Below are positions 1 to 64,000 of a DNA stretch of 64,000 nucleotides, one piece after another. Below the pieces are notes generated by a model. The model saw only the letters and a program-made list of their open reading frames with translations, did no database searches and had not been told where the DNA came from. The DNA is taken from the NCBI RefSeq assembly GCF_030389965.1, contig NZ_CP128399.1:2160934-2224933 (forward strand). Reading direction: 5' to 3'. Each line of letters opens with the position of its first letter. The first letter of the stretch is position 1. A program made the translations under genes and the position numbers. The stretch is from Candidatus Chlorohelix allophototropha. Lineage in GTDB: Bacteria > Chloroflexota > Chloroflexia > Chloroheliales > Chloroheliaceae.

Positions 1-1
1 T

Positions 2-349
2 TCGGGTACGGTGCTGGCAGCGTGGGTTAAAGTCAGAGGGGAAGAGAGCGGACCACTGTTCTTGCCGGTGAACAAAGTGGGAAAGCTGCAGAAGCGGCGT
101 TTGAGCGACCAGGCGGTGCTATGGATCTTGTCGCAGCGGGGCAAGGAGGCGGGGCTGGAACATTTTAGCCCGCACGATATGCGGCGCACCTTCATTTCGG
201 ATCTGTTGGATGCGGGAGCGGATATTGCCACCGTGCAGAAGTTGGCGGGACATGCCAGCGTCACCACCACCGCCCGCTATGACCGGCGGGGAGAGGTTGC
301 CAAGCAGAAGGCCGCCGAGTTGATCAAGCTGCCCTTCGACCAGGAGTAA
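2..349 (+). CDS. Tyrosine recombinase/integrase, C-terminal part (cut by window edge)
   Basis: The reading frame is open to the left edge of the window, so this is the C-terminal end of a longer gene. It encodes the catalytic C-lobe of a phage-type (XerC/D-like) site-specific recombinase. The motif [12 protein letters not shown] carries the His and Arg of the active site. [14 protein letters not shown] supplies the second His and the nucleophilic Tyr. The upstream catalytic Arg would lie outside the window. The protein ends about 20 residues after the Tyr, as is usual in this family. Such enzymes integrate and excise mobile DNA. No attachment site is visible next to it. Fold assignment is confident; which element it belongs to is unknown. 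Confidence 0.85.
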
Positions 350-810
350 AGTAAGGGATTGCCTTTCTTTGAGCGAATGTGTCCCCAATAGCAGGGGGTG
401 AAGCCAGTAACAAGGCAACGCGATAGGCTGAAATGGGTTTACTAAAGAGGAGCGTAAGCAAGTAACCCCCGTTATGAGCGCTAAAGTAATAATCAGGGTT
501 CCAACCCACTTGCGAAATTCTTCAAAATACAATGGAATAAAATGATACAATACTCAATACCTTGTACTCAGCAATCTGGGAATTGAGTCAGTCTATTCCG
601 TTGCTGATAAAGTGGGTTCAGTTCCTGGTAAAGTGGCAACTAAAGAAACCGAAACCCTTATTTTGATTGAATTTGCCCTTCAATTCCGATAGTCTTCGGC
701 AAATGAATGAGTTGATAGGTTCTATTTTTTGAGTGTTATCAACTCGCTCGGAAGACTACCAGAAATTCTATATATTCTTATATCTAACTTTTTTACTATT
801 GGAGCAAACC
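350..810. other. Intergenic region without a recognisable gene
   Basis: About 460 bases between the integrase end and the ABC-F start. I see no convincing gene, RNA or repeat. An in-frame GTG at 733 could add 26 residues to the next gene, but they look unlike an ABC-F N-terminus. Confidence 0.5.
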
Positions 811-2490
811 ATGCTGGTGCGTGCAATCCAGGTTAATAAATATTTCGGTGGCAATCTAGTTTTTGATAACCTGGACTTTGAAATTAAAAGGGGCGATAAA
901 ATTGCCTTGATCGGTGAAAACGGCAGCGGAAAATCCACGCTGTTTAAAATCCTGGCTGGCAAACAGCCGCCCGATTCTGGGACGGTGGTTATTCCACGAG
1001 GTACCTCGATTGATTATTTAGAACAAGAACCGCAGGCTAATCCGGATGATACCGTACTGGATATGGTAATGAGCGCAGACCCAAAAATTGTCAGTCTCCA
1101 TAAGCAACTCCAGGAATTGGAAGCCCACATGGGTGACCCTGCGGTTACCGCTGACCCAGCCCAGTTCCAGAATATTTTGGACAAGTACGGCCTAATCCAG
1201 GAGCAGTTCGACCGGAGCGGGGGTTACAATTACGAGGCCAAAATTAAGTCGGTTCTTAAAGGTATCGGCTTTTCCGAGGAACAACTCAGCCAACCGGCTA
1301 CCAAACTGAGCGGTGGTGAGAAAAAGTTAATCGGCTTAGCCCAGTTGCTGGTAAAGGAACCGGACTTACTTTTACTGGACGAACCGGATAATCATCTGGA
1401 TATCAAAGCTAAAGACTGGCTAGAACAATATATTATGTCCCACGATGGCGCAGTAGCCACCATTTCCCACGACCGCTATTTTTTAGACCGTTTTATCAAC
1501 CATATTTTCGAGCTGGAAGATGGCAAGATTTACGAGTACCACTGTAACTATTCGGGTTTCCGAGAGGCCAAACAACGCCGGTTGGAAAAAGAAGCCCAGC
1601 TTTACGAAATGCAAAAACGCGAGCTAAAGGAGTTGGAAAAAACCGCCCGTCGGTTGAAATTATGGGCTTCTTTGAACCTGAAGTTTGCAGGTCGGGCTCA
1701 GAGCAAAAAGCGGCAGCTCAATGCCCGCAAAGCCGAACTGGAAAATACCCCCAAGCCGACCCTCAACCGGAACACGGTCGAGCTTGAATTCGGGCAAGAG
1801 GAACGCAGCGGCAAAATAGCCTTGCGGCTGAAAGCAGTAGCAATGACCTACGGCACCCGCCAACTATACGCCCCTTTTGACCTTTCAATCCACTATGGTG
1901 AAAGAATTGGCCTGGTTGGGCCAAATGGCAGCGGAAAAACTGCTCTTTTCAAATTGATCCTTGGCGAAGAAATACCAACCACCGGCACCGTCCAACTGGG
2001 CGCTCGGGTAAAAGTGGGCTACTATTCACAAGAACAAGAAACACTCGACCTTCGTCAGACCCCGGTAGATTACGTTCGCTCGATCCAACCCATGATTGAT
2101 GAAAAAGCAGTAGCCCTGCTTAAGGGCCGTCTGCTACTCGATTATGACGAATGTTTTACCCCCATCGGCAATTTGAGCGGCGGTCAGAAAAGCCGTCTGC
2201 AACTGGTCGGGTTGGGTCTGAAGGGTATCAACTTTCTGCTTTTGGATGAGCCTACTAACAACCTGGATATTCCTTCAATGATCGTGTTGGAAGATGCCTT
2301 GATAGATTTCGAGGGTACTATCCTGGTAATTTCGCATGACCGATATTTCCTTGACCAGGTGGTGGATAAAATTGTAGCTATCGAAAACGGACAGATCAAA
2401 GAGTACCTTGGCAACTTCACCGATTTCTACGAACGTACCGCCGGGAAGATCGACCTGGGTACTCTGAACATGCCCAAACGCAAAAGCTAA
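811..2490 (+). CDS. ABC-F family ATPase (ribosome-associated, Uup/EttA type)
   Basis: Soluble protein of 559 residues with two ABC ATPase domains in tandem and no membrane segments, the layout of ABC-F proteins that act on the ribosome in translation or antibiotic protection. Domain 1 has Walker A GENGSGKS, signature LSGGEKK and Walker B LLLLDEPDNHLD. Domain 2 has GPNGSGKT, LSGGQKSR and FLLLDEPTNNLD. A charged linker (roughly residues 245-315), rich in Lys, Arg and Glu, separates them, as expected for the P-site tRNA-interaction motif. The ATG at 811 is chosen because GGAG lies 6 bases upstream and the N-terminus MLVRAIQVNKYFGG fits the family. Domain 1 has DEPDN where most members have DEPTN. 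Subfamily and any resistance role cannot be decided by eye. Confidence 0.9.
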   Translation: MLVRAIQVNKYFGGNLVFDNLDFEIKRGDKIALIGENGSGKSTLFKILAGKQPPDSGTVVIPRGTSIDYLEQEPQANPDDTVLDMVMSADPKIVSLHKQLQELEAHMGDPAVTADPAQFQNILDKYGLIQEQFDRSGGYNYEAKIKSVLKGIGFSEEQLSQPATKLSGGEKKLIGLAQLLVKEPDLLLLDEPDNHLDIKAKDWLEQYIMSHDGAVATISHDRYFLDRFINHIFELEDGKIYEYHCNYSGFREAKQRRLEKEAQLYEMQKRELKELEKTARRLKLWASLNLKFAGRAQSKKRQLNARKAELENTPKPTLNRNTVELEFGQEERSGKIALRLKAVAMTYGTRQLYAPFDLSIHYGERIGLVGPNGSGKTALFKLILGEEIPTTGTVQLGARVKVGYYSQEQETLDLRQTPVDYVRSIQPMIDEKAVALLKGRLLLDYDECFTPIGNLSGGQKSRLQLVGLGLKGINFLLLDEPTNNLDIPSMIVLEDALIDFEGTILVISHDRYFLDQVVDKIVAIENGQIKEYLGNFTDFYERTAGKIDLGTLNMPKRKS

Positions 2491-2524
2491 GTTTCAAGCT
2501 GGGGTATTAAATATCTAAGCTCGA

Positions 2525-2540
2525 CTTATATAATAGTTTT
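2525..2540 (+). repeat. Left 16-bp inverted repeat of the IS110-like element
   Basis: CTTATATAATAGTTTT, exactly complementary to 4161-4176. It lies 41 bases beyond the 3' end of the transposase gene. A less perfect outer match (AGCTC about 7 bases further out) is present on both sides. Confidence 0.75.
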
Positions 2541-2580
2541 AGGTAGTAACAGTTAGGTACAAAGAAGCCATCGTAGTTTG

Positions 2581-3867
2581 TCAAGCCACCTGAGCAACCA
2601 ATGGTAACTCTTTGGCCACAAACTTAGCACCGATCCAGACTTTTTTCGGGTCGAAGGTGCTGTCGTTCTTTAACAAAGAGTAAGCTGTGATTAACATCTT
2701 ACGCATAACCGCCATCAATGCACTGCGCCCATTCATGCCACGCTTCCTTAATTCGCGGTAATAGTCCCCAAAGGCAGATACTTTAAGACGCAAACTGACT
2801 AATGCCGCCATGTATAACAGGCGCCGCAACCGACCACTGCCACGCTTGGAAAGTTTCACCTTGCCTTTCCATTTTCCGCTTTCCTTCACGGTTAAATCTA
2901 GCCCAGCGTAGGCCACCACCTGATTACAATTGGTAAAACGTCCAACTTCGCCTAGCTCTGCCCGTAACCCTGCGATGGTTTTTGGTCCAAATTCGGGGAT
3001 TTCAGCCAACTTCTTGGCTGCTTCATCTTTTTGCAGTAGTTGAGCAATTTCACTTTCTAAAATCTCAAGGTTAGCCTGGGTATGTAGCAATTGGTCGCAC
3101 AAAATCACTAAGCCCTGGGCACGGGCATTACTGGCAAGCCCACTACTGGCAGATTTTTTACTCAATGTAAGTAGCCGTTCAGCGGTTTTCAAACCATAAT
3201 GACCGTTACTTAATTCAATGAGTTTAGCACTTAGAATTCCTATAGGAACTTCTGCAATTGCTTGACGGCTAGGATATAGCTTTAATAAGGACAGGGCAGT
3301 GGGGCGGCAGGGGTCAGCAAAGACCTGAGTATATTCTGGAAATATAACAAAAAGTAAGGCGTGAATTTCATTTCGATAGCGACCAATTTCATCGGCTAGG
3401 TTGGAATGAAGCCGAACTAATTCGCGATAGGTCGCCACCAAATCACCTGGCACATAAGCTGGTCGAGCCTCATCGCTTAGGACTACCCTGGCAATCGTTC
3501 CAGCATCCAAGGCATCAGTTTTAGCCCGTAAACCACGACGTTGTGCGAACTGATGGGTTTGGACCGGATGTAAAAGAATTAAATTATAACCCAATCTGGC
3601 TAGATAGTGATACAAGTTTTCCCAGTAACGTCCAGTCGCTTCCAAGCCGATGGTGATTTGAGCTGGTATTACCCCTAAACTTTCGAGCTTAGTCAGCACA
3701 AAAGCATAACCTTGCGCGTCATTAGTAAATTCGAGAGGCTTGATGACTACTGTTTTGTCAGGGCGAAGTACACTTATACTACACTTCTCACAACCTACAT
3801 CAATACCCACGGCAAACAGCCGACCTATTGAGGCTTGCTTTGGGGTTTCAGATGGAGGAGTAATCAT
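2581..3867 (-). CDS. IS110-family transposase (DEDD recombinase)
   Basis: A protein of 428 residues that catalyses movement of the surrounding element. The N-terminal DEDD RuvC-like domain shows VGIDVGCEK (first Asp), GLEATGRYWEN (Glu) and KTDALDA (paired Asp). The C-terminal transposase_20 domain shows PEFGPKTIAGLRAELG and NQVVAYAGLDLTVKESGKW, with the conserved Ser-containing region used as nucleophile in this family (GSGRLRR). A coiled stretch lies between the domains. The start at 3867 (MITPPSET) is preferred over an in-frame ATG at 3978 because the residues before it have no family character and that DNA looks like structured leader. No frameshift is seen, so the element may be active. 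Confidence 0.93.
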   Translation of the reverse strand: MITPPSETPKQASIGRLFAVGIDVGCEKCSISVLRPDKTVVIKPLEFTNDAQGYAFVLTKLESLGVIPAQITIGLEATGRYWENLYHYLARLGYNLILLHPVQTHQFAQRRGLRAKTDALDAGTIARVVLSDEARPAYVPGDLVATYRELVRLHSNLADEIGRYRNEIHALLFVIFPEYTQVFADPCRPTALSLLKLYPSRQAIAEVPIGILSAKLIELSNGHYGLKTAERLLTLSKKSASSGLASNARAQGLVILCDQLLHTQANLEILESEIAQLLQKDEAAKKLAEIPEFGPKTIAGLRAELGEVGRFTNCNQVVAYAGLDLTVKESGKWKGKVKLSKRGSGRLRRLLYMAALVSLRLKVSAFGDYYRELRKRGMNGRSALMAVMRKMLITAYSLLKNDSTFDPKKVWIGAKFVAKELPLVAQVA

Positions 3868-4160
3868 TTTTTGCACCTTAGTCCAGCTAAAAGGGCTGCT
3901 ACACAATACACTATTGAACTTACGGGACACCCAACCATTCAGCGCGTGCGTAAGCTTATCGCGGATAGCCAGTCGCATAACTGCGCTGTAACAAGCCTAA
4001 TTGCCGCTACTAGCGCTAATGGTCGGGGAACAGTCTTTGCAAGTCGGTCTTCTCCACTGCTATCCAGTTATGAAGCCGTAAGTCGAGACCTCGGTTCTCC
4101 CGTTACCATCAGTCTATTAGCTTTTGAGTACTTTGCTGTAGTCTAAGCTTTTCTTTGTTC
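3868..4160 (-). ncRNA. Candidate bridge RNA / structured leader of the IS110 element
   Basis: The minus-strand sequence between the inverted repeat and the transposase start is not convincingly coding. It can pair over a distance: GGATAGC (4059-4065) with GCTATCC (3963-3969) encloses about 90 bases. Inside that are a short hairpin CGCA-GTTA-TGCG and the palindrome TAGCGCTA; CAATA-GTG-TATTG forms a further hairpin nearer the gene. IS110 elements are known to carry a bridge RNA in the non-coding end upstream of the recombinase; its two loops pair with target and donor DNA. Position, length and pairing fit, but loop assignments and transcript ends are inference. Confidence 0.5.
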
Positions 4161-4176
4161 AAAACTATTATATAAG
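4161..4176 (-). repeat. Right 16-bp inverted repeat of the IS110-like element
   Basis: Exact inverted copy of 2525-2540. It coincides with the place where the neighbouring IS4-like transposase loses family resemblance. Confidence 0.75.
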
Positions 4177-4603
4177 CTTGAGCTAAATGTCCCTTTTTAG
4201 CCTTAACCACCAACCAACCCAAAGGTAAAGCCCGCCCCTGATATACTACACTGATTACTAAGCCCATTCCACCAGCACCAACCTGACTGCCATCTATCAC
4301 CAGTACCAGTGGACAATGACACAGGCTACTCAGCAATTGTTTGGCGAAAGGAGCATACACCACTTTTTGGTTAAAGTTATCATTTTTGAGCAATCGGCGC
4401 ATTCGGATGATGCGGCTTTCCCGTTTAGTTTTATCTGGCACTTTGGCGGCGATATTAGGCAACGCACTATGCCGACTACCTACAATCCCACTGATCACCA
4501 TCGCTAGAATTGTTAAATATTGTAATTCGCGCCCCTGCGCTTGTGGGTGGAGTTGCAACAATTGCTGTTTTATGGCACGATGTCGGCGAAGGTTGTCACT
4601 CAT
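4177..4603 (-). pseudogene. IS4-like transposase, N-terminal fragment
   Basis: About 140 residues of a DDE transposase. The start at 4603 (MSDNLRRHRA) has AAGGA 8 bases upstream. The region LVLVIDGSQVGAGGMGLVISVVYQGRALPL contains the first catalytic Asp, and LGWLVVKAKKGHL follows as in IS4-type enzymes that I know. After KKGHL the expected second Asp and the Glu are missing. The frame instead enters the inverted repeat of the IS110 element and stops at 4109. The C-terminal two thirds are not on the other side of the IS110 element. The gene is therefore dead. Confidence 0.8.
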
Positions 4604-4769
4604 TTTGGTATCCTTTTGCTTTCTACTTTGGTCGGTAAGAAAACTACAGTTTACCACTCTGCCTCAACCTTCTCCTCCTTTTCCTCTCCTTTATATCTGT
4701 ACGGTAGCAAAAAGATTAAAGACCAAATTTGATGCCGCTGCTCAAAAAACTCTAGTTTCTAGGGGTTGG

Positions 4770-5198
4770 TTAGTCTCGAGGAGGATGCCAACCCGTCTTT
4801 ACCCATATACGCCTCGAACGCACCAGGTAATAGCGGTTTAGGTTCAGGGCTACTATAGTGGCTCTTCCGGTACTGGTTAACCCAATAATCCTATCGCCTT
4901 CAGGCGTCCAACGAAAATGTTCATTCCAAACTTGTTTGCGGGGGTTGAACAGCGCTACTTCTTCGTCTGTTAAAGGGTCACGGGCGGTTGTACGGTCATT
5001 TTTCGCGTTATTACAGGCTGAACAGGCTAGCCATAGATTTTCTTCGTTGGTTTCTCCCTGTTGTGCTCTTGGAACCAAATGATCTAATTCCATTTCCATT
5101 CCCACAACTTCTTCTTGGGTTAGGCAATAACCGCAACGATATTTAGCTTGCGCTGTCACCCGTTTTCTGAGAGCTTTCGGAATATATGTGCCGCTCAC
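4770..5198 (-). CDS. HNH endonuclease
   Basis: A 142-residue protein with a classic HNH nuclease core: CGYC near residue 22, MELDHLVPRAQQGE with the catalytic DH, then ENLWLACSACNNAKNDR, whose CSAC completes the Zn-binding set. The remaining C-terminal part (residues about 80-142) is a small conserved extension of unknown role, with HFRWTPEGDRIIGLTSTGRAT. The start ATG overlaps the stop region of the upstream ribbon-helix-helix gene by four bases (5195-5198), so the two are co-translated. This could be a toxin/antitoxin-like pair or a small defence or homing nuclease; the sequence does not decide between these. Confidence 0.85.
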   Translation of the reverse strand: MSGTYIPKALRKRVTAQAKYRCGYCLTQEEVVGMEMELDHLVPRAQQGETNEENLWLACSACNNAKNDRTTARDPLTDEEVALFNPRKQVWNEHFRWTPEGDRIIGLTSTGRATIVALNLNRYYLVRSRRIWVKTGWHPPRD

Positions 5199-5620
5199 GC
5201 GATTTTCTTATTTGTCAGCTTTGTCAGCTTCGAAATATCGTAACCTCGCTCAATCAGAATATCCATTGCTTCGGAGCGGAGCACAATAACCTTTTCATAA
5301 TCATTGATCAGGTCAGTCAATTCCTTTTCTTCAGCAACTGTCAACGAGTTATTACGGCGTTTATCATGCAGCTTTTCCATCCTACCTATTTGCTTTGCTG
5401 AGAGATGAGTACGAGCTGCCTGCCATACTGTTTTGTCATCTAATAATTGCAAAGCTGCTACTGTATTTGCCAAATCTGCTGGTAATTTCTCATCTTCCGG
5501 GATGATGGTGGCCGCAATCTCAACCAACTCGTCTTCAACGCTTCGTCGGGTTTGTTCTGCCCGTTCTTTAAGGCGCTGGTAGACCGGTTCCGGCAAGTTT
5601 ACAGTTATCTCCTGGCTCAT
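5195..5620 (-). CDS. Ribbon-helix-helix-like protein, partner of the HNH gene
   Basis: A protein of 141 residues, starting at 5620 (MSQEITVNLPEP); an upstream in-frame ATG at 5650 is less likely. The first 45 residues (ITVNLPEPVYQRLKERAEQTRRSVEDELVE, read as two pieces) have the beta-strand then amphipathic-helix pattern of ribbon-helix-helix DNA-binding antitoxins. The rest is helical and charged, ending in a region with an ERGYDISKL motif. It overlaps the downstream HNH gene by four bases. It may act as antitoxin, repressor or specificity partner for that nuclease. The C-terminal part is unfamiliar to me. Confidence 0.65.
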   Translation of the reverse strand: MSQEITVNLPEPVYQRLKERAEQTRRSVEDELVEIAATIIPEDEKLPADLANTVAALQLLDDKTVWQAARTHLSAKQIGRMEKLHDKRRNNSLTVAEEKELTDLINDYEKVIVLRSEAMDILIERGYDISKLTKLTNKKIA

Positions 5621-5919
5621 AATCTCGTTACCTTCTACGCTTTTAGGCAAGAATTTCTAATTTTTGAATCTTATCTACCCAGAATGAAAGAAATATACAA
5701 AATCACTTGATATCAAGCTGATTATACTTCAGAATGAGCTGGATAACCATAATTCTTACAATTGTGCTTTCAAAAACAGCGATGATTGTGGGAACAAATG
5801 AGGCTAACTGATTTCTGCAATCACTGATTGCAGTTTTTCAGAACCCATCTTTGGAGGCATTGTTCACAGTTTGGTTGATTTTAGAAGGTAACAAAGGGAA
5901 CAACTTATGGGAAGGCTTG

Positions 5920-6903
5920 TTAGAGAAGCTTGAAAACATTTTTTCTATGCCAGTGCAGCGCTTCGAGGTCTGGCAATCTCTCTTCAATGTCAGGTTTGAA
6001 AATCGGTCTATCGCGTACCATCAGAAAAACACCCGGAGCATTACCGCTTAAATTAAGTTGCTCAGATGCTAGCACCAGGTAATTATTAGAAATTCCCGTC
6101 ACCCCATCATCAAAAGCCCAGTGGCATAAATGACAAAGGGCAATTCCATTAGTAATACTATCGTTTTTACTGATACTCCAAGGAACAATATGCGCTGCTG
6201 CTACTGCGGTATGCCCTTCCGCTGTAATCACCCTTAAGCCACAAATAGCGCAACGATGATTGTAGGCTTTCACTACCGCTTTTCTGAAAGCCTGATCTCG
6301 CACCTGTTTTACATATTCTACCGAACCGTCTGCCACTTCCTTAATATTTAAGTTTTGAGCAGGCTTTTTAAGTAAATTCTCACTATACTCGAAAGCAGCT
6401 TTATTCACCTGGCTCAATTCTATGAGTTTATGCTGAATGCTCTCTGAAAAATACTTTTGGACCAAAAGATTTCTAAAAGCATCGCGGACTTCTTTAATAA
6501 CTAACAAGCTGAATAGTGCATCGTCAAATTTTGCCCCGATCAACACTTTTTTCAATCGGGATGCGCTGGGTTTATCACCAGACAGATTTTCAAAACCCGG
6601 CTTCGGTAGAAGATGCCAGAAACCCTCGCCTGTCAGGTGATAAAAAGGCATTCCAATATTGCCTATCTTTTCCGGCGATAACACTTTTGAGCAATATAGA
6701 GTAAAAAGCTCTCCCAGTTCCTGGCTAAGCTCGATTAGATTTGTTCTTATGAACCCTTGTTCGAGGAGGTCTAAAATTGACAATAAAAGGATAGGTTTGT
6801 ATGGGGCAGCATACAGAGTCTCCGCAGGCCATTGGCTGCGATCCTTACTCTGGCGCAAAGTTCCAAACATCTTCAAATAATTTTCAAAAGGTTCGCTACT
6901 CAA
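5920..6903 (-). CDS. HNH restriction endonuclease, possible phosphorothioate-DNA-binding type IV enzyme
   Basis: A 327-residue protein. The C-terminal half carries an HNH_2-type nuclease: CAICGLRV at about residue 220, then AAAHIVPWSIS with the catalytic His, NGIALCHLCHWAFDDG and GISNNY. The N-terminal half contains APYKPILLLSILDLLEQG near residue 33, which resembles the start of the sulfur-binding domain of ScoMcrA/EcoWI-like enzymes that cut phosphorothioated DNA. I recognise this resemblance from memory and cannot verify it here. No dnd modification genes are in the window, as expected for an enzyme that attacks foreign modified DNA. It is transcribed alone, with a gap of about 300 bases to the RHH/HNH pair. 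The nuclease call is firm; the target modification is inference. Confidence 0.75.
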   Translation of the reverse strand: MSSEPFENYLKMFGTLRQSKDRSQWPAETLYAAPYKPILLLSILDLLEQGFIRTNLIELSQELGELFTLYCSKVLSPEKIGNIGMPFYHLTGEGFWHLLPKPGFENLSGDKPSASRLKKVLIGAKFDDALFSLLVIKEVRDAFRNLLVQKYFSESIQHKLIELSQVNKAAFEYSENLLKKPAQNLNIKEVADGSVEYVKQVRDQAFRKAVVKAYNHRCAICGLRVITAEGHTAVAAAHIVPWSISKNDSITNGIALCHLCHWAFDDGVTGISNNYLVLASEQLNLSGNAPGVFLMVRDRPIFKPDIEERLPDLEALHWHRKNVFKLL

Positions 6904-7079
6904 ACTAATTCCTGATTTACTTCAAAATGCTTGAATCCTGAAATGAAATCTTCTATCCAAGATCTGTAGGGATAAAGTGACAATTTTTCCTTATAATATA
7001 CTATGTAGTAGGCTGGACGTGAAGGTATCAAAAAACCGCGGAAGCGAAGTATCGTCAAAGTACGCTTCCGTACATAACA

Positions 7080-7103
7080 AAAGACCACTATATAGTGGTC
7101 TTT
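7080..7103 (-). terminator. Terminator downstream of tRNA-Asp
   Basis: Perfect palindrome AAAGACCACTATATAGTGGTCTTT, followed on the minus strand by a short T-rich stretch (TTTTGTT). It lies about 50 bases beyond the tRNA 3' end and would end its transcript. A second palindrome, CACAATATATTGTG, is at 7116-7129. Confidence 0.65.
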
Positions 7104-7151
7104 GTTTGGGCTTATCACAATATATTGTGGTATATATTGTGAAAAATTTTA

Positions 7152-7225
7152 CGGAAGCGACGGGATTTGAACCCGCGATCTCATCCTTGACAGGGATGCA
7201 TGTTAGGCCGCTACACCACGCCTCC
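7152..7225 (-). tRNA. tRNA-Asp(GTC)
   Basis: Full cloverleaf on the minus strand. The acceptor stem is GGAGGCG/CGCTTCC with one G-U pair. The anticodon stem is CATCC/GGATG around loop CTGTCAA, giving anticodon GTC. The T-loop region is GGGTTCAAATCCC. Discriminator base is G, as expected for Asp. CCA is not encoded. A strong promoter lies directly upstream and a hairpin terminator downstream. Confidence 0.97.
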
Positions 7226-7236
7226 ACACTTAGATG

Positions 7237-7265
7237 ATATTACCAGAAATGTACCATGTTGTCAA
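7237..7265 (-). promoter_or_regulatory. Sigma-70 promoter of tRNA-Asp
   Basis: On the minus strand TTGACA (7260-7265) and TAATAT (7237-7242) are separated by exactly 17 bases. The -10 box ends 12 bases before the tRNA 5' end, so the transcript would start just ahead of it. Confidence 0.85.
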
Positions 7266-7302
7266 ATAGGTTTTGAGCCTAGGTAATACCCTAACACTTC
7301 TT

Positions 7303-7578
7303 TTAGCTAGCAACGTCAAACTTGGACTTGAATTTAGCTACCAAACGAGATTTGCGACGAGCAGCCTGATTCTTATGAATAATGCCCTTTTGAGCTGCTT
7401 TATCCAATTTACTTATAGCAATTCGAACGCTTTCCAGGCTAGATTCCTGGTTTCCATTTTCAACGGAAATATTAGCGTTTTTCACATAGGTTTTAAGAGA
7501 GCTACGCACCGGACCGTTACGTAGGGTCTTGCGCTCATCCTGGCGGATTTGTTTAATTGATGCTTTCAGGTTAGCCAA
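7303..7578 (-). CDS. rpsT: 30S ribosomal protein S20
   Basis: Small basic helical protein that binds 16S rRNA in the 30S subunit. The sequence ANLKASIKQIRQDERK, the middle NGPVRSSLKTYVKNA and the C-terminal HKNQAARRKSRL are typical of S20. I place the start at a TTG (7576-7578), giving MANLKASIK, which matches the usual S20 N-terminus. A strong GGAGG lies 11 bases upstream of it. The ATG at 7602 would add eight unrelated residues and would place the Shine-Dalgarno sequence inside the gene. It has its own promoter and is followed by tRNA-Asp with a separate promoter. Confidence 0.93.
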   Translation of the reverse strand: MANLKASIKQIRQDERKTLRNGPVRSSLKTYVKNANISVENGNQESSLESVRIAISKLDKAAQKGIIHKNQAARRKSRLVAKFKSKFDVAS

Positions 7579-7649
7579 AGCTTCCAGTTCCTCCTGCCCC
7601 ATTCTATAAAGGGGTTCTAAAAATTCGCACTTCAGACTGATGGAGAAGT

Positions 7650-7678
7650 ATTATATCAGAAAGATTAGTGCCTTGCAA
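7650..7678 (-). promoter_or_regulatory. Sigma-70 promoter of rpsT
   Basis: Minus-strand TTGCAA (7673-7678) and TATAAT (7650-7655) with a 17-base spacer. The predicted start is about 65 bases upstream of the rpsT TTG, leaving a leader in which S20 autoregulation could act. Confidence 0.8.
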
Positions 7679-7776
7679 ACCGGCCAGGGCGTTTCAGAGA
7701 ATAACAAAACAAGCAAAAGTTTCGATTCGCTAAAATGGTAGTGACCAAACAAACCAAAATAACGAAAGGAAGCAAG

Positions 7777-8001
7777 ATGGATTTTAACAAATTTTTGGAT
7801 GGGATAAAGTTAAGCGCCACTAAAAAGATTGAACCGAAATCGATGTGCGCTGCTCTGGAAAAAGTGACGGATAAACGAGGTGAAAAATGGTTTATCGCCA
7901 ATTTATGTGGTAACTTGCTTTGCTTGCTGCTCAGATCTGATTCTCAAGCTCGCTTTATAGAAGTCATTGTATTCGTACCACACTGCTTGATGCTGCTATG
8001 A
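7777..8001 (+). pseudogene. Small unknown gene cut by the outer transposon
   Basis: An ATG at 7777 has AAAGGA about 8 bases upstream and begins MDFNKFLDGIKLSATKKIEP. The frame runs into the left inverted repeat of the transposon at 7991 and stops at 8001. The N-terminal part has a reasonable protein composition, but I do not recognise a family. It may be the 5' remnant of a gene interrupted by the insertion; no 3' part is evident beyond 13622. Confidence 0.3.
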
Positions 8002-8166
8002 AAATCCGTTTCCGCCCTAACCAAATAGAGAATGCGGTCAGAAAATGATCAAGCTAATTTGGGTTCAGGGTTTTTAAGATTAACCTGATAACCCAGCCGC
8101 TCTAACTGTGTACTGTTTACCCGTAGCAACACCCTCTACTACTCTTCGAGACTTCGTAGCCCCCCT
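7991..8166 (+). repeat. Left long inverted repeat of the outer transposon
   Basis: Nearly identical to the reverse complement of 13449-13622. It begins TGCTGCTATGAAAATCC and ends CGTAGCCCCCCT. The left arm has two extra bases (GT near 8109). Confidence 0.85.
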
Positions 8167-8252
8167 CAAATCCGGTGGAAAAGAGTTATATACTGAAAGT
8201 AACTTGTACCTTCGCTTGCTCGCTGTCCAGTGTAGGTGAAAGGATTAAAACA

Positions 8253-8774
8253 ATGCAAGATGAAATGCACTGGCAAGCTGACCGGGTCCAACTTCGGTAT
8301 CTGCAGCAACAACATCCCGATTGGTCTCGCCCTACTCTCGCCCAAACGCTCCACCGCTCCCTCTCCTGGGTCAAAAAGTGGCGCAAGCGTTTGCGTCTGG
8401 CTCCTCCCACCGACCATGCGGTGCTGCGCAGCTTTTCCACTGCCCCTACCCCACCCGATCCTTGTCTGGTAGAGCGTATTCTTTCCATCCGCGATAAACC
8501 TCCCGAAAACCTCCACCGTACCCCAGGTCCAAAAGCAATTGTCTATTACCTCCAGCGTGACGAGGGATTGCGACAGCAGGGGCTCAAACCCCCTACTTCC
8601 CTTGCTTTTATCTGGAAAGTGCTACACCAGTTCCAGCGTATCTTCAAACCATCTCCTAAAAAGCCCCACCAACCCAAGGTCAGACCAGCCCCTTTATCCC
8701 ATTGGGAAGTGGATTACAAGGATGCTTCCACCGTAACTATCGGTCCTGAAGGTAAGAAACAGCATCTGGTAGAA
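8253..8774 (+). pseudogene. Integrase-core (IS481-like) transposase, 5' part
   Basis: About 174 residues from MQDEMHW. The first half is a helix-turn-helix region (HPDWSRPTLAQTLHRS, WVKKWRKRLR) that would bind transposon ends. The second half enters the rve/integrase core: PLSHWEVDYKDAST has the first catalytic Asp, then EGKKQHLVEV. At 8772 the frame runs into the inverted repeat of the inserted Tn554-like unit and loses homology. The 3' part resumes at 12473. About seven codons expected between VEV and TSILVEA appear to be missing. Confidence 0.8.
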
Positions 8775-8807
8775 GTTCCCACACTATACATTATCTGTAG
8801 GGGAGTA
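8772..8807 (+). repeat. Left 36-bp terminal inverted repeat of the Tn554-like unit
   Basis: Begins GAAGTTCCCACACTATAC and ends GGGGAGTA; exact inverse of 12442-12477. It follows directly on in-frame transposase sequence. Confidence 0.85.
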
Positions 8808-8830
8808 ATGGAGTGTGTATCAAGTAAACG

Positions 8831-8921
8831 AAGTAGCCTAACTGACATTTTTGGTACTTTGTAGAAGAATTATCTAGAGCGGTTCTACAAAGTAAACCAT
8901 CTATACAACGTGAGGCTACTT
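8831..8921 (+). other. Nested palindromes at the left end of the Tn554-like unit (putative recombinase-binding region)
   Basis: AAGTAGCCT (8831-8839) is mirrored by AGGCTACTT (8913-8921). Inside, TACTTTGTAGAA (8855-8866) is mirrored by TTCTACAAAGTA (8883-8894). The whole lies between the terminal repeat and tnpA. Nested inverted sites of this kind suit paired tyrosine recombinases or a hairpin controlling tnpA. Function is inference. Confidence 0.5.
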
Positions 8922-8925
8922 AACT

Positions 8926-10029
8926 ATGAAAGTACAACGTTTAAGCCTGTCCGGGCCTGACCACCAAGTGGCGGGTGTAAGCTGGCTGCTTCTGGATGAC
9001 AATTTTCTACCAGTCATTCCAGTGCAAGAATTTCTGTCATACCTGCATAACCTGGAGCGCTCTCCCAATACTATTCGATCCTATGCCCATCACCTCAAAC
9101 TTTACTGGCAATATCTGACCGAATCCCAGCTGGACTGGAGTAAAGTCGGTTTAGATGAGTTGGCCGCCTTCGTTGCTTGGTTGCGCAACCCCTTGCCGGG
9201 CATTATTTCTCTTCAGCCGCGCCTGGCTAAGCGAAGTGAGTCAACTATCAATACCATAGTAGCGGTAGTCTCCGCTTTCTATGACTATCAGCAACGGCGA
9301 GGTTTTGCGACGGATTTGGCACTTTATCGTTCACAATCGTTTCCCCAACGCCGTTACAAAGATTTTCTCTACCATATTTCCAAATCCAAACCAGTGACCA
9401 CCAGGCTCATCAAACTCAAGGTTCCTAAAAGGCTGCCTAAAACTCTGACTAATGCACAAGTTCAGCAATTGCTAGAGGCCTGCCACAATCTGCGGGATCG
9501 CTATCTGGTCAGCCTGCTTTACCAGACGGGAATGCGGGTGGGACAGGCTCTCGGTCTGCGACATTCAGATATTCACTCCTGGGATAACCTTATTCGGATC
9601 GTGACACGTCAAAATAACCTTAATCAGGCGCGGGCTAAAACCCTCCAGCCCTATTCCATCCACGTCTCACCTGAGCTTATGTCGCTTTATACCCGCTATT
9701 TGCTGGATGAATTTGGCGATACTGACAGCGACTATGTTTTCGTCAATTTGTGGGAAGGGGCAATAGGGCAACCCCTGCACTATGAGAGTGTAATCGATTT
9801 GTTTCACCGCTTAAGTAAGCAAACCGGTTTGGCAGTCCATCCCCATATGCTCAGGCATACGCATGCTACTGAGCTTTTCCAAAATGGCTGGGATGCAGCC
9901 CTTGTCCAAAAACGCCTGGGGCATGCTCAGGTACAAACCACCCTCAATACCTATGTTCATCTGACTGAAGCTGACTTAAAGAAAGCCTATCAGATCTATC
10001 TGGAAAGGAGAGCCCCACGTGACGAATAA
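8926..10029 (+). CDS. Tyrosine recombinase, TnpA-like
   Basis: A protein of 367 residues. The N-terminal SAM-like core-binding domain (about 30-140) includes LERSPNTIRSYAHHLKLYWQ. The C-terminal catalytic domain has LYQTGMRVGQALGLRHSDI (catalytic Arg), HPHMLRHTHATELF (His and Arg), LGHAQVQTTLNTYVHL (His and nucleophilic Tyr). All catalytic residues are present. It is first of three genes and overlaps the second by 11 bases (10019-10029). Length and order match TnpA of Tn554. It should cut and rejoin transposon ends together with the second recombinase. Confidence 0.9.
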   Translation: MKVQRLSLSGPDHQVAGVSWLLLDDNFLPVIPVQEFLSYLHNLERSPNTIRSYAHHLKLYWQYLTESQLDWSKVGLDELAAFVAWLRNPLPGIISLQPRLAKRSESTINTIVAVVSAFYDYQQRRGFATDLALYRSQSFPQRRYKDFLYHISKSKPVTTRLIKLKVPKRLPKTLTNAQVQQLLEACHNLRDRYLVSLLYQTGMRVGQALGLRHSDIHSWDNLIRIVTRQNNLNQARAKTLQPYSIHVSPELMSLYTRYLLDEFGDTDSDYVFVNLWEGAIGQPLHYESVIDLFHRLSKQTGLAVHPHMLRHTHATELFQNGWDAALVQKRLGHAQVQTTLNTYVHLTEADLKKAYQIYLERRAPRDE

Positions 10030-11878
10030 TCTGGAAACAGCCGGGGTAAGTACCCAGCAACAGCATTTAGCCGAGCAACCTCAAGGCTGGTGGGCACAGG
10101 ACAGGTGGAAAATGGCAACTTGTCCCTTATTTGCTGGCAAGCCTGAGTTCTTAGCTGACAACCGCATAATTGAGTTTAGCTGCAAGTCTCCATTTCTCAA
10201 TATTGAGCTAAAGTACGGTTGCTGGTATAAACTTGAGAGAGGGGATTGGAACATCCAAACCTGGTCTGGACCAGCCTTGGTAGCCAGCCTGAGCGACTGG
10301 CTGAATTCCACAGCACCCAAAGCAACTTCATTGATGATCTATAACCTGGATAAATGGCTTTTTTCCTTGAGAACTTACCTTGTCAGCATGGGTCGCGCCT
10401 ATAGCCATCAGAGTGCCTATCTGGATAGCTCACAAAAGACCCGGTTCAGTCACTCCAATTCTCAACTTGTTTCAGCCTTTCGCCAAATTTATCTGGTAAT
10501 TCAAGAAGCTTATGACGACCGTCCCGAATATGAGCGAGAAATCTGGGATTTGCGGCGATTAGGGGTAACACTCAACCCCGCTATTTCCAATTACAAGCTT
10601 AATTTCACTAAAATATCCCAACCCTGGTTAGTGCAAGCGGCTAAGCATTTTATGCGCTATAGCCTAGCCAGTTGTACCGCTGGTACCTGTAAAAGTCGGC
10701 TGATAGCGCTAACAATCTTTTCTAGTTTTCTAAAGGAGCAATATCCTTTACTAGAATCGGTCGATTTAAACCGAAGTGTGATAGAAGCTTACTTGAGTTA
10801 CCTGAACAAAAGCGGCATGATGGCTTCCACCTGGTTCCATCACCTGGTTCACTTGCGAATTTTCCTAGAATTATGCAGTCGTGAAGATTGGGCTAAAGTC
10901 CCTGGCAAACGTTTAATTTACAATGAAGATTTTCCGCACCTGCCCAAGTTACAACCACGCTTCATTCCGGCTGATGTAATGGAGCAACTTAACTGTCACT
11001 TGAATACTTTCCCAGAACCTCTCCGACAGATGGTTTTTATGTTACGAGAGTGCGGGATGCGGCTGAGTGAAATGTTAACCCTCTCTCTGGATTGCCTATT
11101 GCAAGATGCCAGCGGCGATTGGTTTCTGTGTTATTACCAGCATAAGATGAAAAAGGAGCATACTATTCCGTTTTCTCAGGAAGTCGCCGCTGTTATTCAA
11201 CAGCAACAAGCTACTGTCAAAAGCAAGTGGGGCAATACTATCGCTATCCTATTTCCGGGTCCTAAAGGACAGCCCTTCAAACAAAGGGGGTTCTTTAATG
11301 CTTTGAACCGGGCTTGCTGCGCCAGGGATATTCGTGATAGTAGTGGGCGGCTTTACCGTTTCCACGCGCACCAATTTCGGCATACCCTGGCTACCCAAAT
11401 GATCAATAATGGAGTACCACAGCATATTGTGCAACGTTTTCTGGGACATGAGTCACCCGAGATGACAATGCGCTATGCTCATATTCACGACCAAACCCTT
11501 AAAGAAGCATATATTCGTTTTCGAAGTCAGGTTATTGACATTACAGGGCAGGTAGTAACAGCGACGCAGGTCAATTCAGGTGAAATGCAATGGTTCAAGA
11601 AAAACATCCTGGCTCAAACACTACCCAATGGCGATTGTGCTCTGCCGGTAGTTGCCGGACCGTGCCCACACGCTAATGCTTGCCTGACTTGTACTCATTT
11701 TCGCACGGATGCCAGTTTTCTGGAACGTCATAAAGTTCAAAGGCGAGAAACCGAGTGTTTGTTGCTGATCGCTCGTAATAACAATTGGCAACGCCAGGTC
11801 GAGATGAATGAGCGGGTCAAGGAAAATCTGGAGCGGATAATTGAGGCGTTGGAAAAAGAGGAGAAAAAAGATGCATAA
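10019..11878 (+). CDS. Tyrosine recombinase, TnpB-like
   Basis: A protein of 619 residues starting with GTG inside the end of tnpA. The N-terminal half is the large core-binding part of Tn554 TnpB. The catalytic domain starts near residue 330: MLRECGMRLSEMLTLSLDCL (Arg), FHAHQFRHTLATQM (His and Arg), FLGHESPEMTMRYAHIH (His and Tyr). After it comes a cysteine-rich tail, CPHANACLTCTHFRTDASFL, likely a small Zn site, then a helical end with many charged residues. It overlaps the third gene by 8 bases. The frame is intact. Confidence 0.9.
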   Translation: MTNNLETAGVSTQQQHLAEQPQGWWAQDRWKMATCPLFAGKPEFLADNRIIEFSCKSPFLNIELKYGCWYKLERGDWNIQTWSGPALVASLSDWLNSTAPKATSLMIYNLDKWLFSLRTYLVSMGRAYSHQSAYLDSSQKTRFSHSNSQLVSAFRQIYLVIQEAYDDRPEYEREIWDLRRLGVTLNPAISNYKLNFTKISQPWLVQAAKHFMRYSLASCTAGTCKSRLIALTIFSSFLKEQYPLLESVDLNRSVIEAYLSYLNKSGMMASTWFHHLVHLRIFLELCSREDWAKVPGKRLIYNEDFPHLPKLQPRFIPADVMEQLNCHLNTFPEPLRQMVFMLRECGMRLSEMLTLSLDCLLQDASGDWFLCYYQHKMKKEHTIPFSQEVAAVIQQQQATVKSKWGNTIAILFPGPKGQPFKQRGFFNALNRACCARDIRDSSGRLYRFHAHQFRHTLATQMINNGVPQHIVQRFLGHESPEMTMRYAHIHDQTLKEAYIRFRSQVIDITGQVVTATQVNSGEMQWFKKNILAQTLPNGDCALPVVAGPCPHANACLTCTHFRTDASFLERHKVQRRETECLLLIARNNNWQRQVEMNERVKENLERIIEALEKEEKKDA

Positions 11879-12269
11879 ACGCAACGTGGAAGGTCTCCGG
11901 CTGCAGGCACAAGCCCGGCATCAAGCTGCTTTGCAACGCGCCGAACAAGGAATTGCTAGGTTGTTACGAGAGGAACAACCCGTAAATTTTATGTCAGTAA
12001 GTAAAGTAGCAGCGGTTTCTACTGCCTGGCTCTACCGGCAAACTGCCATACGAGAACGGATAGAATATTTAAGGAACCAATGCAAAACGGATAATATGCA
12101 GCCAGAGAAGCTGGGCGTTAAGACAGGTGCTTCAGAAGATTCGAGGAAGGCTATACTGGTTACCTTGCGTCAGCACATTAAACAGCTTGAGGCAGAAAAC
12201 CGAGAACTCAAACGACAAATTGAAGTAGCTTACGGACAGATCTATAAGCAGCCCAGTCCTAAACAATAA
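11871..12269 (+). CDS. TnpC-like protein (DUF6262)
   Basis: A protein of 132 residues. The ATG at 11871 is preferred because GAGGAG lies 8 bases upstream and its overlap with tnpB fits the operon. The N-terminus (VEGLRLQAQARHQAALQRAE) is helical. The middle (INFMSVSKVAAVSTAWLYRQ, reading VNFMSVSKVAA) resembles a helix-turn-helix as in DUF6262. The C-terminus, around KQLEAENRELKRQIEVAYGQ, is a predicted coiled coil. In Tn554 the third gene aids frequency and orientation of transposition; the same job is likely here. Confidence 0.8.
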   Translation: MHKRNVEGLRLQAQARHQAALQRAEQGIARLLREEQPVNFMSVSKVAAVSTAWLYRQTAIRERIEYLRNQCKTDNMQPEKLGVKTGASEDSRKAILVTLRQHIKQLEAENRELKRQIEVAYGQIYKQPSPKQ

Positions 12270-12279
12270 CGCCGAAGGA

Positions 12280-12369
12280 GTGAAACAGCCCTCTAACAAC
12301 TCTCCATACCTAACGTACTGCACGGCTGTTTCACGGATGTAGGCGGGTTCGAGGTCGCAACCTCGAACC
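12280..12369 (+). terminator. Two hairpins after the recombinase operon
   Basis: GTGAAACAGCC (12280-12290) pairs with GGCTGTTTCAC (12324-12334), and GGTTCGAGGT (12346-12355) pairs with ACCTCGAACC (12360-12369) around a 4-base loop. No long T run follows. They could end the tnp transcript, protect the element from read-through, or be part of the right-end recombination site. Confidence 0.5.
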
Positions 12370-12441
12370 TATGTATTTAAAAACTTCTACGTTGAAAGTA
12401 TAGCTACGAAGTATTCATCCCTTTGTTAAGCCCAGAGCCTC

Positions 12442-12477
12442 TACTCCCCTACAGATAATGTATAGTGTGGGAACTTC
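12442..12477 (-). repeat. Right 36-bp terminal inverted repeat of the Tn554-like unit
   Basis: Exact inverse of 8772-8807. Transposase coding sequence (TSILVEAVARSDYN) resumes at 12473, overlapping the last bases. Confidence 0.85.
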
Positions 12478-13246
12478 GATATTGGTGGAGGCAGTGGCGC
12501 GTTCCGACTACAACGCCGAGAGTGCCCTCTTGACGATGAGTGAAGTGCTAAAACAACACGGTCTACCTTGAACAAATCACCTTTGACCGCGATCCTCGCT
12601 GGGTGGGTAGTCATAGCACCGTGATTTCCCTTCCGCCTTCGTCAAATACTGGACTTGTCTGGGCATCCTCGTCACGATTTGTCCACCCCATCGTCCTGAT
12701 ATGAATGGCTTTGTGGAGCGCTACAATGGCTCTTTTGGCAGGGAGTGTCTGGCAGCACTCCAGCCTCAAACCCTAGCACAAGTGCGAGAAGTAACGGCCC
12801 AGTACCGGCAACATTACAACTATGAGAGACCGCATCAAGGGCTGAGTTGTGGCAACAAGCCTCCACGAGTAGCCTTTGCTGAGTTGCCAGTCCTGAAAAG
12901 TCTGCCCTTGATAGTGAACCCAGATGGGTGGATAAAAAGCTGTCACGGCTTGAGATACCTACGCAAAGCCGATCATAAAGGGACAGTTCGAGTAGATAAA
13001 CACCACTACTATGTAGGAAAAGAACTGGCGGGGAAGTATGTGCAGGCGGAAGTGGACGGCGTACAAGGACAATTGGTGTTTTGGAATGAACAGCGTGAAG
13101 TGAAACGGGTAGCAATCAAGGGCTTGATCGGACAAGAGTTAGGTTATGAGGAATTTCTGAAGTTACGGTTGAAGGAAGCAAAGAGTGAGCGGCGGCTAGC
13201 GGGAATGAGAACCAGAGCGAGGCAGGGCATCGCCTTCGATAGCTAG
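12473..13246 (+). pseudogene. Integrase-core (IS481-like) transposase, 3' part with compensating frameshifts
   Basis: It continues the gene begun at 8253. SILVEAVARSDYNAESALL is in frame. An extra T near 12570 causes a stop, and a lost base near 12622 restores the frame, so QITFDRDPRWVGSHS is read in another frame. From 12701 the rest is open: MNGFVERYNGSFGRECL, YNYERPHQGLSCGNKPPR, then a Mu-C-like C-terminal domain ending at 13246. The second catalytic Asp is in the shifted part (TFDRDPRW) and the Glu in NGFVERYN. With the insertion plus two frameshifts, the transposase is inactive. Confidence 0.8.
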
Positions 13247-13448
13247 CCGGAATAGCTGAAAAGGGAGAAAGGCAGCACGCCAGCCGGAAAGCCGGAAGGT
13301 TAGAGGTGTACTTTTGCGGTCTGGAAGCGGAAGAGGAGTGGTATGTACGGTGGGGAGTGTAATTGAAGAAGGCAAAAGAAGTGGAAAACGAATTTCCAGA
13401 CAAATACCAGGGGGAAATAGCCTGATGGGAAGGAGCTATTGCTCTCTC

Positions 13449-13622
13449 AGGGGGGCTACGAAGTGTCGAAGAATAGTAGAGGGTGTTGCTACGGGTAAAC
13501 AGTACAGTTAGAGCGGCTGGGTTATCAGGTTAATCTTAAAAACCCTGAACCCAAATTAGCTTGATCATTTTCTGACTCCATTCTCTATTTGGTTAGGGGG
13601 GAAACGGATTTTCATAGCAGCA
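13449..13622 (-). repeat. Right long inverted repeat of the outer transposon
   Basis: Inverted near-identical copy of 7991-8166, ending at the bases TTCATAGCAGCA. Confidence 0.85.
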
Positions 13623-13644
13623 GCAGCAACCTGCGGAAGACTCT

Positions 13645-13858
13645 ATTTTGTTGTCTTAATCTGGCACTCTACAAAGCCATGCAATAATCGACTGGGAATG
13701 TACCTTGAGAGATTTAGAATACCTAGTTACCCTGAGCAGGTATTTTAGGAAAATACATATATAGTTGACTAAAATAGATTTCAAAAGCTTTTGGAATTAT
13801 TTTTCACTGAAAGTTAGGAATTCTGTAAAACCCATGAAAATGCCAAAATGAAGCTAAT
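13645..13858 (+). repeat. Intergenic repeat, copy 1
   Basis: About 210 bases that recur, diverged, at 56081-56273 in the same orientation. Shared blocks include GGCACTCTACAAAGCCAT, AATAATCGACTGGGAATGTA and TTTTGGAATTATTTTTCACT. It fills most of the otherwise empty 13623-13962 gap. No open frame is seen. It may be a transposon remnant or a non-autonomous element. Confidence 0.7.
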
Positions 13859-13962
13859 TTCCATTACAGTGAACCTAAATTCCCAACAAAATGAAACTAA
13901 ATTCCAAAATTTACAGCGGGTAACCCTTTCCCTGCCTCCCCTCCCTGAGTAATTACGTAAAT

Positions 13963-14823
13963 TTATTTGATCAGTGCTTTTATATTTCCATTGCTCACTC
14001 TTAGGTCTAGGTTAAGTACATTTCCACCTTTAGCATATTCAGCGTTTGTATAAATTGTTTGATTGCCTATACGGTTAAATCCTGGTGCGCTGAAATTACC
14101 GGTCGTGATTGTCGCAGTTACTTTAATGCCCAATCCGCTTGGCACAACAAAGGTAATATCACCATTGCCCACTCCGGCAACAGCGTAGTAAGTTGCATTT
14201 AGTCCTGTTGAGAAATCAAGCGTAATCTTACCACTACCTACCTTGATATTCATCGCGGGAGAGTTGGTATTAGCCAACCCTTTCATGCTGATAGAACCGG
14301 TTCCCACTTCAACCGAAAGCTGTTTTAGCGAGGTCTGTGGCTGTTCTAGGTTCAAATCCACACTACCATTTAGTACTTTCGCGTAAAAATTGCTTAGTTG
14401 TGCATTGCCGGTATTAGCAATTACACTCCCGTTGCCGATGGCTGCGCTGAAATCCAACCCTTCCTTACCACCGAATTGCAAATTCCAGCGGTTTACCAAG
14501 CCGTTGGAAGGCAACTTACTACCGCTAATATTTTGGTGGATTTTAAGGCTTGGTGAGCCAATTCCATCGGTTTGTGGCTTTAATTGGGGGATATTATAGT
14601 CAAGTTGCCCCATTAAGCCGGTATCACTGTTACCCTGCAATTGTATTTCGCCGCCTGCAATATCCAATGAAATAGCCTTTGAGTCATTGGATATTATGGA
14701 TTCGGTCTGTAGCGTTCCGATAGAAAGTTCCTGTGTGGTATCGTCACCACATGCGACAAATATCCAGCTTGAAAACAAGACCAGTATTACTAAAAAACCT
14801 ATTCTTTTGTTCACTGCCACCAT
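13963..14823 (-). CDS. Lipoprotein with repetitive beta-strand domain (toastrack/DUF4097-like)
   Basis: A protein of 286 residues. The N-terminus has a signal peptide with lipobox FVAC and Cys25 as the likely acylated residue, so it is anchored to the outer face of the membrane. The rest is a run of short strands ending in Gly/Asn turns (IGNGSVIANTG, VLNGSVDLNL, GTGSISMKG, GSGKITLDF, GVGNGDITFVVP, VSNGNIKAL). This single-stranded right-handed beta pattern is typical of the toastrack/DUF4097 type of envelope proteins linked to envelope-stress sensing. Family assignment is by pattern only. It is followed upstream by the PIMT-like gene on the same strand, with a gap of 37 bases, so both may be co-transcribed. 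Confidence 0.6.
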   Translation of the reverse strand: MVAVNKRIGFLVILVLFSSWIFVACGDDTTQELSIGTLQTESIISNDSKAISLDIAGGEIQLQGNSDTGLMGQLDYNIPQLKPQTDGIGSPSLKIHQNISGSKLPSNGLVNRWNLQFGGKEGLDFSAAIGNGSVIANTGNAQLSNFYAKVLNGSVDLNLEQPQTSLKQLSVEVGTGSISMKGLANTNSPAMNIKVGSGKITLDFSTGLNATYYAVAGVGNGDITFVVPSGLGIKVTATITTGNFSAPGFNRIGNQTIYTNAEYAKGGNVLNLDLRVSNGNIKALIK

Positions 14824-14860
14824 GCTATGCTATTCTTTCTAGAGGTGTTAGATAATCGCG

Positions 14861-16327
14861 TTAAAAATCCGCATCGCTCTCACCAAGAGGTAAAAGCAGG
14901 TCAAAATACTGCCTTTGTACTACGAAACCCGGCGCTGGAGGATTACTACCGGATGGAAAGGCTATTGGTCGGTAATCGCTCGATTGAGGGCAGCCCAATT
15001 CTATCCATAAATCCCATACTTGTTCGACCAGTAAAAGAGCTTGGTTGGAAGTAGAGTCTGATATACCGATTCGCCAACCTAATAGCGATTCTGCATTTAT
15101 TATAATCGCAAGATCTAAAGCTTGCTCATCTTCGGTTGGCACGACCAATACCATACCTCGCCAGTCAAACCGGATACTATTCCGATCGTTAGGGTTGCGG
15201 GCTTCCTGAGTAGAGACCTCATTACCAACCAATAGGCTACAAATTCGTTTTTCATGGGCAGCTGCCAGCAAAATGTTAAAACCTTGCGCCATCCCGATTG
15301 CGGTACGCTGTTCATTCTCTAATTGTGCCCATTTCTGTCTGTTATTGCCCCAATTTTTGTACCAATCCTGAAAAATATCGCTGGCAGGATCAAGCAATTC
15401 TCTCCGTAAATATCCATTAGCTTTCTGGTGGCTGTAATTAGCCTCAAGCAAAGCGCTATATTTATCCAGCGAAGCCTCACGGGTAACATAGATTTTCCCA
15501 CCGTTTACTCGTAGATTAAGCGGCAAAATGGAGTCGAGCGGTAAACATGTGGTTACCAATTGTGAGTTTGGCTCAAACCGACGTGAAAGAGGGTGCAGCA
15601 TAGATCCGCGCATTGGCATAAAACCACCTGTGCTTGAATCAATAGCACGCAAAATACCATCGGCATCCTTCCGAAAACAGGGTATTAACCCCCCCCAAAC
15701 ATGCCGACTAATTGAAATTGGTACCAGTAGCAACCCACCTACTTTTAATTGGGAAACCCATGCCGGGCTGACTTCCCATTGTTGTACCGTAACAATAATG
15801 CGGTCGTAGGGTGCTTCTTCCTCAAATCCACCTGCGCCATCGGTATTTATTACCTTTATTTTTGAGTAAATTTCTCCTAACTCTTGTAGCTTGCGGTAGG
15901 TATTTTTAGCAAGTTCAGTATCTAGTTCGACCGTAACAACCTGACCCTGTGTTCCGACTATATACGCCATAATGGCAGCGTTATAACCCACCCCCGCCCC
16001 TATTTCCAGCACTTTCATTCCCGGTTCAAGCTGCAAAACTTCCAACATGTCCGCCATCAAATATGGCTGTGAACTGCTACTACTGGGCATACCGTCGTCT
16101 GTGTATTTCACTACTATGGCATCGTCGGTATAAACTTTTTCAAGCGTTAATTCGGGTGGCAAGAAGTGTTCCCGAGGGATGGTCAGGAATGCTGATTCGA
16201 TCAAGGGGTTTTTAAAAGCCAGACCTTGTTTGAGTAATTCTACTAACTGAGCACGTAACTCAGCCGCGTGGGAAGCCGCTAACCGGGAAATATCGCCATT
16301 ATCCGCGTCTTTCTCTTCGCGTCCCAT
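14861..16327 (-). CDS. PIMT-like (protein-L-isoaspartate O-methyltransferase family) SAM methyltransferase with C-terminal extension
   Basis: A protein of 488 residues if started at 16327 (MGREEKDAD); an ATG at 16360 would add 11. The first half is a class I SAM methyltransferase of PCMT type: a leader with IPREHFLPP, then SSSQPYLMADMLEVL, motif I VLEIGAGVGYNAAIMAYI, PYDRIIVTV and QLKVGGLLLVPI. Canonical PIMTs repair isoaspartate and have about 210 residues. This one has another 260 residues of unknown fold, as in PIMT homologues that modify peptides in RiPP clusters. A small gene lies 92 bases upstream on the same strand. The methyltransferase call is firm; the substrate is unknown. Confidence 0.8.
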   Translation of the reverse strand: MGREEKDADNGDISRLAASHAAELRAQLVELLKQGLAFKNPLIESAFLTIPREHFLPPELTLEKVYTDDAIVVKYTDDGMPSSSSSQPYLMADMLEVLQLEPGMKVLEIGAGVGYNAAIMAYIVGTQGQVVTVELDTELAKNTYRKLQELGEIYSKIKVINTDGAGGFEEEAPYDRIIVTVQQWEVSPAWVSQLKVGGLLLVPISISRHVWGGLIPCFRKDADGILRAIDSSTGGFMPMRGSMLHPLSRRFEPNSQLVTTCLPLDSILPLNLRVNGGKIYVTREASLDKYSALLEANYSHQKANGYLRRELLDPASDIFQDWYKNWGNNRQKWAQLENEQRTAIGMAQGFNILLAAAHEKRICSLLVGNEVSTQEARNPNDRNSIRFDWRGMVLVVPTEDEQALDLAIIINAESLLGWRIGISDSTSNQALLLVEQVWDLWIELGCPQSSDYRPIAFPSGSNPPAPGFVVQRQYFDLLLPLGESDADF

Positions 16328-16419
16328 AGATTTACTCCGGTTCTGGAGGAAAAACATCAAGTTGCAGGAGTAAATTGTCCTCCTGCAACCGTGATTAGAG
16401 ATAGGCAGAGAATAAATCT

Positions 16420-16767
16420 CTAGCTCTGTAATTTCTCGCGCACGCCCTCAATCGGTATCTCGAAATCTATTGCTGCGCGTACAATGCGGCTAATAATTAA
16501 TTGCTGTTGTTCATAGGTGTAGCGATTTCGATTTTCCGCTTCACTAAAATAGGTAATCGCGTCGAAAATGTTACCTTCGGTATCAAGCGGGAATGTAAAG
16601 AAGTTCTGATAGTGCATAACTTCGTTCATTTTCAGTCCGGCTGAAAACGGATGGTTCTCATTTGTTTGCGCCGGGTTAGCATTCGCTTTTACCACACTAG
16701 GGTTAAGCCCGCCCGGTACATAAGTGACAGGCGCCAGGGCTTTTTCTTCATTAGGATTCTGGCTCAT
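16420..16767 (-). CDS. Small conserved-looking protein upstream of the PIMT-like gene
   Basis: A protein of 115 residues. The N-terminal half is low in structure and rich in Asn, Ala and Pro (GLNPSVVKANANPAQTNENH). The C-terminal half (FPLDTEGNIFDAITYFSEAE, then YTYEQQQLIISRIVRAA) resembles DUF6582-type sequences, in which a strand is followed by helices. No signal peptide or Cys is present. It lies upstream of the PIMT-like methyltransferase in the same direction, so it may be its substrate or partner. A peptide-precursor role is possible but unproven; a simple stand-alone helical protein is equally possible. Confidence 0.6.
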   Translation of the reverse strand: MSQNPNEEKALAPVTYVPGGLNPSVVKANANPAQTNENHPFSAGLKMNEVMHYQNFFTFPLDTEGNIFDAITYFSEAENRNRYTYEQQQLIISRIVRAAIDFEIPIEGVREKLQS

Positions 16768-17140
16768 AACTCTCCTGATAGGCTTTAGAATTTGGAACAG
16801 TACGCTGAAATCATTATAACCTTTACCTTATTATGGGTCAATGTGACCGGAATAAAGAGACCATTGGCGATAACAAATAGCGTACAAACTTACACCCCGT
16901 TTACGCACCATCTGTCTAGCCCCCAGTTCGGCTGGATTGTTGTGTGTGGGGTCGTGGGCAAGTAGTCCGCAATCGCTTGGCTGTCCTTGATTCATTTGCG
17001 TTTGTTCTCGGCGAAAGCCCCTTCTTGTCCTAAAAGCTCGTCCACTTGACTTTGACCTAAATTTTACGCAGATCCGTGCTATAGGTTATAATAAGCGAAC
17101 TTGTCTTAAGTATACTTTTTTGACATAGCAAAAAACAGTT
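16768..17140. other. Intergenic region between divergent genes
   Basis: About 370 bases separating the minus-strand small gene from the plus-strand kinase. It must hold both promoters. A TATAAT at about 17086-17091 is 50 bases before the kinase start, without a clear -35 box. Nothing else recognised. Confidence 0.4.
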
Positions 17141-20100
17141 ATGAGGATATTACTAAATGGTGAAAGTGGTAATTTCACCATTACCAATGCGCTTGCGAAA
17201 GCAACCACCACTTTTGAGATTATTTGGCTAACAAGTGGGCAAGCTTATGCAGAAGCCGATATATTACTATTGGATATGGAAGCGCTGGATTATAAAGGTA
17301 TTGACACCTTTGACCAACTACACCAACGTTTCCCCAATTTACCGATAGTGCTGCTTGCCAACATAAATCAGCAAGAAGAAGCCCTCGAAGCTATCCGCCG
17401 AGGCGCAATGGATTGTCTGATTAAATCAGAATTAAGCCCTACCCTGTTGACACGTACTCTCCACTTTGTATGTGAACGTTACTGTACACAACAAAAAATA
17501 ATACAAGCCAAAGTTAAGCAATACCGCGAGATTCTTGATATCCAGACTGATCTAGTTTTCCGCTTCACCCCAGACTACAAGCTCACCTATGTGAACCGCG
17601 CTTACGGTCAATATCATAACCGCCTGTCTGAAGAAATGATCGGGCTGAATATTCTGGATTTTATTACTGAAGAAGACCGCGTTCGTATGGAGGCACTTGC
17701 CAAAAGCCTTAACCCCACAAAATCGGTAGGCTCTTCAGAGGATTGTCATGTTTTGCCAGACGGTTCAATGAAATGGTTATTGTGGACTAACCGGGCGCTC
17801 TTTGACGAAAACGAGGGAATTGTTGAATTTCAGTGTATCGGACGGGACATTACCAACCTAAAACAGGCAGAAATAGATGCCCGCGAAAAGAATAGACTTT
17901 ACCGGATTGTTTTCGAGAACAGCGTGGATGGCTTAATGCTCACTGCTGCGGATGGTCGGGTTATTGATGTCAATCCTGCTGCCTGTACACTGCTAGGTTA
18001 TACCAAAGAAGAAATCTGTGCGCTAGATCGTGAGACTCTTGTAGATAAAACCGACCAACCTAAGTTGGAGTTGCTCAGAAAACATGCTGCCACTGGTTAT
18101 TCCACCGGTGAATTAACCTTAATACGCAAAGATGGCAGGAAGATTTTAACCAATGCGACTTCCCAACTATTTTATGACGAAAAAGCACAAGGGCTTGTCA
18201 GTTTACGCATCAGAGATATCACCGAAACCAAACGGCTGGAAGAAGCTTTACGTACCAGCGAAGAATTATACCGCAGTCTCATCGAAAGCAGCGATTCGAT
18301 TATAGCCCTGATAGATTGGGCAGGGCGCTTGCATTTTCTAAATGAAATGGGCGCTAGACAAATGCGCTCAAAACCTTCTGAAACTATTGGGAAAGGAGTA
18401 TTTGAATTATTTCCACCGGAAAATGCAACCAGTATGCTTGCAAATATTCGGCAGGTACTCCAAAGCGGTCAGGGTATAATCAATGAAACCCCTATTAGAA
18501 TACCCGGTGCGGTTCATTGGTATCGTACCAGTATTCAGCCAGTTCGAAACAAAGAAGGTCAGCCGATTCTGGCTTTAATCAACTCCTCTGATATAACCGA
18601 TCTGAAGTTAGTAGAAGAAAAACTTCGCCACAGCGCCTGGCGGCTGGAAGGATTGAACGCCATTGGTGAAGCAATATTGGCAGCTAAAACCGTTGAGGAA
18701 CTTGGGAAACTGGCTATTGAACAACTGATTAGGCTAGTGCCCTGCCAACGTGCCACTATTTCTTCTATTGATCTGACTGATAATTCCCTTTTCCCGATTC
18801 ATAGCTGGTCTCAACTTGAAACGAGCGTGTTACCCGGTAAAAGTTATCCTATCAATTCTGAGTTTCTCGAATTGATACGAGTTAACCCATTCATACTTCG
18901 TACTGAACTCGATAACTATCCTGCTGCAATACCACGACAGTTATATCAAGAAGGCTTCACCTCAATGCTATATGTTGGGCTGAAAGCAGGTGATGAGCTT
19001 ATCGGGGTTCTAATGCTACTCTCAAGCGACAAAGCGTTCTTTAGCGAAGAATTTATTAGTATTGCCGTTGAAATTGGAGATGTGCTGGCGATTGGAATTA
19101 CTAATGCCAGCATGAACCGTAAAATCCTAGAATATTCAGCCGAATTGGAAGAAAATGTGGCTTTGCGTACTGCCGACCTAGAGCAGACTCGCAACCGCAT
19201 CGAAGCAATCTTCCAGAGCAGTAGCGATGGAATCCTAATTATTGGGGCAAACTCTGAGATTGAACTGTCTAATACACAAGCTACCGCTTTGTTTGGTATT
19301 AGCAATACTAAACAGAAATTGGTTTCTCTTACAGACGAGGCTGATCGCCCTGCCTTGGATAAGGCTCTCAAAGAGGCTTTGCTTAGCGGCAAGATTCAGC
19401 GTCTCGAAGTTTCAGTAAAGGGTAGTGCAGAAAATTACTTTGAGGCGGAGTTAGGAATTGCGCCAGTAATCGGAAACAAGTCTGACCAACCTTTACTAAT
19501 TTGTACAGTACGGGACATTACCGCACGTAAACTTGCCGAATCTGCCATCCATGAAAGTGAAAAGCGTTACCGATTACTGGCAGATAACATCACCGATATG
19601 GTGGCAGTAATCTCACCGGATGGAAGATATACCTATGTTTCGCCTTCGAGTAAAACGTTGACTGGGTATGCACCGGAAGAACTGGTGGGAAAATCTTCCA
19701 TAGAATTTATTCATCCGGCTGATTTATATGAATTAGAAGCTGCATTTTCCAGAGCTAGAGTCAAACGTACAAGTTACAATCCGATGACAGCACGTTTTCG
19801 ACACAAAGAAGGGCACTATATCTGGTTGGAAACTGGGGGACAAACCCGCTACTCGGAAGAAACTGATGAACCAGTGAGCATTATTACTATCTCACGTGAT
19901 GTAACTAGGCGCAAAGAGGTGGAAGAGGCGTTGGCAGAAGAACGAAACCTGCTACGCAGTTTAATCGATAACCTGCCGGACTATATCTACGTCAAGGATA
20001 CGGAACACCGCATAATACTAGATAATGTGGCACATGCCCGCTTACTCGGCAAAGCCTCTCCTTCTGAGATTGTAGGCAAAACTGTTTTTGATTTATTCCC

Positions 20101-21028
20101 GCCGGAGTTTGCCGAAAAATACTATGCAGATGAGGAAGAATTATACCGAACCGGTCAGCCAATCATAAATAGAGAAGAAAAATCCCTGAGCTTGAATAGA
20201 GCAATCATTTGGGCTTCCACCACCAAAATACCGTTGAAAAACTTAAGTGGTCAAATTATAGGGTTGGTGGGCATAACCCATGACATCAGTGAATTAAAAC
20301 ACACCCAAGAATTGATACAGCAAGCGCTTGAGAAGGAGAAGGAATTAAACGAACTTAAATCGCGCTTTGTTTCAATGGCTTCACACGAGTTCCGCACACC
20401 CCTGACAGCCATTTTGCTTGCTGCTGAAATTCTAGACAACTACCGTCAAAAAATGGAAGAGCAAGAGATCGAGCAGCAACTCAATCGTATAAAGAGGCAA
20501 GTTAAGTATCTTGCAAATATTATAGAAGATATGCTCGATTTGTCCCGAATCCAAGCGAATCGCCTTGAGTTTAAGCCAGTAGCCACTGATCTATACGCTT
20601 TCTGCAATGAAATAATTGAAGAATTCAAGAGTAGACCGAATATCAGCCATACCTTTAGTTACACCTGTGAAACATCTCCGCTGCTGCTAAACTTGGACAG
20701 AACGCTTATGAGTCGGATAATAAACAATCTGATTTCCAATGCACTGAAATATTCCCACCCTAACACAACGATTTATATCAGCATAAAAAAGCAGGGCGAT
20801 TCTATTTTTTTACAAATCAGAGATGAAGGCATCGGAATACCTGAAGCGGATATAAAACATCTTTTCGAACCATTTCATCGTGCCAGTAATGTAGGAGCTA
20901 TTTCTGGTACCGGACTTGGCTTGGCAATTGCTAAACAGTCAATCGAGTTTCACGGTGGCAGCATCAGCCTTGAAAGTCAACCCAATATAGGTACAACTGT
21001 TACACTTTATATACCTGATTTATCATAG
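17141..21028 (+). CDS. Large multi-PAS/GAF sensor histidine kinase with N-terminal receiver-like domain
   Basis: A protein of 1295 residues with no membrane segment, so likely cytoplasmic. Order: receiver-like domain (about 1-115); PAS domains starting near 125, 250 and 375; a GAF domain (about 505-660); a coiled stretch; PAS domains near 685, 810 and 935; HisKA around MASHEFRTPLTAILLAAEIL; HATPase with NLISNALKYSHP, DEGIGIPEAD and GTGLGLAIAKQS. The receiver keeps Asp45 (ILLLDME) and a Lys (CLIKSEL) but lacks the usual acidic pair after strand 1 (ILLNGESG), so it may not be phosphorylated normally. The number of PAS domains suggests redox, light or ligand sensing. No response regulator is adjacent. 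Confidence 0.92.
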   Translation: MRILLNGESGNFTITNALAKATTTFEIIWLTSGQAYAEADILLLDMEALDYKGIDTFDQLHQRFPNLPIVLLANINQQEEALEAIRRGAMDCLIKSELSPTLLTRTLHFVCERYCTQQKIIQAKVKQYREILDIQTDLVFRFTPDYKLTYVNRAYGQYHNRLSEEMIGLNILDFITEEDRVRMEALAKSLNPTKSVGSSEDCHVLPDGSMKWLLWTNRALFDENEGIVEFQCIGRDITNLKQAEIDAREKNRLYRIVFENSVDGLMLTAADGRVIDVNPAACTLLGYTKEEICALDRETLVDKTDQPKLELLRKHAATGYSTGELTLIRKDGRKILTNATSQLFYDEKAQGLVSLRIRDITETKRLEEALRTSEELYRSLIESSDSIIALIDWAGRLHFLNEMGARQMRSKPSETIGKGVFELFPPENATSMLANIRQVLQSGQGIINETPIRIPGAVHWYRTSIQPVRNKEGQPILALINSSDITDLKLVEEKLRHSAWRLEGLNAIGEAILAAKTVEELGKLAIEQLIRLVPCQRATISSIDLTDNSLFPIHSWSQLETSVLPGKSYPINSEFLELIRVNPFILRTELDNYPAAIPRQLYQEGFTSMLYVGLKAGDELIGVLMLLSSDKAFFSEEFISIAVEIGDVLAIGITNASMNRKILEYSAELEENVALRTADLEQTRNRIEAIFQSSSDGILIIGANSEIELSNTQATALFGISNTKQKLVSLTDEADRPALDKALKEALLSGKIQRLEVSVKGSAENYFEAELGIAPVIGNKSDQPLLICTVRDITARKLAESAIHESEKRYRLLADNITDMVAVISPDGRYTYVSPSSKTLTGYAPEELVGKSSIEFIHPADLYELEAAFSRARVKRTSYNPMTARFRHKEGHYIWLETGGQTRYSEETDEPVSIITISRDVTRRKEVEEALAEERNLLRSLIDNLPDYIYVKDTEHRIILDNVAHARLLGKASPSEIVGKTVFDLFPPEFAEKYYADEEELYRTGQPIINREEKSLSLNRAIIWASTTKIPLKNLSGQIIGLVGITHDISELKHTQELIQQALEKEKELNELKSRFVSMASHEFRTPLTAILLAAEILDNYRQKMEEQEIEQQLNRIKRQVKYLANIIEDMLDLSRIQANRLEFKPVATDLYAFCNEIIEEFKSRPNISHTFSYTCETSPLLLNLDRTLMSRIINNLISNALKYSHPNTTIYISIKKQGDSIFLQIRDEGIGIPEADIKHLFEPFHRASNVGAISGTGLGLAIAKQSIEFHGGSISLESQPNIGTTVTLYIPDLS

Positions 21029-21139
21029 AAAAGTGCACATACATAATGAGTGAAACGCATAGTATATCAAGTCTAGGGCGAAATTTAACCTAATAAATGC
21101 AACTTGAAATAGAATTAACCATAGAAGGGAATACGACCG

Positions 21140-21598
21140 ATGGATCCTTTGACAAAATTGATGGGTAGAACTGCGCTTTTATATCTGGCTTCTGGATTTG
21201 TTTTGGGGGCTGTTTTAATGATTGGCGAAGCACAGGGGGCAAGTTGGTACGGAGCTTGGACTGTGACACACGCCCATATTCTTTTTGTCGGATGGTTTGT
21301 CCAATTTGCGGTAGGAATAGCTTTTTGGCTGTTGCCTCGTCGTAAAACCCCAAAACAGCCGTTTGGTTATAATGAGCGATTGGGTTATTTAGCCTATGGC
21401 TTGGTCAATATCGGTATAATACTCAGGATTATTTTCGAGCCACTATTTCGACTGGGCAAATTGGATGAAGGCTTGGCTACTGTTAGTATGGCTACCAGTG
21501 GAATATTAATGGCGTCTGCCGGAATAATCTGGGCAAGCCAATTGTGGGGACGATTCTATCGACGTTATTCGGCAACAAACCAACCAGTCAAGGAATAA
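21140..21598 (+). CDS. Small four-helix membrane protein, haem-copper-oxidase-like
   Basis: A protein of 152 residues with about four membrane helices: ALLYLASGFVLGAVLMIG; THAHILFVGWFVQFAVGI; YLAYGLVNIGIILRIIF; SMATSGILMASAGIIWAS. The segment THAHILFVGWF with its two His, ending in FWLLPR, resembles part of haem-copper oxidase subunit I or NnrS-like proteins that bind haem. It is far shorter than those (over 450 residues), so it is a stand-alone relative. It starts 112 bases after the kinase. Function is unknown; a haem- or Cu-linked role is a guess. Confidence 0.55.
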   Translation: MDPLTKLMGRTALLYLASGFVLGAVLMIGEAQGASWYGAWTVTHAHILFVGWFVQFAVGIAFWLLPRRKTPKQPFGYNERLGYLAYGLVNIGIILRIIFEPLFRLGKLDEGLATVSMATSGILMASAGIIWASQLWGRFYRRYSATNQPVKE

Positions 21599-21610
21599 TT
21601 ATAGCTACCT

Positions 21611-22135
21611 TTAATAAGCATATATTATATTCGACTCAACAAACGGCATATCCAACCAATTACATAGCCTGTTTGTACCAGTCAAAACGATTTCTCGTAT
21701 GCGTTCTATATGTAAGGCTAGAGACTCACAATTTAGAGCCACAGGCTCTGTTAGATCAAAAACCTTTCCAGATAATTCTGAAAAAAGTCTGATTTTTCCC
21801 GTTACGAGCGGATATTGAGCTTCTAATTGTACTGTCTGTTTTGACTCCATAACTAGAATAATCGCAGCTTGTTCCAAATACTGAAGATTGATGGGCAATG
21901 ATTCATAGGTAGTTAGATCGAATCTATAATTCTTCATTACATATTCAACCACACCCGGTAGAAATTTCTTGTGAGAAGCCTGCTTAAGCCCGGTTGTAAT
22001 GAGGTTGATCCGCTCTTTCAGTTTATTCCGCTCTATCATATCCTGAAGAAAAACACCTGCTAACATTGAACACGAAAGTGTAGAATTACATACCACTAGC
22101 ACAATTTTGGGGGTTTGGTTATTTTCTAATCCCAT
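21611..22135 (-). CDS. Degenerate low-molecular-weight protein-tyrosine phosphatase-like protein
   Basis: A protein of 174 residues from MGLENNQT at 22135 (an upstream ATG at 22195 lacks support). It has the overall layout of the LMW-PTP/arsenate reductase fold: strand KIVLVVCN followed by the P-loop, then helices. The P-loop reads CNSTLSCS, where active enzymes have C-X5-R-S; the essential Arg is a Cys. The later region around KVFDLTEPVAL stands where the general-acid Asp-Pro loop would be. The protein may therefore bind but not hydrolyse phosphate. It converges with the small membrane-protein gene, with only 12 bases between the stops. Confidence 0.6.
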   Translation of the reverse strand: MGLENNQTPKIVLVVCNSTLSCSMLAGVFLQDMIERNKLKERINLITTGLKQASHKKFLPGVVEYVMKNYRFDLTTYESLPINLQYLEQAAIILVMESKQTVQLEAQYPLVTGKIRLFSELSGKVFDLTEPVALNCESLALHIERIREIVLTGTNRLCNWLDMPFVESNIIYAY

Positions 22136-22809
22136 AATTTTTAACAGGTACTTATGTGTTTTTAAGCTGCATAAATACCAATGACTCCTCCGCAAGCCAT
22201 AGGAAATTGAACCAACAAGCCATCACAGTCAGATTTTTAAAAGCTAAATAAAGGATATTTAAATAACATGCCGCAAATTAGTCAGGTGTGGGATATATCA
22301 AAGGCAGTATTATAAAAGATGTAGTATTTTTACACCAGTGAACTTTATATCTCCTTGTTACTATTATAGTTCTTATTTAAATAGAAATAAAGTAGCAATA
22401 TGGGAAATTTGCATTAATATTAATTTATTTATAGTGGTTCGGTTCTATATATAATCTACACTTGTTATACACAATTTAACTATTATGGTTAAATATTTTC
22501 TAATTATTATCTAAAGATTCTATATATAGAGTGGTAATAAATCAGGAGTTGAATAATTTGATAAGAACTATATCATTTTGGGTGGAATTTATAAAAACGT
22601 ACACTGTTGAGCGATAATAAGAAAGAAAGGGTCTTCCCCAGCCTCGTTGATTCAAGTCAAATAGGCAGAGTTATTTCTATAAATTTGAGCGTATTATCTC
22701 TATAGAGATTCATTTTCTGCTCTTAGTAAAATGTTCTTTTCTTATGCTGTGGTTTTTAAAGTGTGCCAAACTAGTCAATCCTGCCAATTGTCTGATTTTT
22801 TGACCCTGC
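22136..22809. other. AT-rich intergenic region
   Basis: Nearly 700 bases, very AT-rich between about 22260 and 22570, with no gene that I can support. It contains many short AT palindromes (for example around 22520). The upstream promoter of the phosphatase-like gene must lie here; the esterase gene ends at its right border. Confidence 0.5.
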
Positions 22810-23862
22810 CTAAGTTGTGTTACGAAGATATTGATATACATCAAAGGCATTGGCATAAAAGTTCAAGTAATCTTTGACATGCGCAATCCAGTAATCGCCT
22901 CCGTGATTGCCAGTCCAAATATGCCATTCAAGGTTAGCATAGCGGGAGATCAATAAATCGCGGAATTCTTCAAAACGAGGCAGCCAGTCGGTATCAGCGT
23001 TTCCAATATCTAGGAAGATTTTATAACTGGAGATATTCTTGGTTCGCGCCAGTGATACAGGGTCAACCGTAGGATAATATTTTGGATCATTGAAGAAATA
23101 CAAGGCTTGATCCAATGTTCGAAGAGTCGGGCTATGTGCGCCAACAATTCCGAAAATGTCCGGATTGTTTAAGGCAAGTTGGAGCGAGCCATGTCCGCCC
23201 ATCGAGTGACCACCAATTGCGCGGTTTTGAGGGTTTGCCTGAGTTCGGTAGTGTGTATCAACATGCTGCACCACCTCCTGCACCATATAATCACCCCAAC
23301 GCGGACCATTATTTTGCTGGTTCATCCAGTAACTTTGTTCACCTAGCGGTAAAACAATGATAAAAGGATTTAACTGCCGCGTTTGTATCATATCATCGGC
23401 GGTAGGTAGCAAACCGTAGTCCACCCATTCCTGATAGGTGCCAGAAAGACCATGCAACATATATAGTACCGGGTAGTGGCGGGTAGGATATTTGTAGTAA
23501 TCCGGTGGCAGATAAATCCGATAGCTCATCTGCTTGCTCAGAATTGAGCTATAAAAATACTGATCCCACACTTTGCCGCGTGCGGAGCCCCAGTCAAACG
23601 GAATTGCATTAGGTGGTGCTGTAATAATGGGATTAGTAGCATTAACAGAGCTAGTTGTTACAGCTAACGGGATATTACGAACTGCCTCTGGAGTACTGAT
23701 ATTTTGAAGACTAGGTTGAGTTGTATCCTTAGGTATTAATACGTCGTCCAGTTGTGAATCGGTTATAGGAGATACAACTTTATTAGAGCAAGCGGTTAGA
23801 ATAACCAGCGAGATTATTATTGTTACTAATATTAATGTTCCAACAGCTAGGGTCTTTCTCAT
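22810..23862 (-). CDS. Secreted lipoprotein esterase (alpha/beta hydrolase, esterase D/feruloyl esterase type)
   Basis: A protein of 350 residues. The N-terminal signal with lipobox LTAC (Cys25) predicts a membrane-anchored lipoprotein, followed by a Ser/Thr-rich linker to about residue 90. The hydrolase core includes RIYLPPDYY, LYMLHGLSGTYQEW (oxyanion region), IGGHSMGGHGSLQLAL with nucleophile Ser220, FLDIGNADTDW with the likely Asp, and WTGNHGGDYW with the catalytic His. The family (PF00756) cleaves feruloyl, mycolyl or S-formylglutathione esters; the substrate cannot be given. A single gene with no close partner. Confidence 0.88.
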   Translation of the reverse strand: MRKTLAVGTLILVTIIISLVILTACSNKVVSPITDSQLDDVLIPKDTTQPSLQNISTPEAVRNIPLAVTTSSVNATNPIITAPPNAIPFDWGSARGKVWDQYFYSSILSKQMSYRIYLPPDYYKYPTRHYPVLYMLHGLSGTYQEWVDYGLLPTADDMIQTRQLNPFIIVLPLGEQSYWMNQQNNGPRWGDYMVQEVVQHVDTHYRTQANPQNRAIGGHSMGGHGSLQLALNNPDIFGIVGAHSPTLRTLDQALYFFNDPKYYPTVDPVSLARTKNISSYKIFLDIGNADTDWLPRFEEFRDLLISRYANLEWHIWTGNHGGDYWIAHVKDYLNFYANAFDVYQYLRNTT

Positions 23863-24165
23863 TATTAAAAATATCCTAAAAAATAAAATTCTAAATACGA
23901 ATCCAAATCATCTTATAATTTTATTAAAATCCCATAATGTTAAATATAGGTAAACTGCATGTAAGGTTTTTCATTTTATTACAAGGAAAGTACAAATGAT
24001 GCATCACCTACACCAGTGATGCTTTGTTTAATTTGGCGGATGCGCTTTTGACAGAAAGCCAAGCACAGGCGGTACTTGAAATGACCGTTTCGCCAGTTTT
24101 GTGCGAAAATGGTTCAGTTTGTAAGAGGCTTTGCAAATGGTCAAGCTGAATTGTTACTCGGAAAA
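23863..24165. other. Intergenic region with a possible transposase relic
   Basis: About 300 bases. From 24033 to 24149 the plus strand is open and reads ADALLTESQAQAVLEMTVSP, which resembles the N-terminus of IS701/IS4-type transposases. It has no start codon context and ends after 38 residues. The rest is AT-rich and empty. Confidence 0.25.
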
Positions 24166-25365
24166 TTATACGAGCTGTTTTATTACTTCATCCAAACATA
24201 AGCAGTGGGATCGCCAACTAAAGCTCTCAACCACCCGATTTCTGGCAGAAACGCCCATACGCTCACGCTCTAAAATATTATCAGGCGATAATAGTTCTAG
24301 AATAGCGCGGGCAAGGTCTTTTGCAGCACCTTCTCGAAACAGCAAGCCTTCCTGACCTTGCCGAATGATTTCATTTAGTGGGCGGAAATCGGGTACGATT
24401 GAGGGTAAAGCTAAAGCCATATATTCAAATATTTTCAGCGGCGACCAGTAAAAACCGGCTTCTCGTAACGGGGCGTGTTTCGAAGTATCAAAGGGGGCTA
24501 CTCCGGCATGCGCCAGAGATAAATACAGGGGCATTTTCTGGTAAGATATTGCCCCGGTTAGTATTACTCTTTCTGTAAGACCGCTATCAACTACCTCTTT
24601 TTGAATATGTTCAAAAAGAGGACCACCACCTAGCATCAAAATAAATAAGTCTTTATCCTGCGGAATTGCCAATTTTGCCGCTTCTAGCAACACTTCCACC
24701 CCATGCCAGTGCCGGAAACTACCGGCAAAAGCAAGCACATGTGCCTTTTCTGGAATACCAAGCTCTTGTCTCAGCCGAATTTGCTCACTTGGCTTAATCC
24801 GTGTCGGGTTAAACATATCAACGTTTGCACCCCATGGAAGCTCTATAATTTTTTCGCGAGGAATAGCAGCTGGTATGGTTGTATGTAAAGGAGTGATAAT
24901 GCGCGTAGCCCAGAAGCATTGTTTCTCCGACCACCATTTCAGACGATTGAAAAATACGGCGCGGTCAAGGCGACGCTTGGGACTGGAAAGCGGGTCAAGT
25001 ATTAGGGCATTTACTTCCAACAACGAGGGTAAGTGGTGGCGAGAAGCAAATAACATGCCGGAACCGGCAAAATTATAGTACCGCTCCATTATTAGATCAG
25101 GCTTAAGCGCTTTCGCCAGCTTTTTAACAAGCGGGTAAAGGGCGATTGCCGTAAATTTCGGCAGGGAATGGCGATAAAACTCAATCGGTGAACCGCCTTC
25201 TACCCCCAATGTGATTCTTGTTGCCTCTTTACGGTTAGGGCGGGCGCAGATCACGTGTATTTCGTGACCAAGCTTTGCCAGTTCGCGAGAAACTTCTACC
25301 ACATGGGTTGCCCCGCCATGGCTACCCGGCGCTACAATCGCGCTGGCAACATACAGGATTTTCAT
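24166..25365 (-). CDS. Glycosyltransferase family 4
   Basis: A protein of 399 residues with two Rossmann domains (GT-B fold), no membrane segments. The N-terminal domain begins MKILYVASAIVAPGSHGGAT, with the Gly-rich loop for sugar nucleotide. The C-terminal domain has LAFAGSFRHWHGVEVLLEA, LMLGGGPLFEHI, and the donor-binding pattern APLREAGFYWSPLKIFEYMA of the E-X7-E type. It transfers a sugar from a nucleotide donor to a glycan or lipid on the cytoplasmic side. Its ATG overlaps the stop of the upstream methyltransferase by four bases (25362-25365), so the two are translated together and probably act in one glycan pathway. Confidence 0.9.
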   Translation of the reverse strand: MKILYVASAIVAPGSHGGATHVVEVSRELAKLGHEIHVICARPNRKEATRITLGVEGGSPIEFYRHSLPKFTAIALYPLVKKLAKALKPDLIMERYYNFAGSGMLFASRHHLPSLLEVNALILDPLSSPKRRLDRAVFFNRLKWWSEKQCFWATRIITPLHTTIPAAIPREKIIELPWGANVDMFNPTRIKPSEQIRLRQELGIPEKAHVLAFAGSFRHWHGVEVLLEAAKLAIPQDKDLFILMLGGGPLFEHIQKEVVDSGLTERVILTGAISYQKMPLYLSLAHAGVAPFDTSKHAPLREAGFYWSPLKIFEYMALALPSIVPDFRPLNEIIRQGQEGLLFREGAAKDLARAILELLSPDNILERERMGVSARNRVVESFSWRSHCLCLDEVIKQLV

Positions 25366-26717
25366 CGGTTACCCGGCGTTCCTACCTTGCGGATAAGAAT
25401 AAAATAGGGACCGGTGCGCATTTTCCCGAACAACCAAATATCCAAGCGCATCATAAATGTAAGGACTCTCAGTATTAGCATATAAGTGTTAGAAGTGCGC
25501 TTATCCATAGAGCGTTTCAAACTCTTGCGAATAGCTAGATCGATTGCCGCATTTTGCTCAGTGTCACTGGCAACCTTCTCAGCTTCAAGTTCTACCTGAC
25601 TTTTATCCTGTAGAAACTTTTCTTCCGACATACGTGGCTTGCCGCCATCTGCCCAATCCGGGCTAATTCCGGTTGTCCCTGCCACCAACCGAGTTGCGGC
25701 GCTACTATTGGAGTTTTCCGCTGCATTGGTGCGCTGTTCAATTCGTCTTTTTACACGTCTGCGCAACAGGTATTCGCCTGCTTTTACAATTACATTATCA
25801 ACCAGACCTTGAAACACGCCGTTCCAGAATACAGTTCTTTCAAGCTTGAAACCGCCCTCTTTAATAGCCGCTTCCAATTCATCAAAGGTACGGATTGCCT
25901 TTATATGGTCACTCTTGCGTAATTCATCGCGCTTGAAATCAAATATTCCTTTGCGTGCAAAAAAATTGGCTACTTTCTTCTCCAACTTGATGACAGGAGC
26001 AAGCTTACCCATTTCACGAGTATTTGAGAAGATAAAAACCTGACCACCAAGGTTTAGAACCCGATTTAATTCAGCGAAATATGGAGCGATACCATCGGCA
26101 GGCAAATGTTCGAGCAAATCAATACTGAAAATCTTGTTAAAACTCTCCGGTGCAAAGGGCAGCAAGCGCACATCACCCCTGATTAGGGGTAATTCATCCA
26201 GCGCTTGTTCTGCAAATAAAGGCGCGGCATCTAAACCTACTACCGTCCCGAATCTATCGCGATTCCAATAACAGAACTTGCCGTTGCCACAACCTACTTC
26301 CAACGCGATATCAGCCCCGGAAGGCTTGAGCATTTTGCGAAGTAAATCATTGCGTACCGCCGCCCCAAGCCAAGGCAAGCTGATATATTCGTGATCAATC
26401 TCATGCTCAAATTCTTCTTCAAGGTAGCGAGTATTTTGCTCGAAATTATTTCTGGGCATTAAGTTGAGGTAGAAACCACGTTTTGGCAAAAGATCAAGGT
26501 CATCCGGCGCAAGTGCGCTGGTTGCCCAACCTACCCCATCCGTCGAGGGAGTTTTGTCATTATGTGCAGTATATTCCGTGCCGCAATTCCCACATTGAAT
26601 TCGCCCATAACGCAGGGTAAGGCGACCAATTTCGCGGTCAACAACTTTTCCTTGCGCCAACGCCTTTTCGATACATTGAGGGCAGCGCACCAAATCGAGC
26701 AATTCGCTATCTATCAA
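25362..26717 (-). CDS. SAM-dependent methyltransferase with Trm112-like zinc N-terminus
   Basis: A protein of 451 residues. Residues 1-55 form a Trm112-like zinc domain with LVRCPQCI and IQCGNCGTEY. The class I methyltransferase core (about 115-250) has DIALEVGCGNGKFCYWN as motif I, VVGLDAAPLF, LIRGDVRLLPFAPESFNKIF and SIDLLEHLP. A long C-terminal region, partly disordered (NSSAATRLVAGTTG) and ending in hydrophobic helices (TYMLILRVLTFMMRLDIWLF), may touch the membrane. It is co-translated with the downstream glycosyltransferase, so a methylated glycan or lipid-linked sugar is a plausible substrate. Confidence 0.85.
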   Translation of the reverse strand: MIDSELLDLVRCPQCIEKALAQGKVVDREIGRLTLRYGRIQCGNCGTEYTAHNDKTPSTDGVGWATSALAPDDLDLLPKRGFYLNLMPRNNFEQNTRYLEEEFEHEIDHEYISLPWLGAAVRNDLLRKMLKPSGADIALEVGCGNGKFCYWNRDRFGTVVGLDAAPLFAEQALDELPLIRGDVRLLPFAPESFNKIFSIDLLEHLPADGIAPYFAELNRVLNLGGQVFIFSNTREMGKLAPVIKLEKKVANFFARKGIFDFKRDELRKSDHIKAIRTFDELEAAIKEGGFKLERTVFWNGVFQGLVDNVIVKAGEYLLRRRVKRRIEQRTNAAENSNSSAATRLVAGTTGISPDWADGGKPRMSEEKFLQDKSQVELEAEKVASDTEQNAAIDLAIRKSLKRSMDKRTSNTYMLILRVLTFMMRLDIWLFGKMRTGPYFILIRKVGTPGNR

Positions 26718-26975
26718 GAGTCGCTACAACTTTCCACAAAAGTTTCAAACAAGCCGCGTATAACCTCTTGACCGGATACTATTGGCGAGAGGCATTATAC
26801 ATGATACCTTTCGCTTTCAGCTATGTCAAAACTTTATTGCTGTCTCGCAGGATAATTATAGGTGATTCCTCTGATTTTTTGATTATGCTAGCATAAATCG
26901 CCGATTCTGCCCTATTTCTTCCATTCTTATTACATCACTTTATGCTATATTTTTAAGCTAAGAAGCTGGAGGTAT

Positions 26976-28451
26976 ATGCGTTCAATACATTGGTTTAGGC
27001 GTGATTTACGCCTGCAAGATAATACTGCCCTCAATTTAGCGTTAAGGGAATCTCAGGAAGTAGTTTGCCTGTTCATTCTGGACCCTACCATAATTGATAA
27101 TGTAAATACGGGAGAAGCGCGATTATCTTTACTACTTAGTAGCCTTGAAAACCTTGCTTGGGAACTTGAAAAATATGGGAACAGCTTAATTATAAGGCAA
27201 GGCGAGCCACTTCAAGAGCTAACAAAGCTAATGCAAGAAAGCAAATCTTCGACCCTCTATTTTAACCAAGATTACAGCCCCTTTGCCCGTAAACGCGATG
27301 AGAAGATTGAGCGCGAACTACACATGCAGGGCTATACCGTTAAAACCGCTAAAGATCTAGTAATTTTTGAAAAAGCTGAAATTGTATCGGGAAGCAGTAC
27401 ACCTTATACCGTTTTTACCCCCTATAAGAGGCGCTGGCTTGAAAGCATTTTAAGCGCTGACCTAACCGAGTTTGAAACAAATTATGAATTGTTGCGCTAC
27501 CAGAGCGAAGACATTCGCAACCTGACAAGTTTGAAATTACCGCCAAGTCCGATTAAACAAGCTTGGTATTTACCTGCAAGCGCCTCAGTTGCACTTGATC
27601 GTCTAAAGCAATGGGCAGGTGAAAAGACAGGCAATGGCGATGAAAGCATAGCCCGAATCGAGAATTATGCCGAACAGCGAAACTATCCTGATAAAGGCGT
27701 TACCAGTCGTCTATCGCCGTTTCTACGCTTTGGGTTAATCTCTGTGAGGCAATGCTACCGAACCGCCTTTAACGCACGTGAAAGCGCCCCTCGCATAGCT
27801 TTAAGGGATAGTTGCGACACTTGGATAAGTGAACTGATTTGGCGTGATTTCTACCACCAGATTTTATGGAACTTTCCGCAGGTGTCTAAGAGGGCATTTC
27901 AGAAAAAATACGAGGCGATAGAGTGGAGTAAAAACTCTCTTGATTTACAAGCTTGGAAAGACGGGCGAACCGGTTATCCGATTGTAGATGCCGGAATGCG
28001 CCAGTTAAACCGCGAGAATTGGATGCACAATCGCTTGCGAATGATAACTGCAAGTTTCCTAACCAAACATTTGTTGATTGACTGGCGCGAGGGGGAAAAG
28101 TATTTCTGGAAGATGCTAGTAGATGGAGATAAAGCGGCAAATAATGGCGGATGGCAATGGTCGGCTTCTACCGGAACAGACGCCCAGCCTTATTTTCGCA
28201 TTTTCAATCCAATTTCACAAAGCAAAAAGTTTGACCCACAAGGCAATTTTATCCGTCGCTATTTGCCGGAACTGGCAAAAGTACCAACCAAATATATACA
28301 TGAACCTTGGAAAATGCCTCGTGCTATGCAGGAATACTTGGGTTGTATTATCGGCAAGGATTACCCTACACCTATTATAGAGCATACTTTAGCCAGAGAA
28401 CGCACGCTTGCCGCATTTAAAAAGGCAGGCGCAAAACCGATTATCCAATAA
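26976..28451 (+). CDS. phrB: Deoxyribodipyrimidine photolyase
   Basis: A protein of 491 residues, the usual length of a class I CPD photolyase, which repairs UV-made pyrimidine dimers with blue light and FAD. The N-terminal antenna domain starts RSIHWFRRDLRLQDNTAL. The C-terminal FAD-binding domain has WISELIWRDFYHQILWNFP, GRTGYPIVDAGMRQLNRENW, MHNRLRMITASFLTKHLLIDW, and NNGGWQWSASTGTDAQPYFR followed by IFNPISQSKKFDPQG. All are photolyase hallmarks. The starting ATG has GGAGG 6 bases upstream. The gene is monocistronic, next to a minus-strand carotenoid gene. Confidence 0.95.
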   Translation: MRSIHWFRRDLRLQDNTALNLALRESQEVVCLFILDPTIIDNVNTGEARLSLLLSSLENLAWELEKYGNSLIIRQGEPLQELTKLMQESKSSTLYFNQDYSPFARKRDEKIERELHMQGYTVKTAKDLVIFEKAEIVSGSSTPYTVFTPYKRRWLESILSADLTEFETNYELLRYQSEDIRNLTSLKLPPSPIKQAWYLPASASVALDRLKQWAGEKTGNGDESIARIENYAEQRNYPDKGVTSRLSPFLRFGLISVRQCYRTAFNARESAPRIALRDSCDTWISELIWRDFYHQILWNFPQVSKRAFQKKYEAIEWSKNSLDLQAWKDGRTGYPIVDAGMRQLNRENWMHNRLRMITASFLTKHLLIDWREGEKYFWKMLVDGDKAANNGGWQWSASTGTDAQPYFRIFNPISQSKKFDPQGNFIRRYLPELAKVPTKYIHEPWKMPRAMQEYLGCIIGKDYPTPIIEHTLARERTLAAFKKAGAKPIIQ

Positions 28452-28466
28452 AGTTCTGAATCTGAG

Positions 28467-29294
28467 TTAGGTAATATTACGAGGCTTGAGCGGCAACCGC
28501 AAAGCCACGCCCCGCAACAGCAAAAACAAGCATGGAAAACCTACTGCAATGCCGATTATCCCTGCCAGATAAAATTGGTTGCTGATATTGAGCGAGGCAA
28601 ACATCATTAGATTCATCAAGTAGAGCATAGGTGGTATAAAGTGATACCGGAGTGGGGATATTTCAATTGGAAATACGATTTTTTTATCTCTTATAACATA
28701 TATCAAAACCCATACCATTATATAGCTTATCACCGTCCAAGCTATGAAATTTGATAGTGGTACACCATAGTAGCCGGAATTCTGGTCGCCAGTCCATAGC
28801 CAATAACCATGCACATGGAATGCTACCGGCTCCATCAATAAATCGCTTGAGACAGTCAGTAAGGTAGTGAAAATAACCAGAGTATGGACGCTAGCGCCGG
28901 GTTTCGCCCATGACAAGATAAGGCGAGCGGTAAAATAAGAAGAGACAATTATCATCAACCATGCAAAGAGAATAGCAATAGGAACAATCCAGAGTTTAGG
29001 GTAAAGCGCATCAGTATAAACATAGGAACCGAAGGGAAATCCGGTAGTTTCTCCCAATGTTTCAACGGCAAAGCCTAGACCTAGCAAAGCTATCCCGGAA
29101 AAAAATGCTTTCTTGAAATCGTAGTTTACCGCTAACCAAAACAGCGCAACTATGCCAACATCTACCAGCATTGCCGTTGCCATCCACTCCTGATCTGCCG
29201 AAACTTGATTTGTTACAAGCTGAAAGATTGATCCCGGATAAACCAAACAATAGCAACTAAATGATGCCAGAAGTAGATATTTATATAATTTCAA
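28467..29294 (-). CDS. CruF-like carotenoid 1',2'-hydratase (DUF422)
   Basis: A protein of 275 residues with about seven membrane helices. Its signature is SSDLLMEPVAFHVHGYWLW followed by YYGVPLSNFIAWTVISY, together with VETLGETTGFPFGSYVYTD. These are the conserved blocks of the CruF/DUF422 family, which adds water to the psi end of carotenoids such as gamma-carotene. Photosynthetic and pigmented Chloroflexota carry such genes. A TTG start at 29294 has GGGAG 7 bases upstream and overlaps the end of the decayed larA-like frame by 14 bases. No other carotenoid gene is nearby. Confidence 0.8.
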   Translation of the reverse strand: MKLYKYLLLASFSCYCLVYPGSIFQLVTNQVSADQEWMATAMLVDVGIVALFWLAVNYDFKKAFFSGIALLGLGFAVETLGETTGFPFGSYVYTDALYPKLWIVPIAILFAWLMIIVSSYFTARLILSWAKPGASVHTLVIFTTLLTVSSDLLMEPVAFHVHGYWLWTGDQNSGYYGVPLSNFIAWTVISYIMVWVLIYVIRDKKIVFPIEISPLRYHFIPPMLYLMNLMMFASLNISNQFYLAGIIGIAVGFPCLFLLLRGVALRLPLKPRNIT

Positions 29295-29622
29295 CCGTAG
29301 CTCCCTCTAGGATACCAGTTAGCACATTGACATCGGCTTTCAGATATTCGGTACAAACCCACGCTTCGGCTCCAAAACTGGTATGACCCATCGGTAAAAC
29401 TCGGTTATTGGGCATTGGGCGGGTGCTATCACAAAACACAAGAGCTACTATTTCGCTTAAGGAATTCGAGTGTATCGGCGAATGTAGCGAATCTATAAGG
29501 ACAACGCGCTCGTCAGCGAGTCCGGGTATAAATTGTGGTTCGACAATGGCAAGATTTTCTTCCGGTAAAGCCTCTGGTAGCCCTGTTTTTCCATATGCAA
29601 GTTTAATTGTAACCGGTCTCAT
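29281..29622 (-). pseudogene. Decayed larA-like (DUF2088, nickel-dependent racemase) gene
   Basis: A 113-residue frame. Residues 1-75 (IKLAYGKTGLPEALPEENLA, FCDSTRPMPNNRVLP) match the N-terminal LarA/DUF2088 domain. After VLP the sequence jumps to TSFGAEAWVCTEYLKADVN and LTGILEG, which in intact proteins of about 420 residues comes roughly 80 residues later. The expected conserved catalytic region in between (with its His residues) is missing, and so is everything after ILEG. This points to an internal deletion plus loss of the 3' end, the latter where the CruF gene begins. Confidence 0.7.
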
Positions 29623-30012
29623 CTATTCTCCCGCTCTTCTTCAAACCTGTAGGTACTCCACTGAATGAAATTGGACAACTCGTGTAGATACTCCAGCTAT
29701 TTTGTGAATATTATAGCGACTTTGTTTACCTCCAAATCAATATAAACTGTTAAGGTAAAGTTCAGGTGTAGGTAATTGAGCATACCAGAAATCTAACACA
29801 AATCTAACACAGAATTATTGCTCACTATTATGGTAAAATGCTAGACTGAGAAATAATATATTTGTTATTAACAACTCAGCGTGGTTCTCAGGGGTAGCAA
29901 CTCCAGTGCAGGGTCTAGGGGGTGTCCCCTATTACTCCTCTCCTTCTCTTTCCCCTCCTGAGGGAGCAGGGGAGTAAATAATTACATTTGTTAAGGATAA
30001 GAACACATCCGA
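29623..30012. other. Intergenic region with GC-rich structured repeat
   Basis: About 390 bases. From about 29890 to 29988 a GC-rich block (GGGTGTCCCC, then CCCCTCCTGAGGGAGCAGGGG and AATAATTAC) resembles 42078-42175. Both blocks sit just ahead of a plus-strand gene. The rest is AT-rich. Confidence 0.4.
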
Positions 30013-31047
30013 ATGGCATCCAAAGATTATTATAAAATTCTAGAATTACAACGTACCGCTACTGAAGCAGATGTTAAGAGTGCATACCGACGGCTTGCTC
30101 GCAAATATCACCCTGATGTCAACCCCAATGATAATCAGGCAGAGGAGCGTTTCAAGGAAGTAGGCGAAGCATACGAAGTATTAAGCAACGCCGAGAAACG
30201 CCGCAAATACGATCAATGGGGCGCTGATTGGGAAAAATATGATAAAGCCGGAGCAGGCTCATATTCAGGCTGGTCGGGTGGCAGCGGATACAACACCAAA
30301 GATAACGGATTCGGTGATATTTTCGACCAAATCTTCGGTAAAACCCGCAACAAACCTCCACAGGGTCAGGGTTATAATACTACAACCTTCAATCAAGGCA
30401 ATCAAAGTGCAAACCCCAGAAGTTATGCAGCCCGTCCTCAAAAAGGAGAAGATCGGGAACAGCAAATAGAATTGACTCTCGAAGAATGTTATAACGGTAC
30501 ACTACGCCAGTTACAAATTCAATCGAGCGATATTTGTAACCTGTGCAACGGTACAGGCTTGAGAAGCGGTCAGCGTTGTTCCAATTGCGCCGGGCTAGGC
30601 ATTGTACCGCGTACCAAGCGTTTAGAGGTACGAATTCCGGCGGGCGTTGAGGAAAGTAGTCGGGTGAGAGTTGCGGGTGAAGGTGGCGCTGGAATTGGCG
30701 GTGGGCAGCGTGGAGATCTATTTCTCAAAGTACATGTGCAGCCACACCCGCAGTTTGAGCGCAAAGGCAATGATCTACACACCAGCATTAATATTCCGGT
30801 TTACACCGCTATCCTTGGTGGTGAGGCAGAAGTTACCTCGCTTAAAGGCGGTAAATTCATCCTGAATATACCGGAAGAAACACCAAACGGTAAAGTTTTC
30901 CGTCTGAGCGGGCAGGGCATCCCCATCCTGAACCAACCCGGTGTCAGAGGAGATTTGTATATCAAACTTACCGTAGTGTTGCCAAGCAACCTTACTGTTC
31001 AGGAAAAAGAGCTTTTCCGAAAGTTAAAAGAGCAGCGACCAGACTAA
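30013..31047 (+). CDS. DnaJ-family co-chaperone with reduced zinc-finger region
   Basis: A protein of 344 residues. The J domain (1-70) starts KDYYKILELQRTATEADVKS and has the HPD tripeptide in KYHPDVNPN, which stimulates DnaK. A Gly/Phe-type region follows. The zinc region has only two CXXCXGXG-like units, CNLCNGTG and CSNCAGLG, instead of the four of classical DnaJ. The C-terminal substrate-binding beta domains follow (VRIPAGVEESSRVRVAGEGG, GDLYIKLTVVLP). It is thus intermediate between DnaJ and CbpA. AAGGATAAG lies ahead of the ATG. No dnaK is near. Confidence 0.9.
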   Translation: MASKDYYKILELQRTATEADVKSAYRRLARKYHPDVNPNDNQAEERFKEVGEAYEVLSNAEKRRKYDQWGADWEKYDKAGAGSYSGWSGGSGYNTKDNGFGDIFDQIFGKTRNKPPQGQGYNTTTFNQGNQSANPRSYAARPQKGEDREQQIELTLEECYNGTLRQLQIQSSDICNLCNGTGLRSGQRCSNCAGLGIVPRTKRLEVRIPAGVEESSRVRVAGEGGAGIGGGQRGDLFLKVHVQPHPQFERKGNDLHTSINIPVYTAILGGEAEVTSLKGGKFILNIPEETPNGKVFRLSGQGIPILNQPGVRGDLYIKLTVVLPSNLTVQEKELFRKLKEQRPD

Positions 31048-31178
31048 CCAGAAAATACAATTTTCAAGGAAATGAGGGGAAACACCCCTCTTTTTGATTT
31101 ATATCTTTTTCTTTAACCTTTAATAGCATTACCATTTCTTCATTGACCTAAAATCAAGGCTGGGCTATCATCAATTAT

Positions 31179-32036
31179 ATGGAAAAGATTAATCCGGCTG
31201 AAAATAACAGCGAAAAACAAGATAATGAAGTTACCGAAACTCCACCCGATCAAACTATTACATCGGGTGAGGAGACGGATGACATTATGCCCTTAAAAGT
31301 TGCTTCCGGTATCGCTTCAAGAGGAGGCGGCAACCGCATTGCCTCGGCAATGACCCGCGCCAATAAATTCTTTGGTTTTGTGGATACAGAAGATAGCGAG
31401 ACGGTTGCACGAATGGAAGGTGCGCCAGAGTTAGCAGGCTCACAACAAGCTGTCGCTAAACCCGGTCGTCAAATTATTCTCGGTAGAGGCGCAATTGCCG
31501 CTTTGATTGTTCTCCTCTTTACCATACCTCTACTATTATGGTTAGCTATTTCAATATTCGATTTGAACAGGCAAGTGAATGCCCTACAACAAGCTAACGT
31601 ACGATTGCAAGATCAAAGCGGACAGAATCCGGCGTTGATAACACTATTAACCTCATCGAAACTTACAACCTATAAATTCGACAATGTTGACCCTGTGCCA
31701 CAAGCAGAAGCTTATCTGCATGTTGGCGGCGCACGCTTATGGGCATTGAGTACCCGCCAACTTAACGGTAGCGTAGGGAAAGAGCGACAGATGGTTCTGT
31801 ATGCCATCAAAAAAGTTCAGAATCCCGCTCCAGAAGATTACACTGTCTTGGCTATTTTTAGCCCCTTGTCTATCAGCCTAAATATGATAGATACAATTCC
31901 CGGTGATTTCAGCCCTCAAAATTATGCGCGCCTAATTATCACCGATGAACCGCTCACTCAAGAGCCAAAAGGCAAGCCTGTTGGTTTAATGAGATTCAGC
32001 CTGGATGTGTCGAAGATCACTGTTTTAAATCCCTAA
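31179..32036 (+). CDS. Single-pass membrane protein with anti-sigma-K-like C-terminal domain
   Basis: A protein of 285 residues. Residues 1-100 are acidic and disordered. One membrane helix follows (AIAALIVLLFTIPLLLWLAI, about 108-128), then a short coiled region (LNRQVNALQQANVRLQDQ). The C-terminal extracytoplasmic domain ends with ARLIITDEPLTQEPKGKPVG, similar to the RskA-type anti-sigma factor domain. No sigma factor gene and no N-terminal zinc motif are present, so an anti-sigma role is doubtful. It lies between the DnaJ and DedA genes on the same strand. Confidence 0.55.
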   Translation: MEKINPAENNSEKQDNEVTETPPDQTITSGEETDDIMPLKVASGIASRGGGNRIASAMTRANKFFGFVDTEDSETVARMEGAPELAGSQQAVAKPGRQIILGRGAIAALIVLLFTIPLLLWLAISIFDLNRQVNALQQANVRLQDQSGQNPALITLLTSSKLTTYKFDNVDPVPQAEAYLHVGGARLWALSTRQLNGSVGKERQMVLYAIKKVQNPAPEDYTVLAIFSPLSISLNMIDTIPGDFSPQNYARLIITDEPLTQEPKGKPVGLMRFSLDVSKITVLNP

Positions 32037-32091
32037 GATTGTTTAAATTGTGCTAGTGTTTTATTTCTTATAAGTAGTTCGAGTAACAAAC

Positions 32092-32760
32092 ATGGAATAT
32101 CAAGTTTTTCTTCAAAATTTAGCGCCATGGGGCTATGCAATCCTTTTCGCTGTAGTTATGCTGGAAAATGTGGGCGTGCCTTTGCCGGGTCTAACCATTG
32201 CGCTGGCGATGAGCGCATTATCGGCAGCAGGCTATTTTGATTTCTGGCTGGTAATGGTGCTTACAATCGTCAGCGGAACTCTTGGCGGGTTTATCGGCTA
32301 CTGGATTGGGCTAAAAGGGGGCAGATACCTGATTCAAAAGTTCGGGCGTTTTCTGTTTATTACACCTGAACGTTTCTCACAAGCGGAGATGCTTTTTAAT
32401 AAACATGGTAACAAAGCAATGCTGATTCGTTGCTACCTGCCTTTTATCTGCGTTTGGGGTTGTAATCTGGCTGGAATAACGCGGATTCATTTCCGGCGTT
32501 TTGCTCTCACAAACATCGGTGGTTTGGTAATCTGGTCGGTAACTAACCTCACACTCGGATTCCTGTTAGGGCAAAGTTTTGAAATGCTAAACAAGCTAAT
32601 AAATGGCTTTGCCGCAGTTGTATTTATTTCAACTATTCTTGGCGGAATACTCGTCTGGCAAAAGCGTCGCCGAAAACAAAACAAACTTTATGTAAAGCTA
32701 GATGAACCAATACCTGTACCTATTCCCATAGATGAGCCGGAAATTTTGACACACAGGTAA
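32092..32760 (+). CDS. DedA family membrane protein
   Basis: A protein of 222 residues with four to five membrane segments. Characteristic DedA/VTT features: LENVGVPLPGLTIALAMSAL near the N-terminus, GTLGGFIGYWIGLKGGRYLI, and the cytoplasmic loop RCYLPFICVWGCNLAGITRI, where most members have an R-x-x-P-x-x-R-x-x-x-x-x-x-A-G pattern. DedA proteins act in membrane lipid homeostasis, including flipping of undecaprenyl phosphate. It ends one base before the convergent peptide-binding-protein gene. Confidence 0.88.
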   Translation: MEYQVFLQNLAPWGYAILFAVVMLENVGVPLPGLTIALAMSALSAAGYFDFWLVMVLTIVSGTLGGFIGYWIGLKGGRYLIQKFGRFLFITPERFSQAEMLFNKHGNKAMLIRCYLPFICVWGCNLAGITRIHFRRFALTNIGGLVIWSVTNLTLGFLLGQSFEMLNKLINGFAAVVFISTILGGILVWQKRRRKQNKLYVKLDEPIPVPIPIDEPEILTHR

Positions 32761-32761
32761 T

Positions 32762-34507
32762 TTAAGGATTTAGCAAATACCAGTCGGTATAAAGATTAGC
32801 AGAGACACCCACATAGGTTTGTGCAATGCCACCGACCCGCTTATTAATTACAATCGAGCCTAATTCAGCGTAAAGATAGATATAGGGTAAGTCTGTAGAT
32901 TCAATTTGCTGTATCTGAGCCATCAACGCCTTGCGTTTGCCTGAATCCTGTTCCAACTGCGCCATCCGGTACAAATCCAGCAATTTATCATTGCGATACG
33001 CACCGTTGTTTAATTCCGGCACATTCGCCCAGATTTCCCCGAAATTCTCAGGGTCATAATCGGTTTGCCAACCACCAAGAAATAAATCGTAATTGCTATT
33101 TGGGTTCTGGAGTAGTTTTACAAAGCTGCTAAAATCCAACTCCTGCAACTCTAGGTTAATTCCCAACTGTTTGTAAGACTGTTTTAGCGATTGGGCGAAA
33201 GAGGAATAGACTGGGCTTGGCGCGTTAAAAGCCAGCCTCAAAGTTGAAAGGTCGGTGCCATTCGGGGTAACCAGTTTTGTACCGGAAGCGTTATACCCTG
33301 CCACTTTGAGTAAGTCGAGCGCCTTAGTAGAATCATAAGCGAACTTTTGCGAAGGCTCTTGATAGAAGGGATGCCATGGAAGCACATCTGAATATTGTAA
33401 CCGTCCTAAGCCTGCCCCTGTGGTGGCTAATAAGCCCGAACGGTCGGTGGCATACGCCAACGCCTGACGCAACTTTATGTCCTGTAAATAAGGCTTTCTG
33501 AAATTAAAACCGACATAATGGAAAGTGGCGCGTCCCGGTGTCCAGCGATAGCTCTGCACATTTGAAAGATTCTCAAATGAAGCAAAGCTGGTTGTTTCAG
33601 GGCTATAAAAATCCAATTCATTGTTCTTTAACTTTTGCAAAGCAACCTGACTATCCGCCACAATCTTTATGGTGAGACTATCCAAGGTTGGTACGGGATA
33701 AAGGCTAGAGTTTGGATTGCGGACAAGGGTTATATATTCCCCCTGCTTCCACTCTTTTAAGAGCCAAGGTCCGCTAACTACGCTGGGCTTGTTTATTTCC
33801 GGGTTTTTTGCCGGGTTATTCCAATCCAGTTTTTCCCAAATATGCTTTGGCAGAGGCTCGATAACATCAGCCCGCGTAACCATATCAAAAGTAGCGGAAT
33901 GAAGCTTAATCACAAGTGTTGAAGCATCAAGAGCGGTATAGCTTTCTATGCCTTCGGAACCGCTTTTAGCAGCCTGATAGAATGCGCCTGTAGCGTAATA
34001 CCAGCCGTTTTCAGCTTTGCGGGCTTGCTCATAAGTCCACACATAATCATCGGCAGTAATCGGTTGCCCATCGCTCCATTTTGAGCTTGCTTTAAGCTTA
34101 AAGGTAACGGTGGAAGTAGCAGAATCGCTCGTCCAACTTTCTGCAGCATTTTTATCAAGCGCCAACGTCAAGGGATTGCGGCGAGTTAAGGAAGCAGCAT
34201 AAAGCAAACTCAGGTACTCAAAACTGGTTGAGTTAGTAGTTTTATAATAATGTAAAGTATCGGCTTCTTTGATTTTCGCCCCACTTACAGTCCCTCCGCT
34301 AATTCCGGTACGTACTGGAATAGTAGGGATTTTAAGCAAGTCATTGGTAGGTGGGGGCGCTAACACGCTTGAAGAGGTAGAAGTAGTACCGACGCTACTA
34401 CTGGTAGATTCATCACTGCATGCACTTAAGATAATAGCAAGGGTCAAGCATAAGGACATAAAGACAGGGACAGTTTTTAAACCGCCCCTGTGCAAGCTCA
34501 AGAACAT
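32762..34507 (-). CDS. Peptide ABC transporter substrate-binding lipoprotein (second of two)
   Basis: A protein of 581 residues of the SBP_bac_5 (OppA/DppA) family. The signal peptide ends in ILSAC, a lipobox, so it is anchored outside the membrane. A Ser/Thr-rich spacer precedes the domain, with KASSKWSDGQPITADDYVWT (family signature), GPWLLKEWKQGEYITLVRNP, ALAYATDRSGLL and GGWQTDYDPENF. It starts 8 bases after the permease stop, with its Shine-Dalgarno AAAGG inside the permease end. It is the last gene of the importer operon. Specificity is likely for peptides but is unproven. Confidence 0.9.
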   Translation of the reverse strand: MFLSLHRGGLKTVPVFMSLCLTLAIILSACSDESTSSSVGTTSTSSSVLAPPPTNDLLKIPTIPVRTGISGGTVSGAKIKEADTLHYYKTTNSTSFEYLSLLYAASLTRRNPLTLALDKNAAESWTSDSATSTVTFKLKASSKWSDGQPITADDYVWTYEQARKAENGWYYATGAFYQAAKSGSEGIESYTALDASTLVIKLHSATFDMVTRADVIEPLPKHIWEKLDWNNPAKNPEINKPSVVSGPWLLKEWKQGEYITLVRNPNSSLYPVPTLDSLTIKIVADSQVALQKLKNNELDFYSPETTSFASFENLSNVQSYRWTPGRATFHYVGFNFRKPYLQDIKLRQALAYATDRSGLLATTGAGLGRLQYSDVLPWHPFYQEPSQKFAYDSTKALDLLKVAGYNASGTKLVTPNGTDLSTLRLAFNAPSPVYSSFAQSLKQSYKQLGINLELQELDFSSFVKLLQNPNSNYDLFLGGWQTDYDPENFGEIWANVPELNNGAYRNDKLLDLYRMAQLEQDSGKRKALMAQIQQIESTDLPYIYLYAELGSIVINKRVGGIAQTYVGVSANLYTDWYLLNP

Positions 34508-34515
34508 TTAACTTA

Positions 34516-35469
34516 TTATCTACCTTTCAATCGTGGGTCAAATGCGTCGCGCAAACCGTCGGCGGCGAGGTACACACACAGAATGGTAATGAATATAGCC
34601 ACAGAAGGTAGATATACCATCCAAGGCGCTGAAGTAAAATAAAGTTGCGAGTCGGTCAGCATATTGCCCCAGCTAGGAATAGGTACGCTAATACCAAAGC
34701 CCAAATAGCTCAAACCGGCTTCACTCAACATTGCGCCTACCACATCAAAACCAGCTTGCACCAGCATCAATGAAACCACATTCGGCAAGATATGCACTAA
34801 TATAATCCGGAAATTATTTGCCCCAACCACTCTTGCGGCATCCACATAATCCAAGTTGCGTAAGCTAAGCACCGAACCACGTACAATACGGGTAGCTCCT
34901 ACCCAACTTATAACCCCGATGATAAACGAGAGGCTGATTACGTCCGGCTTCCATATCAAAGATAAGATTATCAAAAGGAACAGACTTGGAATATTCAGAA
35001 TGATTTGAACCAGCGCATTTACTAGGTCATCAATAATTCCACCAAAGAAACCTGCCAGCAAGCCCAAGGTTGTTCCCATAAAGATAGAAATAAAGGCAGT
35101 CAGAAAGCCTACACTTAAAGAAACTTGCCCGCCATAGATTAAGCGCATCGCCATGTCTCGCCCTAATTCATCAGTACCAAGCGAATGTCCGGCGGTACCG
35201 GGTGGGACAGGCGGTTGAAAGCCTTGGGCAAGCAAGTCGAAGTCAATTGTATCGCGCTTTTGATGCAAAATATTATCGGCAATCAAAGGAGCGCTAAAAC
35301 TGATAATAGTTATAATTACAAAGATTACCAGAGCAATTACACTGAGCGGGTCGCGGAAAAACCGTGAGAAGGAGGCGGCAAAAAACCCTTGCGAATCCAA
35401 CCTGCGGCGCTTTTGCAAGGCTAGATTCGGCGGTGTTTCACTAAGTTTGCTTGTTGTGGTTTGGCTCAT
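34516..35469 (-). CDS. Peptide ABC transporter permease, OppC-like
   Basis: A protein of 317 residues. It has an N-terminal cytoplasmic stretch and one helix, then the BPD_transp_1 domain with five helices. Motifs: GTDELGRDMAMRLIYGGQVS (typical OppC/DppC), and the EAA loop DAARVVGANNFRIILVHILPN, which docks with the ATPases. The C-terminus has AGLSYLGFGISVPIPSWGNM, a hallmark of this subfamily, and ends in FDPRLKGR. It is 28 bases downstream of the OppB-like gene and pairs with it as the channel. Confidence 0.93.
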   Translation of the reverse strand: MSQTTTSKLSETPPNLALQKRRRLDSQGFFAASFSRFFRDPLSVIALVIFVIITIISFSAPLIADNILHQKRDTIDFDLLAQGFQPPVPPGTAGHSLGTDELGRDMAMRLIYGGQVSLSVGFLTAFISIFMGTTLGLLAGFFGGIIDDLVNALVQIILNIPSLFLLIILSLIWKPDVISLSFIIGVISWVGATRIVRGSVLSLRNLDYVDAARVVGANNFRIILVHILPNVVSLMLVQAGFDVVGAMLSEAGLSYLGFGISVPIPSWGNMLTDSQLYFTSAPWMVYLPSVAIFITILCVYLAADGLRDAFDPRLKGR

Positions 35470-35497
35470 AATACTTTTCTATATACGTGATTAATGG

Positions 35498-36433
35498 TTA
35501 TTCATACCTAACGCGCGGATCAACCAGACCATAGCCTAAATCGGCTAGGAATATACCTATAATAGTTGCAACACTGGCAATAAAGGTTATACCCAACATA
35601 ACAGGCATATCGCGTCCGGTCGTAGCTTGATAAAATAAACGCCCCATTCCGGGCCAGTTAAAAATCGTTTCGGTAATAATTGCGCCGCTGAAAAGACTGG
35701 GCAAGAAATACCCCAATAAAGTTACTACTGGCACCAAAGAGTTGCGGAACACGTGCCAGCGGTCAACTTTCTTGGCTTCCAGACCTTTGGCGTTAGCGGT
35801 TCGGACGTAATCTTGGTTTAGTACCTCCAGCGTTTCCGAGCGCACAAAGCGCGTGAAGCTAATCAAAAATCCAACGGAAAGCAAGGCAGACGGAATCATC
35901 AGATGGAGGAACCAAGCCCCTACACTATCTTTACCTTCACCCTGCGGGAACCAGCGAATAGTATTAGCCGCAATTAGGATGAACATTAGTGAGAGAAACC
36001 ACACCGGCATACAACTTCCAACCACAGTGATGACTCTAATTAAATTATCACTCATTTTACCACGATGCTTGGCGGCATAAACGCCCAAAGGAATACCTAG
36101 CATACCGATTACATAGCTGAAAAAGCCCAGTTGCATGGTAGGCCAAATGCGCTCACCGATTACCTGCATAGCCGGTCTGGGGTTGGTATAAGACCTGCCG
36201 AAATCCAGCGTGGCAACCCGCCCCATCCAGATAAAGTATTGCTCATACAGGGGTTTATTTAAACCATAAGATTCTCGGATATTGGCACGTTGTTCTGCCG
36301 TGATTTTTGGGTTCTGAGCCAAAATTAACTCAGGACCACCGGGCGCAGTTGCCACTAATAGCCAAGTCAGGCTCATAACTGCCCAGAGTAACAAAACTGA
36401 TTGGAGAAGTCTTCGGATTATAAATCGGCGCAT
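35498..36433 (-). CDS. Peptide ABC transporter permease, OppB-like
   Basis: A protein of 311 residues with six membrane helices. It begins MRRFIIRRLLQSVLLLWAVM as DppB/OppB do, has the conserved periplasmic ESYGLNKPLYEQYFIW, and the EAA loop ANAKGLEAKKVDRWHVFRNS. Near the end is ETIFNWPGMGRLFYQATTGR and the terminal ADLGYGLVDPRVRY. It is located between the first binding protein and the OppC-like permease. Confidence 0.93.
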   Translation of the reverse strand: MRRFIIRRLLQSVLLLWAVMSLTWLLVATAPGGPELILAQNPKITAEQRANIRESYGLNKPLYEQYFIWMGRVATLDFGRSYTNPRPAMQVIGERIWPTMQLGFFSYVIGMLGIPLGVYAAKHRGKMSDNLIRVITVVGSCMPVWFLSLMFILIAANTIRWFPQGEGKDSVGAWFLHLMIPSALLSVGFLISFTRFVRSETLEVLNQDYVRTANAKGLEAKKVDRWHVFRNSLVPVVTLLGYFLPSLFSGAIITETIFNWPGMGRLFYQATTGRDMPVMLGITFIASVATIIGIFLADLGYGLVDPRVRYE

Positions 36434-36623
36434 ACTTATTTGCTTCTATTCTACTTAGCCAAGTATTAGTTTTAACTCTTTACGAATTTTACAAACAATT
36501 AAATTATTCCACTTTGATTTTATTGTATTTATAAACCCCACTGGTCTAACCCTTTCGGGAAAGACCAGTAGTAAGTTTTTGATACAAGGGCGTTAAACAG
36601 CAAACCCTTGTATCAAACCAATT

Positions 36624-38489
36624 TTAGCTCTGGAAGTACCAGCGCAATGACGAGGGCAGAGAAGTTTCATCTTCCCACGCATAGGTGCTATTGCTAAAGG
36701 GTAAGTAACCGGTTACCTTCTTGGCAAAAGCATTCGGGCTAGGCAAAGTCCACAGGAACGAGATCGGTACATCGTCATTCAAGATTTTCTGAATCTGATC
36801 GTAGATAACCTTGCGCTTCGCAGTGTCGGGTTCGACAATACCCTGTTTGAACAGATCATCCACAGTCTTGTTGGAATAGCCGGAATTGTTCTGAGTAGAA
36901 TCGGATGTGATGCTAGTGCGGAACGAGTCCGGGTCAGGATAGCCACCACCAGCGGCGGATAGAGAAATATCCCAATCTTTGGTCTTGGTTAATTGCTGCA
37001 AATAGGCATTGAATTCCTTGCCGTCAACTTTGATATCAATACCCAATTGCGCTAACTGCTGTTGCAGGTAAGTGGCAATCAATTTGCGAGGGTTAGAGCT
37101 GGTTGGGAAGATTACGGTCAGAGAAATCTGCTTGCCATCTTTACCCAACAACTTGCCGCCATCCAGTTTGTAACCGGCATCTGCCAGCAACTTCTTGGAG
37201 GTGTCAAGGCTGTACTTGTAGTCGTTTAGGCTCTTGTTATAGAACGGGTCATTGGGTAAAATCCAACTTGCTACGGCGGTGCCCAAGCCATTCTCGGCAA
37301 CCTTGCGGAGGTTGTCCTTATCCAACGCGAAAACTATCGCTTGGCGGAAGGCTTTGTCATCCATCGGGGTATGCTTGGTATTGTACTCAATGTAGCGATA
37401 GCTGCTGTTAACAATCGGCCAGTCCACCTGAGCATCCAAGCTCGGGTCAGCCTTTGCTTGAGCATACTGCGCCGGGGGAATGTTCTCCGCCCAATCAACC
37501 TGCCCGGTCTTGACTGCTTCCAGCACGATCTGAGCAGAACCCGGTTTTATAGTAAATTGATCAAAGTTTGCCTTGCCACGATACCAGTTCGGGTTTGGTT
37601 TCAAAACCAGCGCCGCCTTGGGATCGAAGCTTGCAACCATATAAGGACCGGAGGTTACGGTCGGTTTGCTCATTTCGGGGTTTTTGGTCGGGTCGTACCA
37701 AGTTTTGCCATCCCACACCTTCTTGGGAACCGGAGTCACCAGAGTAGAATATGCTAATGCTAGACTACTTGGGTAAAGCTTATCCAATGTCTGGATAATA
37801 GTACCGGTGGCGCTATCGGTTTTGAAAGAAGTGGTGCGTTGCAGATCTTCAATACCTACATAGTCATTATCCGGATTAGCTTTATCGTTCTTGCTGGCAT
37901 TATCATAAGCGAACTGATAGTCGTCCACAGTGATAGCCGAGCCATCGCTCCATTTCAGGTCACTGCGCAGGGTCCAAGTGAAAGTCTTGAAGTCAGAACT
38001 AACTTTCAGGTCCTTGGCAGCTTCAAGGTGCCATTTCAGGTCAACGTAGCTGAAAGAAGCCAGTGAACCGCCCCAGATAAAATGACCAATTTCCGACGAA
38101 GTGTCGGAGTTGGTGGCAGCGCTAGGATAGGGGTGCACATCAGAGGGCAACTCAGCCATAATAATTTCAGAGAAATTGCCACCCTTGGAGGCAGCCGGAG
38201 GAGTTACCTGTTTTACGGGACTCAAAACATAGTCGCTACCGGCAGCCGCAGTAGTAGCAGCGGCAGTAGTGGCGGCGGCAGTAGTAGCAGCGGCAGTAGT
38301 GGCAGCGGCAGTAGTGGCAGCGGCAGTGGTCGCAGCGGCAGTAGTGGCAGCAGCGGTGGTTGCAGCTTTGGTGGCAGCAGCTGTAGTAGCGGGTACTGGA
38401 GTAGCAGTGTTGTCACCGCAGGCTGCCAGCAGGCTGGTTACCACCATGAACAAAGCCACGGCTACATATAGCTTTTTGGGCTTCTGCAT
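36624..38489 (-). CDS. Peptide ABC transporter substrate-binding lipoprotein with Thr/Ala repeat linker
   Basis: A protein of 621 residues. The start at 38489 (MQKPKKLY) has AGGAG about 10 bases upstream; an ATG at 38525 is unsupported. The signal ends in SLLAAC (lipobox). Then comes a linker of about ten ATTAA repeats before the SBP_bac_5 domain (LRSDLKWSDGSAITVDDYQF, GPYMVASFDPKAALVLKPNP, AIVFALDKDNLRKVAENG). It would capture peptides outside the cell for the permeases. The linker probably holds the domain away from the membrane. It is the better-spaced of the two binding proteins and has 190 bases between it and the OppB gene. Confidence 0.92.
   Translation of the reverse strand: MQKPKKLYVAVALFMVVTSLLAACGDNTATPVPATTAAATKAATTAAATTAAATTAAATTAAATTAAATTAAATTAAATTAAAGSDYVLSPVKQVTPPAASKGGNFSEIIMAELPSDVHPYPSAATNSDTSSEIGHFIWGGSLASFSYVDLKWHLEAAKDLKVSSDFKTFTWTLRSDLKWSDGSAITVDDYQFAYDNASKNDKANPDNDYVGIEDLQRTTSFKTDSATGTIIQTLDKLYPSSLALAYSTLVTPVPKKVWDGKTWYDPTKNPEMSKPTVTSGPYMVASFDPKAALVLKPNPNWYRGKANFDQFTIKPGSAQIVLEAVKTGQVDWAENIPPAQYAQAKADPSLDAQVDWPIVNSSYRYIEYNTKHTPMDDKAFRQAIVFALDKDNLRKVAENGLGTAVASWILPNDPFYNKSLNDYKYSLDTSKKLLADAGYKLDGGKLLGKDGKQISLTVIFPTSSNPRKLIATYLQQQLAQLGIDIKVDGKEFNAYLQQLTKTKDWDISLSAAGGGYPDPDSFRTSITSDSTQNNSGYSNKTVDDLFKQGIVEPDTAKRKVIYDQIQKILNDDVPISFLWTLPSPNAFAKKVTGYLPFSNSTYAWEDETSLPSSLRWYFQS
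38240..38390. repeat. 15-base tandem repeat encoding the Thr/Ala linker
   Basis: About nine or ten units of roughly GCAGCGGCAGTAGTG on the plus strand (coding on the minus strand as Ala/Thr). Units differ by single bases. Copy number would be prone to change by slippage in steps of five residues. Confidence 0.8.
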
Positions 38490-38862
38490 GAAATAGTCTC
38501 TCCTTCTGTTACGCATTCTCGGCAAACAAAGTAATCCACCGGGTTTGCGGTAAAATAAACTAGTAACGATTTGCAGGTTTTTGTATCAATTTACCTGCTT
38601 TTTGCCGAATTATAAGCGTTCGGCACAGCGAAGTGGGCATAAAACGCGAAGAGATTAGTGCATTATACATCAGAAATTTTTTTTAGCAAAGAATACGCGA
38701 CCATAGTCTTAAACTTTCAAATAAAACTTTTGTTTGATAGGAATTATATTGGGATATTTCTAGCTCCCGGCATAGAGTCATACATGAATCTATAACTTCT
38801 CAAGTGTGGGTCATGGCAAGCTTTCCACACTTAAGAAGCTGCAGGGTATTGTAATGTACCGA
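38490..38862. other. Leader between the ATPase and binding-protein genes
   Basis: About 370 bases. Near its right end a hairpin, CTTCTCAAGTGTGG (38796-38809) with CCACACTTAAGAAG (38825-38838), lies 25 bases after the OppF-like stop and may attenuate transcription. A minus-strand TATAAT at 38610-38615 suggests a separate promoter for the binding protein, though no good -35 is seen. AT-rich otherwise. Confidence 0.45.
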
Positions 38863-39987
38863 TTAAAGTTTAGCCGAAGTGACCTTGACAGCGCCACTGG
38901 CTACATCTTCTGCAAAATGACAAGCAGAAAAGTGACCGCCACCGATGTCGTGAAACTCCGGTTCTACCTCTCTACATATCTTTTGAGCCAGCGGGCAGCG
39001 CGTATGGAAACGGCAACCATCTGGGGGATTTACCGGGCTTGGTACATCTCCGGTCAGAATAATCCGATGTCGCTTCTTCTCTATCTTAGGGTCAGGAATT
39101 GGCACAGCCGACAAAAGTGCGACGGTGTAAGGGTGGGAAGGGCGATAATATAATTCATCGCGGTCTGACAATTCAACTATCTTGCCCAGATACATTACTG
39201 CTACCCGGTCGCTAATATGCCGCACTACCGAAAGGTCGTGCGCCACAATCAGATAGGTCAAGCCGTATTTGGCTTGTAAATCTTCCATCAAGTTCACAAT
39301 TTGCGCCTGAATTGAAACATCCAGCGCCGAAACCGGCTCATCTGCCACAATAAAGCTTGGGTTGGCAGCAAGCGCACGTGCAATACCAATGCGCTGGCGT
39401 TGCCCACCGCTAAACTCGTGCGGGTAACGGTTGGTAAAATATTTGCTAAGACCCACCTGTTCCAAGAGTTGCTCGACTCTTTCCTGACGGGCTTTACCGC
39501 TTGCCAGCCCATGTATGATCAGCGGCTCACTGATAATATTGGATACAGTCATGCGGGGGTTAAGTGAAGCGTAAGGGTCTTGAAAAATCATGGTCATATT
39601 GCGGCGCATTTGCTTGAGATTTTTACCTTTGATAAGGGTAATATCCTCACCGTTAAAATACATTTGACCACTGGTAGGATTATTTAAACGCAAAATTGCG
39701 CGCCCGGTAGTGCTTTTTCCGCAACCCGATTCACCCACCAAGCCAAGCGTTTCGCCGCGCTTCACGTCAAAACTAACACCATCGACAGCGCGAACTGCTC
39801 CAACTTTATGCTGGAAAATAATACCCCGCGTGATTGGAAAGTGAACTTTCAGATTTCTAATACTCAATAAAATATCTGAATTGGGTGGAACACTTCCGGC
39901 ATCAGCGCTACCATCGGCTTTTGACTTCACCGCTTTAGCCTCAATATTTAGTGACTTGTTACTGTTATCTTTATTTTTGTCTTCCAT
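38863..39987 (-). CDS. Peptide ABC transporter ATP-binding protein, OppF-like
   Basis: A protein of 374 residues. Walker [18 protein letters not shown]-loop [16 protein letters not shown], signature [17 protein letters not shown], Walker [17 protein letters not shown]. The C-terminal oligopeptide domain has [16 protein letters not shown] with Cys residues that bind an iron-sulphur cluster or zinc in this family. The N-terminal 40 residues are charged and disordered. It starts 22 bases after the OppD-like gene. Confidence 0.95.
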
Positions 39988-40009
39988 TATCAGGTTCCAT
40001 ATATCTGTG

Positions 40010-41092
40010 CTAGGATGCGGTGGCTTCCACCCTTACTGCATCACCCATTTTCACTTCCGCATGGCAAGCAATCAAATGCTGCTCGTAATCTTCGCCTTCA
40101 GCTACTTCCAACTTGCTGTTAGTATTTCCGGGGGTATAGATACCCAACTTGTTTATAGTATCGACTTTGCGTAATTCCGGCAATTGCTTTCCACAAACCT
40201 CCAGCGAGTATTCGCAGCGCGGCAAGAAGGGGCAACCGATACCCAAATCCAACAAATCGGGGGGCGAACCCTTGATCGGATGCAATTTATCTTTTCTGGA
40301 TTCATCCAGCCGGGGTATAGATTTGAGCAATCCCATAGTATAGGGCATTCGAGGGTTATCAAACAGTTCTTCGGCTGTGGCAGTTTCTACAATATGACCA
40401 CCGTACATAACATGGATGCGGTTGGACATACCAGCTACAACACCCATCGCATGGGTAATAATCATCACTGCTGTGCCGAATTCTTCTTTTAAATTGTTCA
40501 GTAGCTCAAGAATTTGTGCCTGAATAGTAACATCCAGTGCGGTGGTTGGCTCATCGGCTATTACCAATTTAGGGCGACAAGCCAACGCCATAGCGATCAT
40601 CACACGCTGGCGCATACCGCCGGAAAAATGGTGTGGATAGCTTCTTATGCGCTCATCCGCATTTGGGATACCCACCATCTTGAGAAGATCAATACTTTCT
40701 TTGCGCGCTTGTTCTTTGGTAAGTCCGAGGTGCGTTATGAGGGGTTCGCTCAACTGCCGTCCAACTGTCAATACAGGGTTAAGGCTGGTCATAGGGTCTT
40801 GGAATATCATCGCAATATCCTTACCCCGCACTTTCCGAATTTCTCTATCGGAAAGCTTCAAGAGATCTCGCCCTTCAAATAAGATCTCACCACCGGCAAT
40901 CCTACCGGGTGGGTTAGGTATGAGGCGCAGGATAGATAAAGCGGTAACACTTTTGCCTGAGCCACTCTCACCCACCACACCCAACGTTTCACCTTTATCT
41001 ATCGTAAATGAAACATCATCAACCGCTTTTACCAATCCATCACGAGTAGTAAAGTAGGTTTTTAGATTTTTCACCTCAAGTAGTGGGGGCAT
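40010..41092 (-). CDS. Peptide ABC transporter ATP-binding protein, OppD-like
   Basis: A protein of 360 residues, the first gene of the importer operon. Walker [18 protein letters not shown]-loop [16 protein letters not shown], signature [17 protein letters not shown], Walker [17 protein letters not shown]. The C-terminal domain has [18 protein letters not shown] with the conserved Cys set. It forms a heterodimer with the OppF-like ATPase. Both bind the EAA loops of the two permeases. Confidence 0.95.
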
Positions 41093-41414
41093 TCTTGATT
41101 CACACTTTCTATGTAGCTTTTAAAATATTGCTAAAAACAGTAACATTTTAAGTGCGTAAAAGACGTATTATACTGACCTTTGAGAGGTTATTTAACGGTA
41201 TAGATAACTTGGAAACTCAGACGTTTGGTTAAAATAGATTAACCTGATGGCAAGAATTCTCATCAGCCTGATAACCAATTCATTTTTCACGCATATCTAA
41301 CGGGCAGAAGCATCACTGAAAGAACTTGGCTAGATTATACATTATTGATTATAACCACGCAAACATTCATGAAAATTGTATTAAAGTAGGAATATTGCCG
41401 TAAAAATACGATGT
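41093..41414. other. Intergenic region upstream of the importer operon
   Basis: About 320 bases between the importer's first gene and the end of the globin gene. It must hold the importer promoter. I see AT-rich sequence and an imperfect hairpin (CTGATGGCAAGAATTCTCATCAG near 41244), but nothing further. Confidence 0.4.
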
Positions 41415-41822
41415 TTATTTCTGGTGGAATTGATGATAATCAAGGTTAATCATAGAAGTGCCGGTTTCTTCAAAATACTGGCGCATTTCTGATTTAAAAG
41501 GTTCGGGTATGCCTACTTCTTCCAGAGCCGCAAGCATATGGTTAACCCATGCATCTCGTATTTTCTCATCAATGAGGAAAGTCATATGGCGCATACGTAG
41601 CCGAGGATGACCACGCTCTATTATATAGCGGGAAGGTCCGCCGAAATATTGAGTAATAAATAGAAATTGCCACTTTTTGCCCGGTTCAAGGTCTTCAGGG
41701 AAAATTGGGCGCAGTAATGGGTCTTTTTCAACTCTGGCGTAGAAAGCATCCACCAGTTTTTTGAAAAGCTCGTCTCCACCTAAATGTTCATAAATTGTTG
41801 TTTGTTGTTCTTCCATATACAT
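41415..41822 (-). CDS. Truncated haemoglobin, group II (trHbO type)
   Basis: A protein of 135 residues from the ATG at 41822, which has AAAGG 8 bases upstream; an ATG at 41870 would add 16 unlikely residues. It shows the 2-over-2 globin pattern: FKKLVDAFYARVEKDPLLRPIFP, QFLFITQYFGGP, then ERGHPRLRMRHMTFLI with the proximal His, and INDEKIRDAW-like WVNHM. It binds haem and probably O2 or NO. Monocistronic. Confidence 0.92.
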   Translation of the reverse strand: MYMEEQQTTIYEHLGGDELFKKLVDAFYARVEKDPLLRPIFPEDLEPGKKWQFLFITQYFGGPSRYIIERGHPRLRMRHMTFLIDEKIRDAWVNHMLAALEEVGIPEPFKSEMRQYFEETGTSMINLDYHQFHQK

Positions 41823-42181
41823 ATATTTTACCTTTTGTAGCCTCAAAATGCAACTACTTTGTTCTTGCAAGTAGTTGCGGACATCCTACAATGCTAGGGA
41901 ATTTTTGCGGTAAGTTAGAATGCTGTAATGGCGAAGCGTCCTACGTTTTTGATTTACCCGGAGAAAAGCGATAATGGGTAGTTAATCCCAAAATCAAAGG
42001 AGAGACAGATTGACGGGTAAGCGCAGGTTGCCTAAAATCTCAGGTGTGATTATACAGGTCGTTTGAACGAAAAAGGGTGCAGGGAAATCCCTGCCGGGGT
42101 TGCAAGGAGTGTCCCCTTGAACCCATCTCTCTTTTCCCCCTTGAGGGGGTTAGGGAGTGAGTAATTACTATTATTTTAGCA
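41823..42181. other. Intergenic region with hairpins and GC-rich repeat
   Basis: About 360 bases. A perfect hairpin, GCAGGGAAATCCCTGC, is at 42079-42094. A second pairing (GGGTTGCAAGG with CCTTGAACCC) and CCCCCTTGAGGGGG follow up to 42150. The block resembles 29890-29988. No FMN-riboswitch consensus is seen ahead of the RibD-like gene. Confidence 0.4.
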
Positions 42182-43009
42182 TTGGAAATGAGATTAATTT
42201 TGGAAGGTGTTTTTAGCCATTTAAATAGTAGCCGATATTCAGAAATCGAACCAAAAGCGATTTACTCTCTTCCTGAATTGGCTTTTCCCACTGAGGGGGT
42301 AAGCTTTGAATATTCTGCTAAAAGCTTGAAGCGCCCCTATATCTATTTCAACATGGTCAGCAGCGTAGATGGACATGCCACTACTGGAGAGGATAGCGCG
42401 GAGGGGCTTGGTTCGGAAATGGACAGAACCTTGATGTACAAATTGCGGGCGGCTGCAGATGCGGTTTTATGCGGCGCTTCCACTTTCCGGCGTGACCCTT
42501 TTCTGCCGGTGGTCAAGGATTGGCTGGCGGAAGAGCGCGCAAGCTACTTTCCAGTTTCGCCCCAACCGCTAGGCTGTGTGTTAACCAGTGATGGGAACTT
42601 GCCGCAGGATAAAAAATTCTGGTGGGCGGGGCGCGATTCGCGGGTGGTTTTTTTAGGAGAAGGGGCTAAGTCGCTAAAATGGCTAGAAGAAAAGGCGCAG
42701 GTTTTCAGGATAGAGTTGGATTCAGAAGGAAAGCCTGATCTGGCAATAATGCTAGATATTTTATATTCCCAACTAGGGGTTAAACGCTTGTTGGTAGAGG
42801 GCGGACCGACCTTGAATTATGCCTTGTTATCACATAGGTTTGGTGACGAGTTTTTCCTGACCACCGCTCCTCAATTGCTAGGAGGTGGTAAGCTATCTAT
42901 CATTAATGGGAAAGAAACTGGCTTCCCGGCGGCTCTAAAACTGGATTTGCTCTCAATCTATCGCAACCAGAGCGAGTTATTTCTACGATATAAAATACAG
43001 TACGGCTAG
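42182..43009 (+). CDS. RibD C-terminal-domain reductase (riboflavin/dihydrofolate reductase-like)
   Basis: A protein of about 275 residues with the RibD_C (DHFR-like) fold. Blocks: RPYIYFNMVSSVDGHATTGE at about 50 (N-terminal strand), LRAAADAVLCGASTFRRDPF, and LGVKRLLVEGGPTLNYALL with the conserved Glu-Gly-Gly-Pro. FFLTTAPQLLGGG follows. It lacks the deaminase half of bifunctional RibD. It probably uses NADPH to reduce a pyrimidine or pterin-like substrate. The start is either TTG at 42182 or ATG at 42188. Other riboflavin genes are not near. Confidence 0.85.
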   Translation: MEMRLILEGVFSHLNSSRYSEIEPKAIYSLPELAFPTEGVSFEYSAKSLKRPYIYFNMVSSVDGHATTGEDSAEGLGSEMDRTLMYKLRAAADAVLCGASTFRRDPFLPVVKDWLAEERASYFPVSPQPLGCVLTSDGNLPQDKKFWWAGRDSRVVFLGEGAKSLKWLEEKAQVFRIELDSEGKPDLAIMLDILYSQLGVKRLLVEGGPTLNYALLSHRFGDEFFLTTAPQLLGGGKLSIINGKETGFPAALKLDLLSIYRNQSELFLRYKIQYG

Positions 43010-43057
43010 GTTAAATGCTATTTCTGATTGGAATGACCGGGAAAACGAGGTTCAAAA

Positions 43058-44302
43058 TTGGGTGCTAATCTGTTAAAAGATGGGCTTAGACCGTTAGTGG
43101 TAGTGCCGGGTTTGCTAGGCACATGGCTGCCTGCTTCTGCTCCTCGCGGCAAAATTGATCCGGTTTCGCATATCTACGATAACCTGCTGGATATTCTTAA
43201 AGCGGTAGGCTATGTGCCCGGTGTTTCGCTCTTTGCCTTTCCCTACGACTGGCGACAGGACATGCGGTTATTAGGCACAGATTTGGGTGATTTTATAAAG
43301 ACGATTCGAGAGTTAGGCGTAAGTGGCAAACTCACCAAACCAGCCAGTATGACTCGTCCGGGCGCAACAGACTCGGTGCTTTTTTCCTTATTCAAAGCCT
43401 CCTACAATGCACCAAAAATCGATTTTTCTAAAGTTGATCTTATAGCACATAGCATGGGAGGATTGGTAGCGCGTTCCTATCTACAAGAAGGACATTACGT
43501 CGGAGATGTGGCACGGTTGGTCACGATATCCACCCCACATAATGGCTTGATGGCAGCCTACTATGCGGCAATTGGCGGCGACAGCACCAAAATAGGAGTT
43601 CCGCCAGCTATTGCCACCAATATGATGGGCATTATCAAAGCAAGGGAATTGGGATATGTCAGAAGCATCCCTCTCATAATTCAGTTGTTGCATGGAAAAT
43701 ATCAGACCGATTTGTTCAAGATTTTCAACCAGCAAATGCCCGCCGTCCAACAATTGCTACCCACCGCTAAGGAACCGTACCTATACACTTTAGCAGACGG
43801 TCAAGAAGTTGCCTTCCCTTATGGGGGCAACCCTTCCAATACTTTCCTCGATGAGCTTAACGCTCCGCAAAGCCTGAAAAACCTAAATTCTCTCGAAGAA
43901 ATCTGGTGTTTTGTAAGCGCCTCCTACCAGACCCGATTCCGGGCGCAAGTGCAGAACAATTACGCGCAAACCCAACCGCGCTGGCAATATGGCGAGCCTT
44001 TAACCGACCAACCGCTCCAAAACTTTGAACCCGGCGATACACTGGTAACTAATCGCTGTGGTCAATTACCTATTGAGGATGGCTCACTTTTGGCTAATAA
44101 ATACCGGGTTGTGGAAGTAGATAAGCAAATCGGTAAACTATTAAATCATGTGGAAATAGTCTATGACCCGGTGGCGCTTCGCTACATTCTCGGTCAAATA
44201 TTGCGGGATGAGTCTAATAACCCCCGTGTTATCGGCGCAGAAGTCTGGAACAAGCCTGCGATAGACTCGAATAAAGTCGATTATATGGGGCTGTTCTTTT
44301 AG
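43058..44302 (+). CDS. LCAT-like lipase/acyltransferase (alpha/beta hydrolase)
   Basis: A protein of 414 residues, TTG start. It resembles lecithin:cholesterol acyltransferase-type hydrolases: VVVPGLLGTWLPASAPRGKI, YDNLLDILKAVGYVPGVSLF, FAFPYDWRQDMRLL, then DLIAHSMGGLVARSYL with the nucleophilic Ser, LVTISTPHNG, and a late NHVEIVYDP with the likely His. No clear signal peptide is seen. It follows the RibD-like gene by 48 bases and may be co-transcribed with it. A broken copy of part of this gene lies at 55371-55460. Confidence 0.8.
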   Translation: MGANLLKDGLRPLVVVPGLLGTWLPASAPRGKIDPVSHIYDNLLDILKAVGYVPGVSLFAFPYDWRQDMRLLGTDLGDFIKTIRELGVSGKLTKPASMTRPGATDSVLFSLFKASYNAPKIDFSKVDLIAHSMGGLVARSYLQEGHYVGDVARLVTISTPHNGLMAAYYAAIGGDSTKIGVPPAIATNMMGIIKARELGYVRSIPLIIQLLHGKYQTDLFKIFNQQMPAVQQLLPTAKEPYLYTLADGQEVAFPYGGNPSNTFLDELNAPQSLKNLNSLEEIWCFVSASYQTRFRAQVQNNYAQTQPRWQYGEPLTDQPLQNFEPGDTLVTNRCGQLPIEDGSLLANKYRVVEVDKQIGKLLNHVEIVYDPVALRYILGQILRDESNNPRVIGAEVWNKPAIDSNKVDYMGLFF

Positions 44303-44501
44303 AGCAAGCGGTTTGGAATTGGAAAAACGCCTGAGCAATGCCTCCAGAGAAATGATGCCGATATCGTGCTAACAACTCGTCTCTATGCAGATAGTCTTTT
44401 ATTGTGGTTATTTTTGGCAAAAATATGTGTTACTAAATTTTGACCTCACAAACAGGCAGGATATATAATACGCGAGGTTTTAATAAAATCGTAGATATAA
44501 A

Positions 44502-46460
44502 TTGAAAGATTTCCCGCATACCAACTTGGGCAAACCATTACAGAAGTATTTAAAATGGCAGTACGTTATAATATTTGCGTTTTTACTGACATTTTCTGTT
44601 TTTGTCTTGCTTTTTAGAGCAACCTACCTCCAAAATCCTCGTTTGGTTATTGATTTTAATAACGTTGACCAATCAGCCGAGCAATTAATTGCACTAAGTG
44701 GCGATAGTTTCTTTTCAGTTGAGAAAAATCCTAACCTTGGCAATTTTCACTGGACAAAACCTGAGTTCAGCCTGAATTATCAATATCTTGCTAGTGGCGA
44801 TTACTTATTAAGCTTATGGCTAGTGCCACCAGAACGAGCTAAGCCGGAACCTTTGACAATCAAAGTAAACAATCAGCCCTTAACGACTCTAACTCCAGAA
44901 GTAGCAGGCAAATATGAAGTAATCATCCCGGCAGCTAATATCAAGGATAATAGCCTCAACATTCAATTTCAGATAACGCCTCTGGTAGTTAAAGGAGACC
45001 AGCGAGATCAACTAGGACTTGTTCTGACCCGTTTTGAACTGGAAAGGCTCTCTAGTAATTTCAACCTTCCGCCTAGAACCTTATTAATTTCGATAGGGTT
45101 TCTAGAACTTTTCTGGTTTCTGGTAATTATCGGCTTTTACCCACAGCTTTGGCGTTGGCAATTCTGGCTGGCAAATCTAATTGCCTTTATTCTTAGCGTG
45201 TTGCTATTACTTTTCCAGTTCAACACACAGCCTTTAAGCCTGCAAGTAAATCTGAACAATATACCGGATGACTTTGGTCGATTACTAATAATTGAATATT
45301 CTTTGCTGCTTTGCGTTTGGCTTGCCAATATGCTTTTGAAGTGGCTTGGGCGTAGAAAAGAGCAAAGAGTAACAATCGAAAACCAGAGCATAATTTCGTC
45401 CCTGTCAGGTTTGCGCTATATAGCGGCGTTGCTGGTGTTTTTCTATCACCTTCCGGTGAATAATGACATTGCACCTGAGCTTTACCATATCGTACGCAGT
45501 GGCTATATAGGGGTAAGCCTCTTTTATGTTCTCAGCGGTTTTATATTGTGCTACAACTACTTTCCTACGCTTGGGAAACGGCTGAAGGGGAATCTTTGGA
45601 ATTTCTGGCTGGCGCGATTTGCCAGAGTTTATCCAATGTATTTACTTACTCTTTTATTAAGCCAGTTATTAAAAAACAGCTTGCAACAAGTTGACCCATG
45701 GGTATCACTAGCTCATCTGCTGGCGCTACAATCATATATTCCCGATAGTGCGCTGGTGCTTTATGTTTATAATGGTCCTTCTTGGAGTGTTAGTGTAGAG
45801 CTTTTCTTCTATGCTTTGTTCCCACTTTTATTATATCTAACAGTAAAATATTTACGCACAGCCGCACAGCTTATTCTTTTCGCTGCACTCATCTGGGTCA
45901 CCCAAATAGTTTGGATAACTCTTTCGGCAGATTGGAGCAGTAATTTCAAGGATTTTATTTTCTATCGCTTTGGTCCGGGTAGGCTTTGTGAATTTCTAAT
46001 CGGAATACTTATTGGTCGTCTTTTCTTACTATGCCGTGATAAGCCGATAGGAAAGTGGGAACAACGCCTAGTTTCAGTGGTGGTTTTTGCCGGAGTTATC
46101 GGCACAATTTATATAATGTCACTGGAAAAGACCGTATTAACCGCCTATCGCTATGGGATAATTTACGCCCCGGCATTTGCGATATTGATTTTCTGGCTGG
46201 CGAGATATAAAACACGTACTCGAAGCTTCCTTTCCGCACCTTCCCTAGTTTTGCTTGGAGAAGCAAGCTATAGCTTTTATTTATTGCAGGATTTAGTAAT
46301 TCGCGCGCTTACCAATGACTACCGCAACTCGGCAGAAGGCATCTGGAACTATCTGCTCTTGGGAGGTTTAATTATTGCCAACAGTTCTGTCTCAATACTG
46401 GCTTTTCGCTGGTACGAAACGCCTGTGCGAATATGGCTTAGAAACAGATTTAAAAGGTGA
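44502..46460 (+). CDS. Acyltransferase 3 (OafA/YrhL-like) membrane protein
   Basis: A protein of 652 residues, TTG start. One N-terminal helix (VIIFAFLLTFSVFVLLFR) is followed by an extracytoplasmic beta-rich domain (about 45-190) and further helices. The acyltransferase core begins near residue 300: SGLRYIAALLVFFYHLPV with the catalytic His, GYIGVSLFYVLSGFILCYNY, ARFARVYPMYLLTLLLSQLL, and NGPSWSVSVELFFYALFPLL. About ten helices follow. Such enzymes O-acylate cell-surface glycans or lipids. The N-terminal extra domain is unusual for the family. Confidence 0.88.
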   Translation: MKDFPHTNLGKPLQKYLKWQYVIIFAFLLTFSVFVLLFRATYLQNPRLVIDFNNVDQSAEQLIALSGDSFFSVEKNPNLGNFHWTKPEFSLNYQYLASGDYLLSLWLVPPERAKPEPLTIKVNNQPLTTLTPEVAGKYEVIIPAANIKDNSLNIQFQITPLVVKGDQRDQLGLVLTRFELERLSSNFNLPPRTLLISIGFLELFWFLVIIGFYPQLWRWQFWLANLIAFILSVLLLLFQFNTQPLSLQVNLNNIPDDFGRLLIIEYSLLLCVWLANMLLKWLGRRKEQRVTIENQSIISSLSGLRYIAALLVFFYHLPVNNDIAPELYHIVRSGYIGVSLFYVLSGFILCYNYFPTLGKRLKGNLWNFWLARFARVYPMYLLTLLLSQLLKNSLQQVDPWVSLAHLLALQSYIPDSALVLYVYNGPSWSVSVELFFYALFPLLLYLTVKYLRTAAQLILFAALIWVTQIVWITLSADWSSNFKDFIFYRFGPGRLCEFLIGILIGRLFLLCRDKPIGKWEQRLVSVVVFAGVIGTIYIMSLEKTVLTAYRYGIIYAPAFAILIFWLARYKTRTRSFLSAPSLVLLGEASYSFYLLQDLVIRALTNDYRNSAEGIWNYLLLGGLIIANSSVSILAFRWYETPVRIWLRNRFKR

Positions 46461-46683
46461 CAAATTTGAGCAGAAAAATCTCGCTAAACTAAGGGAACTT
46501 TAACCTACACTCAAACGTCTAATTATTGTGAATAAATAGACAGATATCTCTTGAATCTTACTATTTTCTACTAAGAATGACCTCTTTTCCCACACAAAGA
46601 CGTGTTTCAAATCGGTTAAACAAATAAAAATTAGGGGGATGCGCTGTCCCGGCTATCTAATCCCAATTTAGGGGGTATTTTCT

Positions 46684-49260
46684 TTGCATGACGTAATTAT
46701 CTGGTACAGCATTATTTCTTTAATAGGGTTTCTAACTTTTCCTATTGTATTCAGACTCTTTCCTCTTTTGCCGGATCGTGGTTATGCCTTTTCTCGACCA
46801 CTAGGATTGCTTTTAGCCGGATTATTGGCGTGGTGGACGGGTTGTCTAGGTTTGATTCCATTTCTGCCGGGTTGGGTTTGGAGTGCAGTCGGTTTATTAG
46901 CCGCTATAAGCGGGGTAATACTGGCGCGTTCCCAAGTGCGTAGGGAAATAGTTAGTTGGCTTAAGCAAAGCTATAATCTTAAATATATAGCTCTAACCGA
47001 ACTGGTTTCTGTAATTACTTTCGCTTTTATGCTAAACTTGCGCTCTTTCTTCCCCCAATTGAACCAATCAGAGAAGTTTTTCAATCTGGCTTTTATTAAC
47101 GCCATTGCCACTTCTCCAGTTTTACCACCACCTGACCCATGGTTTGCCGGGCAAACTATGAACTATTATTACGGGGGTCATTATCTTGTAGGTTTCCTTT
47201 GTAAATTAACCGGAACCGGGGCAGCCACCGCCTACAATATAGCCATGGGCGTGGTTTACAGTTTTCTAGCGGTAGCCATTTTTGGATTGGTAGCTAATAT
47301 GGTTGGGTTGGCGCGGAAAAAGGGCAAGGTTGCGCCGCTATCTGGATTGCTAGGAGTATTGTTCCTAACGGTTCTGGGAAACTTATATCCCCTCCGGCAA
47401 GTGCTAACCAGCGGGCTATTACCACTGGGTAACCCAAACTTCCCCCTAAAAGTGGATTGGCCCGCTAGCGCTCGAATGATCTATGACCCAATGCCGGGCG
47501 GTAGAATGCTGGATATTCTAACCGAATACCCGATTTATAGTTATCTTAACGGTGATTTGCACGGTCATCTGCTGGGCGCACCATATGTAATACTTGTGTT
47601 GGGCTTGATATTGCAACTTTTTGCCGCTCCCGGAAAATGGGTTGTATCAAAGTTATCGTGGCGCACTGTTCCTCGATATTTGGGATTCGGGATGCTGCTA
47701 GGATCGCTTTATTTTATCAATCTAGCCGATTTCCCAACCTATCTTGGGCTGACGTTAGTAGCAATAGTTGTGCTGGAGTTGCAAGCGAGGGATAAATGGT
47801 GGCACGCTCTTGGGCGTATCGGCGTACAAACTGCCGCGCTACTTTCTACCATCTATTTGATCTATATTTTTCAGTTTACTACCTTTAGCGGCATGCTCCG
47901 CGCGGAACCTATGACAGATGTGGCTAATATCCCGGTGGTCAATTTCTTGAGTCGTTATTTGGGATGGGTTTATTGGCACGGTACAAACTTGAGTGAATTT
48001 GTAGAGATGTTCGGTCTTTTCCTATTACCAATTGCTACTTTCTTGACAATTAAATATGTACGGTTGGTACACCAAGAAAAAACTCCAGCTTATAGGCTGA
48101 TATTGGAACTAATTACCGCCCTTACTTTTTTCATAGCAGGTTGGATGGTTAATTTCGAGTTACTTGGACCGGGATTGATTTTAGTGTATGTATCAGTGCG
48201 TATATTCCGTTTAGAGTGGAAACATCAGGAGAAAGATAACAAAGCACTAGCGGCAACCATGGATCTTTTGGTGTTACTATTACTTTTTTCTGCCGGATTT
48301 ATAACACTTTTTTGCGAAGTTTTATACGTTAGAGATATTTATTATAATCGTTTTAATACCGTCTTCAAGTATTGGTATCAGTTGTGGGTGCTTTATGGAT
48401 TAGCCGGAGCATACAGCACTTGGTGGGTGTTAAGTTGGGTCAAGGTTAACTCGCGTATACCCACTATAAGTTTCCGCCCTGTTAGAGCTAAGTCACAACC
48501 TACCGGACTTAACTGGCTTGCCTTTAACCCCACAAACCGACTACAACAGGTGGTATCCGAAAACCCATTGTTAGACGAAAAAACCAGCCTATTTTCCAGT
48601 TTCAGCAATAGAGATACCGCTGTCCCGGCTGTTAGACAAAAGCTGAAAACCCTTAGCCTGACTTCAAAGAATCACTGGATATTTGGCTGGATTAGCTTGC
48701 TAATTTTATTAGCAATCGCAGCCTCAGCCGTTCCAATTCTGGCTTACTGGCAAACCACTAACGGCTATACAAACCGGATAGGAATGGATGGGGAAATCTG
48801 GTACTCCAATCAATTCCCGGCAGAATATAAAGCGATGGTTTGGTTACGCGATTATACCGCCAACCAAAGTGAGCGGCGCGGAGTAGTGCTGGAAGCCAAT
48901 GGTATGAATTATAGTTGGGCAAACCGAATCAGTACTTATACCGGCTTACCCACAATTGTAGGTTGGCCCTTCCACGAGTTACAGTGGCGAGGTAACCTAA
49001 ATGAGAAAGTTATCTGGGATAACTGGCTGGATATGAACCGGATTTATGAAACTACTGATGTTAACTATGCAATCGAATTGCTAAAACAACATAATGTGAG
49101 ATACGTTTTTGTGGGACAAATTGAAAACGGGAGTGGTTCTTTCTATCCTGATGGGCATGATCCTAAAAGTTACTCTGCACAAGCGTTGGACAAGTTCGGC
49201 TCATTTATGAAAACCATTTATGCCGACCCTGCTAATAATGTATTTATCTATGCCTTTTAA
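46684..49260 (+). CDS. DUF2298 / Chlor_Arch_YYY family multi-pass membrane protein
   Basis: A protein of 858 residues, TTG start with AGGGGG about 8 bases upstream. It has about 14 membrane helices and the block GQTMNYYYGGHYLVGFLCKL, whose YYY names the family, plus YSYLNGDLHGHLLGAPYVIL and RDIYYNRFNTVFKYWYQLWV. The C-terminal domain (from residue about 690) has WLRDYTANQSERRGVVLEAN and is outside the membrane, resembling the C-terminus of GT-C glycosyltransferases. The family is found mainly in Chloroflexota and archaea and is presumed to be a lipid-linked-sugar glycosyltransferase. The substrate is unknown. Confidence 0.88.
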   Translation: MHDVIIWYSIISLIGFLTFPIVFRLFPLLPDRGYAFSRPLGLLLAGLLAWWTGCLGLIPFLPGWVWSAVGLLAAISGVILARSQVRREIVSWLKQSYNLKYIALTELVSVITFAFMLNLRSFFPQLNQSEKFFNLAFINAIATSPVLPPPDPWFAGQTMNYYYGGHYLVGFLCKLTGTGAATAYNIAMGVVYSFLAVAIFGLVANMVGLARKKGKVAPLSGLLGVLFLTVLGNLYPLRQVLTSGLLPLGNPNFPLKVDWPASARMIYDPMPGGRMLDILTEYPIYSYLNGDLHGHLLGAPYVILVLGLILQLFAAPGKWVVSKLSWRTVPRYLGFGMLLGSLYFINLADFPTYLGLTLVAIVVLELQARDKWWHALGRIGVQTAALLSTIYLIYIFQFTTFSGMLRAEPMTDVANIPVVNFLSRYLGWVYWHGTNLSEFVEMFGLFLLPIATFLTIKYVRLVHQEKTPAYRLILELITALTFFIAGWMVNFELLGPGLILVYVSVRIFRLEWKHQEKDNKALAATMDLLVLLLLFSAGFITLFCEVLYVRDIYYNRFNTVFKYWYQLWVLYGLAGAYSTWWVLSWVKVNSRIPTISFRPVRAKSQPTGLNWLAFNPTNRLQQVVSENPLLDEKTSLFSSFSNRDTAVPAVRQKLKTLSLTSKNHWIFGWISLLILLAIAASAVPILAYWQTTNGYTNRIGMDGEIWYSNQFPAEYKAMVWLRDYTANQSERRGVVLEANGMNYSWANRISTYTGLPTIVGWPFHELQWRGNLNEKVIWDNWLDMNRIYETTDVNYAIELLKQHNVRYVFVGQIENGSGSFYPDGHDPKSYSAQALDKFGSFMKTIYADPANNVFIYAF

Positions 49261-49306
49261 GAGTACTGTTTAGATACTTGGGCCACGGGTGGCGCAAAAG
49301 TAAGAG

Positions 49307-50464
49307 CTATTGGGCTATCGGCAAGGTGAAACTGAAGGTAGCACCCTTGCCTGCTCCGGCAGACTCCGCCTGAATTGTACCGCCCATTTCTTCTACCAAC
49401 GCTTTTGCAATGGTCAGACCGATACCAGAACCGCCCAACGCCCGACTCCGGGATTTATCCACTCGATAGAACCGCTCGAACAGGTGTGGCAGATTTTCGG
49501 GAGCAATGCCCACTCCATTATCCGTTACTCGGTATTCCACTTCATTTCCTTTGTGGCTTAGCGTAAGTTGTACCTTGCCGGGGGCAGGGGTGTAGCGCAA
49601 GGAGTTGGTCAGCAGATTGGTCAGCACTTGCACCGTCCGGTCGTGATCGGCTTTGATTGTGGGCAGCTTTTGAGATAGTTCGGTGGAAAACTCCAGCCCT
49701 TTCTCGGCATATTGGTGGGAGAGTCGCTCAATCGCTACCTGTGCAATTTCAAGCGGGTTTACCGAGGCTATATTGAGCGGTACTTGCCGAGCTTCCGCCC
49801 GCGATAGTTCCTGCAAATCGTCCACCAACCGCCGCAATCGTCCGGCTTCATCGTGGAGTTTCGCCCAAGTGCGTTCGTTCGATTCAATTACGCCGTCCAG
49901 TAACCCCTCTAAATAACCTTCCAGAGTGGCAACCGGGGTTCTAAGCTCGTGTGCTACATCTCCGATCAGTTCCATGCGGCGATGCTCAGTTTCCTCCAAC
50001 GTTTCCGCCATCTGGTTAAAGTTATATGCCAATTCTCCAAGTTCGTCTTTGCTTTTGGTAACCACTCGTTCGCTGTACTTTCCGGCAGCAATTCGGCGAC
50101 TGGCTTCTGACATTCGGCGTACCGGTCCCGTTATCCTACCCGTAACTACCAAACTGGTAATGACCGCCACCACCACTGCCACTATACCAGCCACCAGCAG
50201 CGCATCATTAATAGCGCCCTGAAAGGCATCCGCCACCGCTGGATCGAGCGCCCCCAACCCACGCTGAGCAGTGCCACGCCCCTGTCCCGGTATAGTGGTT
50301 CCGCCCCGATACTGGCGCATCCGCCCGGTAAATGAGTCGATTGCCACCTGATTTACTGCCACCAGCAAAGTCAGCGTGCCTAGCCCTATTACTATCAGGT
50401 AGGAAAGGAACAATTTGATGGATAATCTTCCAACCACAGGACGTTTGAATGTCGCGGCTTTCAT
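49307..50464 (-). CDS. Sensor histidine kinase (HAMP, HisKA, HATPase)
   Basis: A protein of 385 residues. Membrane helix 1 at about 14-34 (LFLSYLIVIGLGTLTLLV), a short extracytoplasmic loop, helix 2 at about 90-112, then a HAMP domain (GPVRRMSEASRRIAAGKYSE), HisKA with GDVAHELRTPVATLEGYLEG, and HATPase with NLLTNSLRYTP, DNGVGIAPENLPHLFERF and GGSGIGLTIAKALVEEMGG. It is the second gene of a two-gene operon; its ATG overlaps the regulator's stop by four bases (ATGA). Confidence 0.95.
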   Translation of the reverse strand: MKAATFKRPVVGRLSIKLFLSYLIVIGLGTLTLLVAVNQVAIDSFTGRMRQYRGGTTIPGQGRGTAQRGLGALDPAVADAFQGAINDALLVAGIVAVVVAVITSLVVTGRITGPVRRMSEASRRIAAGKYSERVVTKSKDELGELAYNFNQMAETLEETEHRRMELIGDVAHELRTPVATLEGYLEGLLDGVIESNERTWAKLHDEAGRLRRLVDDLQELSRAEARQVPLNIASVNPLEIAQVAIERLSHQYAEKGLEFSTELSQKLPTIKADHDRTVQVLTNLLTNSLRYTPAPGKVQLTLSHKGNEVEYRVTDNGVGIAPENLPHLFERFYRVDKSRSRALGGSGIGLTIAKALVEEMGGTIQAESAGAGKGATFSFTLPIAQ

Positions 50465-51165
50465 TTTATGTCCCTAACTTCAAAACGATAACCCACTCCC
50501 CGCACTGTTTCAATATATTGTAGGCTGTCGGGTTCGGTTTCCAGCTTTTTTCGCAGGTTGGCAATATGCACATCCACCACATGGTCATCATAATATTCAT
50601 CGCCCCACACCCTTTCCAGCAGTTGGACGCGAGTAAAGACCCGACCCGGATGTGCACTGAGAGTTACCAACAGGGCAAACTCGCGAGCAGTAAGTGAGAT
50701 TACTTCTTCTTGTCGCCTAACCTCATGCCTCAATTCATCTATGACCAAATCTCCTAACTTGTGAGGGGGAGTAACTTCAGGCTGTGACAATCCAGCAGCG
50801 CCACTGCGGGGTCGCCTTAACATCGCCTTCACTCTGGCTACCAGTTCGCGCGGGCTGAAGGGTTTGGTAAGGTAGTCGTCTGCTCCTACCGATAGCCCCA
50901 CTATTTTATCTATTTCTTCGGTTTTAGCGGTAAGAATTATGACATAGGCATCAGAGAACTGGCGAAGTTGGCGGCAAACCTCAATTCCATCTAAGCCCGG
51001 TAGCATCAAATCCAGCACCACCAAATCAGGGGGATTAGCACGCGCCAGTTCCAACGCTGCTAGTTCGTCAAAGGCGGTCAATACCTCATAGCCTTCCCGC
51101 AGCAAGTAACTTTGCACCAGTTCCACCAAGTTTGTCTCATCGTCCACCACCAGCACTTTGGTCAT
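50461..51165 (-). CDS. OmpR/PhoB-family response regulator
   Basis: A protein of 234 residues. The receiver has VLVVDDETNLVELV (acidic pair), LVVLDLMLPGLDGIEVC with the phospho-acceptor Asp, and DYLTKPFSPRELVARV with the Lys. The C-terminal winged helix has LTAREFALLVTLSAHPGRVF and VDVHIANLRKKLE. It precedes and overlaps its histidine kinase. Probable target: the neighbouring DUF2202 gene or envelope genes, but no operator is evident. Confidence 0.95.
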   Translation of the reverse strand: MTKVLVVDDETNLVELVQSYLLREGYEVLTAFDELAALELARANPPDLVVLDLMLPGLDGIEVCRQLRQFSDAYVIILTAKTEEIDKIVGLSVGADDYLTKPFSPRELVARVKAMLRRPRSGAAGLSQPEVTPPHKLGDLVIDELRHEVRRQEEVISLTAREFALLVTLSAHPGRVFTRVQLLERVWGDEYYDDHVVDVHIANLRKKLETEPDSLQYIETVRGVGYRFEVRDIK

Positions 51166-51289
51166 TATCTTCTTCTCTCAGCTTTGGTTATTATGATCTA
51201 ACTACGGGTACTTTTATTATAGCTGAACTGAAATGAGAAAAGGCTGGCAACCTGTGGCTACCAGACCTTTCCTTACTATTTAATCCGTT

Positions 51290-51955
51290 CTATTTGTTGT
51301 AAAGTTCCAACTCTTTCAAGTGCATATTCAGCGAGGCGCTTTGCAATTGGGTAAAGACCCTAGTTAACTCCGGTTCGCTGACCTGTTTCAGCAAAGTGTC
51401 GTACAGCGCAGCATCGTCCTTTTCAAGCTGAATGGCGGCGTTAAAGGCTTCACTCAAGGTAGCTGGCGCAGTAACCTTACCCGCCCAACTATCCGCCGGA
51501 ACTGCCAACCCATGGTTGGTGAACTGGCGAGCCAAGACTGTTACATGCTGGTTTTCCGAATTAACAATATTGGAAAAAGGTAGCACCTGACCGAATTTGG
51601 CTAGGATGGCTTGATAGGTAGCGCGAGCAAGGTATTCTTCCTGAATTGCCTGATTTAGCGCATTTACGCTTTGCTCACTTAGTACGGTAGCATAAGCGCC
51701 CGTACCTTGCTGACCCATTCCGTTCCGAGCGCCACCAGCGCCGCGCATCTGTCCCATTCCCTGATTCATTCCCATGCCTGTACCGGGTTGCATTCCATAA
51801 CCGCCCCCGTTTTGCGCTCCCGGCGTGGTAGTACCAGTACCGTTACCCCTGCCGCCCGATCCGTAAGCTTGCGCATCGGACGGAACCACTGCAGCAAATA
51901 GCCCAACTAATAGGGCGACTATCAATCCCAATCCCATAAACCATTTCGCTTTCAT
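51290..51955 (-). CDS. Secreted DUF2202 protein (ferritin-like)
   Basis: A protein of 221 residues. Signal peptide at residues 1-30 (cleavage near DAQA-YG), no lipobox. Residues 31-84 are low-complexity Gly, Met, Gln and Asn (GMQPGTGMGMNQGMGQMRGA), which might bind metal. The DUF2202 four-helix domain follows: LNQAIQEEYLARATYQAILA, IVNSENQHVTVLARQF, EKDDAALYDTLLKQV. The Glu and His placing resembles ferritin-like di-iron sites. It lies 124 bases upstream of the regulator and could belong to its regulon. Confidence 0.8.
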   Translation of the reverse strand: MKAKWFMGLGLIVALLVGLFAAVVPSDAQAYGSGGRGNGTGTTTPGAQNGGGYGMQPGTGMGMNQGMGQMRGAGGARNGMGQQGTGAYATVLSEQSVNALNQAIQEEYLARATYQAILAKFGQVLPFSNIVNSENQHVTVLARQFTNHGLAVPADSWAGKVTAPATLSEAFNAAIQLEKDDAALYDTLLKQVSEPELTRVFTQLQSASLNMHLKELELYNK

Positions 51956-52330
51956 TTTTAATCCTCTTTCTGATTTAACTTGCTTTTTTTATCTCTTTCG
52001 GGGTCATCCCCGTCCTTACAACTGTATTATGGCTGGGAAAGGTCAAGTAAACGGTGGCTTTTAGATCAAGAATTGGTCAAGAAAAGACCAACTCTTTATT
52101 TAAACTTACTTCATAGTTCCCATAATTATTCCTCAGAACGTGTTTTAAATGGAGAAGCTAGGGCTATGACAACACTAATAAAAAAAAGCCTGCCCCAGCA
52201 ATTTGACCGAAGCAAAATGGCAAATCATTTACCGCCACCTTGTCCAATCGGGCGCAAACCAAAAAATGGTCAATCCCTTCAAGGGATTGACCATTTCATC
52301 GTAGCGACCAGCTAATGGAGCAGTAGCTCG
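51956..52330. other. Intergenic region upstream of the DUF2202 gene
   Basis: About 375 bases. It contains the terminator of the glycoside hydrolase gene (see next entry) and the DUF2202 promoter region. No convincing gene. Confidence 0.4.
52264..52296 (-). terminator. Rho-independent terminator of the glycoside hydrolase gene
   Basis: A near-perfect hairpin, AAATGGTCAATCCC with GGGATTGACCATTT around TTGAA, is followed on the minus strand by a run of T. It lies 35 bases after the hydrolase stop codon. Confidence 0.88.
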
Positions 52331-54901
52331 TTATCCGGCTGCCGGGAACAAGCGGTTCATAGGTATAACCTGCTTGTTCTGGCTGGGGCTAGCCCAAGAC
52401 AGTTTTGCTACTGCCCCACCAGTGTTCTCGAAATACTCCATACGGATGTAATATTTTTGTCCGGCGGTAAGCTGGATAGTCCCACTATTCTGAACAGAAG
52501 CGTGATTAGTCCAGTTATCTACCAGCAATTGTCCGTTTACCCACAGCCTCACCCCATCATCAGATTGAGTGTAGAAAGTGTATGTTTCGGAGAATTGCGG
52601 TAGAACCTGACCCGACCAGCGCACGGAAAATGTATCTGCCCCGAGGGAAGGGTCTGGTGAGCTACTACCCCAATTAAAGTTAACGGTTTTGTCAACACGG
52701 GTTAGCTTAAGGTTTGTAAAATCGATATTGTCGAAATACTCCCCTTTAAGACCTGTACCAACCGTCCCACCCACAGTTGGAACTGGAGTAGGCGTACTAG
52801 TCACAGGTGGGGTATTGCCAACCGCAATTGTCCCGACATCGTTAAAGCTGACTTGACCGCTCCAACCCGGTAAAAAGAGACCTACCTTAATTATACACTG
52901 TGCGGCAGCGTGACTTGAAGGTACGTTCCAAGTATCGGTATATGAGAGAGTCTGACCTGCGCTAAAATTTTGTGAGTCCCGGTAATTCTGGAAATCCTTA
53001 GTCCAGTTTACGTTATTGGAAGAGCAATATATTTCGGTATCTACCAACCACTTAGCAGCGCTACTCCCGGCTTTTACATTGGTAGTAATATTCACTGATT
53101 GACCAGGACTAACGGTCGTTTTAGAAGTAGTTACCGAAGTAGAGATACCTTGCCCACCCGTAGTAGGTGTAGCAGTTGCGGTTGGGATAGGTGTGTTAGT
53201 GATAGGAGTAGACGTAGCAGTTGCTACAGGCGCAGTGGCTGTAGGAGTTGCTGTAGCACTGGCAGTAGCGGTTGGTATTGCTGTAGCAGTTGCTGTAGGT
53301 GTAGGCGTTGAAATTACATTACCGCTCGTCAGAATAATAGCAGTAGTGGAATACGCCGGGAAAGTATAGTTCAGCGAAGAACCTGATACCGCCAGAGCCA
53401 CCGGCTTAATACTGCTCATACTAGTGGCTACATTCATCATATTAACAGAAGTGCCATTGATTGTAGCCGGTGCGGTTAGGCTGGCTACGCTAATATCTGT
53501 CGGGTTGGCGCTTTTCATCTGGTACAAGCTACCGGAACCAGCGTTAAACCCAGTAGTATTTAGTGTAGTAGGTAGGTCATTTGCTGAAATATTGGTGACC
53601 ATCAGCTTTAGCTTAGTAGTATCAGTAGAATCTCGCGAAGCCCATACAGATAAACGGGCATTGTCGTTGCTACTGGATTCCACCATCTGATCACCGAAAT
53701 AATTGGCATACATCAAATAGGCATAGTAAGCAGGACGCGCATAAAGTTGGGTGGGATTAAGGCTATCATTCGGATAAATCATACCGTAACTCTGCGTGCC
53801 GTAACCTTCCCAACGAGTGGCAAAATTGGTGCCATTGTAAGCCATACGTCCCAATACATCCGTAGTCCACAGCGCGTTCAAGAAATTCCCGTTCATAGGA
53901 TTATCAAAATTGCATGCGTCGAAGTTAAGCTCGGTAACCCCCTGTGGAATCGAGTCATGGGTAATCTCATTGATAACCCGTGGTGGCATCAAATCGGCTT
54001 CTATTCGGGAATAATTATTACGCCATACATTGGTAGCCAATCCACTATATTGATAAAGTTGTAAATCCGTAGCGCTACTGCTGTTACAAGCCTGATACCA
54101 ATGATACGATAAAGCCTTAATCTTATTACCTTTTGGAGAAACCATTGTATAAGGCTTGGTGAGATATTGAGAAAGCGTGGTAATAGTATCATTGTAACCC
54201 AACCGTGTTGCTTCGTAGGGGGAAGCCGCAGCCGAAGCAGTAATGCTAATAGTTGGGTCAACACTCATCATTGCGTCGGTATATTGACCAAGCCGAGTGA
54301 CATATTCGTCCGGGCTGGGAGTAGAATTTGCTAAATCCAACTCATTACCAATTTCCCAGTATTTGAATTTGTAATTATGCTCGACATTGGCGTATTTAAC
54401 CATATCAGCCCACATAGTGGGGTTATTGGTAGAAACGTTTACTTCAATCAATACGTCCGCCCCGGTTGCCTGCGCCAATTTAGCTAGGCTGTCAATTTCA
54501 CGGGGATTAAATTGGAACCAGTAAGGTCCGCTTGAAGCATTGGGCCAACCGGTATAGGGAGTCCGTTCGGCGCTACGATCCCAACCAAGAGTATTAGTCC
54601 AGTTACCACCACCATATCGGATAAGACCGACTTTAGCAGCCTTTAAAGCCTGAGCCAATCCTGTAACATCGCCCGGATAGGGTTTGCCCCAAGCATGTTC
54701 CCAATTGACCATATTTATCCCTAGCATCTTGCTGGAAAAGTCATGCTTTACTACTGAATTATTCACAGTTAGAACGTTGGAAGCAGGAGTTGCTGCTTGT
54801 GTCTCAGTAGTATTACTACTAAAAACATAGGCTATGAGTCCTATCATGATGCTACTTAGCATAAGGAACAAGCCAAAGACGACAAATCGTTTGTTTCTCA
54901 T
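52331..54901 (-). CDS. Large secreted glycoside hydrolase with PA14 domain
   Basis: A protein of 856 residues. Signal peptide or anchor at 1-36. The (beta/alpha)8-like catalytic region (about 45-400) has VGLIRYGGGNWTNTLGWDR and FKYWEIGNELDL, in which Glu187 is the likely acid/base of a clan-A enzyme; it recalls GH44/GH51. A beta-sandwich follows to about 510. A Thr/Pro/Ala linker (about 515-570) leads to a middle domain with two Cys, then a C-terminal PA14 domain (LKGEYFDNIDFTNLKLTRVD, FYTQSDDGVRLWVNGQLLVD) that probably binds sugar. The substrate is likely plant or microbial polysaccharide. A strong terminator follows. Confidence 0.82.
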   Translation of the reverse strand: MRNKRFVVFGLFLMLSSIMIGLIAYVFSSNTTETQAATPASNVLTVNNSVVKHDFSSKMLGINMVNWEHAWGKPYPGDVTGLAQALKAAKVGLIRYGGGNWTNTLGWDRSAERTPYTGWPNASSGPYWFQFNPREIDSLAKLAQATGADVLIEVNVSTNNPTMWADMVKYANVEHNYKFKYWEIGNELDLANSTPSPDEYVTRLGQYTDAMMSVDPTISITASAAASPYEATRLGYNDTITTLSQYLTKPYTMVSPKGNKIKALSYHWYQACNSSSATDLQLYQYSGLATNVWRNNYSRIEADLMPPRVINEITHDSIPQGVTELNFDACNFDNPMNGNFLNALWTTDVLGRMAYNGTNFATRWEGYGTQSYGMIYPNDSLNPTQLYARPAYYAYLMYANYFGDQMVESSSNDNARLSVWASRDSTDTTKLKLMVTNISANDLPTTLNTTGFNAGSGSLYQMKSANPTDISVASLTAPATINGTSVNMMNVATSMSSIKPVALAVSGSSLNYTFPAYSTTAIILTSGNVISTPTPTATATAIPTATASATATPTATAPVATATSTPITNTPIPTATATPTTGGQGISTSVTTSKTTVSPGQSVNITTNVKAGSSAAKWLVDTEIYCSSNNVNWTKDFQNYRDSQNFSAGQTLSYTDTWNVPSSHAAAQCIIKVGLFLPGWSGQVSFNDVGTIAVGNTPPVTSTPTPVPTVGGTVGTGLKGEYFDNIDFTNLKLTRVDKTVNFNWGSSSPDPSLGADTFSVRWSGQVLPQFSETYTFYTQSDDGVRLWVNGQLLVDNWTNHASVQNSGTIQLTAGQKYYIRMEYFENTGGAVAKLSWASPSQNKQVIPMNRLFPAAG

Positions 54902-55370
54902 CGCGTTAAAATCCTTACTAGCTCCAAAACAGGCAGCTTTGAATAGTTAGAGTTCTCTTTTGAAGCTGTTGAATACTACACGCCGCTGACTACAAACCCA
55001 AAAAAAAGGCAACACAAATACAAGGCTGTTCGCCACTCAACTTTTTAAATCAAATACAGGAAGAGCATTGGCGAGAATTTTGGATAATGAGCCTGGCTAA
55101 CGTATTTTAGAAATGTTAGTGCAGGATGTGATGTTAATATGATGTTGTGCTAGAACGTATTATTGTCACTTAGGTAATATGAGATTTCCTTTTACAAACT
55201 CTGTTGCCAGATATAAAAAGATTAAATATTGATAAAAATAATTACATAAATTGATACATAGTTATTTATATATATAGTGTAATTTAAAGTTCGATATTTC
55301 ACAATGTTACCTTAGTACCGGGTTATAAGATACGATTGGCGAACTAACCCAAACAACAGAACCCGGTTAA

Positions 55371-55460
55371 GCGGCAGATTTGAGTGATTTTATAAAGACG
55401 ATTCGAGAATTAGGCGCAAATAGCAAACTCACCAAACCAGCCAACATGACTCGCCCGGGT
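55371..55460 (+). pseudogene. Partial copy of the LCAT-like hydrolase gene
   Basis: About 90 bases that match 43275-43366 with roughly ten substitutions, including GATTTTATAAAGACGATTCG and GGCAAACTCACCAAACCAGC-like stretches in the same order. The frame encodes LSDFIKTIRELG as in the intact gene. Nothing of the catalytic region is seen. Relic of a second gene copy or of a duplication. Confidence 0.8.
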
Positions 55461-55629
55461 ACAACTTGCTGGGTATTCAGCCAACCCTACTTACTGTCGG
55501 TTTCTTTAATAAGCGAGGTTGCTATGCTGATACCTTCACCCCTGCTTTGCTGATTTGGTTGTCCATAAAAAGAGTGTAGTAGCTTGTTGTCTAAAATTTG
55601 AAGCTGCTGGCAGCTAACTTCAAAAAACC

Positions 55630-55780
55630 CGTACATTTGGCACAACAACCTCAGAACTGCTGGACTTACCGGATTGGCTTCTGAAGTAGGGAATTACCCA
55701 TATCGCAATAGAAAAGTATCGGCGACTATTGGAAACCGATGCATAATATTCTGGAAGGCAACGTCGAGGTATTGCTATAG
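55630..55780 (+). pseudogene. IS110-family transposase relic
   Basis: The translation reads RTFGTTTSELLDLPDWLLK, stop, GITHIA, then after a +1 shift ESIGDYWKPMHNILEGNVEV. This matches the DEDD-domain segment of IS110 transposases (usually MESTGVYWKPVYNILE). It has an in-frame stop and a frameshift, and no C-terminal part. It is unlike the intact element at 2525-4176. Confidence 0.75.
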
Positions 55781-56060
55781 ATGTTCAGATTAGAATTTGG
55801 AATCAAGCAGTAGAGATTGAGGAAGCTGTTTTAACAGCCAAGAACTTAAAATATCCCGAAATATATTCAGAAAGGGTTTGTAGGCACTTGCGCTTACAGG
55901 ATAGATGCGCCATCACACCCAATAGTTGCTTATTTAACGACCTTAGCTGAATTCGCTAATTATACGGGCGTTGGTTGTAAGACCACAATGGAAATGGGGC
56001 AGGTCAGAATTCTACAATAGCGGTCTGCAAGCCTATTCATTATTATCTTGATAAAAGAAG

Positions 56061-56080
56061 CCCCGTCGTAAGAGACGGGG
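56061..56080 (+). terminator. Hairpin with T-rich tail
   Basis: CCCCGTC-GTAAGA-GACGGGG followed by TATTTTGTT. It has the shape of a Rho-independent terminator but no gene precedes it; a leftover of the decayed region, or the end of a small RNA. Confidence 0.5.
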
Positions 56081-56273
56081 TATTTTGTTGGCTTAATCGG
56101 GCACTCTACAAAGCCATACAATAATCGACTGGGAATGTAATCGTTATCTGAGTAGGTTTTTGGAATATACTTATATAGTTGACCAATATGGGGTTTTACA
56201 GACTTTTGGAATTATTTTTCACTAAAAGTCAGGAATTCTGTAAAACCCCCCAAAACGTCAAATTGAAGCTAAT
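56081..56273 (+). repeat. Intergenic repeat, copy 2
   Basis: Diverged direct copy of 13645-13858. The first 50 bases and the stretch TTTTGGAATTATTTTTCACT are best conserved; the middle differs and is shorter by about 20 bases. Confidence 0.7.
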
Positions 56274-56293
56274 CTACAAGTTCAGAAAGCGTA

Positions 56294-58561
56294 TCACGCA
56301 GCGCACTTATATAATTGACCCTGACTAGTTGCGCTTGTTCCGCTCGACCAGACCTGTGAACTTATCGTCGAGCAGTTTTGTTGTACCCAGCCGGTGACAG
56401 ATTGGCTATTATTGCCTCGCCCAATGCCACCGCTGCTATCGAGCAGCACAAAGCGCACCTCGTTATTTTTAACCATCTGCGCGAATTGTTGCACTGTTAC
56501 GGTCTGGTCGCTGCCCATAAAGCCGCCCAACGCCATTACAGGCTGCCCGGTATTTATAATTATCGCTGAGGCATTCTGGCTTGAAGTAGTGACAAGTAAA
56601 TAGGTGCTATTGGCTCGGTTTGCCTCAAGATATGCCAGTAATTGGTTGGTTGCCTTAAGTTCCATTGTTGGATTGCCGATCATGCCTGAAGAAACCGGAG
56701 CGGTGTTATTAGCCGAAGCGGGTGGTAACGCTTTGAATGATAACGAAATGCCCAGACTTGTTATTATTATAAGCGCTACGATTGTTAGCGCTTTGCCGTA
56801 AGTTTGGAGGATTCTTGCGTTCTTAAACACAAAGCGCACAAGTAATGGCATCACCACTAAACTTACCAACGCCACAATTAGAATAGTTAGCCACATATTC
56901 CAGTTTTTCAGCAAGTTATTTAACAGGTTAATACCTCCGCTGGAAGTATTGCTGCCTGTAGGTAGTGCAGTTGGCAAGGTTTCGTTAGTATAGGATTTAT
57001 TCAGAACTGCGTTTATCGACCAAGCTAAAGGGGTAGCACAAAGTCCTGCAAATCCAACTCCTGTAATAAGGTTCGTCAATTTGTTTGAAAGCGGACGAAC
57101 TAGTGCTGGCAAGGCAAGCAAAGCTACCACACAGATTAATTCAATCCCAAATACTGTCAGAGATAGAGTTCGATTCCAATCAGAATACATACTCAAAATG
57201 TTGAACTGGAATAGCGCCGTTGCTAAAAACACCACGGGCAAAAGTAATCTTTGCCAACTACCCTTGCGGTAGGCGTACCATAACGCTTCCAGTGAAATTC
57301 CACCCAGCGCGGCTATTCCGGGCGATAGCATAACCAGATAGTAGCTATGGAAAATGCCCCCCGCTATACTGAAAACCACCATAAAGGTTAAAAGCCAACC
57401 GCTCCACAGTAGCAAGTTCTGATAACGCTGCCTGCGAATTTGTCCCGCTGGAAATCTCCGCCGATACTGAATTGCTGCAAGCACTATCCCGGCGAGCGAC
57501 AGTGGCAACAACCAGCCCGCCTCTCCAGCCAGTGAAGAATCAAACATCCTGAAGGGTCCGGCTTGCCCGGCGATAACTCCATTCATACCACCACCGTTGC
57601 CCGGTCTGACATTGCCGTTATTTACAGGTGGTTGGAAACCGTTCGGGGGTTGATTGCCCCTCGGTTGGTTAAATCCTCCGGGAGGGTTGCCGTTACTGTT
57701 TCCGGTACTTTGGCTTTCAATCCGGTTCAGCCCGTTATAGTCAAAAATCAGGTTCAAAACCGAATTAGTTGAACTGCTACCGATGTACGGACGCTGATCG
57801 GCAGGAGTTAAATCTACTGCCACCGCCCAAGAAAGTGAAACCGCCGCCAAAACTATGGTTGATAGCACAAGATGGATTATTCGTTTCCACCATTTCACCG
57901 GGGCAAGTAACAAATATACCAGATAAAATGCCGGCAGTACTATAAATGCTTCCAGCATCTTGATATTAAAAGCCACGCCTATCATTGCGGTGGACAGCGA
58001 TAGCCATGCTATGCTGCCTTTTGCGGTTGCGCGGCTTAATGCCCATGCACCTACCAACATGAAAAATATTAACAAGCTCTCAGGGTTATTGTGGCGGCTC
58101 ATTACTACAAAAATTGGAGTAATTGCTAGAATAAAAGCTGAGGCTAATCCGGCGATAGTTCCAAAATAGCGACTAACCATGTGATAGAGTAACGCTACGC
58201 TGCCAACGCCTGCCAACGCCGAGGGCAAGATAAGGCTCACCCCGTTGTAGCCCACCAACCACGCGCTTGCAGTTTGAAACCATAAAGCCACTGGAGGTTT
58301 ATCTATAGTTATGAAGCCGCCGGGATCGTAGGCATTGAAGAAGAAATTATGCCAGTTTTGTAACATGCTACGTACTGCCGCCGAGTAATATTCATTGGTA
58401 TAATAATCGGCTTTTAGCAAGGCAAGGTTTAAGATTGCGGAAAGAAATAAGATTCCCCCAAGGCTAACCCACCGCCAAGGTATTGCGTTATTACGTGCAG
58501 TTCTTTGTTTAACCTGATTTTCGATTTTTGTTTCTTGCTTTGTTTCTTGTAAAATGCTCAT
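56294..58561 (-). CDS. GT39/YkcB-like membrane glycosyltransferase (second of tandem pair)
   Basis: A protein of 755 residues if started at 58561 (MSILQETK); a more upstream ATG at 58654 would overlap the previous gene. It belongs to the ArnT/PMT_2 GT-C type, with about 12 helices. FNAYDPGGFITIDKPPVALW contains the loop Asp residues of the active site; SRHNNPESLLIFFMLVGAWA follows. A Gly/Asn/Pro-rich loop (residues about 285-345) interrupts the membrane part. The C-terminal extracytoplasmic domain includes NTGQPVMALGGFMGSDQTVT and WVQQNCSTI. It would transfer a sugar from a polyprenyl phosphate donor. Confidence 0.88.
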   Translation of the reverse strand: MSILQETKQETKIENQVKQRTARNNAIPWRWVSLGGILFLSAILNLALLKADYYTNEYYSAAVRSMLQNWHNFFFNAYDPGGFITIDKPPVALWFQTASAWLVGYNGVSLILPSALAGVGSVALLYHMVSRYFGTIAGLASAFILAITPIFVVMSRHNNPESLLIFFMLVGAWALSRATAKGSIAWLSLSTAMIGVAFNIKMLEAFIVLPAFYLVYLLLAPVKWWKRIIHLVLSTIVLAAVSLSWAVAVDLTPADQRPYIGSSSTNSVLNLIFDYNGLNRIESQSTGNSNGNPPGGFNQPRGNQPPNGFQPPVNNGNVRPGNGGGMNGVIAGQAGPFRMFDSSLAGEAGWLLPLSLAGIVLAAIQYRRRFPAGQIRRQRYQNLLLWSGWLLTFMVVFSIAGGIFHSYYLVMLSPGIAALGGISLEALWYAYRKGSWQRLLLPVVFLATALFQFNILSMYSDWNRTLSLTVFGIELICVVALLALPALVRPLSNKLTNLITGVGFAGLCATPLAWSINAVLNKSYTNETLPTALPTGSNTSSGGINLLNNLLKNWNMWLTILIVALVSLVVMPLLVRFVFKNARILQTYGKALTIVALIIITSLGISLSFKALPPASANNTAPVSSGMIGNPTMELKATNQLLAYLEANRANSTYLLVTTSSQNASAIIINTGQPVMALGGFMGSDQTVTVQQFAQMVKNNEVRFVLLDSSGGIGRGNNSQSVTGWVQQNCSTISSQVWSSGTSATSQGQLYKCAA

Positions 58562-58641
58562 GTTTTTTCTCTGTGTATATAGGCAAGGAGCAACTCTCCC
58601 TGCCGGAAGAATTGCCCCTTGATAATTGCTATAGCTCGCTT

Positions 58642-61017
58642 TTAGCTGCCGCAAACATAGAGTTGCTCGCTGCCGCCCATTATCTTAATACCGTCAAAAC
58701 TTATACCGCCGCCTGAACTCTGGCTGGTGTTGCTACCAGAACCTGAGTATTGGCTACTGCTTACAACAGTACATTTTTGCTGCACATACTGAGTGACTTG
58801 AGTATTTCCACCTCTACCACCATTGCCGCCTAATAGGAAGTAACGGACGGTATGGTTTGCTATCATCTGCTCTAGTTGGGTAGCACTGGTTACAATATTG
58901 TCGCTACCACTAAACCCACCCAAAGACATCACCGGCTTACCAGTTTCGATGATATAGGATGACGCTGAATTCGAGTCTGCTACTGCTACCAAATATTTGT
59001 AATCACCTTGATTCGCTACCAGATATTGAACCAACACGCTATTCGCTTGACCCTGACCGGGAGCACCGCCACCGAATGGCATGCCTTGCCCTGAGAAAGC
59101 GGAGGTATTTGTAGTGGTTTGTGCCTGCGCTGCATTAATCCACCACCCGGTACTACCTAGCAAGAGCATAACCAGTAACACACCGCTTATTACAGGTCGA
59201 TTGAACCAACGCTGCTGCCTTAAAAGGTTGCGCAACCCGAACACCACTAAAAGTGCGCCGACTACTATCGCCAGAAGTATAAGCTGTCCGCTCAGGTTTT
59301 TCCCCACGAAAGTTAACCATGCTTGCGGAATAGCGCCGCTGCTAGAACTAGTGCTTAAACCGGGCAGTACCTGTACACCGCTTGGTGTTGCCGAAGGAAG
59401 CGACCCGGTGATAGAGGTAAATACTGCCCTGATTGATAAGACCGCCGGAGTGACTATTAAACAAGCCATGCTTACCCACATCACTATCAGTTGGAAGATA
59501 TTTCCAAATCGTTCGGATTTCATGACTTTGCCAAGTACCAAGCCTAGCAAGGAGATAACTCCAACCGCTACCAATGCCGGACTAAGCCACCAATTCCAAT
59601 CGGTGTAATCGGTCAAAAGGTAAGCCTGATAGAAAGCGGTGGCACCAATACCAAGCGGGAGTAGATAAGCCATCCAGCCACCTTTACGATACTGTTTCCA
59701 CAACATTACAGTTGCAATACCGGCTAGGGCAGCTTCTGCCGGAGCCATAATATTCAAATAGTAGTTGTGGAAAACGCCTTTCGAGAAGCTGAACACAACC
59801 CCAAAAGTAAGCAACCACCCACCCCATAGCAATATTGATCGCAGTCGGCGAGAGCGTTCTTCGCCCTTACCCATCCCAAAGAAGGAGTAAATTCCACCAT
59901 AAGCTATACCTAGCATTGCCAAAGGGAAGAACCAGTTAAACTCTGCCCCATTTTGAGGAGTTATTAACCGAGTCGCGCCCGCTTGTCCACCAAAGCCCGC
60001 GCCACCGGGTGCGCCGCCAGCCTGACCATTAGGACTAAATCCAGTCGGTGGGGTAATATCTACACCAGCCGGAAGGGGAGGCAGAGTTATACTATCAAAA
60101 GTAGGTGCTCCTTGAGCTTGCCCATCCGCATTATTATTTACCGGATTGATACTATTACTTCCTCCCATTTCATTACCGCTGATACGACCTAAACCGTTGT
60201 AATTTAGAATCAAATCTATTTCGCTATTGACTGAACTGCTATCTACATAAGGGCGTTGGTTTGTTGGGGTTAGGTCAACTGCAACTGCCCATGACAGCGA
60301 TATAACCGCTATAACCACGCTCACTATCGCAAGGTGAATAATTCTTTTTAGCCAAGTTGTGCGAGCGAGTAGGAAGTACATCGCGTAGAATGCTGGCAAT
60401 ACCACATAAGCTTCTAGCATCTTGACGTTAAAAGCTACCCCGACCAGTGCGCCCGCCAGCAATAGACAGCGGAAACTCCCTTTATCGGCAGCCCGAAACA
60501 TTGCCCAAGCAGCGAGCATTAGTGTAAATACCAGAATGCTATCGGGATTATTGTGCCGACTCATTACTACAAAGATTGGAGTAATAGCCAGCATTAGCGC
60601 CGATACCAACCCAGTGGCAGTTCCAAATGAACGCTTTACCATAATATAGAGCAGGAAAACACTGCCTACCCCGGCTAACGCTTCCGGCAAAAGAATGCTG
60701 AACCCGCTAAAACCTAGTACCTTTGCAAAAATAGCTTGCACCCAGAAAGCAACGGGCGGTTTATCAACAGTTACAAAACCGCCGGGGTCGAACGATACAA
60801 AGAAAAAATTACTCCAACTCTGGATCATGCTTTTAACGGCGGCGGCATAATAGTTGTTGGAATAGCCGTTAATACTCAAATTCCATATACCCAGAAAGCT
60901 AGATAGTAAAAGAATTGCTCCAAGCGGTAAAGATTGCCAACTCCAGCGAATTTTACCAAGCGGTTTTTGTATTATCTTGCTTTTGATCTCACTGATTGGT
61001 TCTAACATTGTACTCAT
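58642..61017 (-). CDS. GT39/YkcB-like membrane glycosyltransferase (first of tandem pair)
   Basis: A protein of 791 residues, clearly a paralogue of the next gene downstream: VSFDPGGFVTVDKPPVAFWV, SRHNNPDSILVFTLMLAAWA and ETGKPVMSLGGFSGSDNIVT correspond. It has the same GT-C membrane part, a Gly/Asn/Pro-rich loop (about 280-345) and a C-terminal domain with YVQQKCTVVSSSQYSGSG and a Ser/Gly-rich end. The gap to its partner is 80 bases. The two lie opposite a two-component system, which may regulate them through the shared region 61018-61198. Confidence 0.88.
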   Translation of the reverse strand: MSTMLEPISEIKSKIIQKPLGKIRWSWQSLPLGAILLLSSFLGIWNLSINGYSNNYYAAAVKSMIQSWSNFFFVSFDPGGFVTVDKPPVAFWVQAIFAKVLGFSGFSILLPEALAGVGSVFLLYIMVKRSFGTATGLVSALMLAITPIFVVMSRHNNPDSILVFTLMLAAWAMFRAADKGSFRCLLLAGALVGVAFNVKMLEAYVVLPAFYAMYFLLARTTWLKRIIHLAIVSVVIAVISLSWAVAVDLTPTNQRPYVDSSSVNSEIDLILNYNGLGRISGNEMGGSNSINPVNNNADGQAQGAPTFDSITLPPLPAGVDITPPTGFSPNGQAGGAPGGAGFGGQAGATRLITPQNGAEFNWFFPLAMLGIAYGGIYSFFGMGKGEERSRRLRSILLWGGWLLTFGVVFSFSKGVFHNYYLNIMAPAEAALAGIATVMLWKQYRKGGWMAYLLPLGIGATAFYQAYLLTDYTDWNWWLSPALVAVGVISLLGLVLGKVMKSERFGNIFQLIVMWVSMACLIVTPAVLSIRAVFTSITGSLPSATPSGVQVLPGLSTSSSSGAIPQAWLTFVGKNLSGQLILLAIVVGALLVVFGLRNLLRQQRWFNRPVISGVLLVMLLLGSTGWWINAAQAQTTTNTSAFSGQGMPFGGGAPGQGQANSVLVQYLVANQGDYKYLVAVADSNSASSYIIETGKPVMSLGGFSGSDNIVTSATQLEQMIANHTVRYFLLGGNGGRGGNTQVTQYVQQKCTVVSSSQYSGSGSNTSQSSGGGISFDGIKIMGGSEQLYVCGS

Positions 61018-61198
61018 AATTTGTAATTAACCTTTCTAACACTTCCAGGTCTTTGTGAACTACTACCAGCTTAATCAAATAGCATTAGGGTTTTATTGAA
61101 ACTGTATGAGAAATTTCCAATAATTCCTCAATGTTTCTTTAATATTGATATACTAAGCTTAGAATAATTACTGATAAATATAAGGAAGCTGGCTTATT
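61018..61198. promoter_or_regulatory. Shared control region of the divergent glycosyltransferase and two-component genes
   Basis: 181 bases between divergent starts. No exact direct repeats of the kind bound by PhoB-type regulators are obvious. AT-rich near 61130-61185. Promoter positions not fixed. Confidence 0.4.
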
Positions 61199-61876
61199 AT
61201 GCATGTTCTAGTGGTTGAAGACGAACAAAAAATAGCAAGGTTATTGCGCCGGGTACTTACCGAAGAGCGCCATAATGTAGATATGGCTTTCGATGGAATA
61301 TCCGGGCTGGAACTGGCAGAAACAGGCAACTACGATCTGATTATTCTTGATTTGATGCTTCCCGGTATGGATGGAGTTGAGATTTGCCGCCGTATTAGGA
61401 GCGAGAAAATCGACTCAATTCTCCTAATGCTCACCGCGCGTGGCGCTGTTGAGGATAGGGTGATGGGACTCAATGCGGGTGCAGATGACTATTTGACCAA
61501 GCCGTTTGCCATTTCCGAATTGATGGCAAGAGTAAATGCGCTACTTAGACGACGTGACCGCACTCCCGATATAAGCAATGCTATCCTAAAAGTAGGCGAT
61601 CTCACGCTGGATTTGATTCGGCACGAAGTAACCAGAGGGGGTAGGCATATTGAACTGACTGCCAAAGAATTTTCTTTGCTGGAATATCTTATGCGCCATC
61701 CCGGTCAGGTGCTTACCCGCACCCAGATTACCGATCAAATATGGCGTTATGATATGGAAGCGCTCTCTAATGTGGTTGATACCTATATCCATTACCTGCG
61801 CGACAAAATAGACAAAGGTTTTTCTTCCCCTTTACTTAAAACCATCCGGGGCATCGGTTATAAACTCGAAGCATAA
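61199..61876 (+). CDS. OmpR-family response regulator
   Basis: A protein of 225 residues. The receiver domain begins MHVLVVEDEQKIARLLRRVL (acidic pair), has LIILDLMLPGMDGVEICRRI with the phospho-acceptor Asp, and DYLTKPFAISELMARV with the Lys. The winged-helix domain has LTAKEFSLLEYLMRHPGQVL and VVDTYIHYLRDKIDKG. A kinase gene follows after 31 bases. Divergent to the two glycosyltransferases. Confidence 0.95.
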   Translation: MHVLVVEDEQKIARLLRRVLTEERHNVDMAFDGISGLELAETGNYDLIILDLMLPGMDGVEICRRIRSEKIDSILLMLTARGAVEDRVMGLNAGADDYLTKPFAISELMARVNALLRRRDRTPDISNAILKVGDLTLDLIRHEVTRGGRHIELTAKEFSLLEYLMRHPGQVLTRTQITDQIWRYDMEALSNVVDTYIHYLRDKIDKGFSSPLLKTIRGIGYKLEA

Positions 61877-61907
61877 CTAAGAATCATTCTAAACAAGCGT
61901 GTGAAAT

Positions 61908-63356
61908 TTGATCACTTTATCCAGAAAAAATAAAACGACTAAATCATTAAGAGCTGAAAATTCTCAGGCGGGCAAGCACCTGTTTCGACAGGTAAGAGTT
62001 CGCATGACTCTTTGGTATGGTGGCGTGCTGACAATTGCTTTGCTGCTTTTCGGCGTGGCGCTTTTCTTCAGCGTACAACAAAATCTCTTGCAACCCGTTT
62101 TAAGTGAAATGAAGGCGCAAACTACACAGGTAGAGCAGCAATGGTTACGCCAAACCCCGCAAAGTTGCCCCTTGATTTCAACCGGGAATACCCCTGATAG
62201 ACCATTTTCAGTGCCTGAACCCCCTCCGGATGGAAATAGGTTCAGAGCGCCCTTCTACTTTGCCTGTTATGATAGTACAGGAGTTATTTTAAGCCTCGAC
62301 CCACGCACAACCGGAACAGGGTCTCTAAGCAACCCTGATAAATATCTTAACTCGGCGCTTGCCTTGAAAGCGTTGTCGATATGGAAGCAGAATGGGCAAA
62401 CTGAAGTTACCGACACGGTGGATGGTGGTCAAAATGTTGGTCAAATATATCGCTATGCCAGCGTAGTAACTGATATATCCGGTCAAAAGGTATTGGGTGT
62501 GGTGCAAGTAGGCAGAGCAGTAGAGGATTTGCAGTCAGCGTTACAGGTATTGCGCGATTTACTGCTGGTACTTGGCTTTATTACATTACTGGTAGCGACT
62601 GCGGGCGGTTTGTTTCTGGCGGGGCGTGCCCTCCAACCTACCCGTCAGGCTTTTACACGCCAACAGGTTTTTATTGCCGATGCTTCTCATGAGTTGCGAA
62701 CCCCGCTCACCTTGCTAAAAGCCGATGCTGAGCTATTACTACGCGGTTCAGAAACGCTTGACCCAGATGATGCTGAATTGGTAGTGGATATTATGACAGA
62801 AGCGGAACATCTAAATAATATCGCTAACAATCTTTTACAACTGGCGCGTCTTGACGCGGGTAAACAACACCTCGAACAGGATGTGGTTGACCTGAGTGAA
62901 ATAGGCGCTGGCGTTCTGAAGCGCGTTAAGACTTACGCTACCGAAAAACGACTTGAATTGAAGGTTAACACTTCTGCGCCCGTGCTTGTTATCGGGGATA
63001 AGCAACTGTTGGAACAGGCAATCCTAATTTTACTGGATAATGCAGTCAAATATACCCCTGAAGGTGGCACAATAACTTTGAGAACCGATTCGGATGCAAA
63101 ATGGGCATGGCTGGAAGTGGTTGATACCGGAATCGGAATTCCTCCAGAGCATCTTGCTCATTTAGGCGAACGCTTTTACCGGGTTGATAAGGCGCGTTCT
63201 CGTGAAGAGGGTGGCACCGGGCTTGGCTTAGCGCTGGCAAAAAGTATTGCCGGTTTGCATAAAGGTCGTTTACACATTGAAAGTGAACTTAATGGCGGTA
63301 CCACTGCAAAGATTATTATGGCAGTGGTACGAGCGAGAGAGGTTAGTTCTATTTGA
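61908..63356 (+). CDS. Sensor histidine kinase
   Basis: A protein of 482 residues, TTG start (start uncertain; no strong Shine-Dalgarno). Membrane helix 1 near 42-63 (GVLTIALLLFGVALFFSV), an extracytoplasmic sensor of about 150 residues rich in Pro, helix 2 near 215-240 (LLLVLGFITLLVATAGGLFL), then HisKA with FIADASHELRTPLTLLKADA, and HATPase with ILLDNAVKYTPEGG, DTGIGIPPEHLAHLGERF and GGTGLGLALAKSIAG. It pairs with the regulator upstream. Confidence 0.93.
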   Translation: MITLSRKNKTTKSLRAENSQAGKHLFRQVRVRMTLWYGGVLTIALLLFGVALFFSVQQNLLQPVLSEMKAQTTQVEQQWLRQTPQSCPLISTGNTPDRPFSVPEPPPDGNRFRAPFYFACYDSTGVILSLDPRTTGTGSLSNPDKYLNSALALKALSIWKQNGQTEVTDTVDGGQNVGQIYRYASVVTDISGQKVLGVVQVGRAVEDLQSALQVLRDLLLVLGFITLLVATAGGLFLAGRALQPTRQAFTRQQVFIADASHELRTPLTLLKADAELLLRGSETLDPDDAELVVDIMTEAEHLNNIANNLLQLARLDAGKQHLEQDVVDLSEIGAGVLKRVKTYATEKRLELKVNTSAPVLVIGDKQLLEQAILILLDNAVKYTPEGGTITLRTDSDAKWAWLEVVDTGIGIPPEHLAHLGERFYRVDKARSREEGGTGLGLALAKSIAGLHKGRLHIESELNGGTTAKIIMAVVRAREVSSI

Positions 63357-63563
63357 AAAATACCTACAATATATAGTAAATCATCTCAATTCCCTCGATA
63401 GGTACAGCATTGCTTATAGCATGTTACTGCGCTTTATTTTTTTCAGCAGAAATTTTGTAGGATATTATAATAGAGCATATTGCAGAAAGAATATTTTGCT
63501 ATGCAAGAAACTTAGGTTTTTCGCATTTGGGAAGGTTGGAATATTTAAACCGGGAGCTTTATT

Positions 63564-64000
63564 TTGTCTAAATACAACGAGGGTAAACCTGAGAACCCCG
63601 CTACCCGTACCAGCATTTCAGAATCAGAGTCCTTAAAGGATAAGGCATTTAACACTCCGCTACAGAGAGCCGAATTAAAACGTACCTTTCGCCTCGATGT
63701 TATAGCTGCTATTCTATTTAGCACCTATGGAGTGGCAATTATTTCGTTTCCGGCGGTTCTTGCCCGTAAAGAAGGCGGCTCGGATTTTATAATCTCGTTG
63801 GTAATATCCGCTCCGGCAATCGGTCAGTTAAGTACCATATTATGGGCACACTATACACAGCAATTTCCCAAAATGAAAGTCATGGTTTTTCTGGGTAGCG
63901 CGGCGCGACTCTCGCTTGCCTTAGTATTTTTTGCCTTTCAGCCCTGGCTATTTGCAGTAATAATGATGATTTGCCTTACCCTAGAATTATCAATTTCTCC
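63564..64000 (+). CDS. MFS transporter, N-terminal part (cut by window edge)
   Basis: An open frame runs from TTG at 63564 to the window end (145 residues). GGGAG lies 7 bases upstream of the TTG. The N-terminal 45 residues are hydrophilic. Helices follow: VIAAILFSTYGVAIISFPAV, FIISLVISAPAIGQLSTILW, MVFLGSAARLSLALVFFAFQ and PWLFAVIMMICLTLELSIS. The spacing of helices 1-4 fits a major facilitator transporter. Substrate unknown. The gene is separated by about 200 bases from the kinase. Confidence 0.7.
   Translation, partial: MSKYNEGKPENPATRTSISESESLKDKAFNTPLQRAELKRTFRLDVIAAILFSTYGVAIISFPAVLARKEGGSDFIISLVISAPAIGQLSTILWAHYTQQFPKMKVMVFLGSAARLSLALVFFAFQPWLFAVIMMICLTLELSIS

What the first reader, a model, noticed from the sequence alone, without database searches (positions are those of the whole stretch)
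14861..16767. PIMT-like methyltransferase with extension plus small upstream gene
PIMT homologues with extra C-terminal domains are used in several peptide-modification systems, including two-gene aspartimide-forming cassettes. Here a 115-residue protein precedes such an enzyme on the same strand. Its C-terminal half might instead be a known small domain.
Basis: inference. Interest (0 to 1): 0.5.

Follow-up and report, generated by a model that had tools for sequence, protein, structure and literature searches.

The report
Aspartyl methyltransferase paired with small protein
A bacterium that harvests light in an unusual way carries, side by side, an enzyme of the kind that chemically remodels aspartate in peptides and a small protein conserved next to it in its close relatives, which is probably the enzyme's dedicated partner or target.

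Summary
In detail: on the minus strand a 115-residue gene (16420-16767) lies directly upstream of a PIMT-like gene (14861-16360; likely start 16327). The genome fits 'Ca. Chlorohelix allophototropha'. The enzyme is not a plain short repair PIMT: tree, Ser-rich active-site loop, C-terminal extension and WXXXGXP motif place it in the extended 'PAMT' clade that forms aspartimide/isoaspartate in RiPPs. The small gene is in all 5 genomes held of this family, and next to the enzyme in the 4 whose assembly covers the place; across three different gene neighbourhoods little else is shared. Outside the family the pairing was not found (0 of 32 enzyme loci). The small protein is not a standard imiditide/pamtide precursor: its C-terminal half is a small helical, remotely DUF6582-like domain, better conserved than the enzyme, with a variable Pro/Ala-rich N-terminal tail. 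Its only three Asp are invariant; D62-T63, in a predicted loop, is the best candidate site. Most likely a PAMT with a dedicated protein substrate; rivals are an adaptor, or a repair enzyme (the only PIMT-scale protein found in these genomes) merely co-transcribed with its neighbour. New variant of a known kind; mechanism untested.

The parts
16420..16767 (-). small protein, 115 aa: short N-terminal tail (variable in length among relatives) and C-terminal, remotely DUF6582-like helical domain; Asp only at 62, 69 and 101
14861..16360 (-). PAMT-type (extended PIMT-like) SAM methyltransferase, 499 aa from TTG, 488 aa from ATG at 16327; catalytic domain roughly residues 30-250, then a C-terminal extension with the WXXXGXP motif (WIELGCP, residues 452-458)
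16813..16841 (-). sigma70-like promoter match (TTGACC-17-TATAAT, 11 of 12) 45 nt upstream of the small gene; consensus match only
   Evidence: 4 sites found in the region, 7.2 expected from shuffles
16356..16395 (-). strong hairpin (11-bp inner stem plus 4 pairs, 9-nt loop) followed by a U-rich stretch, between the two genes; possible attenuator or RNA-processing site, in this genome only (gap 59 nt to the TTG or 92 nt to the ATG here; 3, 14 and 15 nt in relatives)
   Evidence: whole 101-nt stretch z -5.07; gaps; not listed by the terminator scan, which allows loops of 3-8 nt

Best explanation
The two genes are one functional unit of the Chloroheliaceae. The downstream gene makes a PAMT, an aspartyl O-methyltransferase of the extended PIMT clade; the upstream gene makes its dedicated partner, most likely its substrate. 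The enzyme would recognise the folded C-terminal domain of the small protein through its own C-terminal extension and methylate one Asp (best candidate D62, followed by Thr, in the loop before the helix at 64); the ester would close to an aspartimide that hydrolyses largely to isoaspartate. Shown here: clade of the enzyme, conserved adjacency, likely domain type, the invariant Asp. Inferred: that the small protein is the substrate, the site, and the chemical outcome. Biological role unknown; presence in all five family genomes held suggests a lineage-wide role rather than a sporadic antibiotic-type RiPP.
For: Tree of 44: window enzyme with 3 family members (100/99) and L010 (100/98), inside a 32-row side (99/94) that also holds FxLD-lanthipeptide and lasso-cluster enzymes; 10 short PIMTs form one separate side (100/100) (contexts). 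Active-site loop SSSSSQP against QTISQP in 9 and QVTTQP in 1 of 10 short PIMTs; WXXXGXP in 24 of 34 extended sequences including the window, 0 of 10 short. FxLD model 217 bits against 131 for the canonical pimt model, both under their cut-offs. Small gene in 5 of 5 family genomes, enzyme adjacent in 4 of 4 where assembly covers the place. Of 53 ORFs in three 20-kb neighbourhoods, the only ones matching the window at E<1e-10 are the copies of the pair and one ABC-type ATPase. All three Asp of the window's small protein are invariant in 4 of 4.
Against: No direct evidence of modification. D62 also occurs at the equivalent place of a DUF6582-like protein with no PIMT-like gene found in its +-1.5 kb locus (L092), so it may be structural. 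The small protein evolves more slowly than the enzyme (64-73% against 41-45% identity). The window's loop keeps the Gln before Pro, as short PIMTs do; the 3 FxLD-lanthipeptide-type rows (L111, L131, L132) and the lasso-cluster row (L136) lack it. One family enzyme (WHQLSQP) and the nearest outsider L010 (WHALSCP) lack a perfect WXXXGXP. The enzyme is the only PIMT-scale protein found in these genomes, which fits a repair role too. Only five genomes in the family.
Confidence: 0.42

Rival explanations
1. The small protein is not modified but is a binding partner (adaptor, chaperone or regulator) that directs the PAMT-type enzyme to another target encoded elsewhere.
For: Conserved, probably folded small domain with a variable low-complexity tail; conservation exceeds that of the enzyme, as for a protein with its own binding surfaces; no hypervariable core at the C-terminus.
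Against: The RiPP systems described in the two papers read in part are enzyme plus substrate (PMC10787088, PMC13001092), although the survey also lists PAMT clusters with no substrate found; no third gene is shared by all neighbourhoods.
Confidence: 0.22
2. The enzyme is this lineage's isoaspartate repair enzyme, as the extended PIMT of Thermotoga maritima is thought to be (recalled), and the small gene is only co-transcribed with it.
For: No other PIMT-scale protein found in the five family genomes: one match of 139-156 bits in each of four (G204 has a gap there), all other matches 52 bits or less. Best solved-structure sequence match is T. maritima 1DL5. The active-site loop keeps SQP as in short PIMTs.
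Against: Clade and Ser-rich loop set it apart from short PIMTs; linkage survives three different neighbourhoods while the best matches of the flanking galE and purC lie elsewhere in the window's genome.
Confidence: 0.27
3. The pair is an ordinary two-gene imiditide (type I pamtide) cluster whose peptide is cut from the N-terminal tail of the small protein.
For: Two-gene order precursor then PAMT; Pro/Ala-rich tail of variable length in relatives.
Against: In the window protein residues 1-61 hold no Asp at all; composition G 4.3, P 7.0, D 2.6% against G 17.3, P 16.8, D 10.2% and about 45 aa for type I (PMC10787088 section 8).
Confidence: 0.06

Closest known systems
Imiditides / type I pamtides (NmaA-NmaM, SpaA-SpaM)
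   Same: Two-gene order, small gene then extended PIMT-like enzyme with WXXXGXP; conserved Asp near a conserved Pro (D62, P60)
   Different: Partner is a longer, probably folded protein, not a Gly/Pro/Asp-rich linear peptide; [quoted passage not shown]
Cysimiditides / type II pamtides (FcaA-FcaM)
   Same: The substrate there is also a folded small domain presenting an Asp
   Different: No CXXCXGXG zinc ribbon here; no Cys in the window protein
PAMT with FHA-domain neighbour (FHA-VWA clusters)
   Same: Domain protein with a Pro-rich N-terminal tail next to a PAMT
   Different: No gene besides the pair is shared by the neighbourhoods, so no conserved ten-gene cluster; FHA and VWA genes were not looked for specifically; the tail in the window protein has no Asp
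Canonical PIMT (Pcm) and extended T. maritima PIMT (1DL5)
   Same: Catalytic fold (Z 20.2-25.5 to solved PIMT-family chains; 1DL5 Z 22.4, rmsd 3.4, 206 aligned)
   Different: The catalytic loop and extension differ from short PIMTs; 1DL5 itself was compared only over the catalytic part
DUF6582 (PF20223)
   Same: C-terminal half of the small protein, profile positions 33-81
   Different: Below the gathering score; adds a conserved PGGLN...PFSAG stretch and a variable tail

Membership tests
PAMT (RiPP-type extended PIMT) | PIMT-type catalytic domain | tested here: met
   PF01135 153 bits; structural matches to PIMT-family chains Z 20.2-25.5
PAMT (RiPP-type extended PIMT) | C-terminal extension over 100 aa | tested here: met
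   about 250 residues beyond the catalytic domain
PAMT (RiPP-type extended PIMT) | extension with beta-alpha-4beta-alpha order as in 1DL5 | tested here: inconclusive
   model elements E288-293, H349-369, four strands within 373-432, H440-454 fit with an insertion, but pLDDT there is mostly below 50; the structure rows span mainly residues 26-246
PAMT (RiPP-type extended PIMT) | WXXXGXP motif | tested here: met
   WIELGCP in the window; 2 of 3 relatives have it, the third has WHQLSQP; 24 of 34 extended, 0 of 10 short
PAMT (RiPP-type extended PIMT) | falls in the extended clade, apart from short PIMTs | tested here: met
   tree of 44 rows; two extended rows, L029 and L032, fall on the short PIMTs' side, the window does not
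PAMT (RiPP-type extended PIMT) | methylates Asp of a partner | not testable with these tools
   needs enzyme assay
Imiditide / type I pamtide | about 45-aa precursor rich in Gly, Pro, Asp | tested here: not met
   115 aa, G 4.3, P 7.0, D 2.6%; criterion from PMC10787088
[quoted passage not shown]
   D62 two residues after invariant P60
Cysimiditide / type II pamtide | two CXXCXGXG motifs | tested here: not met
   no Cys in the small protein
Canonical repair PIMT | short protein with a QTISQP-type active-site loop | tested here: not met
   SSSSSQP and about 250-residue extension; the final SQP is shared
Canonical repair PIMT | repairs isoAsp in proteins | not testable with these tools
   needs enzyme assay; it is the only PIMT-scale protein found in these genomes
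DUF6582 (PF20223) | score above the gathering threshold | tested here: not met
   22.3-23.4 bits against 27.3 in 4 of 4; remote relationship suggested by hhalign E 8.4e-7 with, E 2.2e-4 without, two sequences found by the query profile itself
FxLD methyltransferase (TIGR04364) | score above cut-off 320 | tested here: not met
   217 bits, over the catalytic part only

The most novel reading that the evidence does not exclude
A third kind of pamtide-like system: a PAMT whose dedicated substrate is a folded, DUF6582-like protein, installing an aspartimide or isoaspartate in a protein domain as a fixed, lineage-wide feature of the Chloroheliaceae rather than in a secreted peptide.
Probability: 0.33. 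Interest if true: 0.65.

Novelty: new variant of a known kind. Interest (0 to 1): 0.42.

Why it matters
The published survey of 9,408 extended PIMT-like enzymes had no clue to the role of 3,653 of them (PMC10787088); a conserved partner gene is such a clue for one branch. If the partner is the substrate, isoaspartate would be a programmed modification of a protein rather than damage, and the DUF6582-like domain would gain a testable role. It would also add a post-translational system to the Chloroflexota order reported to use a type I reaction centre (PMC10972752, passages).

Tried and rejected
Rejected: paired loss of both genes in G204. The first searches found neither gene there, but contig C527 ends inside the small gene right after galE, and C508 ends in a frame that resembles the GNAT gene following the enzyme in relatives (by eye); the place of the enzyme lies in an assembly gap.

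Rejected: the Pro-rich tail as the Asp-bearing target; the window protein has no Asp in residues 1-61.

Led nowhere: the viral contig scan with the small-protein alignment (87 pattern matches, none a relative); the fold search with the small-protein model (best Z 5.7; the top rows are designed miniproteins; mean pLDDT of the model 56.8); the solved-structure sequence search for the small protein (best E 1.1); the NCBIfam and PHROGs scans of it (no family); a class-wide search of 158 genomes, which beyond the family gave only 3 weak hits, two in the DUF6582-like part and one in the N-terminal part. The genome-contig scan with the enzyme found only 6 loci because it uses two short patterns. The enzyme model has low confidence beyond about residue 240. 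The neighbour listing mis-oriented some loci; for the partner question it is replaced by the profile scan. dS was saturated in four of six small-gene pairs.

For these facts I lowered the first explanation from 0.45 to 0.42, raised repair from 0.25 to 0.27 and lowered the novel case from 0.35 to 0.33.

Full report
What is there. The window is G000:C1:2160934-2224933. The contig sizes seen, 2,961,161 and 2,453,413 bases, with five contigs and 6.09 Mb in all, match the published genome of 'Candidatus Chlorohelix allophototropha' L227-S17 (2.96 and 2.45 Mb plus a chromid and two plasmids; passages of PMC10972752). This identification is an inference from sizes, supported by three related loci titled Candidatus Chloroheliaceae bacterium L227-5C, Chloroflexi bacterium 54-19 and Chloroflexi bacterium RYN_336. 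Both genes of the finding are on the minus strand. The small gene comes first and has a good sigma70-like match 45 nt upstream (a consensus match only, and the region holds fewer such sites, 4, than its shuffles, mean 7.2). The stretch between the genes folds into a strong hairpin (z -5.07 over 101 nt, none of 200 shuffles as stable), followed by a U-rich run. The TTG start at 16360 lies in this hairpin, the ATG at 16327 after it. In the three relatives the gap is only 3, 14 and 15 nt, so the hairpin is peculiar to this genome among the four.

The enzyme. Pfam gives PCMT at 153 bits over residues 37-220. NCBIfam scores the FxLD peptide methyltransferase model (217 bits, cut-off 320) above PRK13943 (155 bits, cut-off 359), the graspetide-system model (148 bits, cut-off 380) and the canonical pimt model (131 bits, cut-off 159); none reaches its cut-off. 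In the three relatives FxLD is likewise first. The best solved-structure sequence match is T. maritima PIMT 1DL5, over the catalytic part, which Lee et al. name as, to their knowledge, the only solved member of the extended clade (PMC10787088: parts 1 and 2 of 5, section 8 and passages read). In a tree of 44 sequences the four family enzymes group together (100/99), next to L010 from another Chloroflexota family (100/98), within a 32-row side (99/94) that also holds enzymes lying in lanthipeptide and lasso-peptide clusters (contexts); ten short PIMTs form one separate side (100/100), and two extended rows, L029 and L032, attach on the short PIMTs' side. Before the tree, 8 of the 29 Chloroflexota loci outside the family (L010-L038) were never entered, and of 51 collected sequences 7 were set aside as duplicates, fragments or awkward fusions.

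The aligned active-site loop reads SSSSSQP in the window against QTISQP in 9 of 10 short PIMTs and QVTTQP in the tenth; SS[SA][ST]QP occurs in 24 of 34 extended sequences and 0 of 10 short ones. The ten extended exceptions include the three FxLD-type rows L111, L131 and L132 and the lasso-cluster row L136, which are Ser-rich but lack the Gln; in that detail the window is closer to short PIMTs than to these peptide-modifying enzymes. WXXXGXP, which Zhu and Link describe for lasso, graspetide and imiditide enzymes (PMC13001092: part 1 of 5, section 11 and passages read), occurs in 24 of 34 extended sequences, the window included (WIELGCP), and in 0 of 10 short ones; the L227-5C enzyme, L010 and the three FxLD-type rows are among the ten without it. 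The predicted C-terminal elements fit the published beta-alpha-4beta-alpha order with an insertion, but at low confidence.

The small protein. It has 115 residues in the window and 124, 170 and 200 in relatives; the difference is mainly a Pro/Ala-rich N-terminal tail. From PGGLN onward the four are highly alike: 64-73% identity to the window, against 41-45% for the enzymes. The C-terminal half is a remote DUF6582: below the Pfam threshold in 4 of 4. Profile comparison with 12 DUF6582-like proteins gives E 8.4e-7 and 91.6%; without two that the small-protein profile had itself recruited, E 2.2e-4 and 45.3%. I take the relationship as likely, not certain. The model shows helices at 64-75, 85-101 and 106-114, with block pLDDT between 60 and 82 from residue 61 on. 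The window protein has exactly three Asp, 62, 69 and 101, all invariant. D62-T63 lies in the loop before the helix at 64; the other two lie in helices. Threonine after the conserved Asp is reported for some lanthipeptide precursors (PMC13001092). Against D62 as a special site, a DUF6582-like protein in another family of the class (L092) has D at the equivalent place (YPIDSEKHV), and no PIMT-like gene was found in its +-1.5 kb locus.

Linkage. The small gene is in 5 of 5 genomes held of the family. In four the enzyme follows directly. In the fifth, G204, both genes first seemed absent; contig C527 in fact ends inside the small gene directly after galE, so the place of the enzyme is an assembly gap. 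The neighbourhoods differ: galE, a GNAT-like gene and purC in two genomes, an XRE-like gene in L227-5C (these names by eye), a PAS kinase and a toast-rack protein in the window. Of 53 ORFs in the three 20-kb neighbourhoods, those matching the window at E<1e-10 are the three copies of each gene of the pair and one ABC-type ATPase; L227-5C shares with the other two nothing but the pair at that threshold. In the window's genome the best matches of galE and purC lie on the other large contig and about 460 kb away. Outside the family, 0 of 32 extended-enzyme loci had an ORF like the small protein or like DUF6582 (29 of these have at most 1.5 kb on each side, several cut by contig ends, and they are the best hits of a 201-genome sample). 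Conversely, of 30 DUF6582 loci none had a PIMT-like gene within 1.5 kb (loci, the best of 63 genomes with a match among 301; some cut by contig ends).

Function. The published pattern for such enzymes is enzyme plus a nearby substrate, with the extension proposed to recognise it and shown to do so for imiditides (PMC13001092). Folded substrates are known in type II pamtides, and Lee et al. suggest that a domain protein with a Pro/Gly-rich tail (FHA) may be a target; they also list extended enzymes with no substrate found. The pair described here fits best as a PAMT with a dedicated folded protein substrate. The main alternative is repair: in the four genomes that cover the place the enzyme is the only match of PIMT size (139-156 bits), and every other PCMT match in the five genomes is 52 bits or less. 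That T. maritima's extended PIMT repairs isoaspartate is recalled, not read here. An adaptor role is also open.

Novelty. Searches of the held papers for imiditide/aspartimide (25 of 193 papers listed), pamtide (2 papers), DUF6582 (none) and Chlorohelix/Chloroheliales (6 papers) listed no title or abstract on this pairing. In the main texts, Chloroflex- and DUF do not occur in PMC10787088, nor Chloroflexota and DUF in PMC13001092, nor methyltransferase and isoaspart- in PMC10972752. The imiditide discovery paper is not held, and supplementary data of the survey, where the enzyme may be listed without comment, could not be read. I therefore call it a new variant of a known kind.

Noticed in passing
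window 8926-12269 (+): Two consecutive tyrosine recombinases (8926-10029 and 10019-11878, both Phage_integrase) followed by a 142-aa ORF (11841-12269), in an order that recalls Tn554-type transposons (recalled, not tested).
   Followed up: partly
window 12701-13246 (+): Integrase-core (rve_3) ORF that looks like part of an insertion sequence, about 0.7 kb from the toast-rack gene downstream of the enzyme.
   Followed up: partly
window 13963-14823 (-): Toast-rack/LiaF-like protein (weak Pfam matches below their cut-offs) with a lipoprotein-like start, 37 nt downstream of the enzyme on the same strand; possibly a third gene of the transcript in this genome, not found beside the pair in relatives.
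   Followed up: partly
window 16356-16395 (-): Strong hairpin between the two genes, with no room for it in the three relatives; could set the ratio of small protein to enzyme.
   Followed up: partly
L097 4771-7152: In an Aggregatilineales genome an extended PIMT-like enzyme follows an ORF resembling ThiF/E1 enzymes (by eye); another possible enzyme-partner setting.
   Followed up: no
L016, L019, L025, L027 upstream of the enzyme: Four genomes of one Chloroflexota family (f23) carry an amidase-like gene directly upstream of an extended PIMT-like enzyme (by eye).
   Followed up: no
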